The notes under the pieces: generated by a model | The model's input: the letters and a program-made list of their open reading frames with translations, nothing else | Databases searched by the model: none | What the model was told of the DNA's origin: nothing | Origin: Neomelitea salexigens DSM 19753 | GTDB taxonomy: Bacteria; Pseudomonadota; Gammaproteobacteria; Pseudomonadales; Spongiibacteraceae | Reading direction: 5' to 3' | Assembly: GCF_000422345.1 (NCBI RefSeq) | Contig: NZ_KE383819.1 | Location: 75,517 to 139,516 of the forward strand | DNA length: 64,000 nucleotides | Shown: piece after piece, positions 1 through 64,000 of the stretch | Position numbering within the stretch: the stretch's first letter is position 1 | How the letters are laid out: every line of letters begins with the position of its first letter | Made by a program: the position numbers and the translations under genes

Positions 1-536
1 TTGATGGGCGTACCAATAACATCGGCGCGCAGCCCCTCTGTCATGGTGCGCAAACCCGCTTTGGTAGCAGCGTAAATATTGATGGCACGTGGCATGCCCC
101 GCAGCGCACTCATTGAAGAGATGGTGACCAAGTGTCCGGCATTTTGCTCGCGAAATATGGTCATCGCCGCCTCGCACTGCGCCAAAGCACCCGTAAAATT
201 AGTCTGTGCGGTGCGAAGGTTGGCGTGGAAGTACCCGGTGCCCATCGACGCGCCCTTGCCCATTCCCGCATTCACAATCACTCTATCGAGGCTGCCCAAT
301 TCATCGCGAAAGGCATTAAACACGGTAAACACCTGCTCGTAATCACAGACATCCAGGGCTTTAATTAGCACCTTAACCTCGGGGTGCTTTGCCTCAATAT
401 CCGCTTTTATTGCCTCCAGGTTTTCAACCCGTCGCGCGCACAACGCCAAATTACAACCTTTCGCGGCAAAGGCCCGCGCCATTCCTTCACCCAGCCCTGA
501 ACTGGCACCGGTAATCAATACATTCTTTCTAAACAT
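1..536 (-). CDS. SDR family oxidoreductase, C-terminus cut by the window edge
   Basis: This is the N-terminal 178 residues of a short-chain dehydrogenase/reductase read leftwards off the window. The Rossmann motif TGASSGLG is at residues 9-16, NAG at 89-91, the catalytic Ser at 140/141 and the YxxxK pair at Tyr155 and Lys159, so all known active-site residues are present in the visible part. The ATG at 534-536 starts immediately before the dinucleotide-binding strand, as is usual. SDR enzymes use NAD(P)H to reduce or oxidise a carbonyl or alcohol; the substrate cannot be told. It is divergent from the MAPEG gene. The missing part would be the substrate-binding C-terminus. Confidence 0.88.
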   Translation of the reverse strand, partial: MFRKNVLITGASSGLGEGMARAFAAKGCNLALCARRVENLEAIKADIEAKHPEVKVLIKALDVCDYEQVFTVFNAFRDELGSLDRVIVNAGMGKGASMGTGYFHANLRTAQTNFTGALAQCEAAMTIFREQNAGHLVTISSMSALRGMPRAINIYAATKAGLRTMTEGLRADVIGTPI

Positions 537-634
537 AACGTCCCCTGATCTCATTTCTATTCACATGGATATTGTTATATTCGCTTCAGGCCAAAGCGGC
601 TACATCGATAAAAATCACAACAAAGGAAAAGACT

Positions 635-1057
635 ATGGACGCCTCTCCCATTTTACTGCCTGTGATCATCCTGGTGCTGTGGAGCATGGTTATGCTCAGC
701 TGGATGGCCATGTCACGCCTTCCAGCAATGCGAAAAGCGCGCATGCCGCCCAGCACTGGCGAACGCACCGCCGAGCTGGCAACCATGATGGACAAGCGCA
801 TTCAGTGGAAGGCTGACAACTACAACCACTTGATGGAGCAGCCAACTATTTTTTATGCCACGGCAATCGTGCTGGCCGTTCTGGGCCAGGGCGATGGCAT
901 TAACCTGGCATTCGCCTGGTTTTATGTGGCTTGCCGTATTGTCCACAGTATCGTGCAAAGCACCAGCAACGTGGTGATGCTGCGATTCAGTATTTTTGCG
1001 CTAAGCAGCCTGGCCGTGCTCGGCATGGCAGTGAATGCACTGCTCGCGCTGGTGTAA
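635..1057 (+). CDS. MAPEG family membrane protein
   Basis: A 140-residue integral membrane protein with about four hydrophobic segments, matching the MAPEG fold (membrane-associated eicosanoid/glutathione metabolism proteins). The central stretch with NHLMEQPTIFYATAIVLA is typical of bacterial MAPEG proteins. An in-frame ATG at 572 exists, but the ATG at 635 follows a good ribosome site (AAAGGAAAAG) and gives the usual family length. Bacterial MAPEG proteins are mostly uncharacterised; some are glutathione transferases. It ends right beside the convergent SDR gene, so the two probably share the termination region. Confidence 0.85.
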   Translation: MDASPILLPVIILVLWSMVMLSWMAMSRLPAMRKARMPPSTGERTAELATMMDKRIQWKADNYNHLMEQPTIFYATAIVLAVLGQGDGINLAFAWFYVACRIVHSIVQSTSNVVMLRFSIFALSSLAVLGMAVNALLALV

Positions 1058-1900
1058 TCAGCGCTTACGCATCATGCCCGCAGTATTTTTCAGCATAATT
1101 TTACGAAACCAGCGATAGGGCAGCAGGCGTTTTAGCATCACCAAACGCTTGCTGTCGTCGTGGGTAAGAATCTTAAACTGCTTTTCCTCCACCCCTCGAA
1201 ATACCTTCTCGGCAATCTCGTCGGCGCTTACTTTCGCCTTGTTAACCAACTTCTGGGTTAATACGGTAGAGGTCGGGTCTGAGGCGCGCAGCGATTCTGC
1301 CAAGTTGGTTCGAAAGAAGGCCGGACACACCACTGAAACGGCAATATTGTCGCTATCCAGCTCCAGCGTCAGCGTTTCCGATAACGCCACCACCGCCGCC
1401 TTGGTTGCACAGTAGGACGCCATTTTCGGTGGATGAATCACCCCTGCCAGCGACGCCACATTCACCAGGTGGCCACCGCCCTGCTGACGCAACAGCGGCG
1501 TGAACACCTTGCAACCGCGCACCACACCCAACACATTGATGTCCATTACCCACTGCCAGTCTTCCATGCTCTGCTGGTCGATCGCACCGGCCGTGGCAAC
1601 CCCAGCATTGTTGATGACCACATCCACACCGGACCAATGCTGGCTGAGCCAATCTGCAGCCGCTTGCAAGTCTTCCTCGCGCTGCACATCACAGTGCAAA
1701 TACTGCGCAGTGGTGACCGCCTGAAGCGTTTGCAGGGTCTCTTCACCGCGCTCGCTGTTGATGTCGCCAATGCACACCCAATAGCCGGCCTTCGCGTAGC
1801 GCTCTGCCAGGGCGCGCCCCAATCCCGATGCTCCACCGGTAATAAAAACCCGTAAAGCCTGCGTTGTCGTGCTTGTCATAGTGATTTCTGCGCCTCGCAT
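1058..1900 (-). CDS. SDR family NAD(P)-dependent oxidoreductase
   Basis: A complete short-chain dehydrogenase of 280 residues. TGGASGLG is at 21-28, NNAG at 97-100, the catalytic Ser at 150 and YxxxK at Tyr163-Lys167. The ATG at 1900 overlaps the stop codon of the upstream acyl-CoA dehydrogenase (TAATG), which points to translational coupling; an inner ATG at 1879 would remove seven residues and is equally possible. With the acyl-CoA dehydrogenase it forms a two-gene operon divergent from a LysR gene. I infer a role in catabolism of an acyl-CoA or alcohol substrate; the exact substrate is unknown. Confidence 0.88.
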   Translation of the reverse strand: MRGAEITMTSTTTQALRVFITGGASGLGRALAERYAKAGYWVCIGDINSERGEETLQTLQAVTTAQYLHCDVQREEDLQAAADWLSQHWSGVDVVINNAGVATAGAIDQQSMEDWQWVMDINVLGVVRGCKVFTPLLRQQGGGHLVNVASLAGVIHPPKMASYCATKAAVVALSETLTLELDSDNIAVSVVCPAFFRTNLAESLRASDPTSTVLTQKLVNKAKVSADEIAEKVFRGVEEKQFKILTHDDSKRLVMLKRLLPYRWFRKIMLKNTAGMMRKR

Positions 1901-3126
1901 TAGGGTGTGTTGTATTTGGCAAATTCTAGTCGGGCAATTAAATTGCGGTGCACCGCATCTGGCCCGTCGGCAATGCGCAACACCCTTGCCATTGCAAACA
2001 TGGATGCCAGCGGCGTGTCATTGCTTAGGCCCGCTCCGCCATATAATTGAATGGCTTCATCCACAACATTTTGCAGCACATTGGGCGCGACCACCTTGAT
2101 CGCAGAAATTTCGCTGAGCGCCGCCATGGCGCCAACTTGGTCGATCTTCCACGCGGCGTATTGTGTGAGTAGTCGGGCTTGGTCGATGGCAATTCTCAGG
2201 TCGGCAACGCGTTCGGGGTTGGCGCCCAACTTAATCAGCGGCTTGCCAAAGGCCTGCCGCGACTGACCGCGCTTAATCATCAACTCCAAGGCGCGCTCAG
2301 CGGCGCCAATGGCGCGCATACAGTGGTGAATACGCCCTGGCCCCAGTCGGCCCTGAGCAATTTCAAAGCCGCGCCCCAAACCCAAAATCAAGTTGTCTTT
2401 AGGCACGCGCACATTGTCAAACCACACCTCGCCGTGACCGATAGGCTCATCGAAGCCGCCAAACACCGGCAGCATACGTTTGATGGTCACCCCTGGGGTA
2501 TTCATCGGCACCAACACCATGGAATGGCGACTGTGGCGCGCGGCATCCGGGTTGCTCAGCCCCATGAATACGCCGACTTCACAGCGCGGATCGCCCACGC
2601 CTGTCGACCACCATTTTTTACCATTGAGCACCAGCTCGTCGCCGTCTACCGCTATGGTGGCTTCCATATTGGTGGCATCGGAAGAGGCAACATCCGGTTC
2701 GGTCATAAAAAACACCGACCGAATTTCAGCGTTCAGCAACGGGGTAAGCCAGCGGGCTTTTTGTGCCTCGCTGCCATACTTCCACAACACCTCCATATTG
2801 CCGGTGTCGGGCGCATTGCAGTTAAAGACTTCAGGCGCAAAATGCGAACGCCCCATTTGCTCGGCGAGCACCGCATACTCGCTTACCGACAAGCCGGCAC
2901 CGAACTCGGCATCGGGCAAAAACAGATTCCACAAGCCAAGTTCGCGAGCTTTTTCCTTAAGCGCTTCCACCTGCGGCAACACCGACCACTGCCCCCAGTC
3001 ACCACCGTGTTTGCTAAGCAGCAACTCAGGCAGTACGGCCTCTTCAACGGGCATAATATGGTTGTCAATGAAATGACGAACTTGGTCGCGCAAGTCCTGG
3101 GCACGAGGGCTGAGACTGAAATCCAT
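1900..3126 (-). CDS. Acyl-CoA dehydrogenase family protein
   Basis: A 408-residue flavoprotein of the acyl-CoA dehydrogenase family, which introduces an alpha-beta double bond into acyl-CoA thioesters and passes electrons to ETF. The FAD/substrate signature MTEPDVASSD lies at 141-150, and the C-terminal FAD-binding motif QLYGGAGLSND is near residues 360-369. AAGGAG stands a few bases before the ATG. It resembles the ACAD10/11-like group often found beside SDR genes, but chain-length specificity cannot be read. It is the first gene of an operon with the SDR and is probably controlled by the divergent LysR regulator. Confidence 0.92.
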   Translation of the reverse strand: MDFSLSPRAQDLRDQVRHFIDNHIMPVEEAVLPELLLSKHGGDWGQWSVLPQVEALKEKARELGLWNLFLPDAEFGAGLSVSEYAVLAEQMGRSHFAPEVFNCNAPDTGNMEVLWKYGSEAQKARWLTPLLNAEIRSVFFMTEPDVASSDATNMEATIAVDGDELVLNGKKWWSTGVGDPRCEVGVFMGLSNPDAARHSRHSMVLVPMNTPGVTIKRMLPVFGGFDEPIGHGEVWFDNVRVPKDNLILGLGRGFEIAQGRLGPGRIHHCMRAIGAAERALELMIKRGQSRQAFGKPLIKLGANPERVADLRIAIDQARLLTQYAAWKIDQVGAMAALSEISAIKVVAPNVLQNVVDEAIQLYGGAGLSNDTPLASMFAMARVLRIADGPDAVHRNLIARLEFAKYNTP

Positions 3127-3183
3127 GATCGGCTCCTTACAGGTTTAGCCAACCAGATTACGGCTACTCAAAACATCAGTCTA

Positions 3184-3215
3184 ATTTATTTTATAAATCA
3201 GTTATTATTCTGATT
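3184..3215. promoter_or_regulatory. Two overlapping inverted repeats between acyl-CoA dehydrogenase and lysR
   Basis: The AT-rich gap between the divergent acyl-CoA dehydrogenase and LysR genes holds ATTTAT-N3-ATAAAT (3184-3198) and AATCAG-N8-CTGATT (3196-3215). Both are perfect palindromes, and the second has the T-N11-A arrangement typical of LysR-family sites. The position suggests an operator serving both directions; binding itself is inferred. Confidence 0.5.
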
Positions 3216-3237
3216 ATGAATGAATTGAGTGACCGCC

Positions 3238-4128
3238 ATGGACCTGAATCTGTTTCGCGTTTTTGACGCGATCTACCGCGCTGGCTCGTTAACGGAAGCC
3301 GCCCGCGACCTACACCTAAGCCAACCGGCGGTGAGCAACGCCCTGTCGCGCCTGCGCGAGCATTTCGACGACCCCCTGTTCATCAGGCGTGGCCGCAGCA
3401 TCGCGCCAACCCCGGTCGCTGACACCATCGCCGACGACATCCAATCTGCGCTGAGTTTGTTGCAAGACAGTGTGCACCGCGGGCAGCATTTTGAGCCAAG
3501 CGCCTCACAGCGACGCTTTGTATTGGGTCTGGGCGACACCATGGAATTCCTGCTGCTGCCGCCACTGATCAAGCAGCTGTCAGCAAGTGCGCCCGGGCTT
3601 TCTATACACAGTCGGCGGCTGCGCCGGGATCAACTCAGCCGCCACCTCGCCCTTGGGGAGCTGTCATTGGCGGTGGATGTTCCCCAGCCTGTCGACAGCA
3701 GTATTGAGCAGCGCCCCTTGCGCAGCGAGCCGCTCTGCGTACTGATGCGTGCCGACCATCCACTAGCCGCGCAAGCTCTCACCATGGAAGGTTACCTGCA
3801 GGCGCGGCATATCGGTGTTTCCGGGCGGCGGGAAGGAGCGCTTTTTGAGGATATACAGTTACAGCAGCAGGGCTTCAAACGTCAGGTGCAGGTACGCGGT
3901 CAGAGCTACCATGCAGCCTGCCATGTTGTGGCTGCATCGTCGCTGCTCCTCACCCTTCCCCAGCAGCTGGGTGAGCGCTACGCCGACTTACTCGGTTTAG
4001 CGCTGCACCCCTTGCCTGCGCTTACCCCCACACTCGACATGACACTCTACTGGCACCGCAGCGCCAATGCCGACGCGGGGCACCGATGGCTACGCGAACA
4101 ACTCACTGCATTGGCGGCAACGTTATGA
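3238..4128 (+). CDS. LysR family transcriptional regulator
   Basis: A 296-residue LysR-type regulator. The winged helix-turn-helix covers residues 1-60 with the family signature LTEAARDLHLSQPAVSNALSRLR, split here only by normal variation; the rest is the periplasmic-binding-like effector domain. The PTPVADTIADDI and DPLFIRRG segments place it with the NodD/PcpR-like branch. I chose the ATG at 3238 (MDLNLFRVFDA), the usual family start, over the GTG at 3229. It is divergent from the acyl-CoA dehydrogenase/SDR operon, with palindromes between them, so it most likely controls that operon. The effector is unknown. Confidence 0.9.
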   Translation: MDLNLFRVFDAIYRAGSLTEAARDLHLSQPAVSNALSRLREHFDDPLFIRRGRSIAPTPVADTIADDIQSALSLLQDSVHRGQHFEPSASQRRFVLGLGDTMEFLLLPPLIKQLSASAPGLSIHSRRLRRDQLSRHLALGELSLAVDVPQPVDSSIEQRPLRSEPLCVLMRADHPLAAQALTMEGYLQARHIGVSGRREGALFEDIQLQQQGFKRQVQVRGQSYHAACHVVAASSLLLTLPQQLGERYADLLGLALHPLPALTPTLDMTLYWHRSANADAGHRWLREQLTALAATL

Positions 4129-4146
4129 GCGCCGCCGGCCAAATAG

Positions 4147-4662
4147 CTAGTATTGCATCTGCAGGCTTACTGTGAGGCCTTCCAACGCATATTCATCCCT
4201 ATCTAACAAGCTCGCATACTCGATATTGAGGAGCGCAGGCGACTCAGTAAAAGAAACTTGCAGGCCTAGGCCATAACTCAAGCCACTGTTGCCACCATCT
4301 CCTGGAGCACCGCCATTCAGCTCAAACTTACTTCTACCGAGCAACGCATAAGGGTAGAGACGATCTGAAAGTGGCATGCCGGCACGAAGGTAAGCACCCA
4401 GCATATGATTAACGTCAATGCCGCTTCCTACATTCGTGGTCTCTCCCTCTTCACCGACCAAATACCGTAGCTCAATCGCGAAGTGCTCGTTAACAGGGAA
4501 CCCCAACAATGCCCCATAGGCGGCTAGATCACCGTCAAAATCACCAGCTTCGTAGAGTATGTGAGAATAGATTGCGCCCACATAGACGACAGGGCCTTGC
4601 TCATTCGCCAACGCTGGAGACGACAAAACACCCAAACAGATAAAAGGAGCGAATCCCTTCAT
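4147..4662 (-). CDS. Small outer-membrane beta-barrel protein
   Basis: A 171-residue protein with a signal peptide ending in PALA at about residue 19. Alternating hydrophobic and polar residues and a C-terminal VSLQMQY strand ending in an aromatic residue are typical of an eight-stranded outer-membrane barrel (OmpA/opacity-like fold). Motifs such as NEHFAIELRYLVG and YPYALLGRSKFEL fit barrel strands. No specific function can be assigned. It is convergent with the LysR gene, and nothing links it to a pathway. Confidence 0.75.
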   Translation of the reverse strand: MKGFAPFICLGVLSSPALANEQGPVVYVGAIYSHILYEAGDFDGDLAAYGALLGFPVNEHFAIELRYLVGEEGETTNVGSGIDVNHMLGAYLRAGMPLSDRLYPYALLGRSKFELNGGAPGDGGNSGLSYGLGLQVSFTESPALLNIEYASLLDRDEYALEGLTVSLQMQY

Positions 4663-4765
4663 AACAACAATCCTTATAGAAAAATTTGCGCCATAGAGTA
4701 GCTGTTATAGCAGGGACAGCCATCTGGGGTAATACTTAGATATGTAAGGCATCACTAGGTAAACC

Positions 4766-5782
4766 TCAACTCGCAGCCGCAAGCTGGTTGCGTCCAGCGG
4801 ACTTCGCGGCGTAGAGTTGCGCATCAGCCAGTGCCAGTAGAGCGTCCTCGCTACTGTCAGGCGTGGGAGCCAAGCAGGCCAAGCCCACACTGGCGGTAAG
4901 CACCGGCGCTATTGGCGACGCTCGGTTTGGCAGGGCAAGCTGTTTGATCGCGGCATTCAACGGCTCAAGAAGCTCCCGCGCTTGCTCAATGGAGGTATTG
5001 CCCATCACTAGCGCAAACTCCTCGCCACCGTAGCGGGCGCAGATGTCTGTGGAGCGCTTTGCAAACTGACCCAACAACTGCCCTACCTGCCTGAGACAAT
5101 CATCCCCGGACTGGTGACCATAGGTGTCGTTGACCAGTTTGAAATAGTCGATATCAATAATTGCCAAGCTAACAGGCAGCCCAAGGCGGGCGCAGCGCCG
5201 CCACTCATTGCGAAAAAACTCGTCAAAACACCGTCGATTCGCCACGCCCGTTAACCCATCTGAGCGGGCGAGCTTGCTTGCCAGCTCTTCGGCTTGCTTC
5301 CTCTCGGTAATATCTTGATGGGAAATGACAAAATAGCTGACATCACAGAGAGAAAAACGCGTGACGCGCATCATGAACCAGCGCGACTGATCGGGATTGT
5401 CGCAGGGGTACTCCAGATAAAAATGGTTGCGCTGACTGCCGATTAAATCGCGAATGCCTGCCGCCGCGCGCCCAGCCAGCTCGTCTCCCGATGCCGCCGA
5501 GCGGTCGCACACCGACAAGTAGTTCTGCCCCATCCATTCACGGGGTGCGCCGCAGGCGTTTTTCTCTGCAAACTGCCGCCAGCGGCTGTTCACATAAAGG
5601 ATCAAACCACTCTCGTCGATGACGGCGATATGCTCGGTCATCGTATCGAGGGTCATTTTCAGGAATTCATGCGACCGTTCCATGCCAACATCACCATTAA
5701 AGGACGCCCGTCGCATGCCACCTTCACTACTTACAACGGATCTTTTAGGTTGCGGGCAAATTAGCGGCCGTTGTATTCGCAT
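4766..5782 (-). CDS. PAS-GGDEF diguanylate cyclase
   Basis: A 338-residue protein with a PAS sensor domain (about 45-160, ending in the linker DITERKQAEE) and a GGDEF domain (about 170-335). The active-site sequence is YGGEEF with GGEEF at 252-256, and an RxxD inhibitory site (RSTD) sits at 243-246, five residues before it. It should therefore make cyclic di-GMP from two GTP and be product-inhibited. AGGGG lies just before the ATG at 5782; a second Met at residue 34 is less likely. No transmembrane segment is seen. It may be co-transcribed with the DUF2059 gene, 19 bases upstream. Cyclic di-GMP commonly controls exopolysaccharide, of which this window carries a full locus. Confidence 0.93.
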   Translation of the reverse strand: MRIQRPLICPQPKRSVVSSEGGMRRASFNGDVGMERSHEFLKMTLDTMTEHIAVIDESGLILYVNSRWRQFAEKNACGAPREWMGQNYLSVCDRSAASGDELAGRAAAGIRDLIGSQRNHFYLEYPCDNPDQSRWFMMRVTRFSLCDVSYFVISHQDITERKQAEELASKLARSDGLTGVANRRCFDEFFRNEWRRCARLGLPVSLAIIDIDYFKLVNDTYGHQSGDDCLRQVGQLLGQFAKRSTDICARYGGEEFALVMGNTSIEQARELLEPLNAAIKQLALPNRASPIAPVLTASVGLACLAPTPDSSEDALLALADAQLYAAKSAGRNQLAAAS

Positions 5783-5801
5783 TAACCCCTAGCGCGAATG
5801 G

Positions 5802-6314
5802 TTAGAGGAGCTCTTCTTTCTCTAGCCGCTGACTAACGCGACGACGAATCTCCGCAGACAAGCGCTCACCGTACTCTCGCCCCAGTTGACTGCTGCGCGC
5901 ATTGATTGCCGGCGTGACCCGCAGCAGCGTTTTTCCCAGGTCGCTACGGTAAAACGTCAATAGCTCACGGAGCTGGGGCCCGGTCAATGCCTCAGTGTAA
6001 ATCTCGCGCATTGCATTGGCATAGGCATCGCTGGCAATGAGCCGGCTGTAAATCACCGCATCAACCTCTTCTTTAACCACACTGTTCGCCGCTGCGGGTA
6101 AATTCGGGTAACTGGCCCGTAACTGACGGGTCAGACTGTCGTTAAACAGGCGGGAAAATTGGCTGGCAATGGTCGGCACCGACTGGCCAGTCAGCTCAAG
6201 CAAGCTATCAACAAGTGCGTGTTTCTCATCAGCAGATTGCGCATAACCCGGCATAGCGAACAGGCATGCGCACAACATTACAGCTGGTATTTTCATTGGC
6301 AGTCTCATCAACAT
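5802..6314 (-). CDS. DUF2059 domain-containing secreted protein
   Basis: A 170-residue exported protein with a signal peptide ending at GYAQS. The region with AMREIYTEALTGPQLRELLTFYRS and DLGKTLL is characteristic of the DUF2059 family, a helical periplasmic domain of unknown function. Three in-frame Met codons (residues 1, 3 and 7) could start the protein; the seventh gives the most compact signal peptide. The diguanylate cyclase follows 19 bases downstream on the same strand, so the two may form a short operon. Confidence 0.8.
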   Translation of the reverse strand: MLMRLPMKIPAVMLCACLFAMPGYAQSADEKHALVDSLLELTGQSVPTIASQFSRLFNDSLTRQLRASYPNLPAAANSVVKEEVDAVIYSRLIASDAYANAMREIYTEALTGPQLRELLTFYRSDLGKTLLRVTPAINARSSQLGREYGERLSAEIRRRVSQRLEKEELL

Positions 6315-6386
6315 TATTACTGCCCAAGCATAACCGCTCAGCCTGCCGACGTCCTGCTGAGGTGCACAACACCGCGATGGCAGAAA

Positions 6387-6824
6387 CTATGTCGCCACGC
6401 TGACGGCTGCCTCCAACACTTTCTCGCCGCTGACAGAGTTAGCAATTAAGCAGGCTTTCTCAGATTTATGCAGCAGGCGCTCAGCCACCTCCACGCTGAC
6501 ACCCTCGGGTATTTGCAGGCGAGCGCGGGTAACAAAACGCGTAAAACGGACAGCTCCGTCGCTCTTCTCCAAGGTGCCATCGACCTCACAGGACAGACTC
6601 AACCACTCAAGGTGAGAGGCCCGGGCCACCGCCTTGAAAGTTAAAATAAAACAGTCGGCCATCGATGCCAGTATCAGCGTTTCCGGCGACCACTTGTCAC
6701 CCGGGCCGCCAAATTCAGCGGGCGGTGCCGATAGCAGATTTTCCAGCCCTGCCGCACTCAAGCTAACGTCGGAAGCCGACTCGGCGCGACCACTAACTGT
6801 GTACAAATGGGGAAGTGCTTGCAT
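6387..6824 (-). CDS. OsmC family protein
   Basis: A 145-residue protein of the OsmC/Ohr superfamily. The two conserved cysteines are present: Cys58 in MADCFILTF and Cys125 in SEKACLIANS. These form the thiol centre that reduces organic hydroperoxides in characterised members. The ATG at 6824 has GGAG about eight bases upstream and gives the typical family length; an earlier ATG ten codons upstream lacks a ribosome site. It stands alone, upstream of the DUF2059 gene on the same strand. Whether it is an Ohr, an OsmC or a YhfA-like member is not decidable here. Confidence 0.88.
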   Translation of the reverse strand: MQALPHLYTVSGRAESASDVSLSAAGLENLLSAPPAEFGGPGDKWSPETLILASMADCFILTFKAVARASHLEWLSLSCEVDGTLEKSDGAVRFTRFVTRARLQIPEGVSVEVAERLLHKSEKACLIANSVSGEKVLEAAVSVAT

Positions 6825-7114
6825 CGGCGTTCTCCTTTCCAGGCAACCATTCAAACACAGCTCCCCGCCAGCAAAACATGCGCTTGATCAAGAACACCAT
6901 CGCTTATTGAAGATGTGACTCACTCAACACCCAGATCAAAATAGGGGTAAATACTTAGGTACATTCGTAGTACCCCCTGTTCAAATCACAACTAAGACGC
7001 AACAAACGCTGTCCGTGATATTTCTGGGGCGACACCTAGCGGTATCTCGCTGACAGGCGGTGTCGTGATCTCGCTCCGCTCAAAGTAATAATTAAGGATG
7101 AAGGGAGACTTCTC

Positions 7115-8659
7115 ATGCCAATTAAAAAGATGAAAAACACTCTGGCCCTGAGCGTTGCGCTCGCGGCTTCTAGCGCGGGACACGCGCAAACTGCTCCTCT
7201 GCCACTGGACGCATTGACTGGCCTGCTGGGCAGCATTCCCGGCCTTAGCGCCCTCCCCTTAGATTCACTGGGTAGCGGCGGACTGCCAGGGCTCGACGGC
7301 TTACCTGACGGCGGTCTCCCCGGGCTCGACGCTCTCGGCAGCGCCCCGGGTTTAGACGCCCTGTCACCCTTATTTGATGCCCTCGCCGGTCTTGGCGGTG
7401 GCGGCGCGCCAAGCCTGCCCGGCCTTGATGCTCTGCCGATTCCCGGCATGGACGGCGGTAATGGCGGCGCACCCGGGCTGGACGCCTTAGCACCGTTGTT
7501 TGATGCCCTAGCAGGTCTCGGTGGCGGCGGCGCGCCAAGCCTGCCCGGCCTTGATGCTCTGCCGATTCCCGGCATGGACGGCGGTAATGGCGGCGCACCC
7601 GGGCTGGACGCCTTAGCACCGTTGTTTGATGCCCTAGCAGGTCTCGGTGGCGGCGGCGCGCCAAGCCTGCCCGGCCTTGATGCTCTGCCGATTCCCGGCA
7701 TGGACGGCGGTAGTGGCGGCGCACCCGGACTGGACGCCTTAGCACCGTTGTTTGACGCCCTAGCAGGCCTCGGTGGCGGCGGCGCACCAAGCCTGCCCGG
7801 CCTGGATGCTCTGCCTGTTCCCGGCATGGGTGGTGGTAGCGGTGGCGCACCCGGACTGGACGCCTTAGCACCGTTGTTTGATGCCCTCGCTGGTCTTGGT
7901 GGCGGCGGCGCGCCAAGCATTCCTGGCTTAGATGCTCTGCCTATCCCCGGCATGGACGGCGGTAGTGGCGGCGCACCCGGACTGGACGCTTTAGCACCGT
8001 TGTTTGATGCCCTCGCTGGCCTTGGTGGTGGCGGCGCGCCAAGCATTCCTGGCCTGGACGCTCTGCCTATCCCCGGCATGGACGGTGGCGGTAGCGGTGG
8101 CGCACCCGGACTGGATGCCTTAGCCCCGTTGTTTGATGCCCTCGCGGGCCTCGGTGGTGGCGGCGCGCCAAGCATTCCTGGCCTGGACGCGCTGCCGATT
8201 CCCGGCATGGACGGTGGCGGTAGCGGTGGCGCACCCGGACTGGATGCCTTAGCCCCGTTGTTTGATGCCTTAGCTGGTCTTGGTGGCGGCGGCGCGCCAA
8301 GTATTCCTGGCCTGGACGCTCTGCCTATCCCCGGCATGGACGGTGGCGGTAGCGGTAGCGGTGGCATCCCACCCCAGCTCCAAGGCTTTGTTGATTACCT
8401 TAGCCCCGCAAAGATCGAGAGCATTGTCGTTGCCCTGCAGGACTTTGGTACCGCAATCGCGGCTGATCCGCAGTCATTAGCGGGCTTTCAGGACACCCTG
8501 GGGCCAGATTTGGTATTCACGCTGATTCCGGTGGTAGGTGTAATGGCCGACGACCCAGCCTCTGCACCCGCCTACTTTACTGAAGGCGGAACCTTGCTGA
8601 ATCCACAAATCACATTGTTGCCACCCATCCCGTTCATTACTGCGGAACTGGCAATGTAA
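7115..8659 (+). CDS. Secreted protein with eight 42-43-residue Gly/Pro/Leu/Asp repeats
   Basis: A 514-residue protein not recognised from any family. A signal peptide ends at GHAQ (about residue 25). It is followed by a Leu/Gly/Asp-rich lead-in, eight tandem units of 42-43 residues (about 77-417), each built as APGLDALAPLFDALAGLG, GGGAPSLPGLDALP and IPGMDGGNGG, and a non-repetitive C-terminal domain of about 95 residues ending in FITAELAM. GGGAG-type sequence lies before the ATG and a strong terminator follows, so it is a monocistronic gene. The composition suggests an extended, low-complexity surface or matrix protein. The C-terminal domain might be the functional or anchoring part. An antisense open frame of 443 codons is a by-product of the repeat. 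Confidence 0.85.
   Translation: MPIKKMKNTLALSVALAASSAGHAQTAPLPLDALTGLLGSIPGLSALPLDSLGSGGLPGLDGLPDGGLPGLDALGSAPGLDALSPLFDALAGLGGGGAPSLPGLDALPIPGMDGGNGGAPGLDALAPLFDALAGLGGGGAPSLPGLDALPIPGMDGGNGGAPGLDALAPLFDALAGLGGGGAPSLPGLDALPIPGMDGGSGGAPGLDALAPLFDALAGLGGGGAPSLPGLDALPVPGMGGGSGGAPGLDALAPLFDALAGLGGGGAPSIPGLDALPIPGMDGGSGGAPGLDALAPLFDALAGLGGGGAPSIPGLDALPIPGMDGGGSGGAPGLDALAPLFDALAGLGGGGAPSIPGLDALPIPGMDGGGSGGAPGLDALAPLFDALAGLGGGGAPSIPGLDALPIPGMDGGGSGSGGIPPQLQGFVDYLSPAKIESIVVALQDFGTAIAADPQSLAGFQDTLGPDLVFTLIPVVGVMADDPASAPAYFTEGGTLLNPQITLLPPIPFITAELAM
7343..8363 (+). repeat. Tandem array of eight 126-129 bp coding repeats
   Basis: Eight head-to-tail units lie inside the repeat-protein gene. Units start at about 7343, 7469, 7595, 7721, 7847, 7973, 8102 and 8231. 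The first five are 126 bp, and later units gain a codon in the Gly/Ser linker (129 bp). The second and third units differ by a single base, so the array expanded recently and copy number probably varies between strains. Confidence 0.93.
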
Positions 8660-8694
8660 GTTGTACTTGTTCGTCCTCCAGACGTACGAGATTT

Positions 8695-8718
8695 GCGCGG
8701 CTTAAGCCGCGCTTTTTT
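8695..8718 (+). terminator. Rho-independent terminator of the repeat-protein gene
   Basis: A perfect stem GCGCGGC / GCCGCGC with a TTAA loop is followed by six T residues, 35 bases after the repeat-protein stop codon. Confidence 0.93.
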
Positions 8719-8735
8719 ATTTTATAAAACAGTGA

Positions 8736-8987
8736 TCAATCCGGACGAATGAACAGACCGTGACTGGTATTCAAGGACCCATCCAATTCCACGACAGCCG
8801 TCTCAGCACCGTGGTTTAACGAGCAGTTTACTACTGGCACAACATCTTGAAACAAGGGCCTGCGCACAAACCACAGACCGCCGCCAAATTCTTCAACGCG
8901 ACGAATAGCCAGCAATTGTAGCTCGGAAAGTAACTCTTCAAGATTATGAGGGATCGGAGACTGTGTTTGGCGACGCTCAATGTTCAT
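8736..8987 (-). CDS. Small hypothetical protein, 83 residues
   Basis: An 83-residue soluble protein with no family I recognise. It has a good ribosome site (AGAGGG eight bases before the ATG), stands in an otherwise empty gap, and has no better overlapping frame. The N-terminal half (about 15-40) is predicted helical and Leu-rich. The C-terminal half holds VVPVVNCSLNHG and AVVELDGSLNT, which suggests beta strands. It has no signal peptide or membrane segment. It lies between the repeat-protein terminator and the TonB receptor gene and has no clear partner. Confidence 0.6.
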   Translation of the reverse strand: MNIERRQTQSPIPHNLEELLSELQLLAIRRVEEFGGGLWFVRRPLFQDVVPVVNCSLNHGAETAVVELDGSLNTSHGLFIRPD

Positions 8988-9162
8988 TTAAACACCCTCT
9001 TTTTAAACCGAGTTTACAGGCAGCATGCTCCGAGCATAGAAAGCTCGAAACGGAAGTTTTCACGAATATGATACCCGAAAGTCATGCGCTGATCGGCTCG
9101 CGAGTTGTACCTAGAAGGATTTCGCTTTTGGTCAGCCTCCATGCGCCGCGACTGCTTCCCCA

Positions 9163-11295
9163 TTAGAACTGGTAACTCAGTCTCACTCCATATTCACGCG
9201 GATCGCCGACATACAGGGCATCAATACCTAACGACGGACTATTAAAGCGGTCGGTAATATAAAATTCATCGGTTAAATTCTCACCGAAGAGCTCTATACC
9301 ATAGCGCTCTCCGCGATAGCCTAGCCGCGCGCCCAAGAGCCGCCGCGAATCGGCCTTCAAGCCGGCGGTGTTTTCACGGTCGGTGTAGCTGTCAGCGGCG
9401 TACGCCCAATTAATATTGGCAAAATAGCCACCCTGCTGCCAAGCGATGCCGATATTGGCATTTCGCAATGGTGCATTGGGAAAACGATTACCCGCAAAAT
9501 CGACACCATCATCTTCGTATTCGGTGAACGCCGTGCTCACATAACCCGCGCCGCCGAACAGACTGAAACCACGCCCCAGCTCACCACTGAATTCCAGCTC
9601 AACGCCTTCAGACTGCGCCTCACCGGCATTGTCAGTGCGGAAATTCGCCGCATCTACACGCACACCAATCTGCATATCGCGATAGTCGATACGAAAGGCC
9701 GTCAGCTGCGCCTGCCACCGCGCACCTCGCCACTTCACCCCAAGGTCATAATTATTGGTGTACTCGGGGCCATAACTGGGCGACTCGCCATCGCTGACAA
9801 AGTCTACCGAACCAGCGCGATACCCCTGGCTGGCAGCAACAAAGGCGGTCACGGCGTCATTGAGATCGTAGCTCAGCGCCACCTTTGGCAAAAACACGGA
9901 GTCGCTGCTTGGCGCCTGTGCATCACTGTCCAACAACGGCTTTAAAAGCGGGCTGAGGTCACCGGGCAGCGTGGTGCCGGTAATCGGGTCGACGGGGCGA
10001 GCCCCCTTAACAATAAACGCACTACGACTGTCCGCGTCATTTTCTTCGTAGCGCACGCCCAGCGTCAGCGTCCAGTCGTACGCAAAGTCCCAGTCAGCCT
10101 CGGCATAAATGGCTTGAGTGTCAGCTTCCCGCTCAGCGATCAGGTCCGCATCAGCTCGCGCCCGGGTTCCCGCACCGAGCTCATAGGGCAGGTCGACACT
10201 TGTCGAGTTTCCCTGTAATTCATCTTTGGCGAGATAGGCGCCAACAACGCCCTTCAGGGTGTCACCGGCGTATCGCAAACGCAGCTCAACCGCTCGGTTT
10301 TCAGCTTCGACGGAATTGATGAAAAAGCCACCATCCTCAGCCGAAATATCGTAGTCGCCCTTGCGAATATTATCGTTGTTGCTGCCGCTCACAATCAGGC
10401 TGAGGCGAAGCGCGGCATTAATATCCACATGCTGGGTGAGCACGGCCAGCGTGCTATTGTCATCATAAAAGCCATCAACGTCATCGCTGGCCTGTCCTTT
10501 GCGCGCCAAGTCCGGCGACTGGTATTCGTTGCCCTCGCGTAACTTACTGTCCTGCAGAGTGAACTCGAAGGAATACCAATCGCTGCCAGCCCAGCCCAGT
10601 TTGAAGCGCTGCATATAGCGTTTGCGCGCCTGCCACTTATCATCATCCAAGGTGATATTGGTCACCTCACCGTCGGTTTGATTGGTTTCAGCAGCGTAGC
10701 GAAATGCCAGGTCACCCACTATTGGGCCGCCCACCGCGACACCGGCTTCACGACCACGGTAATTCGATGCCCCTACCTTAAGCTTGCCCGAATAGGTCTC
10801 ACTGGATGGCGACTCACTCTGGATCACGACCGCCCCCGCCAGCGAACCGGGGCCAAAAGCCGTGGATTGGGGGCCGCGATAAAATTCCACCTGTTTTACG
10901 TCCCAGGTATTTCCCACACCCCGGCCAGGCTGGCGAGCGCCATCAATAAAGACACTGACCGTCGGCCGCCCTGTACCACCCGGGCCAATACCCTCATTGG
11001 AGATACCGCGGACAGAGAATTTATCCTCCCTTGCGGCATTCAAATTTGGGCTTCGCAATAGCAAATCGTAGAGATCGCGCACATTCATGGCATCGATAGT
11101 GTCGGCAGAAACAATACTGACACTGCCAACAGTATCCAGGCTGCTGCGCTGCATTGGGTCACCCGTGACCAGAATCTCCTCGAGCTTCGGTTGGCTAGAC
11201 GTCGGTTCTGAGTCCTGCGCCATAACGACAGGGCTGGCGATAACAAGCGCGACGCCCTGCAGCACAGCGGCGCGGGCAGAGAAGAAACGTGACAT
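9163..11295 (-). CDS. TonB-dependent outer-membrane receptor
   Basis: A 710-residue TonB-dependent receptor with a signal peptide ending at VVMAQD. The plug domain (about 40-160) shows SIVSADTIDAMNVRDLYDLL, FSVRGI and VEFYRGPQSTAFGPG; the rest is a 22-strand barrel ending in the aromatic GVRLSYQF. Such receptors import siderophores, haem or other large ligands using TonB-ExbB-ExbD energy. A near-consensus Fur box stands directly upstream, so an iron-chelate substrate is most likely. The ATG at 11295 has GGA at the right spacing and fits the signal peptide better than the GTG at 11307. No transport or siderophore genes lie beside it. Confidence 0.93.
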   Translation of the reverse strand: MSRFFSARAAVLQGVALVIASPVVMAQDSEPTSSQPKLEEILVTGDPMQRSSLDTVGSVSIVSADTIDAMNVRDLYDLLLRSPNLNAAREDKFSVRGISNEGIGPGGTGRPTVSVFIDGARQPGRGVGNTWDVKQVEFYRGPQSTAFGPGSLAGAVVIQSESPSSETYSGKLKVGASNYRGREAGVAVGGPIVGDLAFRYAAETNQTDGEVTNITLDDDKWQARKRYMQRFKLGWAGSDWYSFEFTLQDSKLREGNEYQSPDLARKGQASDDVDGFYDDNSTLAVLTQHVDINAALRLSLIVSGSNNDNIRKGDYDISAEDGGFFINSVEAENRAVELRLRYAGDTLKGVVGAYLAKDELQGNSTSVDLPYELGAGTRARADADLIAEREADTQAIYAEADWDFAYDWTLTLGVRYEENDADSRSAFIVKGARPVDPITGTTLPGDLSPLLKPLLDSDAQAPSSDSVFLPKVALSYDLNDAVTAFVAASQGYRAGSVDFVSDGESPSYGPEYTNNYDLGVKWRGARWQAQLTAFRIDYRDMQIGVRVDAANFRTDNAGEAQSEGVELEFSGELGRGFSLFGGAGYVSTAFTEYEDDGVDFAGNRFPNAPLRNANIGIAWQQGGYFANINWAYAADSYTDRENTAGLKADSRRLLGARLGYRGERYGIELFGENLTDEFYITDRFNSPSLGIDALYVGDPREYGVRLSYQF

Positions 11296-11320
11296 TAGGG
11301 ATTCCACAGCAGAAGGCTAA

Positions 11321-11335
11321 TGATAAGCATTATCA
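11321..11335 (-). promoter_or_regulatory. Fur box
   Basis: A 7-1-7 inverted repeat, TGATAAG-C-ATTATCA, differs at one position from the classic TGATAAT-N-ATTATCA Fur core. It lies 26 bases upstream of the receptor start codon, where Fur-Fe(II) would block transcription. Iron regulation is inferred from the match. Confidence 0.85.
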
Positions 11336-11504
11336 TATATACACTGTGCAGGAACAAGGCCTTGGTGCGCACAGCATCTACATAAAGAAATGCAAACCTG
11401 TCGGGCGCCCAGCCCACTGGAGCATTCAGTAAGAACAACTTACAGACAGCCATGACGGCTCCGACGCCTGCCACCCCGAGTTGATAGTAGCGCTTTATGG
11501 GCAT

Positions 11505-11528
11505 AAAAAAGCCGCGCAATGCGCGGCT
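11505..11528 (-). terminator. Rho-independent terminator of the malic enzyme gene
   Basis: On the minus strand a GCCGCGC / GCGCGGC stem with a three-base loop is followed by a run of six T. It lies 15 bases beyond the malic enzyme stop codon. Confidence 0.93.
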
Positions 11529-11542
11529 CTAACATAAGCTGA

Positions 11543-12790
11543 TTAGCTCAGCGGGTAGTGATCTGGGTAGGGCAGCAGAGCAACACCACTGTCGACGGCC
11601 GCGCGAGCCACCGCCGCTGCGACCGAACCCAGCAAGCGCCGATCCACCGGCTTGGGAATAATATAATTCGAGCCAAAGCTCAGCTCACCACATTGGCAAG
11701 CATCAACCACCACTTGTGGCACTTCTTCCTTAGCCAACTCACGAATGGCGTGAACCGCGGCCACCTTCATCGCTTCATTAATCTCCGTGGCACGCACATC
11801 CAAGGCACCGCGGAAGATAAATGGGAAACCCAAAACGTTATTAACCTGATTGGGATAATCAGAACGCCCGGTAGCCATAATCAAGTCGTCGCGCACGCTC
11901 ATCGCCAGCTCTGGTGAAATCTCTGGGTCAGGGTTTGAGCAAGCGAATACGATCGGCTTGGCAGCCATACTGCGCAGCATGTCTTCGCTCAACAGGTTGG
12001 CACCAGACAGACCGACAAACACATCGGCACCGTCAATCGCCTCAACCAAGGTTTTGGGACCGGCGCCGTTGGCAAACTCTTCTTTATATTCGTTTAAGCC
12101 TTCACGACCCGGCGTGATCACGCCGCGGCGGTCGATCATAAACAGGTTTTCGTATTTCGCACCCAGGCTGATCAGCAAGCGCATACAGGCAATGGCCGCC
12201 GAGCCTGCGCCCAGGCAAACGATGCGCGCACTCTCGATGGATTTGCCCTGAATCTCCAGCGCGTTCAGCATGCCCGCAGCCGTCACGATGGCAGTGCCGT
12301 GCTGATCGTCGTGAAAGACTGGAATATTGCACTGCTCAATCAGAATCCGTTCAATCTCAAAGCACTCAGGCGCTTTAATATCTTCCAGATTGATGCCGCC
12401 AAACGTATCGGCAATACGGCGCACCGTATCAATGAAGGCCTGAGAGTCTTCCGCGTCCACCTCGATATCAATGGAGTCGATATCGGCAAAACGCTTGAAC
12501 AATAGCGCCTTGCCTTCCATTACCGGCTTGCTGGCGGCAGGGCCCAAATCACCCAAACCAAGAATTGCGCTGCCATTGGAGATAACCGCGACCAGATTAC
12601 CCTTGCTGGTGTACTTGTATGCGTTGAGCGGGTCCTTGGCGATCTCGCGCACCGGCTCAGCCACGCCCGGGCTGTAGGCCAGCGAAAGATCGTATTGTGT
12701 TTCGGCGGGCTTGGTCAGGCTGATACCAATTTTGCCTGGCGAGGGGATCGAGTGGTAATCCAGAGCCGCCTGCTTAACATCTTTGGACAT
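11543..12790 (-). CDS. maeB: NADP-type malic enzyme, short form without phosphotransacetylase domain
   Basis: A 415-residue malic enzyme that oxidatively decarboxylates malate to pyruvate. The N-terminal malic domain holds the conserved [10 protein letters not shown] and the metal site in the [10 protein letters not shown] segment. The NAD(P)-binding domain follows with [13 protein letters not shown]. Full MaeB proteins are about 760 residues with a C-terminal phosphotransacetylase-like domain; this one ends after the malic domain, as in Pseudomonas-type short enzymes. The ATG at 12790 has GAGAG at good spacing; one six bases earlier is possible. The gene sits beside rpmE and priA, a conserved neighbourhood. 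Cofactor preference is not readable with certainty. Confidence 0.93.
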
Positions 12791-12973
12791 TGTCATGCTC
12801 TCGGTTTGTGCATTCCAGAAGGGCGAACGCGTAAAGGTGGTCAGGTGCGTTCATAAAGGCGTGAAAGCATATAGAAAACTGCCTTCACTCACAAGCCACA
12901 CCGTGGCTCAGCGCCCCGCTATCAGCGGGTTTCAAAGCAAGCCTGCAGGCATAGTAGCGCCCCGCGACTCACT

Positions 12974-13007
12974 AAAAAAAATGCCCAAGCGCTGGCGCCC
13001 GGGCATT
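12974..13007 (-). terminator. Terminator of rpmE
   Basis: On the minus strand the stem AATGCCC / GGGCATT encloses a 14-base loop and is followed by a run of T, 45 bases after the rpmE stop codon. Confidence 0.85.
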
Positions 13008-13052
13008 CTCGCGATCATCAACGCCAAACTCCGTGGCGCAAATGCAAGCAAC

Positions 13053-13271
13053 TTAGCTTTTAACACCACCGCGGCTGCCGAAACGCTTGCGGAAGCGATC
13101 AACACGGCCGCCGGTATCCAGCATTTTCTGCTTACCAGTGTAGAAAGGGTGGCAGGCAGAACATACGTCTACGTGCAGGTCTTCCGCCAGGGTTGAGCGG
13201 GTTTGGAACTGGTTACCGCAGCTGCAAGTAACGCTAACATCTTCGTACTTTGGATGGATATCCGCTTTCAT
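13053..13271 (-). CDS. rpmE: 50S ribosomal protein L31
   Basis: A 72-residue L31 of the zinc-binding (C+) type. Two CxxC-like pairs are visible: TCSCGN at 16-21 and VCSAC at 36-40, which together bind Zn(II). The sequence [12 protein letters not shown] is the normal L31 start, and AGAGG lies upstream of a double ATG (13271/13274), so the long upstream open frame is not coding. L31 bridges the large and small ribosomal subunits. It is divergent from priA, as in Pseudomonas. Confidence 0.97.
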
Positions 13272-13518
13272 CATTAGATCCTCTTTGGACGCCGCCACCC
13301 GATCTCTTGCCGGGCACCGCGCTGGGCTGATGCGCTCAGTGGAAGCTGGGAAGAGCAGGGATTTGCACCAACCAACTGAACAAAAAACCACCGAAAATTA
13401 GGCCGCGCATCTTAGCAGAACTGGACATATAAGCAAGCACTGACAAGCGCCAACGCGAATTATGCTCTCAACCAGCTACAGATTCTTATACACTGGCGGT
13501 TTTGCGCAAGCCCTCACC

Positions 13519-15693
13519 ATGGCCGACACCCTCGCTTCCATCGCCATCCCCTGCCCCCTTAGACGCAGTTTCGACTACCTGTGGCCGGCGTCGTTGCAGC
13601 GAGAAATACAGCCTGGCACGCGGGTAAAAGTGCCTTTCGGGCGGCGAGAAGTCATTGCCGTTGTGCTCGGCCCCGCCGACAACACCGACGTCGATGCCAG
13701 CAAATTGAAAGCCGTGATCGCGGTGCTTGACGACGACCCGAGTTTATCCACGGCCCTGTTAGGGCTGGGAAAATGGGCCGCACACTACTACCACCACCCC
13801 ATTGGCGACTGCCTGCACCAAATGCTGCCCTTGGCGCTGCGACGCAACACACCACCGACGGCAGAAAACACCGCAGCGTGGCAGCTCCGTCCAAATGCTG
13901 ATATCGCCACACTCTCTCCGCGTGCCCACCAGCAGCGCGCGCTGTTCAACGCCCTATTGGAAAACGGCCCGTTATCGCGCGCAGACATCACTGCCCTCGG
14001 TTTTAGCGCCAGCATTGTGCGCGCCTTGCAGCAGCATGCACTTATTGAAGAAGGCGAACCGTCCAGCAAACCCGCCCCCGCCGAGCAGGGGCCTACGCTC
14101 AACAGCGAGCAAGCCGACGCCCTGCAACAAATTATCGATAGCGACGGCCAATTCGCCCGCTTTTTACTCGACGGCATTACCGGCAGCGGCAAAACCGAGG
14201 TGTATCTGCAAGCCATCGCCCACGCACTGGCCAACGGCAAACAAGCCTTGGTACTGGTGCCCGAAATTGGCCTCACCCCGCAGACGCTGCGCCGCTTCGA
14301 ACAGCGCTTTCCCGGTCGCGTACGCAGCCTGCACTCCGGCTTAAGCGAGCGGCAACGCTGGCACAACTGGCAAGCCGCCCGCGACGGCCGCGCCGACATT
14401 ATTCTGGGTACGCGTTCAGCCGTATTTGCCGACCTGCCACGCCTGGGCCTGGTTATCGTCGACGAAGAGCACGACAGCTCCTATAAACAGCAAGATGGCT
14501 GGCGCTATTCTGCCCGCGACATTGCCGTAAAACGCGCAGCCGATAGCCAGTGCCCGGTTATTCTCGGCAGCGCCACCCCCAGCTTCGACAGCCTGCATAA
14601 CGCAGACCTGGGTCGCTATCAGGTGTTGCGCTTGCGCCAGCGCGCCGGCAACGCCTGCGAGGCGCCAATACGGCTGCTCGATATTCGCCAGCACGCCTTG
14701 CAGCACGGCTTGAGTGACACCCTGCTCAACGCCATCAGCAGTAATCTCCGTGCCGGCAATCAAAGCCTGCTGTTTCTCAACCGCCGCGGTTTTGCCCCCA
14801 CCTTGCAATGCCATTGCTGCGGCTGGATTGCCGACTGCCACGCCTGCGACGCGCGCATGACCGTTCACTACAAACGCCGCCAATTGCGCTGCCATCACTG
14901 CGATGCTATTCGCGCCATGCCAGCCAGTTGCCCGGACTGTGGCAACAGCCAGTGGATCTACGATGGCCCCGGCACCGAGCGCCTGGAAATGTTTTTAAAC
15001 CAACACTTTGACGCCCCGGTGCTGAGAATCGACCGCGACACCACCGCCGGGCGCGACAGCATGGCTGAGCTCGTTAAAGAGGTGAATAAAGGTGAACCCT
15101 GCATTTTGGTCGGCACCCAAATGCTCGCCAAGGGCCACCACTTCCCCGCCGTGACACTGGTCGGTATCGTCGATATGGACGCCGGTCTGTTCAGCGCCGA
15201 CTACCGCGCCACCGAAAACAGCGCCCAACTTCTGCTGCAGGTCGCCGGGCGCGCCGGACGCGCAGACCGGCCCGGCGAAGTTTTACTGCAAACTCACTGC
15301 CCTGCCCATCCCGCCTTACAGAGCCTGAGTCAACACGGCTATCGCGACTTTGCTGCCGCACAGCTGGCCGAGCGCCGCCTGCTCGACCTGCCGCCTTACA
15401 CCTTCAGCGCGGTGATTCGCTGCGATGCACCGCAGCTGCACGATGCCGAGCAGTTTTTGCAGCAGCTGCGCAACTCCCTGCAGCCGCCCGCACCCGGCTG
15501 GCAACTTCTCGGGCCTCTGCCCGCGCCTATGGCCCGCCGCGCGGGCCGCTTTCGTGCCTCTCTTATCCTGCAAGCCAGCGAGCGTCGCACCTTGCATCAG
15601 CAGTTGGCAGCGGCCTGTAATGTGGCAGAATCCCTCAGTAGGCGCGGTCAATTGCGCTGGTCGGTCGACGTCGACCCCATCGAAATGTTCTGA
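13519..15693 (+). CDS. priA: Primosomal protein N' (replication restart helicase PriA)
   Basis: A 724-residue superfamily-2 helicase that rebuilds replication forks away from oriC. The N-terminal DNA-binding domain begins IAIPCPLRRSFDYLWP. Walker A (GITGSGKT) is at about 219-226 and the DEEH box at about 315. Eight Cys between about 431 and 475 (CHCCGW, CHAC, CHHC, CPDC) form the two PriA zinc sites. The ATG at 13519 gives the normal family N-terminus; the frame extends 19 codons upstream without a ribosome site. argS follows 77 bases downstream. Confidence 0.97.
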   Translation: MADTLASIAIPCPLRRSFDYLWPASLQREIQPGTRVKVPFGRREVIAVVLGPADNTDVDASKLKAVIAVLDDDPSLSTALLGLGKWAAHYYHHPIGDCLHQMLPLALRRNTPPTAENTAAWQLRPNADIATLSPRAHQQRALFNALLENGPLSRADITALGFSASIVRALQQHALIEEGEPSSKPAPAEQGPTLNSEQADALQQIIDSDGQFARFLLDGITGSGKTEVYLQAIAHALANGKQALVLVPEIGLTPQTLRRFEQRFPGRVRSLHSGLSERQRWHNWQAARDGRADIILGTRSAVFADLPRLGLVIVDEEHDSSYKQQDGWRYSARDIAVKRAADSQCPVILGSATPSFDSLHNADLGRYQVLRLRQRAGNACEAPIRLLDIRQHALQHGLSDTLLNAISSNLRAGNQSLLFLNRRGFAPTLQCHCCGWIADCHACDARMTVHYKRRQLRCHHCDAIRAMPASCPDCGNSQWIYDGPGTERLEMFLNQHFDAPVLRIDRDTTAGRDSMAELVKEVNKGEPCILVGTQMLAKGHHFPAVTLVGIVDMDAGLFSADYRATENSAQLLLQVAGRAGRADRPGEVLLQTHCPAHPALQSLSQHGYRDFAAAQLAERRLLDLPPYTFSAVIRCDAPQLHDAEQFLQQLRNSLQPPAPGWQLLGPLPAPMARRAGRFRASLILQASERRTLHQQLAAACNVAESLSRRGQLRWSVDVDPIEMF

Positions 15694-15770
15694 TAGTGGC
15701 GGCCGGCGCCTGAAACAGCGATAATACGCGGCCCCAAAATTCCCCATATTCAAGAGAGTTCGAATTCGAC

Positions 15771-17528
15771 ATGAAAGATATCGTCGCCACGTTGATTGAT
15801 CAGGCGCTAACAACCCTGCGCAGCACTGCCGAATGGCCCGAAGATCTTCAGCCGTCGATTCAACTTGAGCGCTGCAAAGACAAGGCCCACGGCGACCTCG
15901 CCTGCAACGTGGCAATGATGCTGGCCAAACCACTGCGCAGTAATCCCCGCGCCATTGCCCAGCAAATTGTCGACGCCCTGCCCGCCAGCGACGACGTGGT
16001 AAAAGCGGAAATCGCCGGCCCCGGCTTTATCAACTTCTTCATGAATGAAGCCGCTAACTTCCGCGTGATCAAAGACATCTTTGCCAAGGGCGAGCAATTC
16101 GGTCGCGGCGACGCGAAAAACCAGCGCATCCAGGTAGAGTTTGTGTCCGCCAACCCCACCGGACCACTGCACGTTGGCCACGGTCGCGGCGCCGCCTATG
16201 GCGCCAGTGTTGCCGATATGCTCGCTGCCGCAGGCTACGACGTGCAGCGCGAATACTACGTGAACGATGCCGGCCGCCAGATGGACATACTCGGTACCAG
16301 CGTATGGCTGCGCTACCTGCAAGCCTGCGGTGAAACCCTCACCTTCCCCAGCAATGGCTACCAAGGTGACTACATTGCCGACTACGGCCGCGAGCTGCAC
16401 GCCAGCCACGGCGACCAGTTAATGCGCAGCGCGTCGGACGTTTTCGACGGCGTATGCGCTGATGAACCTGCAGGCGGCGACAAAGAGAAGCACATTGACG
16501 ATCTGATCAATCGCGCCAAAACCCTACTCGGCGACGACTACCGCATTGTCTTCGACAAAGGCCTGAACGCCATATTGGGCGATATTCGCGAAGACCTCGG
16601 CGAGTTCGGCGTGCACTATCAAGAGTGGTTTTCCGAGCGCAGCCTGACTGCCGACCCCGACCAAGTCAGCCGCGCTATCGCCCGCCTGCAAGAAAACGGC
16701 TACATCGAAGAGCGCGACGGCGCACTGTGGTTTTTGTCCACCCGTTTTGGTGACGACAAAGACCGCGTGGTAAAACGCGACAATGGCCAGACCACCTACT
16801 TCGCCTCCGACATCGCCTACCACCTGAACAAGTTTGAGCGCGGCTTTGATCGCGTGATCAACATTTGGGGCGCCGACCACCACGGCTACATCGCCCGCGT
16901 GAAGGCCGCACTGCAAGCGCTGGACATCGACCCCGAGCGACTGGTGGTACGACTAGTGCAGTTTGTCTCGCTGTTTCGCGGCGACCAGCAGGTGCAAATG
17001 TCTACCCGCTCCGGTTCTTTCGTGACCCTGCGCGAGTTGCGTGAAGATGTCGGCAATGACGCCGCGCGCTTCTTTTACATTATGCGCAAAGCCGACCAGG
17101 CCACCGACTTTGACCTGGAGCTGGCCAAGTCAGAAAGCAAGGACAACCCGGTTTACTACATTCAATACGCCCACGCTCGCGTGGCCAGTATCCTGCGCAA
17201 GCTGGAGCAAGACGGCCAACAGTGGACGCAGGAGGCGGGCCTTGCCCAACTCACCCTGCTCGACAAAGACGTGGAAAAAGCCCTGCTGGTGAAGCTGGCA
17301 CGCTACCCCGAGGTGCTTGCCAGCGCCGCGGAACAATTCGAGCCGCACAGCCTCGCCCACTACTTGCGCGAATTGGCCGGTGACTTCCACAGCTATTACA
17401 ACGCCCACAAAATGCTCGGCGAAGACACCGCCCTGCGCGATGCACGACTGGCACTGTCAGTCGCGGTGCAGCAAGTACTACGCAACGGCCTGAGCCTGCT
17501 GGGCGTTTCCGCCCCCGAGGAAATGTAA
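15771..17528 (+). CDS. argS: Arginyl-tRNA synthetase
   Basis: A 585-residue class I synthetase that charges tRNA-Arg. The HIGH motif appears as HVGHG at about 134-138. The KMSKS motif is replaced by QMSTRSG at about 409-415, as is usual in ArgRS. The N-terminal Add1 tRNA-binding domain and the C-terminal DALR anticodon domain, ending in [12 protein letters not shown], are complete. AGAGAG precedes the ATG. The SPOR protein gene starts two bases after the stop codon, so the two are co-transcribed. Confidence 0.98.
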
Positions 17529-17530
17529 GC

Positions 17531-18139
17531 ATGGCTGCGAAGAAGCGCCCAACACGCGGGGCCACCCGCAGTAAGGCGGCTAACAAGGGAATGCCCGCCT
17601 CCATTTTGCTGGGTACCGGCTTTATCGCTGGCATTCTCAGCACGGTGCTGGTGTTCAACGCCATTGGCGAGCGCGATACCGCCGGCACAGCGGCCACCGC
17701 TCAGACGGCCAAACCAAAAGCGAGTAAGCAAGCAGACGCCAGCAAGCCGGAAAGCACCACCAAGTTTGACTTCTTCACTGTGCTACCCGAGCGCGAGGTG
17801 ATCGTTCCCGACGAAACCCCAGCACCAAAGCGCGCAAGCAAAGTCACTACCGCCAACGAGAAGCCGCCGCGCCCCAGCGAAAAAACCTTTCAGACTGGCG
17901 AGCGCTACATTCTTCAGGCGGGCTCTTTTCGCAGCAATGACGACGCCGACCGTCGTCGCGCGCAAATTTTGCTGCTGGGGCTCGACGCCAAGGTGGAGTC
18001 CGTGCAGGCCAATGGCGACCTCTGGCACCGGGTTTACGTCGGCCCGTTCCAAACCCACAACACCCTCGCCAGTGCCCGCGCCAAACTGATCGGCGAAGCC
18101 ATCGATACCTTGGTCATTCGCCAGAAGACCACCCCGTAA
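17531..18139 (+). CDS. ftsN: SPOR domain cell-division protein, FtsN-like
   Basis: A 202-residue bitopic protein with a basic cytoplasmic tail, one transmembrane helix at about 24-45 and a Lys/Ala/Pro-rich periplasmic linker. A C-terminal SPOR domain (about 120-200) includes RYILQAGSFRSNDDADRRRAQ and a GDLWHRVYVGPF strand. SPOR domains bind denuded peptidoglycan at the septum, and FtsN activates septal synthesis. The position between argS and hslV is where Pseudomonas carries its ftsN-type gene. The protein is short, so the essential activator peptide is not certain. Confidence 0.85.
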   Translation: MAAKKRPTRGATRSKAANKGMPASILLGTGFIAGILSTVLVFNAIGERDTAGTAATAQTAKPKASKQADASKPESTTKFDFFTVLPEREVIVPDETPAPKRASKVTTANEKPPRPSEKTFQTGERYILQAGSFRSNDDADRRRAQILLLGLDAKVESVQANGDLWHRVYVGPFQTHNTLASARAKLIGEAIDTLVIRQKTTP

Positions 18140-18157
18140 AACGATCCCCCGCGCTGC

Positions 18158-18185
18158 CTTGAAAATTGCAGCGCCGCCCCCATAA
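18158..18185 (+). promoter_or_regulatory. Sigma-32 (heat-shock) promoter of hslVU
   Basis: The -35 box CTTGAAA (18158-18164) and the -10 box CCCCATAA (18178-18185) are separated by 13 bases. This is a near-perfect match to the sigma-32 consensus CTTGAAA-N11-16-CCCCATNT. It stands 65 bases before hslV, an operon known to be heat-inducible in E. coli. Confidence 0.88.
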
Positions 18186-18249
18186 CTATTTTCTCGAGCC
18201 GCTCCACAAGGGGCGGCGCGCCTGTTCACATATCTAAAAGGAGTCCCGC

Positions 18250-18789
18250 GTGGAACAGTTTCGCGGCACCACTATTCTTTCTGTTCGTCGAGGCAATCAA
18301 GTGGTTGTTGGCGGCGACGGCCAAGTCACCATGGGCAACACCGTGATGAAGGGCAATGCCCGCAAGGTACGACGCCTGTACAAAGACCAAGTGCTGGCGG
18401 GATTCGCTGGCGGCACCGCCGATGCCTTCACCCTGTTCGAATTATTCGAAGCCCAGCTCGAAAAGCACCAGGGCAAACTCGTTAAGGCCGCTGTGGAGCT
18501 GGCCAAAGCCTGGCGCAGCGAGCGCTCATTGCGCCAACTCGAAGCCCTGCTGATTGTCGCCGACAAAGAAACCACGCTGGTGATTAGTGGTAATGGCGAT
18601 GTGATTGAGCCCGAAGACAATATGATCGCCATTGGCAGTGGCGGCTCCTTCGCCACCGCCGCCGCCCGTGCGCTGATGGACAACACCGAACTCGGCGCTC
18701 AAGACATTGTAGAAAAAGGCCTGAACATCGCCGGCGATATCTGCATCTACACCAACCACAACCGCCGCATTGAAGTCCTCGATTACTGA
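18250..18789 (+). CDS. hslV: ATP-dependent protease subunit HslV
   Basis: A 179-residue proteasome-like peptidase that forms a dodecamer capped by HslU. The catalytic Thr is in TTILSVRR, preceded here by six residues (MEQFRG) rather than a single Met, so a short propeptide must be removed. [20 protein letters not shown] and [10 protein letters not shown] are family hallmarks. The start codon is GTG at 18250 with AAGGAG upstream. The gene follows a heat-shock promoter and is transcribed together with hslU. Confidence 0.97.
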
Positions 18790-18834
18790 TCCGAACACAT
18801 GACACGCTCGCCGATGCGGGCGACTGGAGCCACC

Positions 18835-20154
18835 ATGTCACAAATGACACCCCGTGAAATCGTCCACGAATTGGACAAACACATTGTCGGCCAACAAGAC
18901 GCCAAGCGCGCCGTTGCCATCGCGCTGCGCAACCGCTGGCGCCGCATGCAATTGGCGGAAGACCTCCGCGCTGAAATCACGCCCAAGAATATTCTAATGA
19001 TCGGCCCAACCGGTGTCGGTAAAACCGAAATTGCCCGCCGCCTGGCCAAACTGGCCAATGCGCCCTTTATTAAAGTGGAAGCCACCAAGTTTACCGAAGT
19101 GGGTTATGTCGGCCGCGATGTTGAGTCCATTATTCGCGACCTCGTCGACGTATCTCTGAAGTTGCACCGCGAACAGGCCATGGAGCAAGTCGCCCACCGC
19201 GCTCAGGACGCCACTGAAGAGCGCATCCTGGACGCCCTGCTGCCACCCGCGCGCGGCGAACAAAGCGAGGAAGAGCGCAACAGCAGCACCCGGCAAATCT
19301 TCCGTAAAAAACTGCGCGAAGGCGAACTCGACGATAAAGAAATCGACATTGAAGTCAGCAGTGCACCGGTCGGTGTGGAGATTATGGCGCCCCCCGGCAT
19401 GGAAGAAATGACCAGCCAACTACAGGGCATGTTTTCCAAAATGGGCGGCGACCGCAAAAAGACCCGCCGCCTCACCGTGAAGGCCGCCTACAAGCAGATT
19501 CAAGACGAAGAAGCCGCCAAGCTCATTAACGAAGAAGAGCTGAAGACCCGCGCGATCGAAGCGGCGGAGCAAAACGGCATTGTCTTTATCGACGAAATCG
19601 ACAAAGTTGCCAAACGCCAGGAGTCCGGCGGCGCCGACGTGAGCCGTGAAGGTGTGCAGCGCGACCTGTTGCCATTGATTGAGGGCTGCACCGTCAGCAC
19701 CAAACACGGCATGATCCGCAGCGACCACATCCTGTTCGTCGCCTCTGGTGCCTTCCACCTGAGCAAACCCTCAGACCTCATTCCCGAACTGCAGGGCCGC
19801 CTGCCTATTCGCGTGGAACTCGAAGCCCTCACCCCCGACGACTTTGAGCGCATCCTCACCGAACCCCGCGCCTCCCTGACCGAGCAATACCAAGCCCTGC
19901 TCGCCACCGAGGGCCTGCACGTGAGCTTTAGCGAAGACGGCATTCGCCGCATCGCTGAAACCGCATGGGAAGTGAACGAGCGCACCGAGAACATCGGCGC
20001 GCGTCGTCTGCACACCGTGATGGAACGCTTGCTGGAAGACGTTTCGTTTAGCGCCGGCGACCGGGCAGAACCGCTGAACATCGACGCTGACTACGTCAAT
20101 CAACAACTTGGCGAACTGGCCAAAGACGAAGACCTAAGCCAGTTTATTCTATAA
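18835..20154 (+). CDS. hslU: ATP-dependent protease ATPase subunit HslU
   Basis: A 439-residue AAA+ unfoldase, partner of HslV. Walker A GPTGVGKT is at 57-64, Walker B with FIDEIDK is near 250, and the I-domain lies between about 110 and 235. The C-terminal tail DLSQFIL inserts into HslV to activate it. GGAG lies eight bases before the ATG at 18835 ([16 protein letters not shown] matches E. coli); an ATG at 18799 is too long. It begins 45 bases after hslV in the same operon. Confidence 0.97.
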
Positions 20155-20161
20155 GCCAAAC

Positions 20162-20185
20162 GGAGCACGCCATATGGCGTGCTCC
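20162..20185 (+). terminator. Hairpin after hslU
   Basis: A perfect ten-base stem GGAGCACGCC / GGCGTGCTCC with an ATAT loop lies seven bases after the hslU stop codon. There is no clear T run, so it may stop transcription weakly or protect the 3' end. Confidence 0.65.
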
Positions 20186-20266
20186 CCTCGAATCTGCGGA
20201 CCTGCATGCTCTTTAAGCTTTGGTAACGCCTGCAGGACATCTGCCTCGTAACCGCAGGGAACAACG

Positions 20267-20660
20267 GTAGGAGCGGGCCTGACCGCGATCGATACACAGC
20301 CCCTACCGTTCGCTCAGGTCGCCCTCAGGCGGGCTCCTACAAAAAACAAAACGTGCATCTCTCGTAGGAGCGGTTTTAACCGCGATGAGGGTTCCAACAA
20401 AGCTCATCGCCATCAGCGCTTTGGGCCCTAGCTAATCACTCCATCATTCGCGACTTACAGCGTGCCCCGCGACCGCAGGGAACGTTTTGGGTAGCGGGCC
20501 TCACCGCGACAAATCTCAGCTCAATACCATCGCCCTCAGGCGGGCTGGCCAAAGCACTCGCTCCACTCGCGGGCCACACTGTCCTACGGCACTCGCTCCG
20601 CCCACGGGCAGCGCACTCACCTCGGCCGTTCGTGTAGGAGCGGGCCTGACCGCGACAAAC
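20267..20660. repeat. REP-like palindrome array 1
   Basis: This array fills the gap between hslU and rsmD. It has several GTAGGAGCGG-type heads, both as GTAGGAGCGGGCCTGACCGC and as GTAGGAGCGGTTTTAACCGC, with inverse partners ending GGGCTCCTAC. A longer intervening segment includes TCATCGCCATCAGCGCTTTG and is seen again in other arrays of the window. It resembles bacterial interspersed mosaic elements. No gene is seen in this stretch. Confidence 0.9.
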
Positions 20661-20696
20661 CACGCGCGATGTCTCTCACACGCACGAAAAACCCCG

Positions 20697-21296
20697 CTAC
20701 GCCGCCACCTCAAACAGGCGATATTCAACCTGGCCCGCGGTTTTATGCTTTAACATTCGCCAGCTTGGCGGCACCGTCACGGGCTCGCCTTTGGCGGTTT
20801 CCACATAGACCAAAGCCCCCTCGTCCAAGCGGTCTTCGAGCGCATCGATAGCTGGCATCAACAAGTCTTTATTAAATGGGGGGTCGAGAAACACGATATG
20901 CCAGCCCCGCTCCGCGCCCGCCAAAAACTGTGCGGCGCTGGTAGTGGCCACGTCGGCATCGCGGCAACCCAGCGTTTGTAAATGTTGGCGTATTTGCTGG
21001 GCGGTGGCACGGTCTTTCTCGACAAAATGACAGTGCGCAGCCCCCCGCGACAGGGCCTCCAAACCGAGTGCACCCGAGCCGGCAAACAGGTCCAGGCAGC
21101 GCGCCCCGACAATATGCGGAGCCAGCCAGTTAAATACCGTTTCGCGAATCCGGTCACTACTCGGGCGCAGGCCCTCGGCGCTGGTAAAATGCAGTTTCCG
21201 ACTGCGCCACTGGCCGCCAATAATGCGCACCACACCCGCAGCACCTTGGCGTGGCGTCACCTGCGCCGAGCGATCACGTTTGGAACGAGGGGCCAT
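20697..21296 (-). CDS. rsmD: 16S rRNA (guanine(966)-N2)-methyltransferase
   Basis: A 199-residue SAM-dependent methyltransferase that modifies G966 of 16S rRNA. RPSSDRIRETVFNWL is at 44-58, the SAM-binding DLFAGSGALGLE at 69-80 and the catalytic DPPF at 138-141, all family hallmarks. The ATG at 21296 has AGGA at suitable spacing; the frame opens 12 codons earlier without support. It is divergent from ftsY, a very common arrangement. Confidence 0.95.
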   Translation of the reverse strand: MAPRSKRDRSAQVTPRQGAAGVVRIIGGQWRSRKLHFTSAEGLRPSSDRIRETVFNWLAPHIVGARCLDLFAGSGALGLEALSRGAAHCHFVEKDRATAQQIRQHLQTLGCRDADVATTSAAQFLAGAERGWHIVFLDPPFNKDLLMPAIDALEDRLDEGALVYVETAKGEPVTVPPSWRMLKHKTAGQVEYRLFEVAA

Positions 21297-21408
21297 AAAG
21301 GGATCCTGAAGTGTAAAACCGCGCCACGACATTACTCAGTGACGGCCGAGAAGTGGTAGGATACGGCTTTTCTTTTCCCTGTAAACCAGACCCTGCAACC
21401 AGAGCCCC

Positions 21409-22523
21409 ATGACCGATACCGAGAAGTCAGCCGTTACTGAAGCGGAAAACGCCCAAGAGCCCAAGAAGAAAAGCTTTTTCACCCGCTTTAAAGAGTCCTT
21501 TGTCGGCTCCGAGGAAGACTTGGCGGCGGCGGAAGGTTTTATCGCCGACGAAGAAATCGCGCCCTGGCAACACATTGAACTGTCGCCCGAAGAGCAGGCA
21601 TCGCTGCTGGTTAAGTTCAAAGAAGGCCTGAGCAAAACCGGCGCCCAACTCGGCGAGGGCATGGCCAATCTCTTCCTTGGCCGCAAAGAGATCGACGACG
21701 AGCTTCTCGATGAAATTGAAACCCATCTACTGATGGCCGACGTTGGCGTGGATGCCACCACCGAGATTATCGACAACCTCACCCGCCGTATGTCGCGCAA
21801 GGAACTGGATAACCCCGAGGCCTTGTACGTTGCCCTGCAAGAAGAGCTGCGGGTGCTACTGGAGCCTGCCGAACAAGAGCTGGTTATTCCCGACAAAACC
21901 GGCCCCTACGTCATTTTGATGGTAGGCGTAAACGGCGTGGGCAAGACCACCACCATTGGCAAGTTGGCCAAGCAATTCCAGGCCGGTGGTCGCTCGGTCA
22001 TGCTCGCCGCTGGCGATACCTTCCGCGCCGCCGCCGTTGAGCAACTGCAAGTGTGGGGCGAGCGCAATAACGTACCAGTTATCGCCCAGCACACCGGCGC
22101 CGACAGTGCCTCGGTACTTTACGATGCCCTGCAAGCCGCCCAGTCCCGCGATGTCGATGTGCTGATCGCCGACACTGCAGGCCGCCTGCACAACAAAGAC
22201 AACCTGATGGAAGAGCTGAAAAAGGTAGTGCGGGTACTCAAGAAACTCGACCCCGACGCCCCCCACGAAGTGATGCTGGTACTCGATGCAGGCACCGGCC
22301 AAAACGCCTTGTCGCAAGCCAAACACTTCCAAGAAGCGGTAGGTGTGACCGGCTTAACACTCACCAAACTTGATGGCACCGCAAAAGGCGGTATTGTATT
22401 CGCCATATCCAAGCAGCTCGGCCTGCCTATTCGCTTTATCGGTGTTGGCGAAGGCATTCTCGACCTGCGCCCATTCCGCGCCGATGAATTTGTCGGCGCT
22501 CTGTTTGGCTGGCAACGCAAGCA

Positions 22524-22527
<4 letters not shown>
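21409..22527 (+). CDS. ftsY: Signal recognition particle receptor FtsY
   Basis: A 372-residue SRP receptor GTPase that docks ribosome-nascent chain-SRP complexes at the membrane. An acidic N-terminal A domain (about 1-70) is followed by the helical N domain and the G domain. G1 is GVNGVGKTTT at about 173-182, DTAGR at about 256-260, TKLDGTAKGG follows, and the end is GVGEGILDLRPF. Its last bases overlap ftsE by four (ATGA), so the two are translationally coupled. Confidence 0.97.
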
Positions 22528-23187
<660 letters not shown>

Positions 23188-23195
<8 letters not shown>

Positions 23196-24240
23196 ATCAA
23201 AACAAAAGGGCAGCGGCGCCAGTAAACTGCCCAAGCGCCGCCTCGGCCAACTGCAAACCCCGGCCAAGCCCTCACGGCGCGAATTGAGCGGTGCCAAAAC
23301 TCACCGCACCCGCTTCAGTGACCAGTGGCAAAGTTACCGCAGCCACCACCGTCAGGTGGCCAGCGAAAGCCTGCGGCGCCTGTTAAAACGCCCCCTCGCC
23401 ACATTAATGACCACACTGGTGATCTCCATCGCCATGGTGCTGCCCGCCGGTTTATATGTCGGCCTGAACAACGTTGAAGCCGTCAGCCAAGGCTGGGATG
23501 GCGCCGCGCGATTGTCGGTGTTTTTAAAATTCAGCGTCAGCGATCAAGACGCGCAAAAACTGCGTCAGCAACTCGCCGACCGCAAAGACATTGCCAGCGC
23601 CGAATACATCTCACCCAGTGAGGCATTGGAGGAGTTCCGTCGCCGCAGCGGCTTTGGCGACGTGCTCGACCAGCTGGACAGCAACCCTCTGCCTGGCGTT
23701 CTGGTACTGAGCCCCACCGCAGACAACAGCAGCCCTGAAAAAATAGAAGCCCTGCGCGACCAGCTAAACGCACTGCCGCAGGCCGACCTGGTCAAGCTGG
23801 ACATGGAGTGGCTGCAACGCCTGAACCGCATTACCGATATCAGCCGCCGCCTCACCCTGGCCCTCGCCGCCATGCTCGCGGCAGGCGTGCTGCTTATCGT
23901 AGGCAACACCATCAAACTGGCCATCGAAAACCGCCGCGACGAAATTCTGGTTGTGAAACTGGTCGGCGGCACCAACGCCTTCGTCCGCCGCCCCTTCCTG
24001 TACATGGGCTTCTGGTACGGCCTGTTCGGCGGACTACTCGCCTGGTTACTACTCGCCTCCAGCCTGCTCTGGCTAAGCGGTCCGGTCAAAGAACTCGCCG
24101 GGCTCTACAACAGCAGCTTCAGCCTGCTCGGCCTCGGTGTACTCGATAGCCTGATAATGTGGGCCAGCGCTGCCGGCCTCGGCCTACTCGGCGCACTCCT
24201 CGTCGTTGGCCGAGAACTCCGCGCCATCGAACCCAAGTAA
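23188..24240 (+). CDS. ftsX: Cell division permease-like protein FtsX
   Basis: A 350-residue membrane partner of FtsE. It has a basic cytoplasmic N-terminus, a first membrane helix at about 65-90 (LATLMTTLVISIAMVLPAG), an extracellular loop of about 110 residues with DQLDSNPLPGVLVLSP, and three more helices. It transmits FtsE ATP cycles to periplasmic amidase activators. The ATG at 23188 (MSKSKQKG) lies within the ftsE end. rpoH, which often follows, is absent; a REP array comes next. Confidence 0.95.
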
Positions 24241-24303
24241 ACGACTACAAAGCGCCGCTGGGCTTGTGGAAGGAAGCTTTCATTGTGACTGCATAAAACG
24301 CAC

Positions 24304-24620
24304 GTAGGACAGCACGCCCCACGATATGTAGGAGCGGGCCTGACCGCGACCCATCCACAAACCCCTACGGTTCCGCTCGGGGTCGCCCTCAGGCGGGCTC
24401 CTACAAGGGGCCACACTGTGCTACAAAAACACCTCGTGCCCCACATGTAGGAGCGGTTTTAACCGCGATGAGGTCCCAACAAAGCTCGTCGCCATCAGCG
24501 CTTTGGGCCTAGCTAAGCGCTTCGCACCATTCGCGACTGAAGTCGCTCCTACAAAAACACCTCGTGCCATCTGTAGGGCAACATGCCCCATCTCTCGTAG
24601 GAGCGGGCCTGACCGCGAAT
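24304..24620. repeat. REP-like palindrome array 2
   Basis: Between ftsX and the amidase gene lies an array with forward GTAGGAGCGG heads at about 24329, 24446 and 24597. There are inverse GCTCCTAC ends and the same TCATCGCC/CATCAGCGCTTTGGGC spacer as array 1. No gene is seen in 24241-24761 apart from this array and the amidase leader. Confidence 0.9.
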
Positions 24621-24761
24621 AATCTACTTATTTAATGAAATCCCCCCTTCATTTCAGCCCCCTACACCCGGCCTACCACTACAACCAAGCCGCGAACCGC
24701 TCAACTCGATGGCACTATTATTGCTTCACATAAATCCTGACGTTAACCGAGGAAATTTTAA

Positions 24762-26384
24762 ATGCGACCGAGTATCAAGCGCGCCTTTTCATCCACCTAT
24801 CTCGCCATTTCAGTAGCAGTTATTAGTGCTTGCGGTGGAGGCTCCAGTTCCTCAACTACCGGTTCGCTGCCAGATACTCCCGCGCCTACAACCTTTGAGC
24901 TGCTTGAGGCCACAGTGGCGGATATCCATGCAGGCTTTCGCGGTGAACAAGTTGATGAATCCGGCCAAGCGCTTAGCTGCGTAGGTTTAGCCGAACAGTA
25001 CATTGAGCGCATAGAACAGCTGGACAACAGCACTGCAACCGGCTTACCCATCAATAGCATCGTTAGCATTAACCCCCAGTGGCGCGAACAGGCCACAGCA
25101 CTTGATGAGGCCTTCGAAAAAGATGGCCTCACCGGCCCGCTGCACTGCGCGCCCGTTTTATTGAAGGATCTCTTCGATACCTACGACTTCCCAACCACCG
25201 CATCGTCACGCGCACTCGCAGGCTCCCAGCCACCTGACGATGCCTTTACGGTTGCTCGACTGCGAGAGGCCGGCGCACTTATTTTGGGCAAAGCCGGCAT
25301 GAGCGAATACGCATTCTGGATACAAAGTTTTAACAGCGTCTCTTTGCGAATTGGCACGCCCTATGACACCTCCAAAGATGCGGGCGGCTCCAGTGGCGGC
25401 AGCGCGGCCGCCATTGCCGCCAACTTCGGCCTGCTGGGTACCGGCTCCGATACCTGCGCCTCTATACGCCTACCGCCCTCCAACAACTCCCTTGTCGGCG
25501 TGCGCTCCACCGTTGGATTAGTATCGCAAGATGGCCTAGTGCCACTCTCGCACACCATGGATGTAGGGGGCCCCATCACCCGAACCGTTCGTGACGCCGC
25601 GTTGATGCTGGATAGCATGGCAGCGGTAGATCCGGCCGACCCAAGAACCCATGCCGCAGAGCGCCGACAGCCATCGACCTACCTTGACTCCCTGGACACA
25701 GATGGCCTGAAAGGAAAGCGCATTGGCGTGTTGCGCAGCTATGGCGGTACCAACGCCTTTGGCGACAATGCCGACGTGAATGCTGTGCTAGACCAGGCAC
25801 TGATCGACTTAGCCGCTGCAGGTGCTGAAATTATCGATCCAATAACCCTTCCCGAGTTTGAAGATATTTCCAATACGCTTATTGTTCAGGAATTCGCCGA
25901 TCACATGGATGAATACCTAGCGAGCTTCGCGGCCCCTCGCTCTGACACCGTCGACATATTCACCAGTGGCCTAGTGCACCCGTTTATCGAGGCACTCATT
26001 GGTGCAAGCCTTGCAGCGAGAGATACCAGTTCGCCCAGTTATATTGCAAAGCTAGAAAAACGTGAGGAACTGCGCTACTACGTTGAAAGCGAGATGGATG
26101 CACTCGACCTGGATGCCTTGGTTTACCCCCCGGTCCAACAACCTGCAAGAATTACCGGCACATCGCAAACGAATAACTGCAGCTTTAGCAGCACCACTGC
26201 CATGCCTTCTATCGTTGTACCCGCCGGTTTCTCAACTGATCAACCAGCACTGCCGATTGGAATAGAATTTTTTGGCCGGCGCTGGGATGAGGCCACATTG
26301 TTTAGTATCAGCTACGCCTACGAGCAAGCCACAAAGCACAGACGCCGCCCCTCATTACCCGGTGACCCACTCCCTGAGTCGTGA
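24762..26384 (+). CDS. Amidase signature family lipoprotein
   Basis: A 540-residue amidase-signature enzyme. The Ser-cisSer-Lys triad is complete: Lys135 in VLLKDLFDT, Ser210 in GGSSGGS and nucleophile Ser234 in GSDTCASIRLP. The spacing (75 and 24 residues) equals that of characterised members. The usual GGS before IR is CAS here, a variant known in some secreted amidases. The N-terminus has a lipobox ending VISAC followed by a Gly/Ser-rich linker, so it is probably membrane-anchored in the periplasm. GAGGAA precedes the ATG. The substrate (amide, aryl or peptide) is unknown. It lies isolated between REP arrays. Confidence 0.9.
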   Translation: MRPSIKRAFSSTYLAISVAVISACGGGSSSSTTGSLPDTPAPTTFELLEATVADIHAGFRGEQVDESGQALSCVGLAEQYIERIEQLDNSTATGLPINSIVSINPQWREQATALDEAFEKDGLTGPLHCAPVLLKDLFDTYDFPTTASSRALAGSQPPDDAFTVARLREAGALILGKAGMSEYAFWIQSFNSVSLRIGTPYDTSKDAGGSSGGSAAAIAANFGLLGTGSDTCASIRLPPSNNSLVGVRSTVGLVSQDGLVPLSHTMDVGGPITRTVRDAALMLDSMAAVDPADPRTHAAERRQPSTYLDSLDTDGLKGKRIGVLRSYGGTNAFGDNADVNAVLDQALIDLAAAGAEIIDPITLPEFEDISNTLIVQEFADHMDEYLASFAAPRSDTVDIFTSGLVHPFIEALIGASLAARDTSSPSYIAKLEKREELRYYVESEMDALDLDALVYPPVQQPARITGTSQTNNCSFSSTTAMPSIVVPAGFSTDQPALPIGIEFFGRRWDEATLFSISYAYEQATKHRRRPSLPGDPLPES

Positions 26385-26390
26385 ACCAAT

Positions 26391-26428
26391 GATGGCTTTG
26401 CGCCTAAAAATTTTGACTCAAAGCCATC
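26391..26428 (+). terminator. Hairpin after the amidase gene
   Basis: A perfect ten-base stem GATGGCTTTG / CAAAGCCATC with an 18-base loop lies just after the amidase stop codon. It lacks a T run, so it is only a candidate terminator or 3'-stabilising structure. Confidence 0.45.
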
Positions 26429-26435
26429 GGGCTCG

Positions 26436-26771
26436 CCCCCCTGTAATACCGCAGCGAACGTTTTAGGTGGCGAGGTTGACCGCGACCGATCACTACTACC
26501 GTTCGCTCGGGTCGTCCTCAGGCGGACTGGCCACAGCACTCGCTCCACTCGCGGGCCACGCTGTCCTACAAGGAGCCACACTGCCCTATAACAACACCCC
26601 GTGTCGCACGATCTGTAGGACAACGTGCCCCATGACCGCAGGGAATGTTTTGGGTAGCGGGCCTGACCGCGACGAATCTCGCAGGATCTCAGCGACCACG
26701 CTGTGGGAGCGGTTTTAACCGCGATAAGGAGGTTCATCACAACCTAGTGCTATGACCACTCCGCCCCTACA
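26436..26771. repeat. REP-like palindrome array 3
   Basis: Between the amidase and the toxin gene there are diverged GACCGCGA heads, one TGGGAGCGGTTTTAACCGCG head, and the longer GGCCACAGCACTCGCTCCAC unit that recurs in arrays 4 and 10. No gene is seen here. Confidence 0.85.
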
Positions 26772-26782
26772 AAACCCGAGGT

Positions 26783-27058
26783 CTAATAAACTCCGTCGTG
26801 GTCGCCAATATCAACCAGCACAATATCCTCACCGCGAATCTCAAATTCCAAAATTATTCGATATTGCATATTGATCGATACCGAGGACAAACCCTGTAAA
26901 CGCCCCTTTAAACCATGCAAGCGAAGCGAGGGATGATACGGATTAACCTCCAGCAACTGCAGCGTTTTTTGGTACTGCCCCATCACCTCAGGGTGCCGTT
27001 TAAAGAATTTCTTTGCACGCCTAAGGTAGCTATCGGGGTAAAGTAACCTATAGCTCAC
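26783..27058 (-). CDS. RelE/ParE-superfamily toxin
   Basis: A 91-residue basic protein ending in IVLVDIGDHDGVY, the hallmark of RelE/StbE-type toxins. PYHPSLRLHGLKGRLQGLSS and the MQYRIILEF strand also fit. Characterised relatives cut mRNA on the ribosome. The start codon is GTG at 27058, inside the last codons of the antitoxin gene (11-base overlap), which is typical of TA operons and keeps toxin output below antitoxin. It is surrounded by REP arrays. Confidence 0.9.
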   Translation of the reverse strand: MSYRLLYPDSYLRRAKKFFKRHPEVMGQYQKTLQLLEVNPYHPSLRLHGLKGRLQGLSSVSINMQYRIILEFEIRGEDIVLVDIGDHDGVY

Positions 27059-27305
27059 TGGTCAAACGCTTAACATGATCATCGACACTTTCAGCCTGAT
27101 AGCGCCCCTCGCGAATATCCGACCTTGCTTCCTCTAAAGCGGCCGCCAGCTCGTATTCACGCAGTTTGGCGTACTTCTCTATATCCATAACCACATAACG
27201 GTTACGTCCACGCACCGAAATCACTAATTCTTCACTATCTCTCAATCGAGATTCGACAGCAGATACACCCTTGGTTTTTAGCTCGTTGGCCGTCAACGTA
27301 TTCAT
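27048..27305 (-). CDS. Phd/YefM family antitoxin
   Basis: An 85-residue antitoxin with the Phd/YefM N-terminal DNA-binding fold: MNTLTANELKTKGVSAVE, then ELVISVRGRNRYVVMDIEKY. A charged C-terminal tail would wrap the toxin. The ATG at 27305 has GGAG six bases upstream; the frame opens 25 codons earlier without support. Such proteins neutralise the toxin and repress the operon. Repeated sites just upstream fit this autoregulation. Confidence 0.92.
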   Translation of the reverse strand: MNTLTANELKTKGVSAVESRLRDSEELVISVRGRNRYVVMDIEKYAKLREYELAAALEEARSDIREGRYQAESVDDHVKRLTSEL

Positions 27306-27321
27306 AGTCACTCCGTGAAAA

Positions 27322-27346
27322 GTACTATTAATAGCACTCTTAATAG
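27322..27346 (-). promoter_or_regulatory. Candidate operator of the toxin-antitoxin operon
   Basis: Two direct repeats, GTACTATTAATAG (27322-27334) and GCACTCTTAATAG (27334-27346), lie end to end and share one base. The first contains the perfect palindrome CTATTAATAG. They stand 17 bases upstream of the antitoxin start, where Phd/YefM proteins bind; binding is inferred. Confidence 0.55.
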
Positions 27347-27420
27347 ACCCATAAAGAGTACCACACTGAACAAAAATCAACCAGCATCGTCCATATTACC
27401 TTTCGGTAGGCTACAACTCC

Positions 27421-28056
27421 CTCGCGACTGACAGCCTGCCCCACGATATGTAGGAGCGGGCCTGACCGCGACCGATTCACAACTACTACCGTTCGCTCGG
27501 GGCGCCCTAAGGCGGGCTGGCCACAGCACTCGCTCCACTCGCGGGCCACGCTGTCCTACAAGGGGCCACAGGGAGTGCTTTGGGTAGCGGTTTTAACCGC
27601 GATAAGGGCTCCAACAGCGCTCATCGCCATCAGCGCTGTGGGCCATAGCTAAGCGCTTCGCATCATTCGCGACTGAAGTCGCTCCTACAAAACCATCGCC
27701 CCCGTAGGACAGCCTGCCCCACGATATGCAGGAGCGGGCCTGACCGCGACCGGCCCACAACCCCTACCGTTCGATCAGGTCGCCCTAAGGCGGACTGGCC
27801 ACAGCACTCGCTCCACTCGCGGGCCACGCTGTCCTACAAGGGGCCACACTGCCCTATAAAAACACCTCGTGCCATCGCAGGGCAACGCGCCCCACCTCTG
27901 GTAGGAGCGTGCCTTACCTCGACGAATCTCACTAGATCTGCAAGCATACCGTAGGAGCGGTTTTAACCGCGATAAGGGCTCCAACAGCGCTCATCGCCAT
28001 CAGCGTTTTGGGCACTAGAACCTACGCGAGAATAGGGGCGTTTTGGCTGGTGGGCC
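27421..28056. repeat. REP-like palindrome array 4
   Basis: This is the longest array, lying between the TA operon and the WaaP-like kinase. It contains repeated GTAGGAGCGGGCCTGACCGC and GCGGTTTTAACCGCGATAAG heads, inverse GTCGCTCCTAC ends, two copies of GGCCACAGCACTCGCTCCAC and two copies of the CATCGCCATCAGCG spacer. Short open frames across it are repeat artefacts, and no gene is seen. Confidence 0.92.
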
Positions 28057-28159
28057 TGACCACAAATACCCTCCACAACTATCAGACCAGTAATAAAAAC
28101 GTTCTGCACAGCGCGTAGTTCAGGGCTGTTTACCCTTCTGCTCGACAGGAGGATTTGCC

Positions 28160-28852
28160 ATGACCCAACAAGATTGCTCGTCGCTGACCCACACCCCCGC
28201 CACGCCAGCCCCCAACAACGCGAGACCACCCAGTTGGTACAAGCCGCGCATTCGCGTGGCCACAACAGACGATGGCGCACCACGAGTGTATAAGCGCTAC
28301 CCAATGCCAGGCTCTGCCGCGAATGCCTATTTCCGCTTGTTGGCCACCCACGAGTTTTCCATGCTGAAACAAATGGACCACTTTTCTTTTACCCCAAGCT
28401 CGCCGCGCCTTAACTCGGCAAGCTTAACCTTGAGTTACTCCTACCTACGCGGCACGCCGCTAAAAATCTGGCCGCGCCATACTCCTCTATCCGCGGAATT
28501 TTTCCGGGCGTTAATCGCTGCAAGTCGTCAGATGCATCAGCACCAACTGGTTCACCTGGACTTGGGCAATGCCGGAAACATTTTGGTTTCGCCGTCGCAA
28601 CAGCCTTTAATTATCGACTTTGGATCGGCCCTCAATACCTCACGCTTACCCGCCGTGATCCGCTGCTGGATGATGAGAAAAGACACCCTCGGCATTCTTA
28701 AGCTGTGGTACAAATTCAGCCGCGACACCATGCCAAGCGCGCATCAGGAGTACTTTCTGCGTCACTACCGTAAAAACATTTACACGCCCAAACGTTTAAA
28801 GAAGGCCCTGAAGCGCCTCATTTTGCGCAAGCTCGGCGTTGCAGGTCGTTGA
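28160..28852 (+). CDS. Lipopolysaccharide kinase (WaaP/Kdo kinase)-like protein
   Basis: A 230-residue protein with a compact kinase-like fold. The catalytic loop HLDLGNAGNILV (about 133-144) carries the Asp and Asn, and IIDFGSA (about 151-157) is the DFG metal site. The early VYKRYPM may supply the Lys. WaaP-family enzymes phosphorylate heptose or Kdo in the lipopolysaccharide core. The glycine-rich loop is not obvious, as usual for this family. GGAGG lies before the ATG. It stands alone after a REP array, away from LPS core genes, so its acceptor is uncertain. Confidence 0.8.
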   Translation: MTQQDCSSLTHTPATPAPNNARPPSWYKPRIRVATTDDGAPRVYKRYPMPGSAANAYFRLLATHEFSMLKQMDHFSFTPSSPRLNSASLTLSYSYLRGTPLKIWPRHTPLSAEFFRALIAASRQMHQHQLVHLDLGNAGNILVSPSQQPLIIDFGSALNTSRLPAVIRCWMMRKDTLGILKLWYKFSRDTMPSAHQEYFLRHYRKNIYTPKRLKKALKRLILRKLGVAGR

Positions 28853-28880
28853 TACAACGACGGCAAATTTGTAATCAACA

Positions 28881-28925
28881 AAAAAGAAAAAAGGCGTATG
28901 GAAAAAGGGGGAAACCACATACGCC
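28881..28925 (-). terminator. Terminator of the bufferin operon
   Basis: On the minus strand the stem GGCGTATG / CATACGCC with a 17-base loop is followed by a T-rich run, 33 bases after the DoxX stop codon. It ends the leftward operon and also faces the convergent kinase gene. Confidence 0.88.
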
Positions 28926-28958
28926 AAGCAGGGAGGTAGAGGGGAAAGGCTTAAGCGA

Positions 28959-29408
28959 CTATTTCGACCACTTAGCAATTAAACGATCAACGGAGATTGC
29001 CCCCGCGCCATGCACTACGATGTAGGCGGCAAGCAAACCCCACACAAGGTGGTACAACTCGGCCGCTGGCGCGATAGCCTCCAGGCTGATAACCGCGACA
29101 AAATTGATAATAAAAATCCCGGCCGCCGCCGTTAGCGAATACAGCCCAAGCACTAACATCACCGGCAGCACCAGCTCGCCAGCGGTCGCAAGAAATGCCG
29201 CCACGCCGGCACTGAGCAAGGGCACGCTGTATTCCTCTTCAAACAGAAACAGCGTGGTTTCCCAGTCATCAATTTTGGTTAAGCCCGACTTAATAAATAC
29301 CGACGCCAAATACAGCCGCGCCGCGAGTAACAGTAGCGGCGACAGGTGCTGCACCCAGCCCCGCACTCGTTGTTCTAACATTGCTGATGTTACGACTAGT
29401 GTCTTCAT
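28959..29408 (-). CDS. DoxX family membrane protein of the bufferin operon
   Basis: A 149-residue protein with four membrane helices. The start of the DoxX domain reads LLLAARLYLASVFIKSGLTKI, and a conserved E-L-V-L-P-V stretch is in the third segment. DoxX proteins are the usual last gene of DUF2282-MNIO-DUF2063 operons (HvfD or BufD position). Their role is unproven; a redox or export function is often suggested. AGGAGA precedes the ATG. It follows the BufC-like gene by 12 bases. Confidence 0.88.
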   Translation of the reverse strand: MKTLVVTSAMLEQRVRGWVQHLSPLLLLAARLYLASVFIKSGLTKIDDWETTLFLFEEEYSVPLLSAGVAAFLATAGELVLPVMLVLGLYSLTAAAGIFIINFVAVISLEAIAPAAELYHLVWGLLAAYIVVHGAGAISVDRLIAKWSK

Positions 29409-29420
29409 TGTCTTCTCCTG

Positions 29421-30212
29421 TTAGTTGACGCCCTCAGCACCGACGACGGCGCCGCTAGCGACCATTGTTTGTAGCCATGTCAGCAGTTCCGCCTCCGGCC
29501 AGGCGCTTTGAGCAAACAAGCTCGCCACGCTATCGCCTCGCTGGATGGCTTGAAGCAAAAGCAGCTGCTGTTGAGATATCTCTTCCGCTCGAACCTGCCA
29601 GCCCGAGCGCGTGACTAAGACGGCCTGCCCCTGCCCATGCGACAGCATGACCTTGGCGCGGCCGAAGGCGACGGTCTCTTGTGGGTTCGGGTGCTTGTGG
29701 GCGTGCCAGATATGCGCGACGGGATAGCGCGAGACAAAGATAGCCAGCGCAGTATTCAATACCAAACGGCTTGTCTCAGCTTCCTGTGCCAGCCGCGCAA
29801 AGCTGTCGACATTAGCCAGCGCAAGCGCCGACTCCGCCACCTTCATCACAGCGGTATCTAGCTGCGCCACATCGACCAAGTAGTGAACCTGTCGCTGCAG
29901 ACTGTGGCCCACCAACCAATCTGCCAGGCACTCACCAAACGCAGACCAGTCACCACCGCGATTCCCCGCCGCACGCAAATACTGCACCGCCAGCGCCGCA
30001 AAAGTCTGCTCGCCCAGCAATCGCTTCACCGAGGGGTAGCGGCTTGCCAATGCTCGCTCCGCCCTGGCTTCCACGCCTTGGCGATAAAATGCCAAGCCAG
30101 CATCGTTATTTGGCGAGGTGAAGGCCAACGGCGCACTTGGTAAATCGCCGCTATCAGACACGGCCTCGCCATAGATTGCTGCCAGAACACGGCTTTGCGA
30201 CTCAGCCAACAT
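29421..30212 (-). CDS. bufC: MNIO partner protein, HvfC/BufC family (DUF2063)
   Basis: A 263-residue protein with the N-terminal DUF2063 domain, seen in GLAFYRQGVEARAERALASRYPSV read in two parts, and a C-terminal region rich in Leu/Gln. In characterised relatives it forms a complex with the MNIO enzyme and helps recognise the precursor leader or core. The ATG at 30212 has GAGGGG at good spacing and overlaps the MNIO gene end by 11 bases; an ATG at 30230 is possible. Assignment rests on the domain pattern and the operon order. Confidence 0.88.
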   Translation of the reverse strand: MLAESQSRVLAAIYGEAVSDSGDLPSAPLAFTSPNNDAGLAFYRQGVEARAERALASRYPSVKRLLGEQTFAALAVQYLRAAGNRGGDWSAFGECLADWLVGHSLQRQVHYLVDVAQLDTAVMKVAESALALANVDSFARLAQEAETSRLVLNTALAIFVSRYPVAHIWHAHKHPNPQETVAFGRAKVMLSHGQGQAVLVTRSGWQVRAEEISQQQLLLLQAIQRGDSVASLFAQSAWPEAELLTWLQTMVASGAVVGAEGVN

Positions 30213-31083
30213 CGACCCGCCCCTCAGCATGAATGCCCTGCATCAGCGCCCGCGCTTGATCCGCTTCGGCCAATAATCGCTCCAGGCTCGGCAGATTGTT
30301 ATCCCATTCCACCAAGGTGGGGCGCGCGCCAATGCCCTGCAGCGTTTGCCGATAACACTGCCAACCAAGCTCGGAAACCGGGCAGGCATGGTCATCAATA
30401 AGCGTTTCTGTAGGGCCCACCTCCGTCGCGCCGGCCAGGTGAATCTCTACCACCGCCTCATGATCCAAGTCGGCGAGGTAGCGCCGCACAGCGGCGCCGA
30501 CATCGTCTTCAGCGGCATTTCTTGCGTTGACCATCACATTATTCACGTCGAGGATCAGCCCACAGCCAGTGCCTGCAACCAGTTCATTCAAAAACTCCGC
30601 TTCGCTAAATTCACCTGCGCCCACATCGAGATAGGCGCAGACATTCTCGATCGCCACCTGCCGCCCCAAGGCTTGCTGCAGCCGGTCTACATTGGCGATA
30701 GCATGTCGCAAACTCTCGCGGGTATAGGGAATGGGAAGAAGGTCTCCGCCGTGCACCAACCGGCCATTCACTTCGCCCCAGGCAAAGCAGAGGTGGTCCG
30801 ACACCAACACCGGGTTGGTAGCGTCCACCAATGCCTTCAGCTTTGCCAGGTAATCATCAGGGATCGCCACTGCTGAGCCCACACCAGCTGACGTGCCGTG
30901 CAAACTCACCGCGACATGTTGCGAAAGCTCGACCAACAACTCCTTTAGCATTCCTCCGGCGGCAAAAAAGTTTTCGGAATGCACCTCGACAAAATCTACC
31001 GACACACCCGTCTTCACCGCCTGAAGGAAATGCTCGGGACGCAGCCCGATGCCCACAGCCTTGGCATCCTGATGAACCTGCAT
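30202..31083 (-). CDS. bufB: MNIO (DUF692) enzyme, HvfB/BufB family
   Basis: A 293-residue TIM-barrel multinuclear non-haem iron oxidase. Metal-ligand segments typical of the family are visible: VSLHG, SDHLCF, VAIENVCAYL, LILDVNNVMVN, EIHLAG, DDHACPV and LVEWDNNLP. Such enzymes oxidise Cys in precursor peptides to thiooxazole, or to oxazolone with thioamide, giving copper-binding groups. The start is the ATG at 31083 (MQVHQDAKAVGIGLRPEHF); the frame continues 70 codons upstream only because it overlaps the precursor gene. It begins four bases after the precursor stop. Confidence 0.94.
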   Translation of the reverse strand: MQVHQDAKAVGIGLRPEHFLQAVKTGVSVDFVEVHSENFFAAGGMLKELLVELSQHVAVSLHGTSAGVGSAVAIPDDYLAKLKALVDATNPVLVSDHLCFAWGEVNGRLVHGGDLLPIPYTRESLRHAIANVDRLQQALGRQVAIENVCAYLDVGAGEFSEAEFLNELVAGTGCGLILDVNNVMVNARNAAEDDVGAAVRRYLADLDHEAVVEIHLAGATEVGPTETLIDDHACPVSELGWQCYRQTLQGIGARPTLVEWDNNLPSLERLLAEADQARALMQGIHAEGRVDVG

Positions 31084-31087
31084 CGCC

Positions 31088-31366
31088 CTAGCCCTGTTGC
31101 GCGACGATTTTCTTGGCAGTGGCTTTGTCAAAGCCACCCAAACTTTCGCAGGTGCCTTTGGCAACCAGCTTCCATTCGCCGGGGTCGTTAGCCACCTTGG
31201 ACTGCCCCGCGCAGGAATGGGTACCCGCGATATTGCCGCAGTCATTGCCGCCCACTGGCGATATGCCGTAACACTTTTCCTTGCCACCGGCATAGGCGGC
31301 CGGGCTCACCACCGCCCCAGACAGTGCGACAGCCAAAGCAGCGCCTATCATCAATTTCTGGTTCAT
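31088..31366 (-). CDS. bufA: Bufferin/HvfA-type RiPP precursor (DUF2282)
   Basis: A 92-residue precursor with a Sec signal peptide ending AYA at about residue 26. The mature core has four Cys: Cys32 in EKCYG, Cys43 in NDCGN, Cys52 in HSCAGQS and Cys73 in KGTCE. EKCYG, NDC, SCAGQSK and WKLVAKGTC are the conserved DUF2282 blocks. In characterised bufferins two core Cys become copper-chelating heterocycles. AGAGGT lies nine bases before the ATG. The downstream MNIO, DUF2063 and DoxX genes complete the set. Confidence 0.93.
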   Translation of the reverse strand: MNQKLMIGAALAVALSGAVVSPAAYAGGKEKCYGISPVGGNDCGNIAGTHSCAGQSKVANDPGEWKLVAKGTCESLGGFDKATAKKIVAQQG

Positions 31367-31388
31367 TGCATTTACCTCTTTTGGTTAA

Positions 31389-31405
31389 TGCCCCGCTGCG
31401 GGGCA
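31389..31405 (-). other. Hairpin between YHS gene and bufferin precursor gene
   Basis: The perfect stem TGCCCCG / CGGGGCA with a CTG loop lies in the 80-base gap between the YHS gene and bufA, without a T run. It could be a partial terminator or an RNA-processing structure that raises bufA relative to the YHS gene. Confidence 0.5.
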
Positions 31406-31446
31406 GTACAGCCGTTCATGAGCGGCGCAGTAACACCGCCGCGAAA

Positions 31447-31917
31447 TTACAATTCAGAAGCCGCCACACTTTTAATGTCGCGCCATACATCGTTGGCCGT
31501 TTCGATATAACCCGGCGCATCGGTCAACCAGCGCTTTTGTACGTCTTTGTTCAGGTTGAGATAGAGCTTGTTATCAACAATTTTCCACGCCGTTGGGTCG
31601 GTATCGAGCTTCTTTTCCACCGACACGCCAAAGGCACAGAAGCCGCCGTACTGCGGCGCATACGCAGCAGGATTGTCGCGGAACATATTGCGGTTGCCCT
31701 CACTCACAAAGTGATAGATGGCATTCTTGTAGGTTGCGGAATAGCGCGGCGATCCCTTTTTGGGTTGCGCTACGGTAAAGTAGGCCACAGGGTCATAGCC
31801 CTTAATGGCAACATCGTTCGCATCGGCGTTCATATCAATATCTGCAGCAAAGCTTGATAAGGACGCACCGAAAGTTGCCACGGCCAATAAGGTGTTTAAT
31901 TTCTTCATGGTAGACAT
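31447..31917 (-). CDS. Exported YHS-domain protein
   Basis: A 156-residue protein with a signal peptide ending at SSFAA. It carries a YHS-type domain (about 35-85) with IKGYDPVAYF, GSPRYSATYKNAIYHFVSEGN and FRDNPAAYAPQYGGFCAFG. YHS domains occur with copper and other metal-handling proteins; the Cys in GGFCAFG is typical. AGGA precedes the ATG. It lies directly upstream of bufA on the same strand, so I infer that it belongs to the same copper-related unit. The specific function is unknown. Confidence 0.85.
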   Translation of the reverse strand: MSTMKKLNTLLAVATFGASLSSFAADIDMNADANDVAIKGYDPVAYFTVAQPKKGSPRYSATYKNAIYHFVSEGNRNMFRDNPAAYAPQYGGFCAFGVSVEKKLDTDPTAWKIVDNKLYLNLNKDVQKRWLTDAPGYIETANDVWRDIKSVAASEL

Positions 31918-32029
31918 AAGATTGTTCCTGTTCGTTAATGGATGACTACGATGAATACATTACGCTCGGCCCGATGGTGGTAATGGGTAGATCGTTCAAA
32001 CTTTTGTGCAATTCATACGGAGTACAAGC

Positions 32030-32887
32030 ATGGACAGGCTGTCGTATTTGCTAGACCACCTAAACGTGAGTGCAGGCGTGTTCTTCACTGGCCAGCTATG
32101 CGGCCTGACCAACTTTGAAGAAAAAGACGCTGGCCATATTCACGTATTGCGTTCAGGAACGATGGAGGTAGTCGGCAGCGACAAACAAAGGCTCAGCATT
32201 GACGAACCCTCGATGATTTTTTCCACCCGCAGTCATCGCCACCAACTCGTGGGGCAGGAGAACAATGGCGCCGAACTGGTCTGCGCCTCGGTGCGCTTTC
32301 AAACCGTAAATAGCAGCCCGGTTGTCGATGCGTTGCCAGCACTGGTCACCCTTCCGCTGGCATCTGTGCGCGGGCTCGATACGTTTATAGAGGTGTTATT
32401 CGCCGAAGCCGATACCCAGCAGGAAGGCAGCCTGGCGGTAATGAACCGGCTGATGGAAGTGATTTTTGTCGCCGTGCTGCGCCATATTATTTCTGAGGGG
32501 GAGTCATCCAAGGGAATGCTTGCAGCACTGGCCGACCCACATTTAAACCGCGTGCTCAGTTATATCGGCGAGCAGCTAAATGGTGATTTATCCGTGGAGC
32601 ACTTAGCCAACATCGCCGGCATGTCTCGCTCCTCGTTCATTCAACATTTTAAGTCTCTACTCTCCGCATCGCCCGGTGAGTTTGTGCAGCATGCACGCAT
32701 TTCCGCCGCCAAAAAGCTCATCCTGAAAGACAAGCCCATGTCCGTCATTTGTCATAACGTTGGCTATGACGATGCCTCTGGCTTTTCACGCGCGTTCAAA
32801 AAAAATACCGGCATCACGCCACGAGAATGGAAAAAACTACACCTTATTGCGTCTGGCAATCACTCAGAAAACCTAGGGCACCTCTGA
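32030..32887 (+). CDS. AraC family transcriptional regulator
   Basis: A 285-residue regulator with an N-terminal cupin-type AraC_binding domain and two C-terminal helix-turn-helix motifs (about 185-280), including SVEHLANIAGMSRSSFIQHF and the signature VGYDDASGFSRAFKKNTGITPREWK. The ATG at 32030 has GGAG upstream and matches the cupregulator start DRLSYLLDHLNVSAGVFF. It is divergent from the YHS/bufferin unit and probably controls it. Its last codons and stop lie inside a MITE-like element: the insertion replaced the native 3' end while leaving both HTH motifs intact. Confidence 0.92.
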   Translation: MDRLSYLLDHLNVSAGVFFTGQLCGLTNFEEKDAGHIHVLRSGTMEVVGSDKQRLSIDEPSMIFSTRSHRHQLVGQENNGAELVCASVRFQTVNSSPVVDALPALVTLPLASVRGLDTFIEVLFAEADTQQEGSLAVMNRLMEVIFVAVLRHIISEGESSKGMLAALADPHLNRVLSYIGEQLNGDLSVEHLANIAGMSRSSFIQHFKSLLSASPGEFVQHARISAAKKLILKDKPMSVICHNVGYDDASGFSRAFKKNTGITPREWKKLHLIASGNHSENLGHL

Positions 32888-33145
32888 CTAATTCGGTAAT
32901 GGCTCAGCGGAGTCTCTGGCGTGCACTGGCGAGGCGCAGCGCGAAGGTCAAGGGTGGTTCTCCTTGACGAGTGTTGCAACGACGACCAGAGTGCGCCAGA
33001 GACCCGCCCTTCGGGGCTTTGCCTTATTTCGCCTGACGGCGTTGCGCCCACTTGAAAGGCAACAAGCCTTACTGCCTGAGCGCGCCTTGCCAAACGAAAT
33101 AAGGCAAAGCCTGAGTTATCATCGAATTAGTCAGAGGTGCCCTAG
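32873..33145. mobile_element. MITE-like element with terminal inverted repeats
   Basis: A 273-bp element without its own gene. A 19-bp perfect terminal inverted repeat (GGCACCTCTGACTAATTCG) at 32877-32895 recurs inverted at 33123-33141, each flanked outside by CTAG, the likely 4-bp target duplication. The match continues imperfectly to about 31 bp. A second inverted pair, GGCTTTGCCTTATTTCG, lies inside at 33015-33031 and 33095-33111. TIR and CTAG duplication suggest mobilisation by an IS5-family transposase elsewhere. It supplies the stop codon of the AraC gene. Confidence 0.9.
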
Positions 33146-33264
33146 AATAAGGTAAGCGGTTTTACCGCCAATGTAGCGAATGGTATTGAAAAATTGTTAC
33201 GAATAATCGGCCATTCGTCGCTTTTACTACGCGCTTTATTCAATACTTATCCGTAAGTCTATAC

Positions 33265-33279
33265 ATCACAAATTGTGAT
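33265..33279. promoter_or_regulatory. Perfect 7-1-7 palindrome upstream of lpxR-like gene
   Basis: ATCACAA-A-TTGTGAT lies 88 bases before the lipid A deacylase-like gene. A second palindrome ACTTA-N4-TAAGT stands at 33245-33258. They could be an operator and promoter-proximal site; the regulator is unknown. Otherwise 33146-33366 holds nothing recognisable. Confidence 0.4.
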
Positions 33280-33366
33280 AAAAACCATGCCCGCTAATTA
33301 TTATTAATTGGCAAATCGCTGCACGAAACTCCGCTCATCGACCCATTACCGATGCCGAGCGGAGCC

Positions 33367-34386
33367 ATGAAAACACCACTTATTATTTTAGCCAGTGCGC
33401 TGATCCTACTCATCTACACACCAATAAGCTTTGCCGAAAAAAGCCTCGCTGTGTCACTCGACAATGACTTATTCGCCCCCAGACAAACCGACCGGGATTA
33501 CACGGCGGGGATTGCCGTAAAAATATTCGATGACAGCAATGTCGCTCAACTGCCCGCCCTAGACCGCGCTTTAGCCGCTGCTGACAAACTTGCCGGCGGC
33601 AGCGCAATTCTTACCGCCAAACAAAACCACACGGCGCTGGAATTTGGTTTCTACGGCTTTACCCCGGAAGAGATCGACAACGCGCACATCATTCCCAACG
33701 ACCGCCCCTATTCCAGCCTGATTTACCTATCGGCCAGCCGCGCCTATCAAGCGGCGAACAGCCTCAATGGCTGGACGAGTTCTCTCACTGTAGGAGCACT
33801 GGGCCTCGATGTTTTCAAAGCCTCACAAAACACCGTGCACCGGCTGGTTGGCAGCAAACGGGCCGAAGGTTGGCGGCACCAAATCTCTGACGGCGGCGAA
33901 TTAACAGCGCGTTACTCGCTGGCCTATCACGACTACACCAGCCTCAACAGCCAGCGCACAAAACTAAAGCTCAGTTATTTTTCGTCGCTCGGCTATCTTA
34001 CCGAGGCGGGTGTCGCGCTGTCCTTTCGCGACGGACTGATCTCTTCGCCCAGCAATCGCTTTAACCCGGAGCTAACCCACTACGGTGAACACGCCACCGA
34101 TACAGGTGGCGGGCATAGCCGCGAACACTATTTCTGGGCGGGAGTCTCCCTAAAGGCGCGCGCCTACAACGCGTTTCTGCAAGGCCAGTTCCGTCAAAGT
34201 CGCCATACCATCAGCCACGAAGATGTGCGCTATCTATTGGCCGAGGCCTGGCTGGGCTACACCTTTGCATTAAGCAACCGCTACACTCTCAGTTATGTGG
34301 CGCGGGTGCAAAGTTCGGAAATACAAGGCGGAAAGGGAGACCGCTTACTAAGTTGGGGCGGCCTGGTGTTGAGCCGAACGCTGTGA
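33367..34386 (+). CDS. LpxR-like lipid A deacylase (DUF2219) outer-membrane protein
   Basis: A 339-residue protein with a signal peptide ending SFAE. It carries the DUF2219 signature VSLDNDLFAPRQTDRDYTAG with the conserved Asn/Asp, then HIIPNDRPYSSLIYLSASR, and ends in an aromatic-rich barrel terminus. LpxR removes the 3'-acyloxyacyl chain of lipid A at the outer membrane in a Ca2+-dependent way. The overall 12-strand pattern and length fit. The ATG at 33367 is chosen because the frame's earlier Met gives an unlikely signal peptide. It is convergent with a LysR gene. Confidence 0.83.
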   Translation: MKTPLIILASALILLIYTPISFAEKSLAVSLDNDLFAPRQTDRDYTAGIAVKIFDDSNVAQLPALDRALAAADKLAGGSAILTAKQNHTALEFGFYGFTPEEIDNAHIIPNDRPYSSLIYLSASRAYQAANSLNGWTSSLTVGALGLDVFKASQNTVHRLVGSKRAEGWRHQISDGGELTARYSLAYHDYTSLNSQRTKLKLSYFSSLGYLTEAGVALSFRDGLISSPSNRFNPELTHYGEHATDTGGGHSREHYFWAGVSLKARAYNAFLQGQFRQSRHTISHEDVRYLLAEAWLGYTFALSNRYTLSYVARVQSSEIQGGKGDRLLSWGGLVLSRTL

Positions 34387-34393
34387 AGAAGCG

Positions 34394-35338
34394 CTAGCCG
34401 TGCTGGGAACAGTCGCGCCCTCGCGCCGCCATTGCCTGCTGCCAACACGCTGTGGCGATGCTTTCAATTTGCTGGCGCATCCACGCAATGCCCTCGTCGC
34501 GGTCATGGCGGCGGTGCCAGGCAAGGTGGATAGCAGTCTCAGGAACACTCAGCGGTAGTTCAGCGATGGCAATCCCCTCGCGGAAGGCACAGTCGCTGGT
34601 GATTACCTCGGGAATTGCCGCTATCAAATCAGAATGCCGCAGTAATTCAGGCACCGCCGAAAAATGATTAACGGTAACGGCAATGCGGCGCTCTTCCCCC
34701 AACACGCTCAGCGCATCATCTACTACACCTTGCGCATCACCTGACATCGTTGCCAGTAAATGGCGAGCGCGTAGAAATTGCTCAAGCGTAAATTTTGTCT
34801 CCGCCAGGGGGTGACCACTGCGCATCGCCAACACATAGCCGGTGGAAAATAACGAGTGGCTACGCAGGCTGTGGTCTTGCTCGTCGATAATTCCAACCAA
34901 TAAATCTACGCTGGCTTCGCGCAGTTGCTCCACCGCGGTGCTCGGCGAAAATGACACTGCATGTAAATTAATGCCCGGCGCGTTGCGCTGCAATGCACAA
35001 ACCAGTGGCTGCCACACCATTTCCAGAATTAAATCGGTAACCGCAACCCGAAAGGTGCGAGTAGAACTTGCCGCCTCAAACGCTTGCACATCCACTGCCG
35101 CTGCCAACTCATCAATTGGCCCGCGTACCTGACTCCACAAACTTAGTGCAAAGGCCGTTGGCGCGATCGCCCGCCCTTTCTTCACAAACAGCGGGTCGTT
35201 CCACACCGACCGCATCCGCGACACCGCATTTGACACCGCGGGCTGCGTCATACCCAAGCGCTCAGCAGCACGCGTGATCGACCGCTCAACCATAATCGCA
35301 TTGAAAATATGCAATAAATTGAGTTCCTGGTTCTTCAT
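34394..35338 (-). CDS. LysR family transcriptional regulator
   Basis: A 314-residue LysR regulator. The N-terminal HTH shows ELNLLHIFNAIMVERSITRA and MTQPAVSNAVSRMR, followed by the effector-binding domain with DLLVGIIDEQDHSLRSH. It resembles the NodD/PcpR-like branch, as does the other LysR of the window. The ATG at 35338 is the usual family start; 11 extra codons upstream are unlikely. It ends eight bases from the convergent lpxR-like gene. No divergent target gene is adjacent, since a REP array lies upstream. Confidence 0.88.
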   Translation of the reverse strand: MKNQELNLLHIFNAIMVERSITRAAERLGMTQPAVSNAVSRMRSVWNDPLFVKKGRAIAPTAFALSLWSQVRGPIDELAAAVDVQAFEAASSTRTFRVAVTDLILEMVWQPLVCALQRNAPGINLHAVSFSPSTAVEQLREASVDLLVGIIDEQDHSLRSHSLFSTGYVLAMRSGHPLAETKFTLEQFLRARHLLATMSGDAQGVVDDALSVLGEERRIAVTVNHFSAVPELLRHSDLIAAIPEVITSDCAFREGIAIAELPLSVPETAIHLAWHRRHDRDEGIAWMRQQIESIATACWQQAMAARGRDCSQHG

Positions 35339-35406
35339 CACCCCGTTCCCATTAGCGGCAACACCCGCCAACAGTAAACCATTTTTAAAAAACGTGCTGA
35401 AAACCC

Positions 35407-35854
35407 AAGAGCGGGCCTGACCGCGACAGACCTAGCGACCATGGAGTAGGAACGGTTTCAACCGCGATAAGGATTCCAACAAAGCTCATCGCCATCAGTA
35501 CTTTGGGCGCTAGCTCAGCACTCCGAACCTTCGCGACTAACAGCGTGCCCCGCGACCGTAGGGAGTGCCTTGGGTAAGTCGCTCCTACAAAAAAACAAGA
35601 GACCGTGGCCCGTAGGACAGCGTGCCCCGTGACCGTAGGGAACGCTTTGGGTAGCGGGCCTGACCGCGACCGGCCCACAATCCCTACCGTTCGCTCAGGT
35701 CGCCCTCAGGCGGGCTCCTACAAGGGGCCACAATGTCCTACAGAAACACCTCGTGCCATCTGTATTGCAACGCGCGCCGCCTCTTGTAGGACAGCGTGCC
35801 CCATGACCGCAGGGAATGTTTTGGGTAGCGGGCCTGACCGCGACCATCCCCCTA
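35407..35854. repeat. REP-like palindrome array 5
   Basis: Between the LysR gene and galE. It has AGAGCGGGCCTGACCGCGA heads, a GGAACGGTTTCAACCGCGAT variant, the CATCGCCATCAGTACTTTGG spacer, and two copies of GTAGGACAGCGTGCCCC. No gene is seen in 35339-35866. Confidence 0.9.
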
Positions 35855-35866
35855 CCCCCTCTCTAC

Positions 35867-36880
35867 CTACCGATACCCGTCTGGATTATTGCTCTGCCAA
35901 CGCCAGGTATCTTCCATCATCTTCTCCAGGCTACTCCCAGCTGACCACCCCAATAGGCTTTTGGCTTTATCGGCATTTGCCCAAAACGCAGGCAGGTCGC
36001 CACTGCGGCGCGGCGCAAATTTGTACGGCACACTCTGACCCGTCACTGAAGTAAATGCATTCACCATCTCCAGTACCGACACGCCGTTGCCCGTACCCAG
36101 GTTGATCGCATGCAAACCCGTTTCTTCCAATGCCTGCAGGGCGCGGCAATGACCGTCGGCCAAATCCACTACATGTAAATAGTCGCGAATACAGGTCCCA
36201 TCCGGGGTGTCGTAATCATCACCAAAAATTGCCAGCTCGGGCAATTTACCTACGGCAACACGGGCGATAAATGGCATCAAATTATTGGGAATGCCCAGAG
36301 GGTCCTCACCAATAAACCCCGACTTATGGGCACCAATGGGATTGAAGTAACGCAGCGCTGCCACTGACCAACGCCCATCAGCAATGCACAGGTCAGCTAA
36401 CACTCGCTCCACCATCGATTTCGACGCACCGTATGGGCTGGAGGGCTGCCCCAGCGGCATGGTTTCCACGTACGGCACCGGCGCGTCGGGGCCATACACC
36501 GTAGCGGATGAACTGAACACTAACTTGAACACCCCGGCATTTGCCATGGCCTGACACAATACCAAGGTGCCATTCACGTTGTTGTCGTAGTACTTCAGCG
36601 GCTGATCAACACTCTCGCCCACCGCTTTTAACCCCGCGAAATGAATCACCGCGTCAATCGCATGCTCTGCAAACAACGCCGACAGCGCGCCCGCGTCACG
36701 CACGTCGCCCTGAACAAATACCGGTGATTTTCCGGTAATCTTCTCTATGCGATTCAACACCTCGGCATTGCTGTTTACCAAGTTATCCAGCACAACCACG
36801 CCGTGGCCTTGCTCCAACAACTCAACAACAGTATGGCTGCCGATATAGCCCGCACCGCCTGTTACCAAAATCGTCGCCAT
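35867..36880 (-). CDS. galE: UDP-glucose 4-epimerase
   Basis: A 337-residue extended SDR that interconverts UDP-glucose and UDP-galactose with tightly bound NAD. TGGAGYIGSH is at 7-16, and the catalytic YxxxK appears as YGASK near 149-153 with SSSATVYG before it. The C-terminal CIRDYLHVVDLADGH and GTGNGVSVLEM are GalE hallmarks. It is the last gene of the leftward polysaccharide locus and provides UDP-galactose. REP arrays on both sides suggest it may have its own transcript. Confidence 0.95.
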   Translation of the reverse strand: MATILVTGGAGYIGSHTVVELLEQGHGVVVLDNLVNSNAEVLNRIEKITGKSPVFVQGDVRDAGALSALFAEHAIDAVIHFAGLKAVGESVDQPLKYYDNNVNGTLVLCQAMANAGVFKLVFSSSATVYGPDAPVPYVETMPLGQPSSPYGASKSMVERVLADLCIADGRWSVAALRYFNPIGAHKSGFIGEDPLGIPNNLMPFIARVAVGKLPELAIFGDDYDTPDGTCIRDYLHVVDLADGHCRALQALEETGLHAINLGTGNGVSVLEMVNAFTSVTGQSVPYKFAPRRSGDLPAFWANADKAKSLLGWSAGSSLEKMMEDTWRWQSNNPDGYR

Positions 36881-36952
36881 ACCTTACAACTCCGTATTTC
36901 TATAATTACCACCGCCAAAGCGCACTCGTCCTACAAAACACTTCGCAGCACT

Positions 36953-37411
36953 TGTAGGAGCGGTTTTAACCGCGATCAGAGGCCTCTACAGAGTCCGAGA
37001 CTATAAGCACCATCGCCCAAAACCCCGCGCTCCGAACCTTCGCGACTTAAGTCGCTCCTACAAAAACACCCCGTAGCACCGCCCCATCTCTTGTAGGAGC
37101 GGTTTTAACCGCGATGAGGGCTCCAACAAAGCTCATCACCATCAGCGCTGCGGACCATAGCTAAGCGCTTCGAACCTTCGCGACTAACAGCGTGCCCCGC
37201 GACCGCAGGGAGTGCTTTGGGTAAGTCGCTCCTACGAAAACACCTCGTAGCACCTGTGGGGCAACGTGCCCCACCTCTTGTAGGACAGCGTGCCCCATGA
37301 CCGCAGGGAATGTTTTGGGTAGCGGGCCTGACCGCGACCAATCCTCAACCCCTACCGCTCGCTCGGGTCGCCCTCAGGCGGGCTCCTACTTTGGGTAAGT
37401 CGCTCCTACAA
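36953..37411. repeat. REP-like palindrome array 6
   Basis: Between galE and manC. It has three GTAGGAGCGGTTTTAACCGC or GCGGGCCTGACCGCGA heads, inverse AAGTCGCTCCTAC ends and GTAGGACAGCGTGCCCC units. No gene is seen in 36881-37486; the manC terminator lies at its right side. Confidence 0.9.
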
Positions 37412-37431
37412 AATCATCTCCCCTCAAACAC

Positions 37432-37465
37432 AAAAAAGCCCAAACTACACACGCAGCTCGGGCTT
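37432..37465 (-). terminator. Terminator of manC
   Basis: On the minus strand AAGCCC / GGGCTT encloses an 18-base loop and runs into TTTTTT, 22 bases after the manC stop codon. Confidence 0.8.
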
Positions 37466-37486
37466 CTTCACGGGCCTTAAATGCGA

Positions 37487-38899
37487 CTATTTTGGCGCAC
37501 GACCATAGCGGTCTTCAAAACGCACAATATCATCTTCCCCCAGATAAGAGCCCGACTGCACTTCAATCAGCTCCAGCGGGATCACACCGGGGTTCTCCAA
37601 TGCATGAACAACACCAACAGGAATATAGGTCGACTGATTTTCCGTCAACATAATTTCTTTATCGCCATTGGTCACTTTTGCAGTACCCGACACCACTATC
37701 CAATGCTCAGCGCGGTGATGATGCATTTGCACCGATAACTTCGCGCCAGGATTCACGGTAATACGCTTAACTTGATAGCGCTCGCCATTATCAATGGAAT
37801 CGTAAACGCCCCAGGGCCGATGAACATGGCGGTGATGCAAAATCTCGTTGCGCCCCTCCGCCTTTAATTGCTCAACAATTTTTTTCACATCCTGTACTTG
37901 ATGTTTATCTGCCACCAGGACGGCGTCATTGCTTTCCACCACAACCACATCTTTCAAGCCGACAGTGGCCACCAGGCGACTCTCAGCACGAATATAGCTA
38001 CCGTTGGTATTGTGGGTCAGCACATCGCCATGCACGACGTTATCGTCGCCGTCACCCTCGCTCACTTCCCACAGCGACGACCACGCACCCACATCGCTCC
38101 AACCCGCCGACAGCGGCACGACAACGGCCTTGGTCGTTTTTTCCATTACCGCGTAGTCAACAGAATCATCGGGGCAGGCAGTAAAGGCATCCTTACCCAC
38201 ACGCAGAAAATCAGCATCTTGGCTACGCTCGGCAAATGCGGCCTCACAGGCGGCATAAATATCGGGCCGATGGGCCTTTAGCTCTGCTAAATAGGTATCC
38301 GCGGCAAACATAAACATACCGCTATTCCAGTAGTATGCGCCATCATCCAGATAGGATTGCGCAGTCTCTGCATCAGGCTTTTCTACAAACTGTGCTACCG
38401 AATACGCACCACCCTGCTCATCACCACGGCGAATATAACCGTAACCGGTATGCGCACTCTCAGGCACAATACCAAACGTAACTAAAGCACCACTCTCAGC
38501 CTGCTTTGCCGCCTCAGCGACCGCCTGATGAAACGCAGGCACATCCTGAATCAAGTGGTCTGCCGCCATCACCAACATTAATGGTGACTGCCCCTCGTTG
38601 CGCGCAAGCAGATCAAACGCCGCCAAGGCGATGGCCGGGGCAGTGTTACGCCCTACCGGCTCCAATATAATCGATGACAATGCACGCCCTGCATCCTGGG
38701 CCTGCTGAGCAACAATAAAACGGTGCTCTTCATTACAGATAACCGTGCTACCAGAAACCTCTACACCGTCTAACCGAGCCAGCGTTTCCTGCAACATGGT
38801 TTGCTCGCCAGCAATAGTCAGAAACTGTTTAGGGAAGCGTCCGCGACTGGCCGGCCATAAGCGGCTACCGCTACCACCAGCCATAATTACTGCGTACAT
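37487..38899 (-). CDS. manC: Mannose-1-phosphate guanylyltransferase / mannose-6-phosphate isomerase
   Basis: A 470-residue bifunctional enzyme. The N-terminal nucleotidyltransferase starts with [20 protein letters not shown] and makes GDP-mannose from Man-1-P and GTP. The C-terminal cupin (about 360-465) with [14 protein letters not shown] is the type II phosphomannose isomerase, which makes Man-6-P from Fru-6-P. With a phosphomannomutase, not seen here, it supplies GDP-mannose. It is in the leftward locus but separated from ugd by a REP array. A terminator follows. Confidence 0.95.
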
Positions 38900-38972
38900 C
38901 GAGCTTCCTCTCGTCCTGTATAAGAATGTAATTTCAAAATTCTAACGCTAGCTAACAACGTCTGCCTCGACC

Positions 38973-39194
38973 CGTAGGAGCGGTTTACCCACAGCACTCC
39001 CTTCGGTCGCGGGGCACACTGTTAACCGCGATTAAAGGTCTCAACCGAGTCCAATGCTATAAGTACCATCGGCCAAAGCTCAGCGCTCCGAACCATTCGC
39101 GACTAAAGTCGCTCCTACAAAAACCTACCCTGCAACCTAGGCTCACTGTAGGACAGCGTGCCCCACCAGTAGGAGCGGTTTCAACCGCGATAGG
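38973..39194. repeat. REP-like palindrome array 7
   Basis: Between manC and ugd. GTAGGAGCGGTTT heads are at 38973 and 39170, an inverse AAGTCGCTCCTAC is near 39105, and a GTAGGACAGCGTGCCCCACC unit is present. No gene is seen in 38900-39211. Confidence 0.88.
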
Positions 39195-39211
39195 AGCCCA
39201 ATAAAGCCTAC

Positions 39212-40558
39212 CTACCCTTCAACAACCCTAACACTGCGCCCACGACCAATGCCGTAATACGCCAAGCCATAGCCCTCAACCAGCTCTGGCTCATATTGGT
39301 TGCGGCCATCCACAATAACGGGGTGGGTCAACGACGCCTTCACTAGCTCAAAGTCCGGCGCCTTAAACACGTTCCACTCCGTACACACAACCAAGGCATC
39401 TGCGCCATTTAGAGCCGCCTCCTTGGTACCCATCAATGCTAAGTCTGAACGGTGCCCGTAAATACGCTGGGTTTCATTCATCGCTTCCGGGTCATAGGCC
39501 TGAACACTCCCGCCCGCTGCCCATACCGCTTCCATTAACACACGGCTCGGCGCGTCGCGCATATCGTCTGTATTCGGCTTGAAAGAAAGCCCCCACAGGG
39601 CAACTTTCTTACCTTGTAAATCGCCATTGAAGTGCTGAGACAAGTTCTCAAACAATTTACATTTCTGCCGCTTATTCACCGCCTCAACCGAGCGCAGTAG
39701 CTCTGGCGTGTAACCCACCTTTTCTGCGGTGCGCACCAACGCCTGAACATCCTTAGGGAAGCACGAGCCCCCATAGCCGCAGCCTGGATAAATGAAGGAA
39801 TAACCAATACGCGGGTCAGAACCAATGCCCTGGCGAACCTTTTCCACATCGGCACCCAAACGCTCAGCAAGGTTCGCAATCTCGTTCATAAAACTGATTT
39901 TGGTTGCCAACATACAGTTAGCCGCGTACTTAGTCAGCTCCGCCGAACGCACATCCATCACAATCAATTTTTCGTGATTGCGATTAAACGGCGCATACAA
40001 CTCACGCATCTTCTCTTCGACAGCAGGGCTGTCAGTGCCAACGATAATACGATCCGGCTTTTGGCAATCGGCTACTGCTGCACCTTCTTTCAAAAACTCG
40101 GGGTTAGACACAACATCAAAAGGAATAGCAACGCCACGCTCCGCCAGCACCGAGGCAACACACTCACTAACCTTGTCTGCCGTACCGACAGGTACTGTAG
40201 ACTTGTCGACAATAATGCGGTGCTCTTCCATGTAGGTAGCAATAGTCTTAGCAACGGCCAATACATACTGGAGATCTGCCGAGCCATCTTCATCAGGCGG
40301 CGTACCCACCGCAATAAACTGAATACGGCCATGCTTAACGCCCAGCTCAGCGTCAGTCGTAAACTGCAAGCGCCCCGCCTCAACATTAGCCTGCACCAAT
40401 GGCGTTAAGCCCGGTTCGTATATAGGAATTATGCCTTTTTTGAGGTTTTCCACCCGCTCAGCATTAACATCCACACATACAACGTCGTGGCCAACGCCAG
40501 CCAAGACTGCGGCTTGCACCAAACCTACATAACCAATGCCGAAAACTGTTACTTTCAT
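39212..40558 (-). CDS. ugd: UDP-glucose 6-dehydrogenase
   Basis: A 448-residue nucleotide-sugar dehydrogenase that oxidises UDP-glucose to UDP-glucuronate in two NAD-dependent steps. The Rossmann motif [11 protein letters not shown] is at 7-17, and the catalytic Cys sits in YGGSCFPKD at about 257-265. [18 protein letters not shown] is a UDP-Glc DH marker. It provides an acidic sugar for the polysaccharide. A GDP-mannose dehydrogenase role is less likely but cannot be fully excluded by sequence reading. A 199-base gap upstream may contain its own promoter. Confidence 0.93.
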
Positions 40559-40757
40559 AAATCAGACCTGACCAATCTTACAATCTTAGATTTTAACATA
40601 GCCAGCAGCGCCTGCTCTCACATCGGGGAACCCAGCAGCATAAGCCGTAGTAATCACGTACCTTAATCGCTATTTAGTCGAGATAAACATTAAATTTTTA
40701 GGCATTACATCTGGTAGTTACAAAGCGTGCTCTATCAAGATTACCTTTTAGCACGAT

Positions 40758-41633
40758 TTAGGAAATCTTAGGCAAAACCGTCAGCAAAGCACTTTTCCAA
40801 TCACAGGCAGGAATAGCGAAATCCTTCATGAGCTTCTCGCCTGTCATAACAGAATAAGCAGGACGAGCTGCCGGAGTGGGATAATCAGCTGTCGTTATCG
40901 CATTTACTATCGGTGTTGTTGAGAGCAATCCGCTATTGCTGGCTTCGTGGAATATCTCGTTTGCGAAAGCATGCCAACTTACAGCCTCGTCACCCGCGAA
41001 GTGATATATGCCGCCGCAGAAGCTCCCCTCTTTTACTTGCTCAGCGAGCACATTGCAGGCTTTGGCAATATCACCGGCGTAAGTTGGGCAACCAATTTGA
41101 TCTGCAACGACCCCGAGCTCACCTCGCTCTTTCCCAAGCCGTAACATTGTTTTCACAAAATTATTGCCGTACTCACTGAATACCCAAGCTGTGCGAAGGA
41201 TAATATGCCTATCACAGCGGCGCTGAACCTCTCTTTCGCCGTCTAGCTTTGTTTGCCCATATACCCCCTGGGGGTTCGTTTCATCACCTTCGGAATATGG
41301 GCTATGCGCAGCACCGTCAAAAACATAGTCGGTAGAAATATGAATCAGCAGCGCATTCACCTCAGCGGCCGCATCCGCAAGGTTTGCGGGCCCAGCTACA
41401 TTTATGGCATAGGCAAGTTCGGGCTCTGACTCTGCCTTATCAACAGCGGTATATGCGGCGGCATTGATAATAACGTCTGGGCAAAATGCTTTAACGGTTT
41501 GGGCTACCGCAGCCGCATCGCTAATATCCAGGGCATCACGTCCCAGGGCCTTCAGCTCGTGGCCTGAGCCAGCATAGACATCTCGTGTGCAACGTCCGAC
41601 TTGTCCATTTGCACCCGTTAGCAAAACCTTCAT
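40758..41633 (-). CDS. rfbD: dTDP-4-dehydrorhamnose reductase
   Basis: A 291-residue SDR that performs the last step of dTDP-L-rhamnose synthesis. The N-terminal LLTGANGQVGR, the middle HISTDYVFDG and the catalytic YGQTK (about 129-133) are diagnostic. The start overlaps the rfbC stop by four bases, so the two are translationally coupled. It is the last gene of the rfbBACD set. Confidence 0.96.
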   Translation of the reverse strand: MKVLLTGANGQVGRCTRDVYAGSGHELKALGRDALDISDAAAVAQTVKAFCPDVIINAAAYTAVDKAESEPELAYAINVAGPANLADAAAEVNALLIHISTDYVFDGAAHSPYSEGDETNPQGVYGQTKLDGEREVQRRCDRHIILRTAWVFSEYGNNFVKTMLRLGKERGELGVVADQIGCPTYAGDIAKACNVLAEQVKEGSFCGGIYHFAGDEAVSWHAFANEIFHEASNSGLLSTTPIVNAITTADYPTPAARPAYSVMTGEKLMKDFAIPACDWKSALLTVLPKIS

Positions 41634-42187
41634 GCACCCAGCTCCGCTTTTAACTCTGAAAAACTAGGCGCAGCGCTGTCTTTCTCAGAAAGCTGGATTT
41701 CCGCACCACTAATGCTCGGCCACTGAATAGCTAACTCCCCGTCATCCCAAGATAACGAGCCTTCGTCGCTGGGGTCGTAGTAATCCGTACATTTATACTC
41801 AAAATCTGCAGTATCACTCAGCACCAAAAACCCATGAGCAAAACCTGGCGGCACCCAAAACTGGCGTTTATTTTCTTCAGAGAGGATAACCCCCTCCCAC
41901 TGCCCAAAGCTTGGTGATCCCTTACGAATGTCTACAGCGACGTCAAACACCTCACCGCGAACAACACGCACCAACTTACCCTGCGGTTTAGTTTTCTGAA
42001 AATGTAGACCTCTCAACACCCCCTTCTGGGAGCGAGAGTGATTATCCTGCACAAACGTCAGATCTATACCGGCCTGATCGCGGTACCGCTCTGCCTGAAA
42101 TGTTTCGAGGAAAAAGCCGCGTTCGTCGCCAAAAACCTTCGGCTCTATAATCACGCAATCCTTAAGTTTTGTTGGAATAACGTTCAT
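41630..42187 (-). CDS. rfbC: dTDP-4-dehydrorhamnose 3,5-epimerase
   Basis: A 185-residue cupin epimerase acting at C3 and C5 of dTDP-4-keto-6-deoxyglucose. GVLRGLHFQ with the catalytic His is at about 56-64, and VAVDIRKGSPSFGQW and WVPPGFAHGFLVLS are family blocks. It lies between rfbA and rfbD and overlaps rfbD by four bases. Confidence 0.96.
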   Translation of the reverse strand: MNVIPTKLKDCVIIEPKVFGDERGFFLETFQAERYRDQAGIDLTFVQDNHSRSQKGVLRGLHFQKTKPQGKLVRVVRGEVFDVAVDIRKGSPSFGQWEGVILSEENKRQFWVPPGFAHGFLVLSDTADFEYKCTDYYDPSDEGSLSWDDGELAIQWPSISGAEIQLSEKDSAAPSFSELKAELGA

Positions 42188-42215
42188 AAAACTGTCCCAT
42201 CAACATGCGTGGAAT

Positions 42216-43097
42216 TTATTGGTAGCCGTCGGCCACTTTTAGCAAGTACTGGCCATAGCCTGTCTTTTTTAAGGCTACTGCTTGCTCAGCAAGCTGCTCT
42301 TGACTTATCCACCCCTGCCGATAGGCGATTTCTTCTAAACAGGCTACTTTTAAACCCTGACGATGCTCTACAGTCTGAACAAAATGCCCAGCCTCAATTA
42401 AAGAATCGTGAGTACCTGTATCCAGCCAAGCAAAGCCTCGACCGAGCACTTGAACATTGAGCTTACCTGCCTCCAGATAGGCCATATTTACGTCAGTAAT
42501 TTCCAGCTCGCCGCGAGCTGAGGGCTGGATGTTTCGCGCAATATCCACTACGTCGTTGTCGTAGAAGTAGAGGCCTGTCACCGCATAAGAAGACTTTGGC
42601 TGGGAAGGCTTTTCTTCAATGCTTATTGCTTTACCACTTGCATCGAACTCAACCACACCAAAGCGTTCGGGATCAGTAACGTGATACCCAAACACCGTCG
42701 CCCCCGACGCTAACGCAGCAGCCTGCTTTAGCTTTTCGCTAAAGTGCTGCCCATAGAAAATATTATCGCCTAATACCAAACTCACATTATCGTTACCGAT
42801 AAAATCAGAGCCAATGGTAAATGCCTGCGCCAAGCCATCTGGGCTGGGCTGTTCAGCATAGCTAATTGAAATACCAAAACGACTACCATCACCCAATAAA
42901 CGCTGAAAACCTGGCAAATCTGTAGGGGTAGATATAACTAATACTTCGCGAATACCAGAGAGCATCAACACCGAGAGCGGATAATAGATCATCGGCTTGT
43001 CATAAATGGGCAGTAGCTGCTTAGATATGCCCATAGTAATGGGGTGCAGACGAGTACCAGACCCACCCGCCAAAATAATACCTTTATAGGGCTTCAT
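42216..43097 (-). CDS. rfbA: Glucose-1-phosphate thymidylyltransferase
   Basis: A 293-residue enzyme making dTDP-glucose from dTTP and Glc-1-P, the entry to dTDP-rhamnose. The nucleotide-binding loop [16 protein letters not shown] and the [17 protein letters not shown] stretch at the N-terminus are diagnostic, as is [15 protein letters not shown]. It sits between rfbB and rfbC in the same direction. Confidence 0.97.
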
Positions 43098-43124
43098 AAC
43101 TATCCTTGATTAACATTCACTGTT

Positions 43125-43146
43125 GTAGGAGCGGCTTGAGCCGCGA
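43125..43146. repeat. Single REP-like element between rfbB and rfbA
   Basis: One isolated head GTAGGA-GCGGCTTGAGCCGCGA with a perfect stem GCGGCT / AGCCGC lies in the 76-base gap between rfbB and rfbA. It shows that these elements can settle within an operon. Confidence 0.85.
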
Positions 43147-43173
43147 ATAACCTGAGTTCTGCGCTATATACAC

Positions 43174-44253
43174 CTACGCACTCTCACCTAACCGAGCCAG
43201 TTGATAATCTCCTGAGAGCACCCTCTCCCACCACTCACGATTTTCTAAGTACCAAGCAACCGTTTTTCTCATTCCGGTTTCAAACGTCTCCTCCGGCACC
43301 CAGCCTAATTCACGCTGAATTTTACCAGCATCAATCGCATAGCGAGCGTCATGGCCGGGCCGGTCTTTAACGAAGGTAATTAACCGCTTAAAACCACCTT
43401 CGCAACCACTAGCTAAGGAGTTAGAATTTTCAGGAGCCAATTCCTCCAACAGTTCACATATCGTATTTACAACATCGATATTCTGCTTTTCATTGTGCCC
43501 CCCAATATTGTAGGTTTCACCCACCTCGCCTTCAGTAACCACTTGCACCAGCGCCCGCGCGTGATCTTCCACATACAGCCAATCGCGAATCTGCTTCCCA
43601 TCGCCATATACAGGCAGTGGCTTGCCAGAAAGCGCGTTTAAAATCATGTGCGGAATGAGCTTTTCGGGAAAGTGATATGGCCCATAGTTATTTGAGCAAT
43701 TCGTAATGAGCACCGGCAAGCCATAGGTGCGATACCATGCACGAACCAAATGATCAGAACTTGCTTTTGACGCAGAGTATGGTGAACTTGGGGCATACGG
43801 CGTTGTTTCCAGGAACAGGTCGTCAGTACCTTCCAAGTCACCGTACACTTCATCGGTAGAGATATGATGGAAACGAAAGCGACTCTTCGTTTCGCCTGAC
43901 AAACTCGACCAATAAGCCCGTGCACACTCTAGTAGGTTATAGGTGCCGACTATGTTTGTTTGAATAAATTCACCAGGCCCATCAATAGACCGATCGACAT
44001 GACTCTCTGCCGCCAAGTGCATAACGACATCTGGTTGATGCTTAGAGAAAACTCTGTCAACTGCTAAACGGTCACAAATATCCACTTGTTCAAAGCAGTA
44101 TTTATTATTAATAAGTTCAGCAGGGATACTTTCTAAATTCCCCGCATAAGTAAGTGCATCTACATTCACAACAGAATGTTTAGAATTAGCAAGTAATTGG
44201 CGTACTACAGTACTACCTATAAAACCGGCTCCGCCAGTGACCAAGAATTTCAT
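43174..44253 (-). CDS. rfbB: dTDP-glucose 4,6-dehydratase
   Basis: A 359-residue extended SDR converting dTDP-glucose to dTDP-4-keto-6-deoxyglucose. TGGAGFIGS is at 6-14, [11 protein letters not shown] marks the active site and YSASK (about 158-162) the catalytic Tyr/Lys. The start overlaps the end of the upstream glycosyltransferase gene by four bases. Confidence 0.97.
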
Positions 44254-45359
44254 GCATTACCTTCGGGATAGTGTTTTAAGAGAAGTGCTTCATATTGTTC
44301 AAGTATGGAGTCCCACTGAAAACGCGCATTAAATTGGGATGCACTATTTCGCTTCATCTGATCGACTTGTTGCTCATCATCCAAGAGATGCTCAAGCAAA
44401 CGTGAAAAACCATCAGCACCAGAAAAGTACTCCGCCCCATCATCCGCCACCCAGCGGTTGAAAGGATTATCGTGGGCCAAAACTGCATTTCCTGCACCCA
44501 AAGCCTCTACCAACGAGGGGTTAGTCCCCCCCACCTGATGACCATGAATATAAAAACGGGCGTAGAAACGTAGCGCACTAACAACGTCAATATCATAAAT
44601 GGCCCCAGGGAAAATCACTTCGCCAGAGGCAGCCGCCTTCACCGCTCTGTGATAGGCATTGCCATCACTATAGTTGCCCAAGACGACCAATTTATGCCCA
44701 CGAGGTTGACGGGAAAAACCTTGTACAATTTCGAGTAGGGAATTTTCCGGTTCGGCCCGAGCAATCACTATCGAATAGTCATCAGCCTCAAGGCCTAGTG
44801 CAGCAAGCTTAGACTGATCGGCAGCCTCCACATGCAGGCCACCATATGGAATCATTGTGATTTTTCGCCGAGACACACGAGTCGCTAAATGGTCCTCAAT
44901 ACGAGGATGATCTGCGATCAAATGATTGCCAAACCAACAACCAAAGCGCTCATTTATCCAGAACCACACCTTCGCTAAATGCCCCCATTTCCGGCGCTTC
45001 CATTCTACTCCATCCATATTAATCACGTTATTTTTACCAAAAATGCGATAAAGGATATTAAAGATCGCCGTATTATACCCAAGGGTCAAAAAGACTCCGC
45101 TTTTTTTTAGGGAATGAATTATCGACTTAAAATCAAAAACAATCGTACCCAACGGCCCAGCCTGGGCAACCGGTATATGAACCCGCTTCACACCCAACCA
45201 ATTAGACTCATAGACTGGGCCATGCCCCTCCTCCTGGCAATATACTGTTACCCGCCAATCTTTTTCTACTAAGTACTTGGACAAATACTCGGCAAACGTC
45301 TCAAAACCACCATGATGTGCGGGCACACCACGCACACCTAATATCGCAAGATTCTTCAA
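44250..45359 (-). CDS. DUF1972/GT4 glycosyltransferase, probable rhamnosyltransferase
   Basis: A 369-residue GT-B enzyme with an N-terminal DUF1972 domain: [21 protein letters not shown], then the [10 protein letters not shown] segment. A GT4 donor-binding half with [28 protein letters not shown] follows. The family includes beta-1,4-rhamnosyltransferases of the Cps2T type. The direct coupling to rfbB strengthens dTDP-L-rhamnose as donor, by inference. It follows the next GT4 gene by 21 bases. Confidence 0.87.
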
Positions 45360-45380
45360 AATCCGTACCCGTTAACTACG

Positions 45381-46472
45381 TTATAATACACCCACACACT
45401 CATTTATATTCTTCAGGATATTTTCACGAAAAATATTAATATCAAAATCTTTCGACCGCTCGTATGCTTTTCTCGACATTGCAGTATAAAAATTTTGATC
45501 ATCTGCCAAATAGATCAAGCGATCCTTCAGGGTATCAGTATCATAACATGACACCAAATACCCACTCTCTCCGTCCACCACAATTTCAGCAGGCCCACCC
45601 ACTGGCGGAGCAATTACAGGCACTCCATAACTCATGGCCTCCAACAAAGTGAGACCGAACGTCTCAATCCACTCATCAGGGCGAGATAAGTTCATTACAA
45701 CACTGGCTCTTCGATAAAATGACGACAAATCGCTTTGTCGCGAATAAATCTGCAAATTAGATGGCAACACACCACCAACCTCTCGGCTCACTTCCAACTC
45801 CGATGCATTTAACACCAACTCAAATAAAAATATTGATCGATCAGAACATGATCTAGCAAGGGAAATATATTCAGCGACACCCTTATAATCTTTGAAGGAG
45901 CAAACCATCAACACCCGAAAAGGGCGTTCCAGAGCTGAAGAGCAATCTGCCAGATAATCTATATCTGGGGAGCTTACCGCATTATAAACTATACTTGAGG
46001 CAGGCCTACTGAAAGGCTCGGCCTTACGCAAATAATCAGAAACATACAACACTCTATCAGCACATACTTCTATCACGCCACGCAAAAACCGCTTGAACAA
46101 CAATGGTCGCAATGAAGTTTCATGCACATGAAATATAATTTTCTTCCGCAACAGCACACCTGCTAAACCCGCGGCGAAAGGCATCATCGTATTAACATAG
46201 TAGACATCTGCATCGCGACAGCGTAAAAGGCAGATAAAAAAGAGATGAATCTGCGACAAAAAATAATAAACTAGGGTTACGAACTTATTCTCACTTCGCT
46301 TATAAAATACATACTTAGAATTCGATGAGAATTTATTCAAAAACCCATCTTTATGTCGAGATGTGACGACCTGAAATTCAATGCCAGCCAATTCACAAGC
46401 ATCAACAACTCCACTAAGAACTTTTGGGCTACCACTGCGGTCATTGTAAAGGTGAAAAAAGATAATTCTCAT
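45381..46472 (-). CDS. Glycosyltransferase family 4 protein
   Basis: A 363-residue GT-B glycosyltransferase of the GT4 type, with KDYKGVAEYISLARSC in the donor-binding half and the E-x7-E motif in ETFGLTLLEAMSYGVPVIAPPVGG. The N-terminal half has an amphipathic, membrane-associated look. The gene is richer in A+T than the rfb genes downstream and starts the AT-rich stretch. Donor and acceptor are unknown; a mannose- or galactose-type transfer is possible from the sugar supply genes. Confidence 0.88.
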   Translation of the reverse strand: MRIIFFHLYNDRSGSPKVLSGVVDACELAGIEFQVVTSRHKDGFLNKFSSNSKYVFYKRSENKFVTLVYYFLSQIHLFFICLLRCRDADVYYVNTMMPFAAGLAGVLLRKKIIFHVHETSLRPLLFKRFLRGVIEVCADRVLYVSDYLRKAEPFSRPASSIVYNAVSSPDIDYLADCSSALERPFRVLMVCSFKDYKGVAEYISLARSCSDRSIFLFELVLNASELEVSREVGGVLPSNLQIYSRQSDLSSFYRRASVVMNLSRPDEWIETFGLTLLEAMSYGVPVIAPPVGGPAEIVVDGESGYLVSCYDTDTLKDRLIYLADDQNFYTAMSRKAYERSKDFDINIFRENILKNINECVGVL

Positions 46473-46479
46473 ATTCAGT

Positions 46480-47322
46480 TTAAATCCATAAGTACCTAAA
46501 GGACCTGTATCTCAACGAGAGCTTAATTTTCAAAAATACGAGATAAACCCACAGCAAAGCACTTACTCCAGCAGAAGACGAAGAAAATGTTTCTCTTGTC
46601 GCATAAATATGGTCACCCCACCGGAATAACGAACGCTCGCTTGACTCTGCGGTATGCTCGGAAAGAGAATGATCAACATTCACATCGAGGACAAAAACAT
46701 TTTCAAAAAAAGACTCATAGCGCACAAAAAAATCAGTATCCGTACCATAAAACCTCAAATTAATGTTAAATAAAGGCGACATTTTTTTATAACATTCCCT
46801 TGAAATTATTACACCACTATTAATGGATACGAAATTTTTTGAGCTATGGACTCCTTTTTCAATTTTTTCAACTAACCTCCCTTTAAATAAAAATCGCTTA
46901 CCAGGACTGACTAATTTACCAGACGAATATAGGCGGGGCACAAATACACCAACACTAGAATCGTGCACATGCCGCCCGCAGACTTGAAGCTCCGATATAA
47001 CTCTACTAAGGCGACCATTCCCGTAATCAGTATCATCATCTGAAATCATCAAGAAAACTTCATCACTTGACTCATCACCAAAGACCGCCGCCGACACAGA
47101 ATTATATATCTCCGGCAAAGTAGAGTTATTGCCACTATATTTTATGACACAGGGGTCATTAAAAAAAACAGGCATTTCAGGACTATTATTCCACACATGC
47201 AATCTAACATCACAATTCGCCCAACGGCTCTTGCACCCAAAGATTGAATTAAAAGCCAATGATTCGTCAATTGACTTTCTATACAGAACGATCAAAACAT
47301 TAAGCGTTAACAGGATCACCAC
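46480..47322 (-). CDS. GT-A fold glycosyltransferase
   Basis: A 280-residue protein with a GT2-like N-terminal fold. LTLNVLIVLYRKSIDESL opens the nucleotide-binding region, and ISDDDTDYG (about 95-103) holds the DxD-type metal site. The C-terminal part has a possible amphipathic helix near VYLVFLKIKLSLR. Similarity is weak outside these motifs, so sugar specificity is not assigned. It overlaps the polymerase-like gene by 23 bases. Confidence 0.72.
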   Translation of the reverse strand: MVILLTLNVLIVLYRKSIDESLAFNSIFGCKSRWANCDVRLHVWNNSPEMPVFFNDPCVIKYSGNNSTLPEIYNSVSAAVFGDESSDEVFLMISDDDTDYGNGRLSRVISELQVCGRHVHDSSVGVFVPRLYSSGKLVSPGKRFLFKGRLVEKIEKGVHSSKNFVSINSGVIISRECYKKMSPLFNINLRFYGTDTDFFVRYESFFENVFVLDVNVDHSLSEHTAESSERSLFRWGDHIYATRETFSSSSAGVSALLWVYLVFLKIKLSLRYRSFRYLWI

Positions 47323-48547
47323 TCCTTAAAATAAAATACATATACATAACACTAAGAAAATGAAAATTAAACCCTATCATTCTATCTTCAAATGTATTAG
47401 TAATTACAAAAGAAGCGAGTATGAGCAAAGAAAAAATCCCACAAATACGCCCCCAAGAAAACCCAATACGCACAAATAAAAAAAACGCCCAATAAACAGC
47501 AACTAGCCCTAGAACTCCGTACGAATAAAATGTATCAATAAACCCGCTGTGGGTTGAGCCAACTACTGCAGACGCAGCCAACTGGCCACTCAAACCATCT
47601 ATGAAGCCAGAAGAATTAATTATTCTTGAAGCAAGCTGGTTATGCCCGTGACCAATAAAAGGGTACTCCATAGACATGCCAGCAAAAAAGCTCCATATTT
47701 TATCCCTATTGGAAAAATCAATAGAGTTAACCACATCGCCCAAACCGACCGCATCCAGAAAAAGCTGCTGAGATAGAGCGTACATCAAAACTGGAAATAC
47801 CAATATAAATGCAAAAACCACCCTAAGGTAGAGCCCCTTAATATTACCAACGACTAAATAAACGAGAAGTAGAAAAGAAGCCAACACTGAAATTAACAAT
47901 GCTGTATTAGATCCAGCCATTATCAACATTAACAACGCCAAAGAGACGAAGAAAAAATTTCCTAATGTTCGCCGTTTATATAGCTCGAAAAAGAAAACTA
48001 TAAAAGCAAATGACAGAAAGTTCCCCAGCGCATTCTTATGGCCAAAAATACCTTGCCAACTACCTTCATGCATACCAACAGAAACCCCATAATCCGGGAA
48101 AAATACAATCACAAACAATGAAATGGATAAAAGCGCCCTCAGAACGAATTCTAAAAACCTATATGCTTGAATATAACCCACATAAGAAACGAACCCATAA
48201 AGCCCAAGGAGGGAAAAAGTATAAAAAACTAGATCTTTGAATAGCGGATAAAAATAGTGGGCATTCCACAAAGAGGGAGCAGTAATTATAACCAAGAGAA
48301 TAAATACTTTACCAGCCCCAGTATATACGCGCTTGCTTTTCAAAAAAAACAAGCCTACTGAAAAAGCAATAACAGCCAAGCCAAGAAATTGTATAGCAAC
48401 ATATACAGGGCTACTTTCCTGAATCGCATTAACGAAATTTTCGTCACGAGCTCCACCGGCCTTTAGCATTTCAATAAATCCGGTTGACATGAAAAAAGCT
48501 AGCATTATCGCCAACCTCCCCACCCACCCCGTTATTCCTATACTCAT
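47300..48547 (-). CDS. wzy: O-antigen polymerase/ligase-like membrane protein (Wzy-type)
   Basis: A 415-residue protein with about ten to twelve membrane helices and a large loop. GIFGHKNALGNFLSFAFIVF and the loop with YPFIGHGHNQLASR are the Wzy_C/O-antigen ligase-like signature. In a Wzx/Wzy locus that already has wzx and wzc, polymerisation of lipid-linked units is the most likely role. Ligase (WaaL) is an alternative, but a locus with a Wza exporter more often holds a polymerase. Confidence 0.8.
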   Translation of the reverse strand: MSIGITGWVGRLAIMLAFFMSTGFIEMLKAGGARDENFVNAIQESSPVYVAIQFLGLAVIAFSVGLFFLKSKRVYTGAGKVFILLVIITAPSLWNAHYFYPLFKDLVFYTFSLLGLYGFVSYVGYIQAYRFLEFVLRALLSISLFVIVFFPDYGVSVGMHEGSWQGIFGHKNALGNFLSFAFIVFFFELYKRRTLGNFFFVSLALLMLIMAGSNTALLISVLASFLLLVYLVVGNIKGLYLRVVFAFILVFPVLMYALSQQLFLDAVGLGDVVNSIDFSNRDKIWSFFAGMSMEYPFIGHGHNQLASRIINSSGFIDGLSGQLAASAVVGSTHSGFIDTFYSYGVLGLVAVYWAFFLFVRIGFSWGRICGIFSLLILASFVITNTFEDRMIGFNFHFLSVMYMYFILRSGDPVNA

Positions 48548-48944
48548 AATCTATCTCTGCACGTTAATCGAATAAATATCACTCCGAATTTATTCGCCCT
48601 CTATACTCAGACCGAAGATTCTTTGACGATCAATATGGACCCACCCATAAAACAATTACCACCGACCTCGACTTACGAACTTCTTAAAATGTTAGAGCGA
48701 ACCAGACCCATCAGAACGACACTGAGTCCACTCGCGCTCCAAACAACAATACACACCACAAACCGGGAACTGTTAACAAGCAATATGCACCACTCTTAGG
48801 GCCCAAAATTTTTTCAAGTAAAAAAATGAACCAAAGATTTACAGCACCACCCTGATTTCTATCAATCAATATAAGCCGCCAGCAGTCTTAATGGTGCTTG
48901 GCAACAAGCACAAATCAAAGCACACATGTAACTCACAAAAAATA
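48548..48944. other. 397-base gap without a recognisable gene
   Basis: An AT-rich stretch between the acyltransferase and polymerase-like genes. No supported open frame, repeat or terminator is seen in it. A remnant of a lost gene or a promoter for the downstream part of the locus are possibilities without direct evidence. Confidence 0.5.
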
Positions 48945-49622
48945 TCACCTCTCTGAAAGCCAATTTCCATCAGTAAGATCATATTTTTTTAATTTTTTCG
49001 CAGGAACTCCACCATATATGGAAAATGGCTCCAATATACCGGAAACCACCGCACCCGCAGCAACTATCGTACCTTCACCAATTTTTGAGCCCGCTAATAT
49101 CTTTACACCCGCACCAATCCAGACGTTCTTTTCTAGAACAATTTCTGCCCCTTCTTCACCCATGTTAAATCCGATTTGAGGGCTGCTAATAATATGATTT
49201 GATGCGACTACCGAAGTATCCTTCGCTATTATGACATTTTCCCCTATGGTGATAGGCCCGCCAAAATATGATTGAAGCAACACATTAGGCCCAACAAAAA
49301 CATCATCGCCTAACCTAATTGAACCATTACGAGGAGCGATAGACACACCGTCCTCTAGTATTACTCTGTTTCCAATTTCAAGCTGACCTGAGAACTTATT
49401 ACCGAAAATAAAACTTATATTGCCGAGGCAGCGAAGATAGTTTCCCACTACCAGTCTTTCTGGGCGACCACGGAAAACCAACGCGCCATAATACTGACCA
49501 AAGGACTTTGACTTGTACAAATTAAAATTGAAATTCAAAGTCGCCTTCATTATCATTAAGCGCAGCAATGCAATTGGCGTAAAATATAAAATACGAAATA
49601 CTTCAAAAATATTTTTATTCAT
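48945..49622 (-). CDS. Left-handed beta-helix acyltransferase
   Basis: A 225-residue hexapeptide-repeat acetyl/acyltransferase. The repeats are visible from about 80 on, for example ILEDGVSIAPRNGSIRLGDDVFVG and VWIGAGVKILAGSKIG, the latter followed by GTIVAAGAVVSG, which is typical of sugar O- or N-acetyltransferases such as WbbJ. The catalytic His is probable in the SNHIISSPQ segment. It overlaps the upstream HP-motif gene by eight bases. The acetyl group could go to any sugar of the repeat unit. Confidence 0.87.
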   Translation of the reverse strand: MNKNIFEVFRILYFTPIALLRLMIMKATLNFNFNLYKSKSFGQYYGALVFRGRPERLVVGNYLRCLGNISFIFGNKFSGQLEIGNRVILEDGVSIAPRNGSIRLGDDVFVGPNVLLQSYFGGPITIGENVIIAKDTSVVASNHIISSPQIGFNMGEEGAEIVLEKNVWIGAGVKILAGSKIGEGTIVAAGAVVSGILEPFSIYGGVPAKKLKKYDLTDGNWLSER

Positions 49623-50823
49623 TCGGTTGACACTCGCCGAAATAATATGCCGGATTATTTAACCCACTTAAAATCTCGTCATCGACTAACAATTCATAAA
49701 GCTCATTAGCGTCTGAAAACTCTTTGAAACCTACGCCATAGAACTCATCATTACCACTAAGATATTGAAGCACAGGAAGCTCATAGAACTGTGACTCGAA
49801 AAGAGTTGTTGAGTTGAATCCTAAAACTGCGCGAAATCCCCCAGCATACTCATCTTCAAGTAATTTTTTTTCTGAAACACTAATTCCATTAACTCGACAT
49901 AAATCAGAAATTTTATTCCTGTTTAAAGAAGGATGAGGACGCACAACAAATTGATAATTAAAAAATATGTCATCTGACAATATTTTTAACAATTTAACTA
50001 TTTCCTGATCATAGGTTATCCGAGGCAAACAAACCAACACTCGCCTTGAGCCAGGCTTAAAAGATGAGGAGAAACTGCGATTTTTATATAATGGATTACC
50101 AACAACATCGATTTTAGTAAATGGCTCCAAGTAATCTTTGAGCTGATCCCGAGTAAACGCTCCCCATGCATAGAATATTTCTGCCGTTGAAAAATACATA
50201 CCTATCATCTCGAACGGAACTTCATTTTTATATTCATAATACATACCATGCTGAAGCGTATATGTTTTAACCCCCGAATATCGCATTAACAGTGTAATTA
50301 CGCTCTCATACTCATAAGAACTATTAAAGCTAAGGCAGGTACGGAATTTAGATGCGTCTATTTTTTTCTCAAAATAGTTTAACGAAGCCAGTGCGGGATA
50401 AACCGACATAAACAAATGAAAGTACTGACCGGAGTTAGCGGCGACAGAAAATTTATGCGCGGCTATAAAAGCGTACACGTCAAAATTAAATCTCCAGCCT
50501 CTTATCTGACCACTTACCGCCAAACGCTCAAAGTCTATACCCATTTTTTCAATATATGCATCCGCCAATCTTTCATAATCGTGTCTGATAATACTGTATA
50601 TGTATAACGCATCACTTTTAGAGCCGAAATGCTTCAACCGAGGAACAAAGAAAAATATTTTAATTAAGGCTTTAATTTTTTTAATCGCGCCTTTACCTGC
50701 GAAATGGTATACCGTTACGGCTAGGAAATACGCGCTTAATTTTTCTAAGGGAATTCTTTTGTATTCTAAACCAGACAAAGCCCTTACCAGGCTCAAATAA
50801 GTCTTGTATCTCACGTTATCCAA
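49615..50823 (-). CDS. Putative GT-B glycosyltransferase with HP motif
   Basis: A 402-residue protein of no sharply recognised family. In the middle, YTLQHGMYYEY and then FYAWGAFTRDQLKDYL look like the donor-side half of a GT-B enzyme. Near residue 300 is VVRPHPSLNR, an HP motif as seen in bacterial sialyl- and Kdo-transferases that use CMP-sugars. VGNPLY precedes it. Sitting next to HAD phosphatase, cytidylyltransferase and aldolase genes, it may transfer the CMP-activated product. This is an inference from motif and context; CDP-glycerol transferase-like proteins share similar motifs. Confidence 0.62.
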   Translation of the reverse strand: MDNVRYKTYLSLVRALSGLEYKRIPLEKLSAYFLAVTVYHFAGKGAIKKIKALIKIFFFVPRLKHFGSKSDALYIYSIIRHDYERLADAYIEKMGIDFERLAVSGQIRGWRFNFDVYAFIAAHKFSVAANSGQYFHLFMSVYPALASLNYFEKKIDASKFRTCLSFNSSYEYESVITLLMRYSGVKTYTLQHGMYYEYKNEVPFEMIGMYFSTAEIFYAWGAFTRDQLKDYLEPFTKIDVVGNPLYKNRSFSSSFKPGSRRVLVCLPRITYDQEIVKLLKILSDDIFFNYQFVVRPHPSLNRNKISDLCRVNGISVSEKKLLEDEYAGGFRAVLGFNSTTLFESQFYELPVLQYLSGNDEFYGVGFKEFSDANELYELLVDDEILSGLNNPAYYFGECQPNE

Positions 50824-50870
50824 TTAAACACCGTATCTAAAATAGGTTTTCGCAGACATTCTGCCAAATA

Positions 50871-51545
50871 CTAATCAACAAAATTTGCCAGCTTTGACTT
50901 GCTAGTGTAACCGTTCTCCAGTAGCCAATACTTCCACGCATCAACCTCAGTCCATTGAGTCATGAACACGAAATCAATGCTCGCTTCAACTGCAACCTTC
51001 GCATCATATTTACTATCACCTAGGAATAGCGCTGGCTGCCTGATATTGTTCGCTCGAATTTCACGCGCTAGGATCTGCTCTTTGGTATCTGGGCTCCCAT
51101 ATATACCACCGTTAAAATAACGTGCGATATTGCGCTTTTTAAAGACCTCACGTAATTCAGCCTGATCTCCGCCAGACACAATAAGCCACGTTGAGTCCGG
51201 AGTTTTATCTCGAAGCTCCGCCAGTTTTTCCGCCACCCCACAAGTCAATAAGCCTGACTTAACTGCTGATGAAAACTTACCTAATAGCTCTCTGAGCTCA
51301 GCATCACATACTTCACTTTTACCGACAATCTCTGTTAGAAAATATCTAAATTTAGCGTATCTTGAAACCCCGCCATTTGCGACGTGGTATTCAATCAATT
51401 TGTTAGCGCATTCCAGGCCATAATGCTTGGAAGCCTCATAGAAAGCTGCCGTCTTAACTTTATTCGAGTCTAAAACAACACCATCGCAATCAAAAACCAA
51501 GGTTTTGTATTGGCTAATATCTTTAATCATTTTTTCACAAGCCAA
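50871..51545 (-). CDS. HAD superfamily hydrolase
   Basis: A 224-residue HAD phosphatase. FDCDGVVLDSN (about 17-27) holds the nucleophile Asp and the acid/base Asp, SGGDQAE the motif II Ser, and FLGDSKYDA the motif IV acids. The cap is helical (about 35-100). It starts within the last codons of the cytidylyltransferase (19-base overlap), so the two are tightly coupled. In CMP-Kdo and CMP-sialic acid pathways a HAD enzyme removes the phosphate of the keto-acid before activation; the same job is inferred here. Confidence 0.87.
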   Translation of the reverse strand: MACEKMIKDISQYKTLVFDCDGVVLDSNKVKTAAFYEASKHYGLECANKLIEYHVANGGVSRYAKFRYFLTEIVGKSEVCDAELRELLGKFSSAVKSGLLTCGVAEKLAELRDKTPDSTWLIVSGGDQAELREVFKKRNIARYFNGGIYGSPDTKEQILAREIRANNIRQPALFLGDSKYDAKVAVEASIDFVFMTQWTEVDAWKYWLLENGYTSKSKLANFVD

Positions 51546-52207
51546 TCAAAACCATATTTTTTATATGCAAATTCCGCAAACTCAAAGTCTAAAATATCAT
51601 CCACATCAATTGACTGAACTTTATCCAAGGCAACAAACTTCGGCTTAGTACCAACAACATTACCGCGCTCAAACATTAATGCTTTGCTGATAATAGTTAT
51701 TGCAAAGTTAAGTGATACGATATCAGGCAAGTCCTGGCTTTTTGGTGTTTGATCAAGCTCGTAATTAATCGGCACTCCGTTCTGCCAAAGGAACTTTTTC
51801 TCTGGCGACACTGAGTTAATGCTGTCATACAACCCCATCCCGTCGAGATATTCACGGATCGCAAATTCGTACGTTGCAGCCTTTAGCATTGGGCTCGTCG
51901 TTTGCGCCATCATCAAAATATCTGTATCTGTTACTTCTGCGATGTGCCTCCAATGCACATCATTAGTAACGCTTGAACTTGCAAAATCAGGTTTGCGCCG
52001 ATGAATAGATACGCCCATTTCTTCAGCAATCTCAATGGAGCGCTCGCAATCGGTATTGACCAAAATCTGATCGATGCCTTGCACATGCTTCAGAACCTTT
52101 AACTTAAGTTCAAGCAGGGAGGTATCCGCAAATGGGCGCGTGTTTTTTGAAATAACACGCTGGGACCCTTTTCGAACAGGCACAACTGCAACTATTCTTT
52201 TCGACAT
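51527..52207 (-). CDS. CMP-sugar (acylneuraminate/ulosonate-type) cytidylyltransferase
   Basis: A 226-residue member of the NeuA/KdsB/PseF cytidylyltransferase family, which activates 2-keto-3-deoxy sugar acids with CTP. The N-terminal VVPVRKGSQRVISKNTRPF is the CTP-binding loop, and VNTDCERSIEIAEEMG follows. DVHWRHI and QTTSPM align with the sugar-binding region. The end has IDVDDILDFEFAE as in CMP-NeuAc synthetases. It starts one base after the aldolase gene. No NeuB, KdsA or PseB genes accompany it, so the substrate may be unusual. Confidence 0.88.
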   Translation of the reverse strand: MSKRIVAVVPVRKGSQRVISKNTRPFADTSLLELKLKVLKHVQGIDQILVNTDCERSIEIAEEMGVSIHRRKPDFASSSVTNDVHWRHIAEVTDTDILMMAQTTSPMLKAATYEFAIREYLDGMGLYDSINSVSPEKKFLWQNGVPINYELDQTPKSQDLPDIVSLNFAITIISKALMFERGNVVGTKPKFVALDKVQSIDVDDILDFEFAEFAYKKYGFDWLVKK

Positions 52208-52208
52208 A

Positions 52209-52970
52209 TCATTTATTACTCACTATTTCTTTAATCTTTGACATAAAAATATTTACGTCAACTGAATATGCAATGTAACTAAAACCTTCCTCCTTAAGCG
52301 ATGCATTACGATGCAGACTGTCGGAGAAGCTTCCCAGTAAGACACCTTTTGCTTTGGCCTTACTCGAAATCCGCCTCATTAAATCAAGCACTTCCGGAGA
52401 GTCCACCTGTCCCGGCTTGCCTACCGATTGAGATAAATCATATGGACCGATAAACAGAATATCGAAACCATCTACGTCGAGGATCGCGTCTAGGTTCTCT
52501 ATTCCCTCCACACCTTCAACCTGTAGAATCAGGAGGGTATTATTCGCTTTTCTAAGATAATCTTGCTTGGGTTGCTCACCAAAGTCTGCCGCCTTAACAT
52601 AACAACAAACTCCGCGCATTCCATTGGGATGATATTTGGCGGCTTTGACAGCAACTGCAGCTTGTTCTGCAGTAGCGATATTTGGTACTTGCACGCCCAA
52701 CGCACCAGCATCCAAAGCGGATCCTATTGCATGTGAATCAACACCCTTCACACGAACAACTGGCACTAAACCAGCCATTATTGCCGCTCGTGTATGATGA
52801 TGTATCGTCGGCAATGGTACTGGCCCATGCTCCATGTCAAGAATAATAAAATCCATGCCACCATAACCGACTGCAGCAACAAAATCGGAATCAAGAGTTT
52901 TACTAAATAGGCCTAGGCAAGGTTCTTCACCTAATTTTTTTTTAAATTTAAATAATATGTCTTGATTCAT
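52209..52970 (-). CDS. HpcH/HpaI family (pyruvate-type) aldolase
   Basis: A 253-residue class II aldolase of the HpcH/HpaI family, which condenses pyruvate with an aldehyde or cleaves 2-keto-3-deoxy acids. DMEHGPVPL has the conserved His48, VPVVRVKG the substrate Arg near 73, and LQVEGVEGIEN and IGPYDLSQS carry the metal-binding Glu and Asp. ALDAGALGVQVPNI is also typical. It lies two bases from the fused aldolase gene upstream and one base from the cytidylyltransferase downstream, which points to synthesis of a 2-keto-3-deoxy sugar acid rather than catabolism. Confidence 0.9.
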   Translation of the reverse strand: MNQDILFKFKKKLGEEPCLGLFSKTLDSDFVAAVGYGGMDFIILDMEHGPVPLPTIHHHTRAAIMAGLVPVVRVKGVDSHAIGSALDAGALGVQVPNIATAEQAAVAVKAAKYHPNGMRGVCCYVKAADFGEQPKQDYLRKANNTLLILQVEGVEGIENLDAILDVDGFDILFIGPYDLSQSVGKPGQVDSPEVLDLMRRISSKAKAKGVLLGSFSDSLHRNASLKEEGFSYIAYSVDVNIFMSKIKEIVSNK

Positions 52971-52972
52971 AA

Positions 52973-54616
52973 TTATAACTGTCCGTATATCGACGCTGCC
53001 GGAATTTGATAAGTGGTCGGCGTAAGCGATACTAATGGAATACTTCCATCAGCTTCGCAAAATAGCCTAAACATCTCATTCATTTCACTGTTACGAACAT
53101 CCCCGGTTGAGTACCCATCAAAACCAACCAAGAATATTTTTCTGGCCTTCCCACTCGCCGCCACAGCTAACGCATAAACAGCGACCATTGCAGCGGGAAC
53201 CAAACAATGGCTTTCATTAAATTCAAAAACCCCTTCTTTTACCCCTAAACCGAAGTCTAATATTTCTTTAGCCATCAACTCATTTCTAACATCATTTGGC
53301 AGCATACTTGCGGGCGTTAAGATCGGCTCAGGTAGCGAGAGATGCTCAGCGCAATCAGCGAGCAATCTAACGGGATGACATGCAGCCCTAACATTAATCA
53401 AATCCGCTGAAATAATTTGTTGCGTATTTAACGCTATAACAAAGGGAGCCTTTTCCTTTATAAAGGATTCTATAGCCGCCTTATGTCGCATAACACCAGG
53501 GCCAGTACCAATGATTAATACGTCTCTATCATTGATTAGCTCCTGGGGGCACCATTGTCCCTTCGGGGTACCCGAATAAAAATGCCTCGCCCCTTCAAGA
53601 AGATTACTACTAAATTTCTTCCCTCCCTCTAGCTTAAGGTGATTTATTACAGCAAGAATATCTTCTTCGTTGAATCGGTTATCTGACAGCATCTCCTGCA
53701 CATAAGATGGATGAATGCCATACTTTCCCGCGAGGTAATAGTATGGATTTGTACCCCAGCCATATTCATTCTGCATTGGCTTGAAATGTTTTCGAATCAA
53801 CTCGAACAATTTGATCGGATTCGATTTCACATTTCTCTGCTCCTGTAAGGCTAATGCTAGATATTCAGTTTGGGAATTACCCGGCCCTCTTCCCATACCA
53901 GTAACAGTGCTGTCTACCCATAAAACTCCATCTCGAACCGCCCGCTGTGTATTTGCTATAGCAAGCCCCATATTGTCATGTGTATGAATACCTAACTCAC
54001 AATTCGCCCCACGCTTAAATGCCGTAATTATTTTTGATGTTTTTTCTGGATCTAAACTCCCCATACTGTCGGCAAAATACAAAGCATCAATTGGATAATC
54101 TCTCGCTTCAAGAGCGAGTGCTGTAACTTCTTCTGCTGTTCTTTCAGCAACCTGCATTAGGTTAAAACCTACCAAATAGCCCGCATTCTTTAGCCAACTC
54201 GCTGCAGGCAAACACGCCCTAAATTCGTGGACATGACAGGCTATTCGAACAAGAGTCACTGGGGAGTATTCTTTCAACTTAAATAAAACACTAAGCTTTT
54301 CAGTCAGAAAACCTTCAACATCAGATACTGAACTCCCTGATTTAGGCAAAAGCTCAGACCCATTTACCATTACACCAATTTTCGACGAAAGTTCTTTTGG
54401 AATATTCAAATTTGAAATAAACTTATCGGTACTGTATGCGCACCCCCCTTTAAAGCCATTATTATTGAGCGAACGAAACCCTATTTCGACATAGTCCACA
54501 TTCAACGCAGCCATTGCAAGAAGATAATCGTCTATTAACTCCGGACTAAAATCCCAATGATTGTAATATCCACCGTCGCGAAGAGTGCAATCGAGTAGTT
54601 TTATTCCGTCTTTCAT
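52973..54616 (-). CDS. DRE-TIM (HMGL-like) aldolase fused to an unknown C-terminal domain
   Basis: A 547-residue two-domain protein. The N-terminal TIM barrel (about 1-290) has LDCTLRDGGYYNHWDF (8-23) and the metal-binding HTHDN (211-215), followed by GMGRGPGN; it belongs to the 4-hydroxy-2-oxovalerate aldolase/HMG-CoA lyase-like family. The C-terminal domain (about 365-547) opens with DVLIIGTGPGVMRHKAAIE, a Rossmann-like loop, and ends FLVGFDGYSTGD. It resembles DUF115/MptE-like domains, though not firmly. The whole lies between wzx and a second aldolase and overlaps wzx by four bases. The function is unknown; a pyruvate-dependent C-C bond formation is inferred. Confidence 0.78.
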   Translation of the reverse strand: MKDGIKLLDCTLRDGGYYNHWDFSPELIDDYLLAMAALNVDYVEIGFRSLNNNGFKGGCAYSTDKFISNLNIPKELSSKIGVMVNGSELLPKSGSSVSDVEGFLTEKLSVLFKLKEYSPVTLVRIACHVHEFRACLPAASWLKNAGYLVGFNLMQVAERTAEEVTALALEARDYPIDALYFADSMGSLDPEKTSKIITAFKRGANCELGIHTHDNMGLAIANTQRAVRDGVLWVDSTVTGMGRGPGNSQTEYLALALQEQRNVKSNPIKLFELIRKHFKPMQNEYGWGTNPYYYLAGKYGIHPSYVQEMLSDNRFNEEDILAVINHLKLEGGKKFSSNLLEGARHFYSGTPKGQWCPQELINDRDVLIIGTGPGVMRHKAAIESFIKEKAPFVIALNTQQIISADLINVRAACHPVRLLADCAEHLSLPEPILTPASMLPNDVRNELMAKEILDFGLGVKEGVFEFNESHCLVPAAMVAVYALAVAASGKARKIFLVGFDGYSTGDVRNSEMNEMFRLFCEADGSIPLVSLTPTTYQIPAASIYGQL

Positions 54617-55965
54617 GACTTAGGCATCTCTTTAAATAAAAAATTTAATGTAATAGCATTGTTACATATTCGGACGAGCGACTTTAAACTGCTATCCGTA
54701 TAATTAATCAAATAGTTTGCAATTAATATTGTAATTAATGTTGCAGCTGCAGCACCTTCCATCCCATAAATTGGTATAAAAAAATAATTCAAAATTACAT
54801 TTATTAATAAAGCGATCAATGTTCTAAGAGCTATCTTCGTCTCTAAGCCCTCTACAGTCAAATAGCGTGACGTAACTGCACCCAATCCTGTAAATGCAAC
54901 CGCCCACATTGAAATAATCAGCGCATTTGTAGCACCAAGATATTCCGAACCAAAAGTAAGCAACACAACGGAATCACCGAAAATGGAAATTATTATCGCG
55001 ACACCAATACCGGGCCAAAAAACGAGGGCGAATAGCTTCGCCATTCCGTCCTCGTAACGATAAGCCGAATGCGCCTTCAATTTAACAATTGCTGGCAAAA
55101 GCGAAATACTTATTACGTATGGAACAATCACCCAACCTTCATATATTTTAGCTGCCGCGGAATAAAGCCCAAGGTCATGCGCACCCAGCATATTTTTGAT
55201 CATTAACTGATCAATCCTCATATACAAAACTGCTGCAACACCCGACAGCACCATCGGCCATGCACTGCGCAGCAAGGGCTTGACCAAGTAGGCCTTGAAA
55301 TTCAACAGAAACCTCACTTGCCCCAAACGCACATGCATTAGAGATAACAAGATTGCTATAATTACTTGATCTAGAGCATAAGCAGCTGCAAACCAAAATA
55401 TATCAGCCTGAACCACGACTAGAGAAATTTTAACAACCGAGCCTAACGCCAACGCGCTAGACTTCGCTAACGAGGAGTACTTTGCCTTTACCTGAGACTG
55501 GAAATTATAGTCAATAGCCAAAAAGGACTGGAAAATCATTCCAATAGATATAATCCAAATATATAACTGGATTTCGCTATCTTTTTCAAAAAAATAAGTC
55601 ATTAATGCTAAACAAAAATTACTTAACAACGCCGCAATGAGCATAAGCCAAAAAGCCGTACCAAGATATGACTCCCGACTTTCGGAGTGGCGAGCTAGAT
55701 CACGAACCAGTATACTCTCCATACCTAATCTACTGACAACCATAAAAACTGCTACTACAGCCAGCGCATAACTAATGACACCAAAGCGCTCAGGGCCCAA
55801 ATAACGAGCCACATAAATACTTACAAATAACGCAGCAATAATTTTTAGTGCGTACTCGGATATCATCCACGACGAATTCACAAGGTACCCAATAAGTGCT
55901 TTATTTCCTCTCAGGCGCTTAAGATTGACTCTCACCAAGTTGGGCCTCTTAAATTTTCGAAACAA
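54613..55965 (-). CDS. wzx: Oligosaccharide flippase Wzx
   Basis: A 450-residue membrane protein of the MATE/MVF-like polysaccharide transporter family with about twelve to fourteen helices. SIYVARYLGPERFGVISYALAV is the typical N-terminal signature, and RIDQLMIKNMLGAHDLGLYSAAAK is the conserved second block. It flips undecaprenyl-linked repeat units across the inner membrane. It follows wcaJ and overlaps the DRE-TIM aldolase start by four bases. Confidence 0.93.
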   Translation of the reverse strand: MFRKFKRPNLVRVNLKRLRGNKALIGYLVNSSWMISEYALKIIAALFVSIYVARYLGPERFGVISYALAVVAVFMVVSRLGMESILVRDLARHSESRESYLGTAFWLMLIAALLSNFCLALMTYFFEKDSEIQLYIWIISIGMIFQSFLAIDYNFQSQVKAKYSSLAKSSALALGSVVKISLVVVQADIFWFAAAYALDQVIIAILLSLMHVRLGQVRFLLNFKAYLVKPLLRSAWPMVLSGVAAVLYMRIDQLMIKNMLGAHDLGLYSAAAKIYEGWVIVPYVISISLLPAIVKLKAHSAYRYEDGMAKLFALVFWPGIGVAIIISIFGDSVVLLTFGSEYLGATNALIISMWAVAFTGLGAVTSRYLTVEGLETKIALRTLIALLINVILNYFFIPIYGMEGAAAATLITILIANYLINYTDSSLKSLVRICNNAITLNFLFKEMPKS

Positions 55966-56040
55966 GCTAGCTCCGCCCTGGCTAATAACTTATCAACCAA
56001 ACTGAGGCTTAATCTAACCATCCATAACCGATGCGCTTTG

Positions 56041-57489
56041 CTATGCAGAGCTAGTAAGGAAGCCGCGAAAAATTGTAAGAAATGTTATGCGCAAATCAAA
56101 CCACACCGACCAATGCCGAATATAAAACAAATCAAACTCAATCCGCTTTTCCATTTTTTCAATAGTGTCTGTTTCACCACGCCAGCCATTTATCTGCGCC
56201 CAACCAGTAATTCCAGGCTTAACCAAGTGGCGCTGCATGTAGCCGTCAATTTTGTCGCGATATAGCTCATTGTGAGCCACCGCATGAGGACGCGGACCAA
56301 CAATACTCATAGAGCCCTGAAGAACATTGATAAACTGGGGGAGTTCATCTAGTGACGTTTTTCGAATAAACGCCCCGACTTTAGTAATACGCGCATCACC
56401 CTTAGTGGCTTGCTTAACCACATCGCCGTTATCACAAGTGGTCATACTACGAAACTTCCACACCTCAATTTCCTCGCCATTGATCCCGTAACGACGCTGC
56501 TTGAAAATAATAGGGCCGGGCGAGGTAAATTTAACTGCTGCCGCAATAATGAGCATAGGAATGGCAATTAAGCATAAGATGATGGAGCTAAGCACTACAT
56601 CCTCTATACGCTTTACCGCTGAGTCGAAGGAGTCGAAGGGGGTGTCGTAAACGCTTACTACAGGCAGACCACCAATCTCTCGGCTGCGGGCATTTAGCAT
56701 TTTGAAAGTAAACAGGTCCGGCACTACGTGCACACAGCATGAGCTATTGGAAAGCTCTTCTACCAACTCTTTAATGGTTTCCTCTTCGCGCATAGGTAGT
56801 GCAATGTAGATATCGTCAACACTGCCTGCGCGAGCTTCTTTCTTTAAGGCATCGATATTGCCGATGACCTGCAATTTTTCACCACCCTTTTCTGCTGGCA
56901 GTGGGTGGCTACCGATACTCACTCGGTTGTCGTAGAAGCCAGAGATGTCTATGCCCATCCAGGGGCTACCAAGAATACTGCGAGCCAAACTTAAGCCCGG
57001 CTCTTTGGCCCCTACTATGGCGATACGGCGAGTGTTTACCCCCGCTCTACGAAATTCACGCATGATGATGCGCGCTGAAACACGATAAAAACTGATGGAT
57101 ACGGGCACCGCTATCGCCCACGCCACCATTACACCACCACTGTAGCGTTCGGTCATATCGAATAGGAAAACGATGGTCAGCAAAACGCCAATAACCAACG
57201 TCCAGGTGAGGAAAACAGCGCGCACCTCGCCGAATAAGGAGTGACCACGCCACGAAAGGTAGAGGCCGTTTTTATTTGCCAGGATATGGAAACATATGGA
57301 CGTGAGGAAAGCCGCCATTTGCTGGGGCACATCCCACGTATAACCCGCAATGTAAACGAATGCAGCCAGAAGCCCCCACGTTAGCAACACATCAAATAGC
57401 TGATGCATGGCAACCAGCATTGAATGGTGCTGACGAATGAAGCCTCCGTGCCGGACGGATCCGGACGCTTGAACTGGGTTAGTATTCAC
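56041..57489 (-). CDS. wcaJ: Undecaprenyl-phosphate sugar-1-phosphate transferase (WcaJ/WbaP type)
   Basis: A 482-residue initiating transferase that moves glucose-1-P or galactose-1-P from the UDP-sugar to undecaprenyl phosphate. Four N-terminal membrane helices are followed by a CoA-binding-like domain (VGAKEPGLSLARSILG) and the C-terminal catalytic part: FKQRRYGINGEEIEVWKFRSM, TSLDELPQFINVLQG, SIVGPRPHAVAHNE and VKPGITGWAQINGWRGET. The GTG at 57489 has GAGGGA upstream. It is the first gene of the leftward locus and diverges from wzi. Confidence 0.95.
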   Translation of the reverse strand: MNTNPVQASGSVRHGGFIRQHHSMLVAMHQLFDVLLTWGLLAAFVYIAGYTWDVPQQMAAFLTSICFHILANKNGLYLSWRGHSLFGEVRAVFLTWTLVIGVLLTIVFLFDMTERYSGGVMVAWAIAVPVSISFYRVSARIIMREFRRAGVNTRRIAIVGAKEPGLSLARSILGSPWMGIDISGFYDNRVSIGSHPLPAEKGGEKLQVIGNIDALKKEARAGSVDDIYIALPMREEETIKELVEELSNSSCCVHVVPDLFTFKMLNARSREIGGLPVVSVYDTPFDSFDSAVKRIEDVVLSSIILCLIAIPMLIIAAAVKFTSPGPIIFKQRRYGINGEEIEVWKFRSMTTCDNGDVVKQATKGDARITKVGAFIRKTSLDELPQFINVLQGSMSIVGPRPHAVAHNELYRDKIDGYMQRHLVKPGITGWAQINGWRGETDTIEKMEKRIEFDLFYIRHWSVWFDLRITFLTIFRGFLTSSA

Positions 57490-57955
57490 AGCAATTCCCT
57501 CGCTTGATATCGCTGGCCGCTAACATAAATGTATGCTCGGTGTTTAACGTGCTGGCGCCCTTTGCCAAGTGCACTACCTCCATTAGCCGGGGATATTTCT
57601 CACACCATAACCGGGCGTTTACTTACACCTCGATAACCAGCTTTCTTACTTGAACACATTGGAAGGGGGCGCTATTTTGCGCCACATCAGTGCAAAAGCC
57701 AACCGCAAATCTCTAACAAGATGACATAGTGACAAGATTGGCGCAGCGCAGAGCTGCCGCGCTTGTTACCCCGCCCTGCGCTTCGCATTACATCGTAATG
57801 CAGGTTTTGCGCCAATGCTGGCTGAACAACCAGTTTGCCGAGCTCGCTTTGTTCCGGCGCGTAGTGTGACAGCGAATTGCTACGGTTTGGTTAATTTGGG
57901 TGGAGTGTTGAGCGATTCCGGGGGCGTATAGGGCGGTGGTATTGGAGGCGCGCCG

Positions 57956-58340
57956 GCAAAGGTCGCGGTCGGGCCCGCTGCCCAAGACATTCCCTATGGT
58001 CATGGGGCACGGCGTCCTACTAACAGCGCGGGAAGATCATTCGCGGTTAAAACCGCTCCTACAGATACTTCGGTCGCGGGGCACGCTGTCCTACAAGTCT
58101 CGGATGCGCGGCGCACTGGGTTGGTGCGCGGGGTTGTTGGGTGGGTTGTTTTGGTGCGGACGTGAATGTGCGACGAGGTATCAGACATAAGGTATGGTCG
58201 CGGTCAGGCCTGCTACCCAAGACATTCCCTACGGTCATGGGGCACGCTGTCCTACAACAGCCCGCAAACCAACATTCGCGGTTGAAACCGCTCCTACGGA
58301 TACTTCAGTCGCGGTCAGGCCCGCTCCTACGAAAACCAGG
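57956..58340. repeat. REP-like palindrome array 8
   Basis: In the 1-kb divergent region between wcaJ and wzi. It has GGTCGCGGTCGGGCCCGCTGCC, GGTTAAAACCGCTCCTAC, GGTTGAAACCGCTCCTAC and CACGCTGTCCTACAA units, mostly in inverse orientation. The rest of 57490-58512 shows no gene; promoters for both directions must lie here. Confidence 0.88.
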
Positions 58341-58361
58341 GGCATGCGGGGTGGCAATGTC

Positions 58362-58397
58362 GTGACATTGTCACAGTTCGTTGGCATGATCCTTGTC
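58362..58397 (+). promoter_or_regulatory. Palindrome and sigma-54-like promoter upstream of wzi
   Basis: A near-perfect palindrome GTGACATTGTCAC (58362-58374) is followed by TTGGCATGATCCTTGTC (58381-58397). The latter fits the sigma-54 consensus TTGGCACG-N4-TTGC except for T for C in the -24 arm and GT for GC at -12. It lies about 100 bases before wzi. It may also drive wza and wzc. Promoter use is inferred from sequence only. Confidence 0.45.
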
Positions 58398-58512
58398 CTT
58401 CTTATTAGGTCACGCGTATGATTGCGGCGCATTCGCCTGTTTGGAATATTGGCGTTGCGAGCAGCGGCGCGGGGTGTTCGCGTAATTACTAAAAAGGATG
58501 GAATTCCAAGGC

Positions 58513-60000
58513 ATGTTGATTGGCCAGCGGTGTAAAGCGTTTTCTTTGTCTGCCTGTTTACTGGCCGCTAGTGCTGTGGCACCTTCTGTCGCCAGCGCAA
58601 AGCCTTGGATTGGGCCAAACGAGCTGGATTTGCGCCACCATATTGAGCTGCTATCCAGCACCGGCATTATTACCGCACCAACGACTCAATGGCCACTGAT
58701 GTGGGGCAGTATTTTACCTGACCTGAAACGTGCCCAAGCCCGCAATATTAGTGCACTGGAACGCCAAGCACTGGACGCTTTGTTGGCCCGCTTTGAGCAG
58801 GAGCGCAAACCCTTTAGCGCCAGTATTGAACTTGCTCACAGCGAGCAGGAACGTCGATTTTTAACCGGCTTCGGCGACAGCAACAATGCCCCCGAATACG
58901 GCGCTGTTTCCGCTGAATTTATGAGCAGCAGTTGGGCAGGCGAGTTGCGCCTTAGCTATGACATTCCCGATGCCCCGCGCGAACACCGCCGTTTAGATGG
59001 CAGCTATCTTGCACGGGCCTTTGGCAATTGGGGCGTAGCACTGGGCGCCATTGACCGCTGGTGGGGCGCTGGCTGGCAGAGCAGTTTGTTGCTTTCCAAC
59101 AATGCGCGGCCCGTTCCAGGCATTAGCCTGCAACGCAACCGCGCCCATGAATTTGAAACGCCGCTGTTGAGCTGGCTTGGCCCTTGGCAACTGCAGGCCT
59201 TTGCCGGTCAGCTGGAAGGGGAACGCGCAGTACCCGGCGCAAAATTGTTAGGAATGCGTGTAGCGGTCAAGCCCGCACAGTGGCTGGAAATTGCTGCCAG
59301 TCGCACCGCCCAGTGGGGTGGCGATGGCCGCGATGAGAACTTTTCCAGTTTTAAGGATCTTATGCTGGGTAATGACAACCGCGGGGACGGCGGACTTACC
59401 CAGGAAAATGAGCCGGGCAACCAGCTGGCCGGTTTTGATGTGAAAATGCTGTGGGCGACGCCTTGGGGCAATCAAGGCGCTTACATCCAGCATATTGGCG
59501 AAGATGAAAGCGGCTACCAACCCTCTCGCTTAACCCATGTAGTGGGCCTGAATGGCTTGTTTGCAATTGAAAAGCACCGCCTGCACTGGTTTTTAGAGCG
59601 CACCCAAACCACAGCGGGCGCATTAATTGGCGATGAGCGCAGTAACTACGTGTATGAACATGCCATTTACAAGAATGGCTACCGCTATAAGGGCCGCGCC
59701 ATTGGTGCCAGTATCGATAACGACAGCGAGCTGGATACTCTCGGCCTGGACTGGATGCTGCCGGACGGTAGCCGTTGGTCGTTGCGTTACTCGGACGTTG
59801 CCTTAAATATTGATGGCGGCGGTCGCGGCGCTGCTGGCCGCAGTCAGGGTGAAGGCAATACCTTGGAAATTAGTTACAGCCAGCAATTTGGTGGCTTGAA
59901 CGCCGAAGTGGGCTACATCAAGGTGGATGATGGCCTGCAACTGTATAACTACGACCATGGCATTGAGAGCGCCTTCATAGAAGCGCGCTATCGTTGGTAG
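58513..60000 (+). CDS. wzi: Capsule assembly protein of the Wzi family
   Basis: A 495-residue outer-membrane barrel with a signal peptide ending SVASA. WIGPNELDLRHHIELLSSTGII and TTQWPLMWGSI match the N-terminal Wzi domain, GAIDRWWGAGWQSSLLLSNNARPVPG is the most conserved block, and IEARYRW is the terminal aromatic strand. Wzi binds capsule or exopolysaccharide at the cell surface. ATGs at 58498 and 58513 are both possible; the second gives a normal signal peptide. It is the first gene of the rightward export part of the locus. Confidence 0.92.
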   Translation: MLIGQRCKAFSLSACLLAASAVAPSVASAKPWIGPNELDLRHHIELLSSTGIITAPTTQWPLMWGSILPDLKRAQARNISALERQALDALLARFEQERKPFSASIELAHSEQERRFLTGFGDSNNAPEYGAVSAEFMSSSWAGELRLSYDIPDAPREHRRLDGSYLARAFGNWGVALGAIDRWWGAGWQSSLLLSNNARPVPGISLQRNRAHEFETPLLSWLGPWQLQAFAGQLEGERAVPGAKLLGMRVAVKPAQWLEIAASRTAQWGGDGRDENFSSFKDLMLGNDNRGDGGLTQENEPGNQLAGFDVKMLWATPWGNQGAYIQHIGEDESGYQPSRLTHVVGLNGLFAIEKHRLHWFLERTQTTAGALIGDERSNYVYEHAIYKNGYRYKGRAIGASIDNDSELDTLGLDWMLPDGSRWSLRYSDVALNIDGGGRGAAGRSQGEGNTLEISYSQQFGGLNAEVGYIKVDDGLQLYNYDHGIESAFIEARYRW

Positions 60001-60088
60001 TCGCGACGATCGACTCGTACAGAAAATTAAAACATTATTTATGGACTAGCTGGCACCACGGGGCCAGCGGTGTAGCAAGGGTTAGGGA

Positions 60089-61225
60089 ATGAAAGTGAAA
60101 AATTTGCTTGCCAGCGCATTGGTGCTGAGCTGCGCAGCATGCACGGTAGTACCGGGCAGTAATATGAGCCGCATGAACTCGGTGTGGTTTGACGATACCC
60201 CCGAGGATTACACCCCCGCCGAAACCGAGATTCGCTACATTCCCATTAATGCGACCCTGCTCGCCAATATGAACGCCCCCGCCGCTCGCCAAGCAACGCT
60301 GAGCAGTGACTTGGAGCAGCAGCTTAACGACTACCAATACCGCGTTGGCCCCGGCGATGTGCTGACCATTACCGTGTGGGAACACCCCGAACTAACGATA
60401 CCCGCGGGTTCCTTCCGCACCGCAGCCGAGGGTGGCAACGAGGTGAAGGCCGACGGTACGGTGTTCTACCCCTATGCCGGCGAGCTGCAAGTGAATGGCC
60501 TGACAACTGCCGAAATTAAGGCGCAGTTGGAACAAAAGCTGGCCTCAGTCATTAAGCGCCCACAAGTCGATGTGCGCGTGGCCGATTTCAGAAGCCAGCG
60601 TGTGTACGTAAGCGGCGCAGTTCGTCAGCCCGGCGTTGTGCCAGTAACCAAAATTCCGCTCACGCTGATCGACGCCATTGAGCAGTTGGGCGGCCTCGCC
60701 AACAACGCCTCGTGGGGCGACATTCAACTAACGCGCAATGGTGAAACCCAGAGCATCTCGCTGCGCTCGCTCTATGAAACCGGCGCCTGGAGTGAAAACC
60801 TGCTGCTGCAGCACGGCGACCTGATTCACGTGCCACGCAATGACGCCGACAAAGTCTTTGTACTCGGCGAAGTTAACCGGCCGCAGGGCATTCTTATGTC
60901 CCGCACAGGCACCAGCCTGGCTGAGGCACTGGCCAGCGCCAATGGCATTAATGAAAACCGCGCCGACGGCCGCGGCATATACGTGCTGCGCAACACCGGA
61001 GTAAGCCGCGACGAGGACGGCATGCCCGTTTATAACGCCACCGTCTACCACCTAAACGCAGCCTCTGCCGTTGGCTTTATGCTGGCTGATAAGTTCACGC
61101 TGTCGCCACGCGATATTGTGTATGTGTCACCCGCGCCGATCACCCGCTGGAACCGCTTCCTGAGTCAGTTGCTGCCGAGCATCATCGCCACTAACACCCT
61201 GGGCGATATCGAAAACCAGAATTAA
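60089..61225 (+). CDS. wza: Polysaccharide export lipoprotein Wza
   Basis: A 378-residue outer-membrane export channel. The lipoprotein signal ends before Cys18 (CTVVPGSN, as in E. coli Wza). The Poly_export domain starts YRVGPGDVLTITVWEHPEL (about 91-109) and is followed by SLBB domains (VYVSGAVRQPGVVPV and VFVLGEVNRPQGI). A C-terminal amphipathic helix (RWNRFLSQLLPSI) would form the octameric pore. It lies between wzi and wzc; a small gap of 90 bases separates it from wzc. Confidence 0.96.
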   Translation: MKVKNLLASALVLSCAACTVVPGSNMSRMNSVWFDDTPEDYTPAETEIRYIPINATLLANMNAPAARQATLSSDLEQQLNDYQYRVGPGDVLTITVWEHPELTIPAGSFRTAAEGGNEVKADGTVFYPYAGELQVNGLTTAEIKAQLEQKLASVIKRPQVDVRVADFRSQRVYVSGAVRQPGVVPVTKIPLTLIDAIEQLGGLANNASWGDIQLTRNGETQSISLRSLYETGAWSENLLLQHGDLIHVPRNDADKVFVLGEVNRPQGILMSRTGTSLAEALASANGINENRADGRGIYVLRNTGVSRDEDGMPVYNATVYHLNAASAVGFMLADKFTLSPRDIVYVSPAPITRWNRFLSQLLPSIIATNTLGDIENQN

Positions 61226-61315
61226 TGATGGCGCGGGTATAGCACCGCATACATTGCGCCCTAGCGGCCGGACTGAATAGGACAAGGCGAGTAATAGCGC
61301 CCGTTGGAAATGACT

Positions 61316-63559
61316 ATGAGTACACAAGCACCCGTTAATGCTACCAAACCCAGTCAGGCAGACGATGAAATTGATTTGCTCGCCCTTTTTGCCACCCTGT
61401 GGGACAACAAAAATCTGATTGTCGGCATTACCACTATCTTCATGTTTTTTGGCGTGGCCTATGCCTTACTGGCAACGCCTATCTACCGCGCCAACGCCAT
61501 TGTGCAGGTGGAAGAGAAGTCGCCCGGTTTACCCGGCATGGGTGACATTACCGAGATGTTTGGTGGCGAATCTGCGGCGGTTACGGAGATAGAGTTGATT
61601 AAAAGCCGCACGGTGCTGGGCAGTGCGGTAGACAAACTGAACCTGGACATTGTTATCGAGCCGAAGTACTTCCCCGTTATTGGCGCGGCGGTCGCCCGCC
61701 GGTTCGCCGGCTTGGACGGCGAAATCGCAGCCCCGCTGATGGGCATGAGCAGCTATGCCTGGGGCGGCGAAGCACTGAGAGTGAGTGAATTTTCGGTACC
61801 TGCAGCGTTTTTCGGCGAGGCGCATGTGCTGCGTAGCCTGGGCGATGGCAACTACGCGCTGTATTCCCCCGACGATGCATTGATTTTAGAGGGCCGCGTT
61901 GGCCAGCGTGCCAGCGCGCCGGGGTATAACTTGTTTGTGAGTGAGCTGAGCGCCAACCCTGGCACCGAATTTAGCGTTGTCCGTCAGCGTCGCTTGAGCG
62001 CCATTATTGAGCTGCAAGAAACGCTGGGCGCCTCTGAACGCGGCAAAGACTCAGGCATTATCGCCCTGTCATTGGAAGACGACACCCCCAGCCACGCTGA
62101 AAATGTATTGAACGTGGTGGCGCAGAACTATCTTCGCCAGAACGTTGAGCGCCAATCTGCCGAGGCATCAAAAAGCCTGGACTTCCTCCGCGAGCAATTG
62201 CCGAGTATTAAGCGCGACCTGGAAGAAGCCGAGCGCAAGTTTAATGACTACCAAGTTAAAGCGGGCTCAGTAAACATTACTGCCGAAGCCGAAGCGCTGC
62301 TTGATCAAGTAGTCGAGCTGGAAACCAGTGTTGCTGAGCTGCAATTACAGCAGGCCGAGCTGGACCGTAAATATACCCGCGACCACCCCGCCTATCAGGC
62401 GTGGCGGGAGCAAATGGCCGAGCTGCGCTCACGTAAGCAAGAGCTGGACGAGCGTATCAAGAGCCTACCTGGCACCCAACAGGAGCTGCTTGGGCTTAAG
62501 CGCGACCTAGAAGTTGGTACCGAAATTTATACGCAATTGCTGAACAATATTCAGGAGCTAGATATTGTGCGGGCGGGTACCGTGGGCAATGTGCGCATTG
62601 TTGACGACGCCGCTGTTAACGTGGAAGAGCCCGTTAAACCCAAGAAGCCACTGATTGTAGTGATTGCCACGCTGCTGGGCGGCTTCCTCTCAGTAGCCTT
62701 GGTGTTGGTGCGCTCGGCACTGAATCGCGGTGTTGAAAACCCCGATGACATAGAGGCTATTGGCCTGCCGGTATATACCAGCATTCCACTTTCCGATGAG
62801 CAGCGTAAGCTCGATGGTGCGGGCAAACGTCGCCAAGCCATTCGCAAGAAACAGAAGAACCAACACCCTCACGACCTGCTGGCCCATAAAAACCCTACCG
62901 ATATCGCGGTTGAAAGCCTGCGCAACCTGCGCACCAGCCTACACTTTGCCATGCTGGAAGCTGAAAACAATGTGATGATGATCTCCGGCCCCAGTCCCAA
63001 TGTGGGTAAGTCGTTTGTTTCCGGCAACCTTGCGGCGGTAGTAGCTCAGGCGGGTCAGCGCGTACTGCTGATCGATATGGACCTTCGCAAAGGCTATATG
63101 CATAAGATGTTTGGCATGCAGCCAGATAACGGTGTGAGCGACGTACTGGGCAAGCGAATTAGCGTTCAAGAAGCGATAAAACCGACACGCGTTGGCGAGC
63201 TGTTTGTCATGCCTCGTGGAGTGATCCCTCCCAACCCGTCGGAATTGTTAATGAGCCAGCAACTGACTGATCTGCTCAACGAAGTAAAAGAACAGTTTGA
63301 CTTGGTTATTGTCGATACCCCGCCAATTATGGCCGTTACCGATGCCGCCATTGTGGGCCGCCAGTGTGGCGTGACCATGATCGTTGCCCGCTTTGGCCTG
63401 AACCCGATTAAAGAGCTGGAAGTGACTAAACAGCGCTTCGAACAAAACGGCATTACCGTGAAGGGCGTTGTCCTTAACGCCGTAGAGCGCCGTGCGTCGG
63501 GTTATGGCTACGGCTACGGGTATGGTTACTACCACTACGAATACAAGTCGGATAAGTAG
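61316..63559 (+). CDS. wzc: Tyrosine-protein kinase and chain-length regulator Wzc
   Basis: A 747-residue BY-kinase. The N-terminal Wzz domain (about 15-130) and a coiled coil (about 260-400) lie between two membrane helices, and the C-terminal kinase has Walker A SGPSPNVGKS (about 557-566), Walker A' LLIDMDLRKG and Walker B LVIVDTPPI. The tail holds about ten Tyr in SGYGYGYGYGYYHYEY, the autophosphorylation cluster. It drives polymerisation and export with Wza; cycling needs a Wzb phosphatase, which is not in the window. The ATG at 61316 has GGAA at good spacing; an upstream TTG is unlikely. Confidence 0.96.
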   Translation: MSTQAPVNATKPSQADDEIDLLALFATLWDNKNLIVGITTIFMFFGVAYALLATPIYRANAIVQVEEKSPGLPGMGDITEMFGGESAAVTEIELIKSRTVLGSAVDKLNLDIVIEPKYFPVIGAAVARRFAGLDGEIAAPLMGMSSYAWGGEALRVSEFSVPAAFFGEAHVLRSLGDGNYALYSPDDALILEGRVGQRASAPGYNLFVSELSANPGTEFSVVRQRRLSAIIELQETLGASERGKDSGIIALSLEDDTPSHAENVLNVVAQNYLRQNVERQSAEASKSLDFLREQLPSIKRDLEEAERKFNDYQVKAGSVNITAEAEALLDQVVELETSVAELQLQQAELDRKYTRDHPAYQAWREQMAELRSRKQELDERIKSLPGTQQELLGLKRDLEVGTEIYTQLLNNIQELDIVRAGTVGNVRIVDDAAVNVEEPVKPKKPLIVVIATLLGGFLSVALVLVRSALNRGVENPDDIEAIGLPVYTSIPLSDEQRKLDGAGKRRQAIRKKQKNQHPHDLLAHKNPTDIAVESLRNLRTSLHFAMLEAENNVMMISGPSPNVGKSFVSGNLAAVVAQAGQRVLLIDMDLRKGYMHKMFGMQPDNGVSDVLGKRISVQEAIKPTRVGELFVMPRGVIPPNPSELLMSQQLTDLLNEVKEQFDLVIVDTPPIMAVTDAAIVGRQCGVTMIVARFGLNPIKELEVTKQRFEQNGITVKGVVLNAVERRASGYGYGYGYGYYHYEYKSDK

Positions 63560-63585
63560 TTTAGGCGCGGCGAGGCCTGCGTGTT

Positions 63586-63892
63586 GTAGGAGCGGGCCTG
63601 ACCGCGACCAAACCCCATTCCGTGCCATTCGCTCCAGTCGCCCTCAGGCGGGCTGGCCACAGCACTCGCTCTGCTCGCGGGCCACGCTGTCCTACAATGA
63701 GCCCACCTCGGCCGTTCGTGTAGGAGCGGGCCTGACCGCGACCAAAATCCCATCCGTGCCATTCGTTCCGCTCGCCCTCGGGCGGGCTCCTACAGGGGCC
63801 ACACTGTCCTATAACCATCCCACCTTTGCCGTTCACGTAGGACAGCGTGCCCCATGACCGAAGGGAGTGCTTTGGGTAGCGGGCCTGACCGC
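63586..63892. repeat. REP-like palindrome array 9
   Basis: After wzc. It has three GTAGGAGCGGGCCTGACCGC heads with spacers of about 135 bases, the GGCCACAGCACTCGCTCTGC unit and a GTAGGACAGCGTGCCCCATG unit. Only repeats are seen between wzc and the edge gene. Confidence 0.9.
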
Positions 63893-63933
63893 GACCAAAA
63901 CCCTTGGCCTTGTTAGCACTTACGGTATATAGT

Positions 63934-63952
63934 TGTACGGCATTTCCGTACA
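63934..63952 (+). promoter_or_regulatory. Palindromic operator of the edge antitoxin gene
   Basis: The perfect palindrome TGTACGG-CATTT-CCGTACA (7-5-7) lies 13 bases before the ATG at 63966, overlapping the likely promoter. It is well placed for autorepression by a Phd/YefM-type protein. Confidence 0.6.
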
Positions 63953-63965
63953 TAAGGATACCCGT

Positions 63966-64000
63966 ATGGACACCATTAGCGTAAACAAGTTTAGAGACAA
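63966..64000 (+). CDS. Probable Phd/YefM family antitoxin, cut by the window edge
   Basis: Only eleven codons are visible: MDTISVNKFRD. This resembles the N-terminus of Phd/YefM antitoxins that begin with MD-x-ISVN-x-FRDN. AAGGATA stands before the ATG. The palindrome upstream and the setting beside a REP array, as with the other TA pair, support the reading. A toxin gene would be expected just beyond the edge. Confidence 0.6.
   Translation, partial: MDTISVNKFRD

Follow-up and report, generated by a model that had tools for sequence, protein, structure and literature searches.

A fused pyruvate-type aldolase, a cytidylyltransferase and a HAD phosphatase as the conserved core of a putative route to a CMP-activated sugar acid

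Genes of the locus

The window, meaning the whole 64,000-nucleotide stretch of Neomelitea salexigens DSM 19753 analysed here, contains a Wzx/Wzy-type polysaccharide cluster as judged by Pfam and TIGR domain calls. Five of its open reading frames run in one direction and nearly without gaps, as the preliminary description had it (Table 1); from the aldolase fusion to the GT-B-like gene they are separated by 2 bases, 1 base, a 19-base overlap and 47 bases. A search in E. coli returned no near-identical DNA.

Table 1. Features of the locus in window coordinates.
Feature	Position	Strand	Assignment and basis
Aldolase fusion, 547 aa	52973..54616	-	DRE-TIM (HOA-type) pyruvate-type aldolase (~residues 1-346) and MptE/SteA/GT42-like nucleotide-binding-type domain (~357-547); PF00682 E 2e-27
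C-terminal domain, residues 357-547	52973..53548	-	Fold matches, 78-sequence alignment
HpcH/HpaI-type aldolase	52209..52970	-	PF03328 E 6e-35; PDB relatives include HpaI, YfaU and GarL-type enzymes
NeuA-type cytidylyltransferase	51527..52207	-	Predicted CMP activation; PF02348 E 6e-12; best PDB matches are NeuA structures
HAD-IA phosphatase	50871..51545	-	HAD_2 E 7e-9
GT-B-like protein with HP motif	49615..50823	-	Candidate transferase; without Pfam match
Hexapeptide acyltransferase (context)	48945..49622	-	PF00132; 8-base overlap with GT-B gene
Wzx-type flippase (context)	54613..55965	-	PF01943; 4-base overlap with aldolase gene
WcaJ-type initiating sugar transferase (context)	56041..57489	-	TIGR03023 above cut-off
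Wzy-type polymerase (context)	47300..48547	-	PF04932

The aldolase domain of the fusion exceeded the cut-off of PF00682 (HMGL-like/DRE-TIM; 96.8 versus 29 bits) and fell short of those for 4-hydroxy-2-oxovalerate aldolases (TIGR03217, 93.5 versus 286 bits; NF006049, 109.6 versus 229 bits). Its fold matched PDB 3dxi (BVU_2661; Z 34.6 over 297 residues) and DmpG (1nvm; Z 32.8), and the motif RD...HxHxN is present, with R13, D14, H211, H213 and N215 invariant in 78 aligned sequences (L068, L074 and L084 omitted). By the ligand roles of DmpG, D14, H211 and H213 would be the metal ligands, and the fused aldolase accordingly does not lack its metal-site residues. Tyr17 appears to lie where DmpG has its catalytic His21. 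Fold and metal-site motifs are shared with DmpG/BphI and 3dxi, whereas the fusion differs from DmpG/BphI in carrying a C-terminal domain and in that no dehydrogenase partner was found. We consider it likely that the DRE-TIM domain acts as a pyruvate aldolase.

The other enzymes were assigned in the same manner. The HpcH/HpaI-type protein passed the PF03328 cut-off (121 versus 25 bits), and the cytidylyltransferase passed that of PF02348 (46.3 versus 22.6 bits) and missed that of the PseF equivalog (TIGR03584; 55.3 versus 205.7 bits). The HP motif seen earlier in the GT-B-like protein is indeed there, as H297-P298, and is invariant in seven aligned relatives. With a profile of these seven, the best match among solved structures (E 0.57) was unconvincing, and one of the seven had a weak polysialyltransferase match (E 0.12).

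Conservation of the core and exchange of cytidylyltransferases

Related loci were taken as the best 80 of 121 relatives, ranked with the full-length fusion as query, so that the presence of the fusion in all 80 is a biased result. Their neighbourhoods were searched by tblastn with queries from the window and from Leisingera, supplemented by relatives drawn from as many as ten of these same loci. Among these best 80, a cytidylyltransferase lay within 3 kb downstream of the fused aldolase in 79, one of which (L060) is counted on a 42-bit piece at a contig end, and the single locus without one ends 3 bases past the aldolase. A HAD gene was present no more than 6 kb downstream of it in 74 loci of the same 80; it was absent from L013, L033, L075 and L076 despite the contig continuing, and the contigs of L060 and L068 end. 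A different HAD-type protein is found close by in L076. The HAD proteins of the window and Leisingera are 50-53% identical. Nine loci retrieved through the C-terminal domain, from partly shared species and with stretches of 1.7-3.6 kb, had the cytidylyltransferase in 9/9 and the HAD gene in 5/9.

The three genes were found together in several bacterial phyla, including four Bacilli and five Actinomycetota loci among the best 80, and this recurrence shows that their association exceeds chance. The control for chance adjacency rests on the six DRE-TIM matches that the own genome contains, of which only the window fusion was near any of three PF02348 matches. Five unfused sister aldolases on plasmids had neither the C-terminal domain nor these cytidylyltransferases matched nearby, and one of them (L008) had a HAD match. 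Plasmid HAD relatives without a fused aldolase (L149, L151-L154 and L156) were unmatched by the aldolase and cytidylyltransferase queries.

The conserved unit is thus the fused DRE-TIM aldolase, the cytidylyltransferase and the HAD protein, and is smaller than the five genes first proposed. Co-occurrence holds for these three and not for the remaining two, which are optional: among the best 80 loci HpcH was found in nine, seven of them with a NeuA-type cytidylyltransferase, and GT-B homologues followed the HAD gene in four (L025, L039, L072 and L087), two of which share identical aldolases. In this minority of loci the most likely role of HpcH is to provide or modify a related precursor.

The cytidylyltransferase itself is exchanged between loci, being KdsB-type in 55 of the best 80. 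On an aldolase tree (FastTree only; L060, L068, L074 and L084 omitted) the alternation between KdsB-type and NeuA-type enzymes took at fewest 17 changes, at least 10 of them forced by supported branches, and the type labels were almost as scattered as shuffled labels. Such alternation of two non-orthologous cytidylyltransferases beside the same aldolase is expected if both serve the aldolase product. In a residue comparison from which L164 was omitted, the operon KdsB-types carry P140, K162, Q174, C176, F180, I203 and I205 (50-53 of 53 at each position), where canonical KdsBs, defined here as the top-scoring PF02348 proteins among the window's relatives rather than enzymes with tested activity, have V, R, H, G, Y, L and Q in 28/28. 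These seven differences fall in the C-terminal domain, to which work on Aquifex KdsB assigns the binding of Kdo (PMC3149649). Some of them are not exclusive: of three viral KdsB-like enzymes that stand alone, all have F180 and two each have K162 and Q174, and Aquifex KdsB also has F at 180.

The C-terminal domain and viral fusions

The preliminary description gave the C-terminal domain no clear role. Because a fold search with the whole model was filled by the aldolase domain, this domain was folded alone (pLDDT 94.7). The model indicates an MptE/SteA/GT42-sialyltransferase fold: SteA (9hmz) matched with Z 12.8, MptE (8sd5) with Z 12.7 (rmsd 2.8, 153 aligned) and GT42 CstII (1ro8) with Z 11.2 (rmsd 4.1, 175 aligned), and the CstII, Cst-I and Pasteurella sialyltransferase folds ranged from Z 11.0 to 11.2. 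In contrast to the shared fold, sequence similarity to these proteins is marginal. The best solved sequence match was MptE (an archaeal HPPK, a kinase; E 0.004), which has the GxGP...H motif in common with the domain. A match to GT42, with E 0.002 and a probability of 12%, covered the GxD element alone, and there is no conserved His after this GxD motif. The domain profile matched four Maf/MptE-like proteins (E 5e-7, probability 92%). Weak PF01973 (MptE-like) matches at E<=1 came from 17 of the 78 members, the strongest at 3e-4 and none from the window protein, and GT42 PF06002 was absent from the 18 families found for the 78. A GT42 sequence search of 299 genomes gave a single match that passed the cut-off and a second that missed it, not enough to build a profile.

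Across 78 sequences, G372, N397, G498, D500, D506, R508 and T532 are invariant, H414-P415-x-R417 is near-invariant, and mean pairwise identity is 52%. Searches with the domain alone placed it within frames 533-548 aa long in all genomes matched, except for one contig-end fragment; in three sets, 8/369, 2/398 and 2/21 genomes (own genome included) had the domain. The domain may be a CMP-acid transferase, a reading that we give somewhat less than an even chance, and an activity of some other kind, neither this nor the phosphotransferase considered below, is rather unlikely.

In uncultivated viruses the aldolase and a KdsB-type enzyme occupy one open reading frame in 16 of 19 viral loci, and these fusions span seven lineages among 15 compared. 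A T4-type capsid gene (Gp23) was present on two of six viral contigs tested. The same seven residues as in the operon enzymes were found in all 15 phage-fused KdsB-types examined, apart from one I at 140. Near the phage fusions lay an MptE-like protein (12/16 loci) and a small HAD-like protein (13/16); the MptE-like proteins matched the C-terminal domain over the glycine motif only (E 0.005, probability 7%). Among annotated phage records, the window fusion had six matches and the phage fusion 17, none over 80% in either case. A cyanophage cytidylyltransferase paper sets its enzyme beside the glycerol-3-phosphate type (PMC9146016).

A candidate pathway and its alternatives

The textbook entries to CMP-activated ulosonic acids are the PEP-dependent synthases KdsA and NeuB, and the CMP-Kdo and CMP-sialic acid routes combine such a synthase with a HAD phosphatase and a cytidylyltransferase. 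That the locus is without a PEP synthase was borne out: NeuB had no match in the own genome (99.99% complete), and its two DAHP/KdsA-family synthases are encoded on contigs C4 and C14 rather than on C11, which carries the window. The cassette follows the logic of the CMP-Kdo pathway (KdsA, KdsC, KdsB), in which a keto-deoxy acid phosphate passes to a HAD phosphatase and then to a PF02348 cytidylyltransferase, but differs in that the C-C bond would be formed by a pyruvate-type aldolase rather than a PEP synthase, that its HAD is of the HAD-IA kind and that sugar-domain residues of its KdsB-types are changed. With the nonulosonic acid pathways (NeuB, NeuA/PseF, sialyltransferase/Maf) the window shares a NeuA-type enzyme and the GT42/Maf-like fold of the C-terminal domain, and it differs in the NeuB and PseF results given above. 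Searches of open-access literature brought up no description of the cassette or of the fusions.

We propose that the three-gene core probably makes a 2-keto-3-deoxy sugar acid in CMP-activated form, and that this acid is not Kdo. The DRE-TIM domain would join pyruvate and a phosphorylated aldose from central metabolism into a 4-hydroxy-2-keto acid phosphate; that the aldehyde is phosphorylated is a fairly likely part of this scheme. The HAD enzyme would then take off the phosphate, and the cytidylyltransferase, NeuA-type here and of a divergent KdsB subfamily elsewhere, would make the CMP-acid. The acid would finally enter the Wzx/Wzy polysaccharide through the MptE/GT42-like domain or a transferase particular to the locus, for example the GT-B protein. 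The cassette looks like a means of making a sialic-acid- or Kdo-like sugar acid with a pyruvate aldolase in place of the PEP-dependent synthase, and a size of C6-C8 is favoured. This retains the aldolase, phosphatase, cytidylyltransferase and polysaccharide setting of the chain first suggested and drops its five-gene unit; of the two aldolases said to replace the synthase, the rarity of HpcH in related loci leaves the fused one alone in that role as a general rule. The capsule of Psychrobacter marincola was considered as a clue to the acid and set aside, as it holds pseudaminic acid, a NeuB product, and does not identify the acid of the cassette (PMC7281560). A marine LPS review (PMC3210612) and a K13 Kdo-transferase paper (PMC12887879) offered no candidate acid.

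The prevalence of KdsB-type enzymes would also fit a redundant Kdo route, in which pyruvate and arabinose 5-phosphate would be joined by the aldolase to give Kdo-8-phosphate, and the nearest solved relative of one operon KdsB-type is 1gq9, the capsule enzyme KpsU. This is improbable given the seven positions of the sugar-binding domain at which the KdsB-types consistently depart from the canonical enzymes, the canonical-type KdsB that the genome already has, like its KdsA-family synthases, on another contig than the window, and the occurrence of the cassette in Bacilli and Actinomycetota, groups not normally known to have Kdo. HpcH and NeuA could instead form the working pathway of this locus, with some other role for the fused aldolase, since HpcH is directly ahead of NeuA in the window and seven loci and ahead of a KdsB-like gene in L075 and L076. 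We regard this as slightly less probable still: HpcH is unmatched in 70 of the 79 cytidylyltransferase loci among the best 80, and the phage fusions link the cytidylyltransferase to the DRE-TIM aldolase, not to HpcH.

Least probable, and very unlikely, is a catabolic or phosphonate pathway, with the aldolase cleaving a 4-hydroxy-2-keto acid or the cytidylyltransferase activating a phosphonate. The aldolase is similar to 4-hydroxy-2-oxovalerate aldolase, CMP-phosphonates are known (PMC6697681) and a PEP mutase (Pfam) adjoins the KdsB-type gene in L033, the sole such case among the subset of loci scanned. Neither acetaldehyde dehydrogenase nor PEP mutase is among the 20 window proteins scanned, however; family membership and the closest structures mark the examined cytidylyltransferases as KdsB/NeuA-type, and the loci read in detail resemble polysaccharide clusters. 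A last alternative, compatible with the proposed pathway, concerns the C-terminal domain, which would be a phospho- or pyrophosphotransferase priming the aldehyde or keto acid, with the HAD enzyme removing the phosphate later. The MptE/HPPK match and the weak PF01973 matches point this way, and the high pairwise identity is more in keeping with one constant small-molecule substrate than with glycan acceptors that vary. We nevertheless think it unlikely, if less so than the other alternatives, as the sialyltransferase folds match nearly equally well, the domain and the cytidylyltransferase are jointly unmatched around the unfused sister aldolases, and the profile-matched Maf proteins have been proposed as CMP-pseudaminic acid transferases (PMC3426422).

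Returning to the aldolase-based route, we tentatively suggest, as a possibility that falls short of a probability, that it is a third general route to CMP-ulosonic acids beside KdsA and NeuB, used across bacteria and T4-like phages and yielding an unrecognised sugar acid, with the bacterial protein combining the first and last steps (aldolase and GT42/Maf-like transferase) and the phages fusing the aldolase to the CMP-activating enzyme. If true, a metal-type pyruvate aldolase would be a different C-C-forming entry to such acids in Gram-negatives, Gram-positives and phages, and an unrecognised sugar acid would be predicted. It would also explain genes in polysaccharide loci whose present annotation is “aldolase catalytic domain-containing protein” or “3-deoxy-manno-octulosonate cytidylyltransferase”. 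Aldolases that accept pyruvate and many aldehydes are of use for synthesis as well.

Gene Order in the Window and Conservation of the Cassette

The ORF and domain check of the window bore out the preliminary description of five same-strand, near-contiguous genes. These encode, in order, the aldolase fusion, an HpcH protein, a cytidylyltransferase, a HAD phosphatase and a GT-B-like protein; adjacent genes are separated by 2, 1 and 47 b, except for one pair that overlaps by 19 b. The group is flanked upstream by genes for a WcaJ-type initiating transferase and Wzx, and downstream by genes for an acyltransferase and Wzy; further out, on the + strand, are the Wzi, Wza and Wzc genes. Glycosyltransferase genes follow further down, together with nucleotide-sugar genes (nucleotidyl transferases, RmlD-type, NAD-dependent epimerase/dehydratase, and UDP-glucose/GDP-mannose dehydrogenase). 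The region is a Wzx/Wzy locus for a capsule or an exopolysaccharide. The family matches of a 280-aa protein encoded between a glycosyltransferase gene and Wzy were at chance level (best, NCBIfam rhamnosyltransferase, E 0.06).

Locations of the features discussed (L-numbers are handles of related loci)
Feature	Location	Remarks
Five-gene group	window 49615-54616 (-)	
280-aa protein	window 46480-47322 (-)	
Cluster 6 protein	L017:8400-9965	example
Cluster 19 protein	L050:5643-6746	example
Variant with PEP mutase	L033:11620-14807	
Unfused sister aldolases	L006:7971-11809, L008:8001-9759, L150:4989-8236	33-34% identical; Paraburkholderia, Streptomyces, Mesorhizobium plasmids
Viral fusion loci	contigs L157-L172	

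Scanning the genome collection yielded 121 relatives of the aldolase, and all counts out of 80 refer to the loci of the best 80 of these. A cytidylyltransferase was found within 3 kb downstream in 79/80 loci (within 100 b in 70); in the sole exception the contig stops 3 b past the aldolase, and in L060 the match is a 42-bit piece followed by the contig end. HAD genes were within 6 kb in 74/80 loci, on the same strand in 73 and on the opposite strand in L059. No HAD match was present in L013, L033, L075, L076, or in L060 and L068, whose contigs end. HpcH was present in only 9/80, and the window GT-B homologue followed HAD in only four (L025, L039, L072 and L087, the aldolases of L039 and L087 being identical), with weak GT-B matches at other places in L031, L040, L041 and L065. 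The proposal that five genes make and transfer an unusual CMP-activated 2-keto-3-deoxy acid holds in outline, but not in extent.

Hosts of the 80 loci were mainly Proteobacteria (56 Gamma-, 7 Alpha- and 3 Betaproteobacteria), with 4 Bacilli, 4 Actinomycetes, 1 Acidimicrobiia, 3 Cyanobacteria, 1 planctomycete and 1 unassigned. A search with the C-domain added nine loci, from partly overlapping species and on short stretches, with a cytidylyltransferase in 9/9 and HAD in 5/9. The full-length fusion also occurs on three Leisingera plasmids; the surroundings were read on two of these, and both show a KdsB-type enzyme and HAD after the fusion and no annotated HpcH. The C-domain fusion is patchy, in 8/369 genomes of the class, 2/398 of the phylum and 2/21 of the family, each count including the own genome.

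In ORF clustering of the 80 neighbourhoods, the next commonest cluster was in 34 loci, and no other sugar-making gene was universal near the cassette. Cluster 6 (13/80 loci, median 521 aa) often ends ~10 b ahead of the aldolase match, and one member scanned had no Pfam family. Cluster 19 (6/80) is possibly an acyl-tailoring enzyme, the one member scanned belonging to the GSCFA family.

Two Cytidylyltransferase Types Beside One Aldolase

The downstream enzyme was KdsB-type in 54 loci, NeuA-type in 24 and of both types in one (80 loci). Placed on a tree of 77 aldolases built with FastTree, the types need a minimum of 17 changes, at least 10 of them forced by supported branches, and the labels were nearly as scattered as shuffled ones (means 21.8 and 21.2 versus 18 and 17 observed). 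Repeated swapping of non-orthologous enzymes of the same activity is expected if both activate the aldolase's product. The own genome had no NeuB match; on other contigs it encodes one canonical-type KdsB and two DAHP/KdsA-family synthases, of which the 300-aa one is taken for KdsA by its length. Apart from the adjoining aldolases, no acid supplier for the NeuA-type enzyme is therefore known. HpcH, an accessory, occurs mostly alongside NeuA-type enzymes, and its distribution on the tree takes at least 8 changes.

One viral contig carried an aldolase relative, and its 573-aa ORF runs on into a KdsB-type enzyme. A scan with this fusion turned up 19 viral loci, and in 16 of these a single ORF encodes both parts; the 15 fusions compared form seven lineages (90% identity of the cytidylyltransferase part). 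Six contigs were tested for Gp23, the T4-type capsid protein, and it was found in two, which at 177 and 181 kb are the longest. No match in annotated phage records covered >80% of the fusion.

An Aquifex paper (PMC3149649) assigns Kdo binding to the KdsB C-terminal domain. At positions 140, 162, 174, 176, 180, 203 and 205 of this domain (L011 numbering), 28/28 canonical KdsBs have V, R, H, G, Y, L and Q, and the operon enzymes (50-53/53 per position) and phage fusions (15/15, one with I at 140) have P, K, Q, C, F, I and I. Aquifex KdsB has F at 180. Three stand-alone viral KdsB-like enzymes lack P140 and C176 and have F180 (3/3), K162 (2/3) and Q174 (2/3), so the set is only partly special to aldolase-linked enzymes.

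The Fused Protein and Its C-Domain

The full fusion model had a pLDDT of 93, and its residues 1-346 matched 3dxi (Z 34.6, 297 aligned) and DmpG 1nvm (Z 32.8). Invariant across 78 sequences were R13, D14, H211, H213, N215 and the arginines R48 and R124.

The C-domain model (pLDDT 94.7) matched SteA 9hmz (Z 12.8), MptE 8sd5 (12.7, 153 aligned), CstII 1ro8 (11.2, 175 aligned), Cst-I and a Pasteurella sialyltransferase (11.0), thiamin pyrophosphokinases (9.4-8.3) and mammalian sialyltransferases (~8), the next other match being at 6.5. Foldseek gave SteA (E 5e-5) and MptE (E 3e-3). By sequence, the match to a GT42 protein was limited to the surroundings of GxD (E 0.002, probability 12%). The fold is thus one common to kinases and CMP-sugar transferases, and the domain may be predicted as either a transferase or a phosphotransferase. 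A phosphotransferase would fit the nearest solved sequence relative, MptE (E 0.004), the lack of a conserved His after GxD, and the high conservation of the domain (mean 52% identity versus 59% for the aldolase part). A transferase would fit the profile match to four Maf/MptE-like proteins (probability 92%, E 5e-7), as Maf proteins are proposed to transfer CMP-pseudaminic acid (PMC3426422). It would also fit the five unfused sister aldolases in which domain and cytidylyltransferase are both unmatched. Near the viral fusions were an MptE-like protein (12/16 loci), weakly matching a PHROG named alpha-2,3-sialyltransferase (E 0.003), and a small HAD-like protein (13/16), some flanks being cut.

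Proposed Pathway and Variants

In the best-supported order of steps, the aldolase would join pyruvate to an aldose phosphate, HAD would dephosphorylate the resulting keto-deoxy acid phosphate, the KdsB- or NeuA-type enzyme would activate the acid with CMP, and the product would then be transferred. That the aldehyde is phosphorylated is suggested by the near-constancy of HAD, and, with no other universal sugar-making gene nearby, it should come from central metabolism.

In L033 the cassette KdsB-type gene is followed by genes for a PEP mutase that carries a cytidylyltransferase-like domain and for a TPP enzyme, perhaps phosphonopyruvate decarboxylase judging by its place; this is a possible phosphonate-linked variant. 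The unfused sister aldolases of L006, L008 and L150 lie near HAD-type and SDR genes, and some such loci have annotated aminotransferase or biotin-carboxylase-family genes. They perhaps represent new small-molecule pathways.

In searches of an open-access library we found no description of the cassette. It would be a new variation on the CMP-ulosonate type of pathway, and viruses encoding the fusion may use it in virion decoration or to change host glycans.
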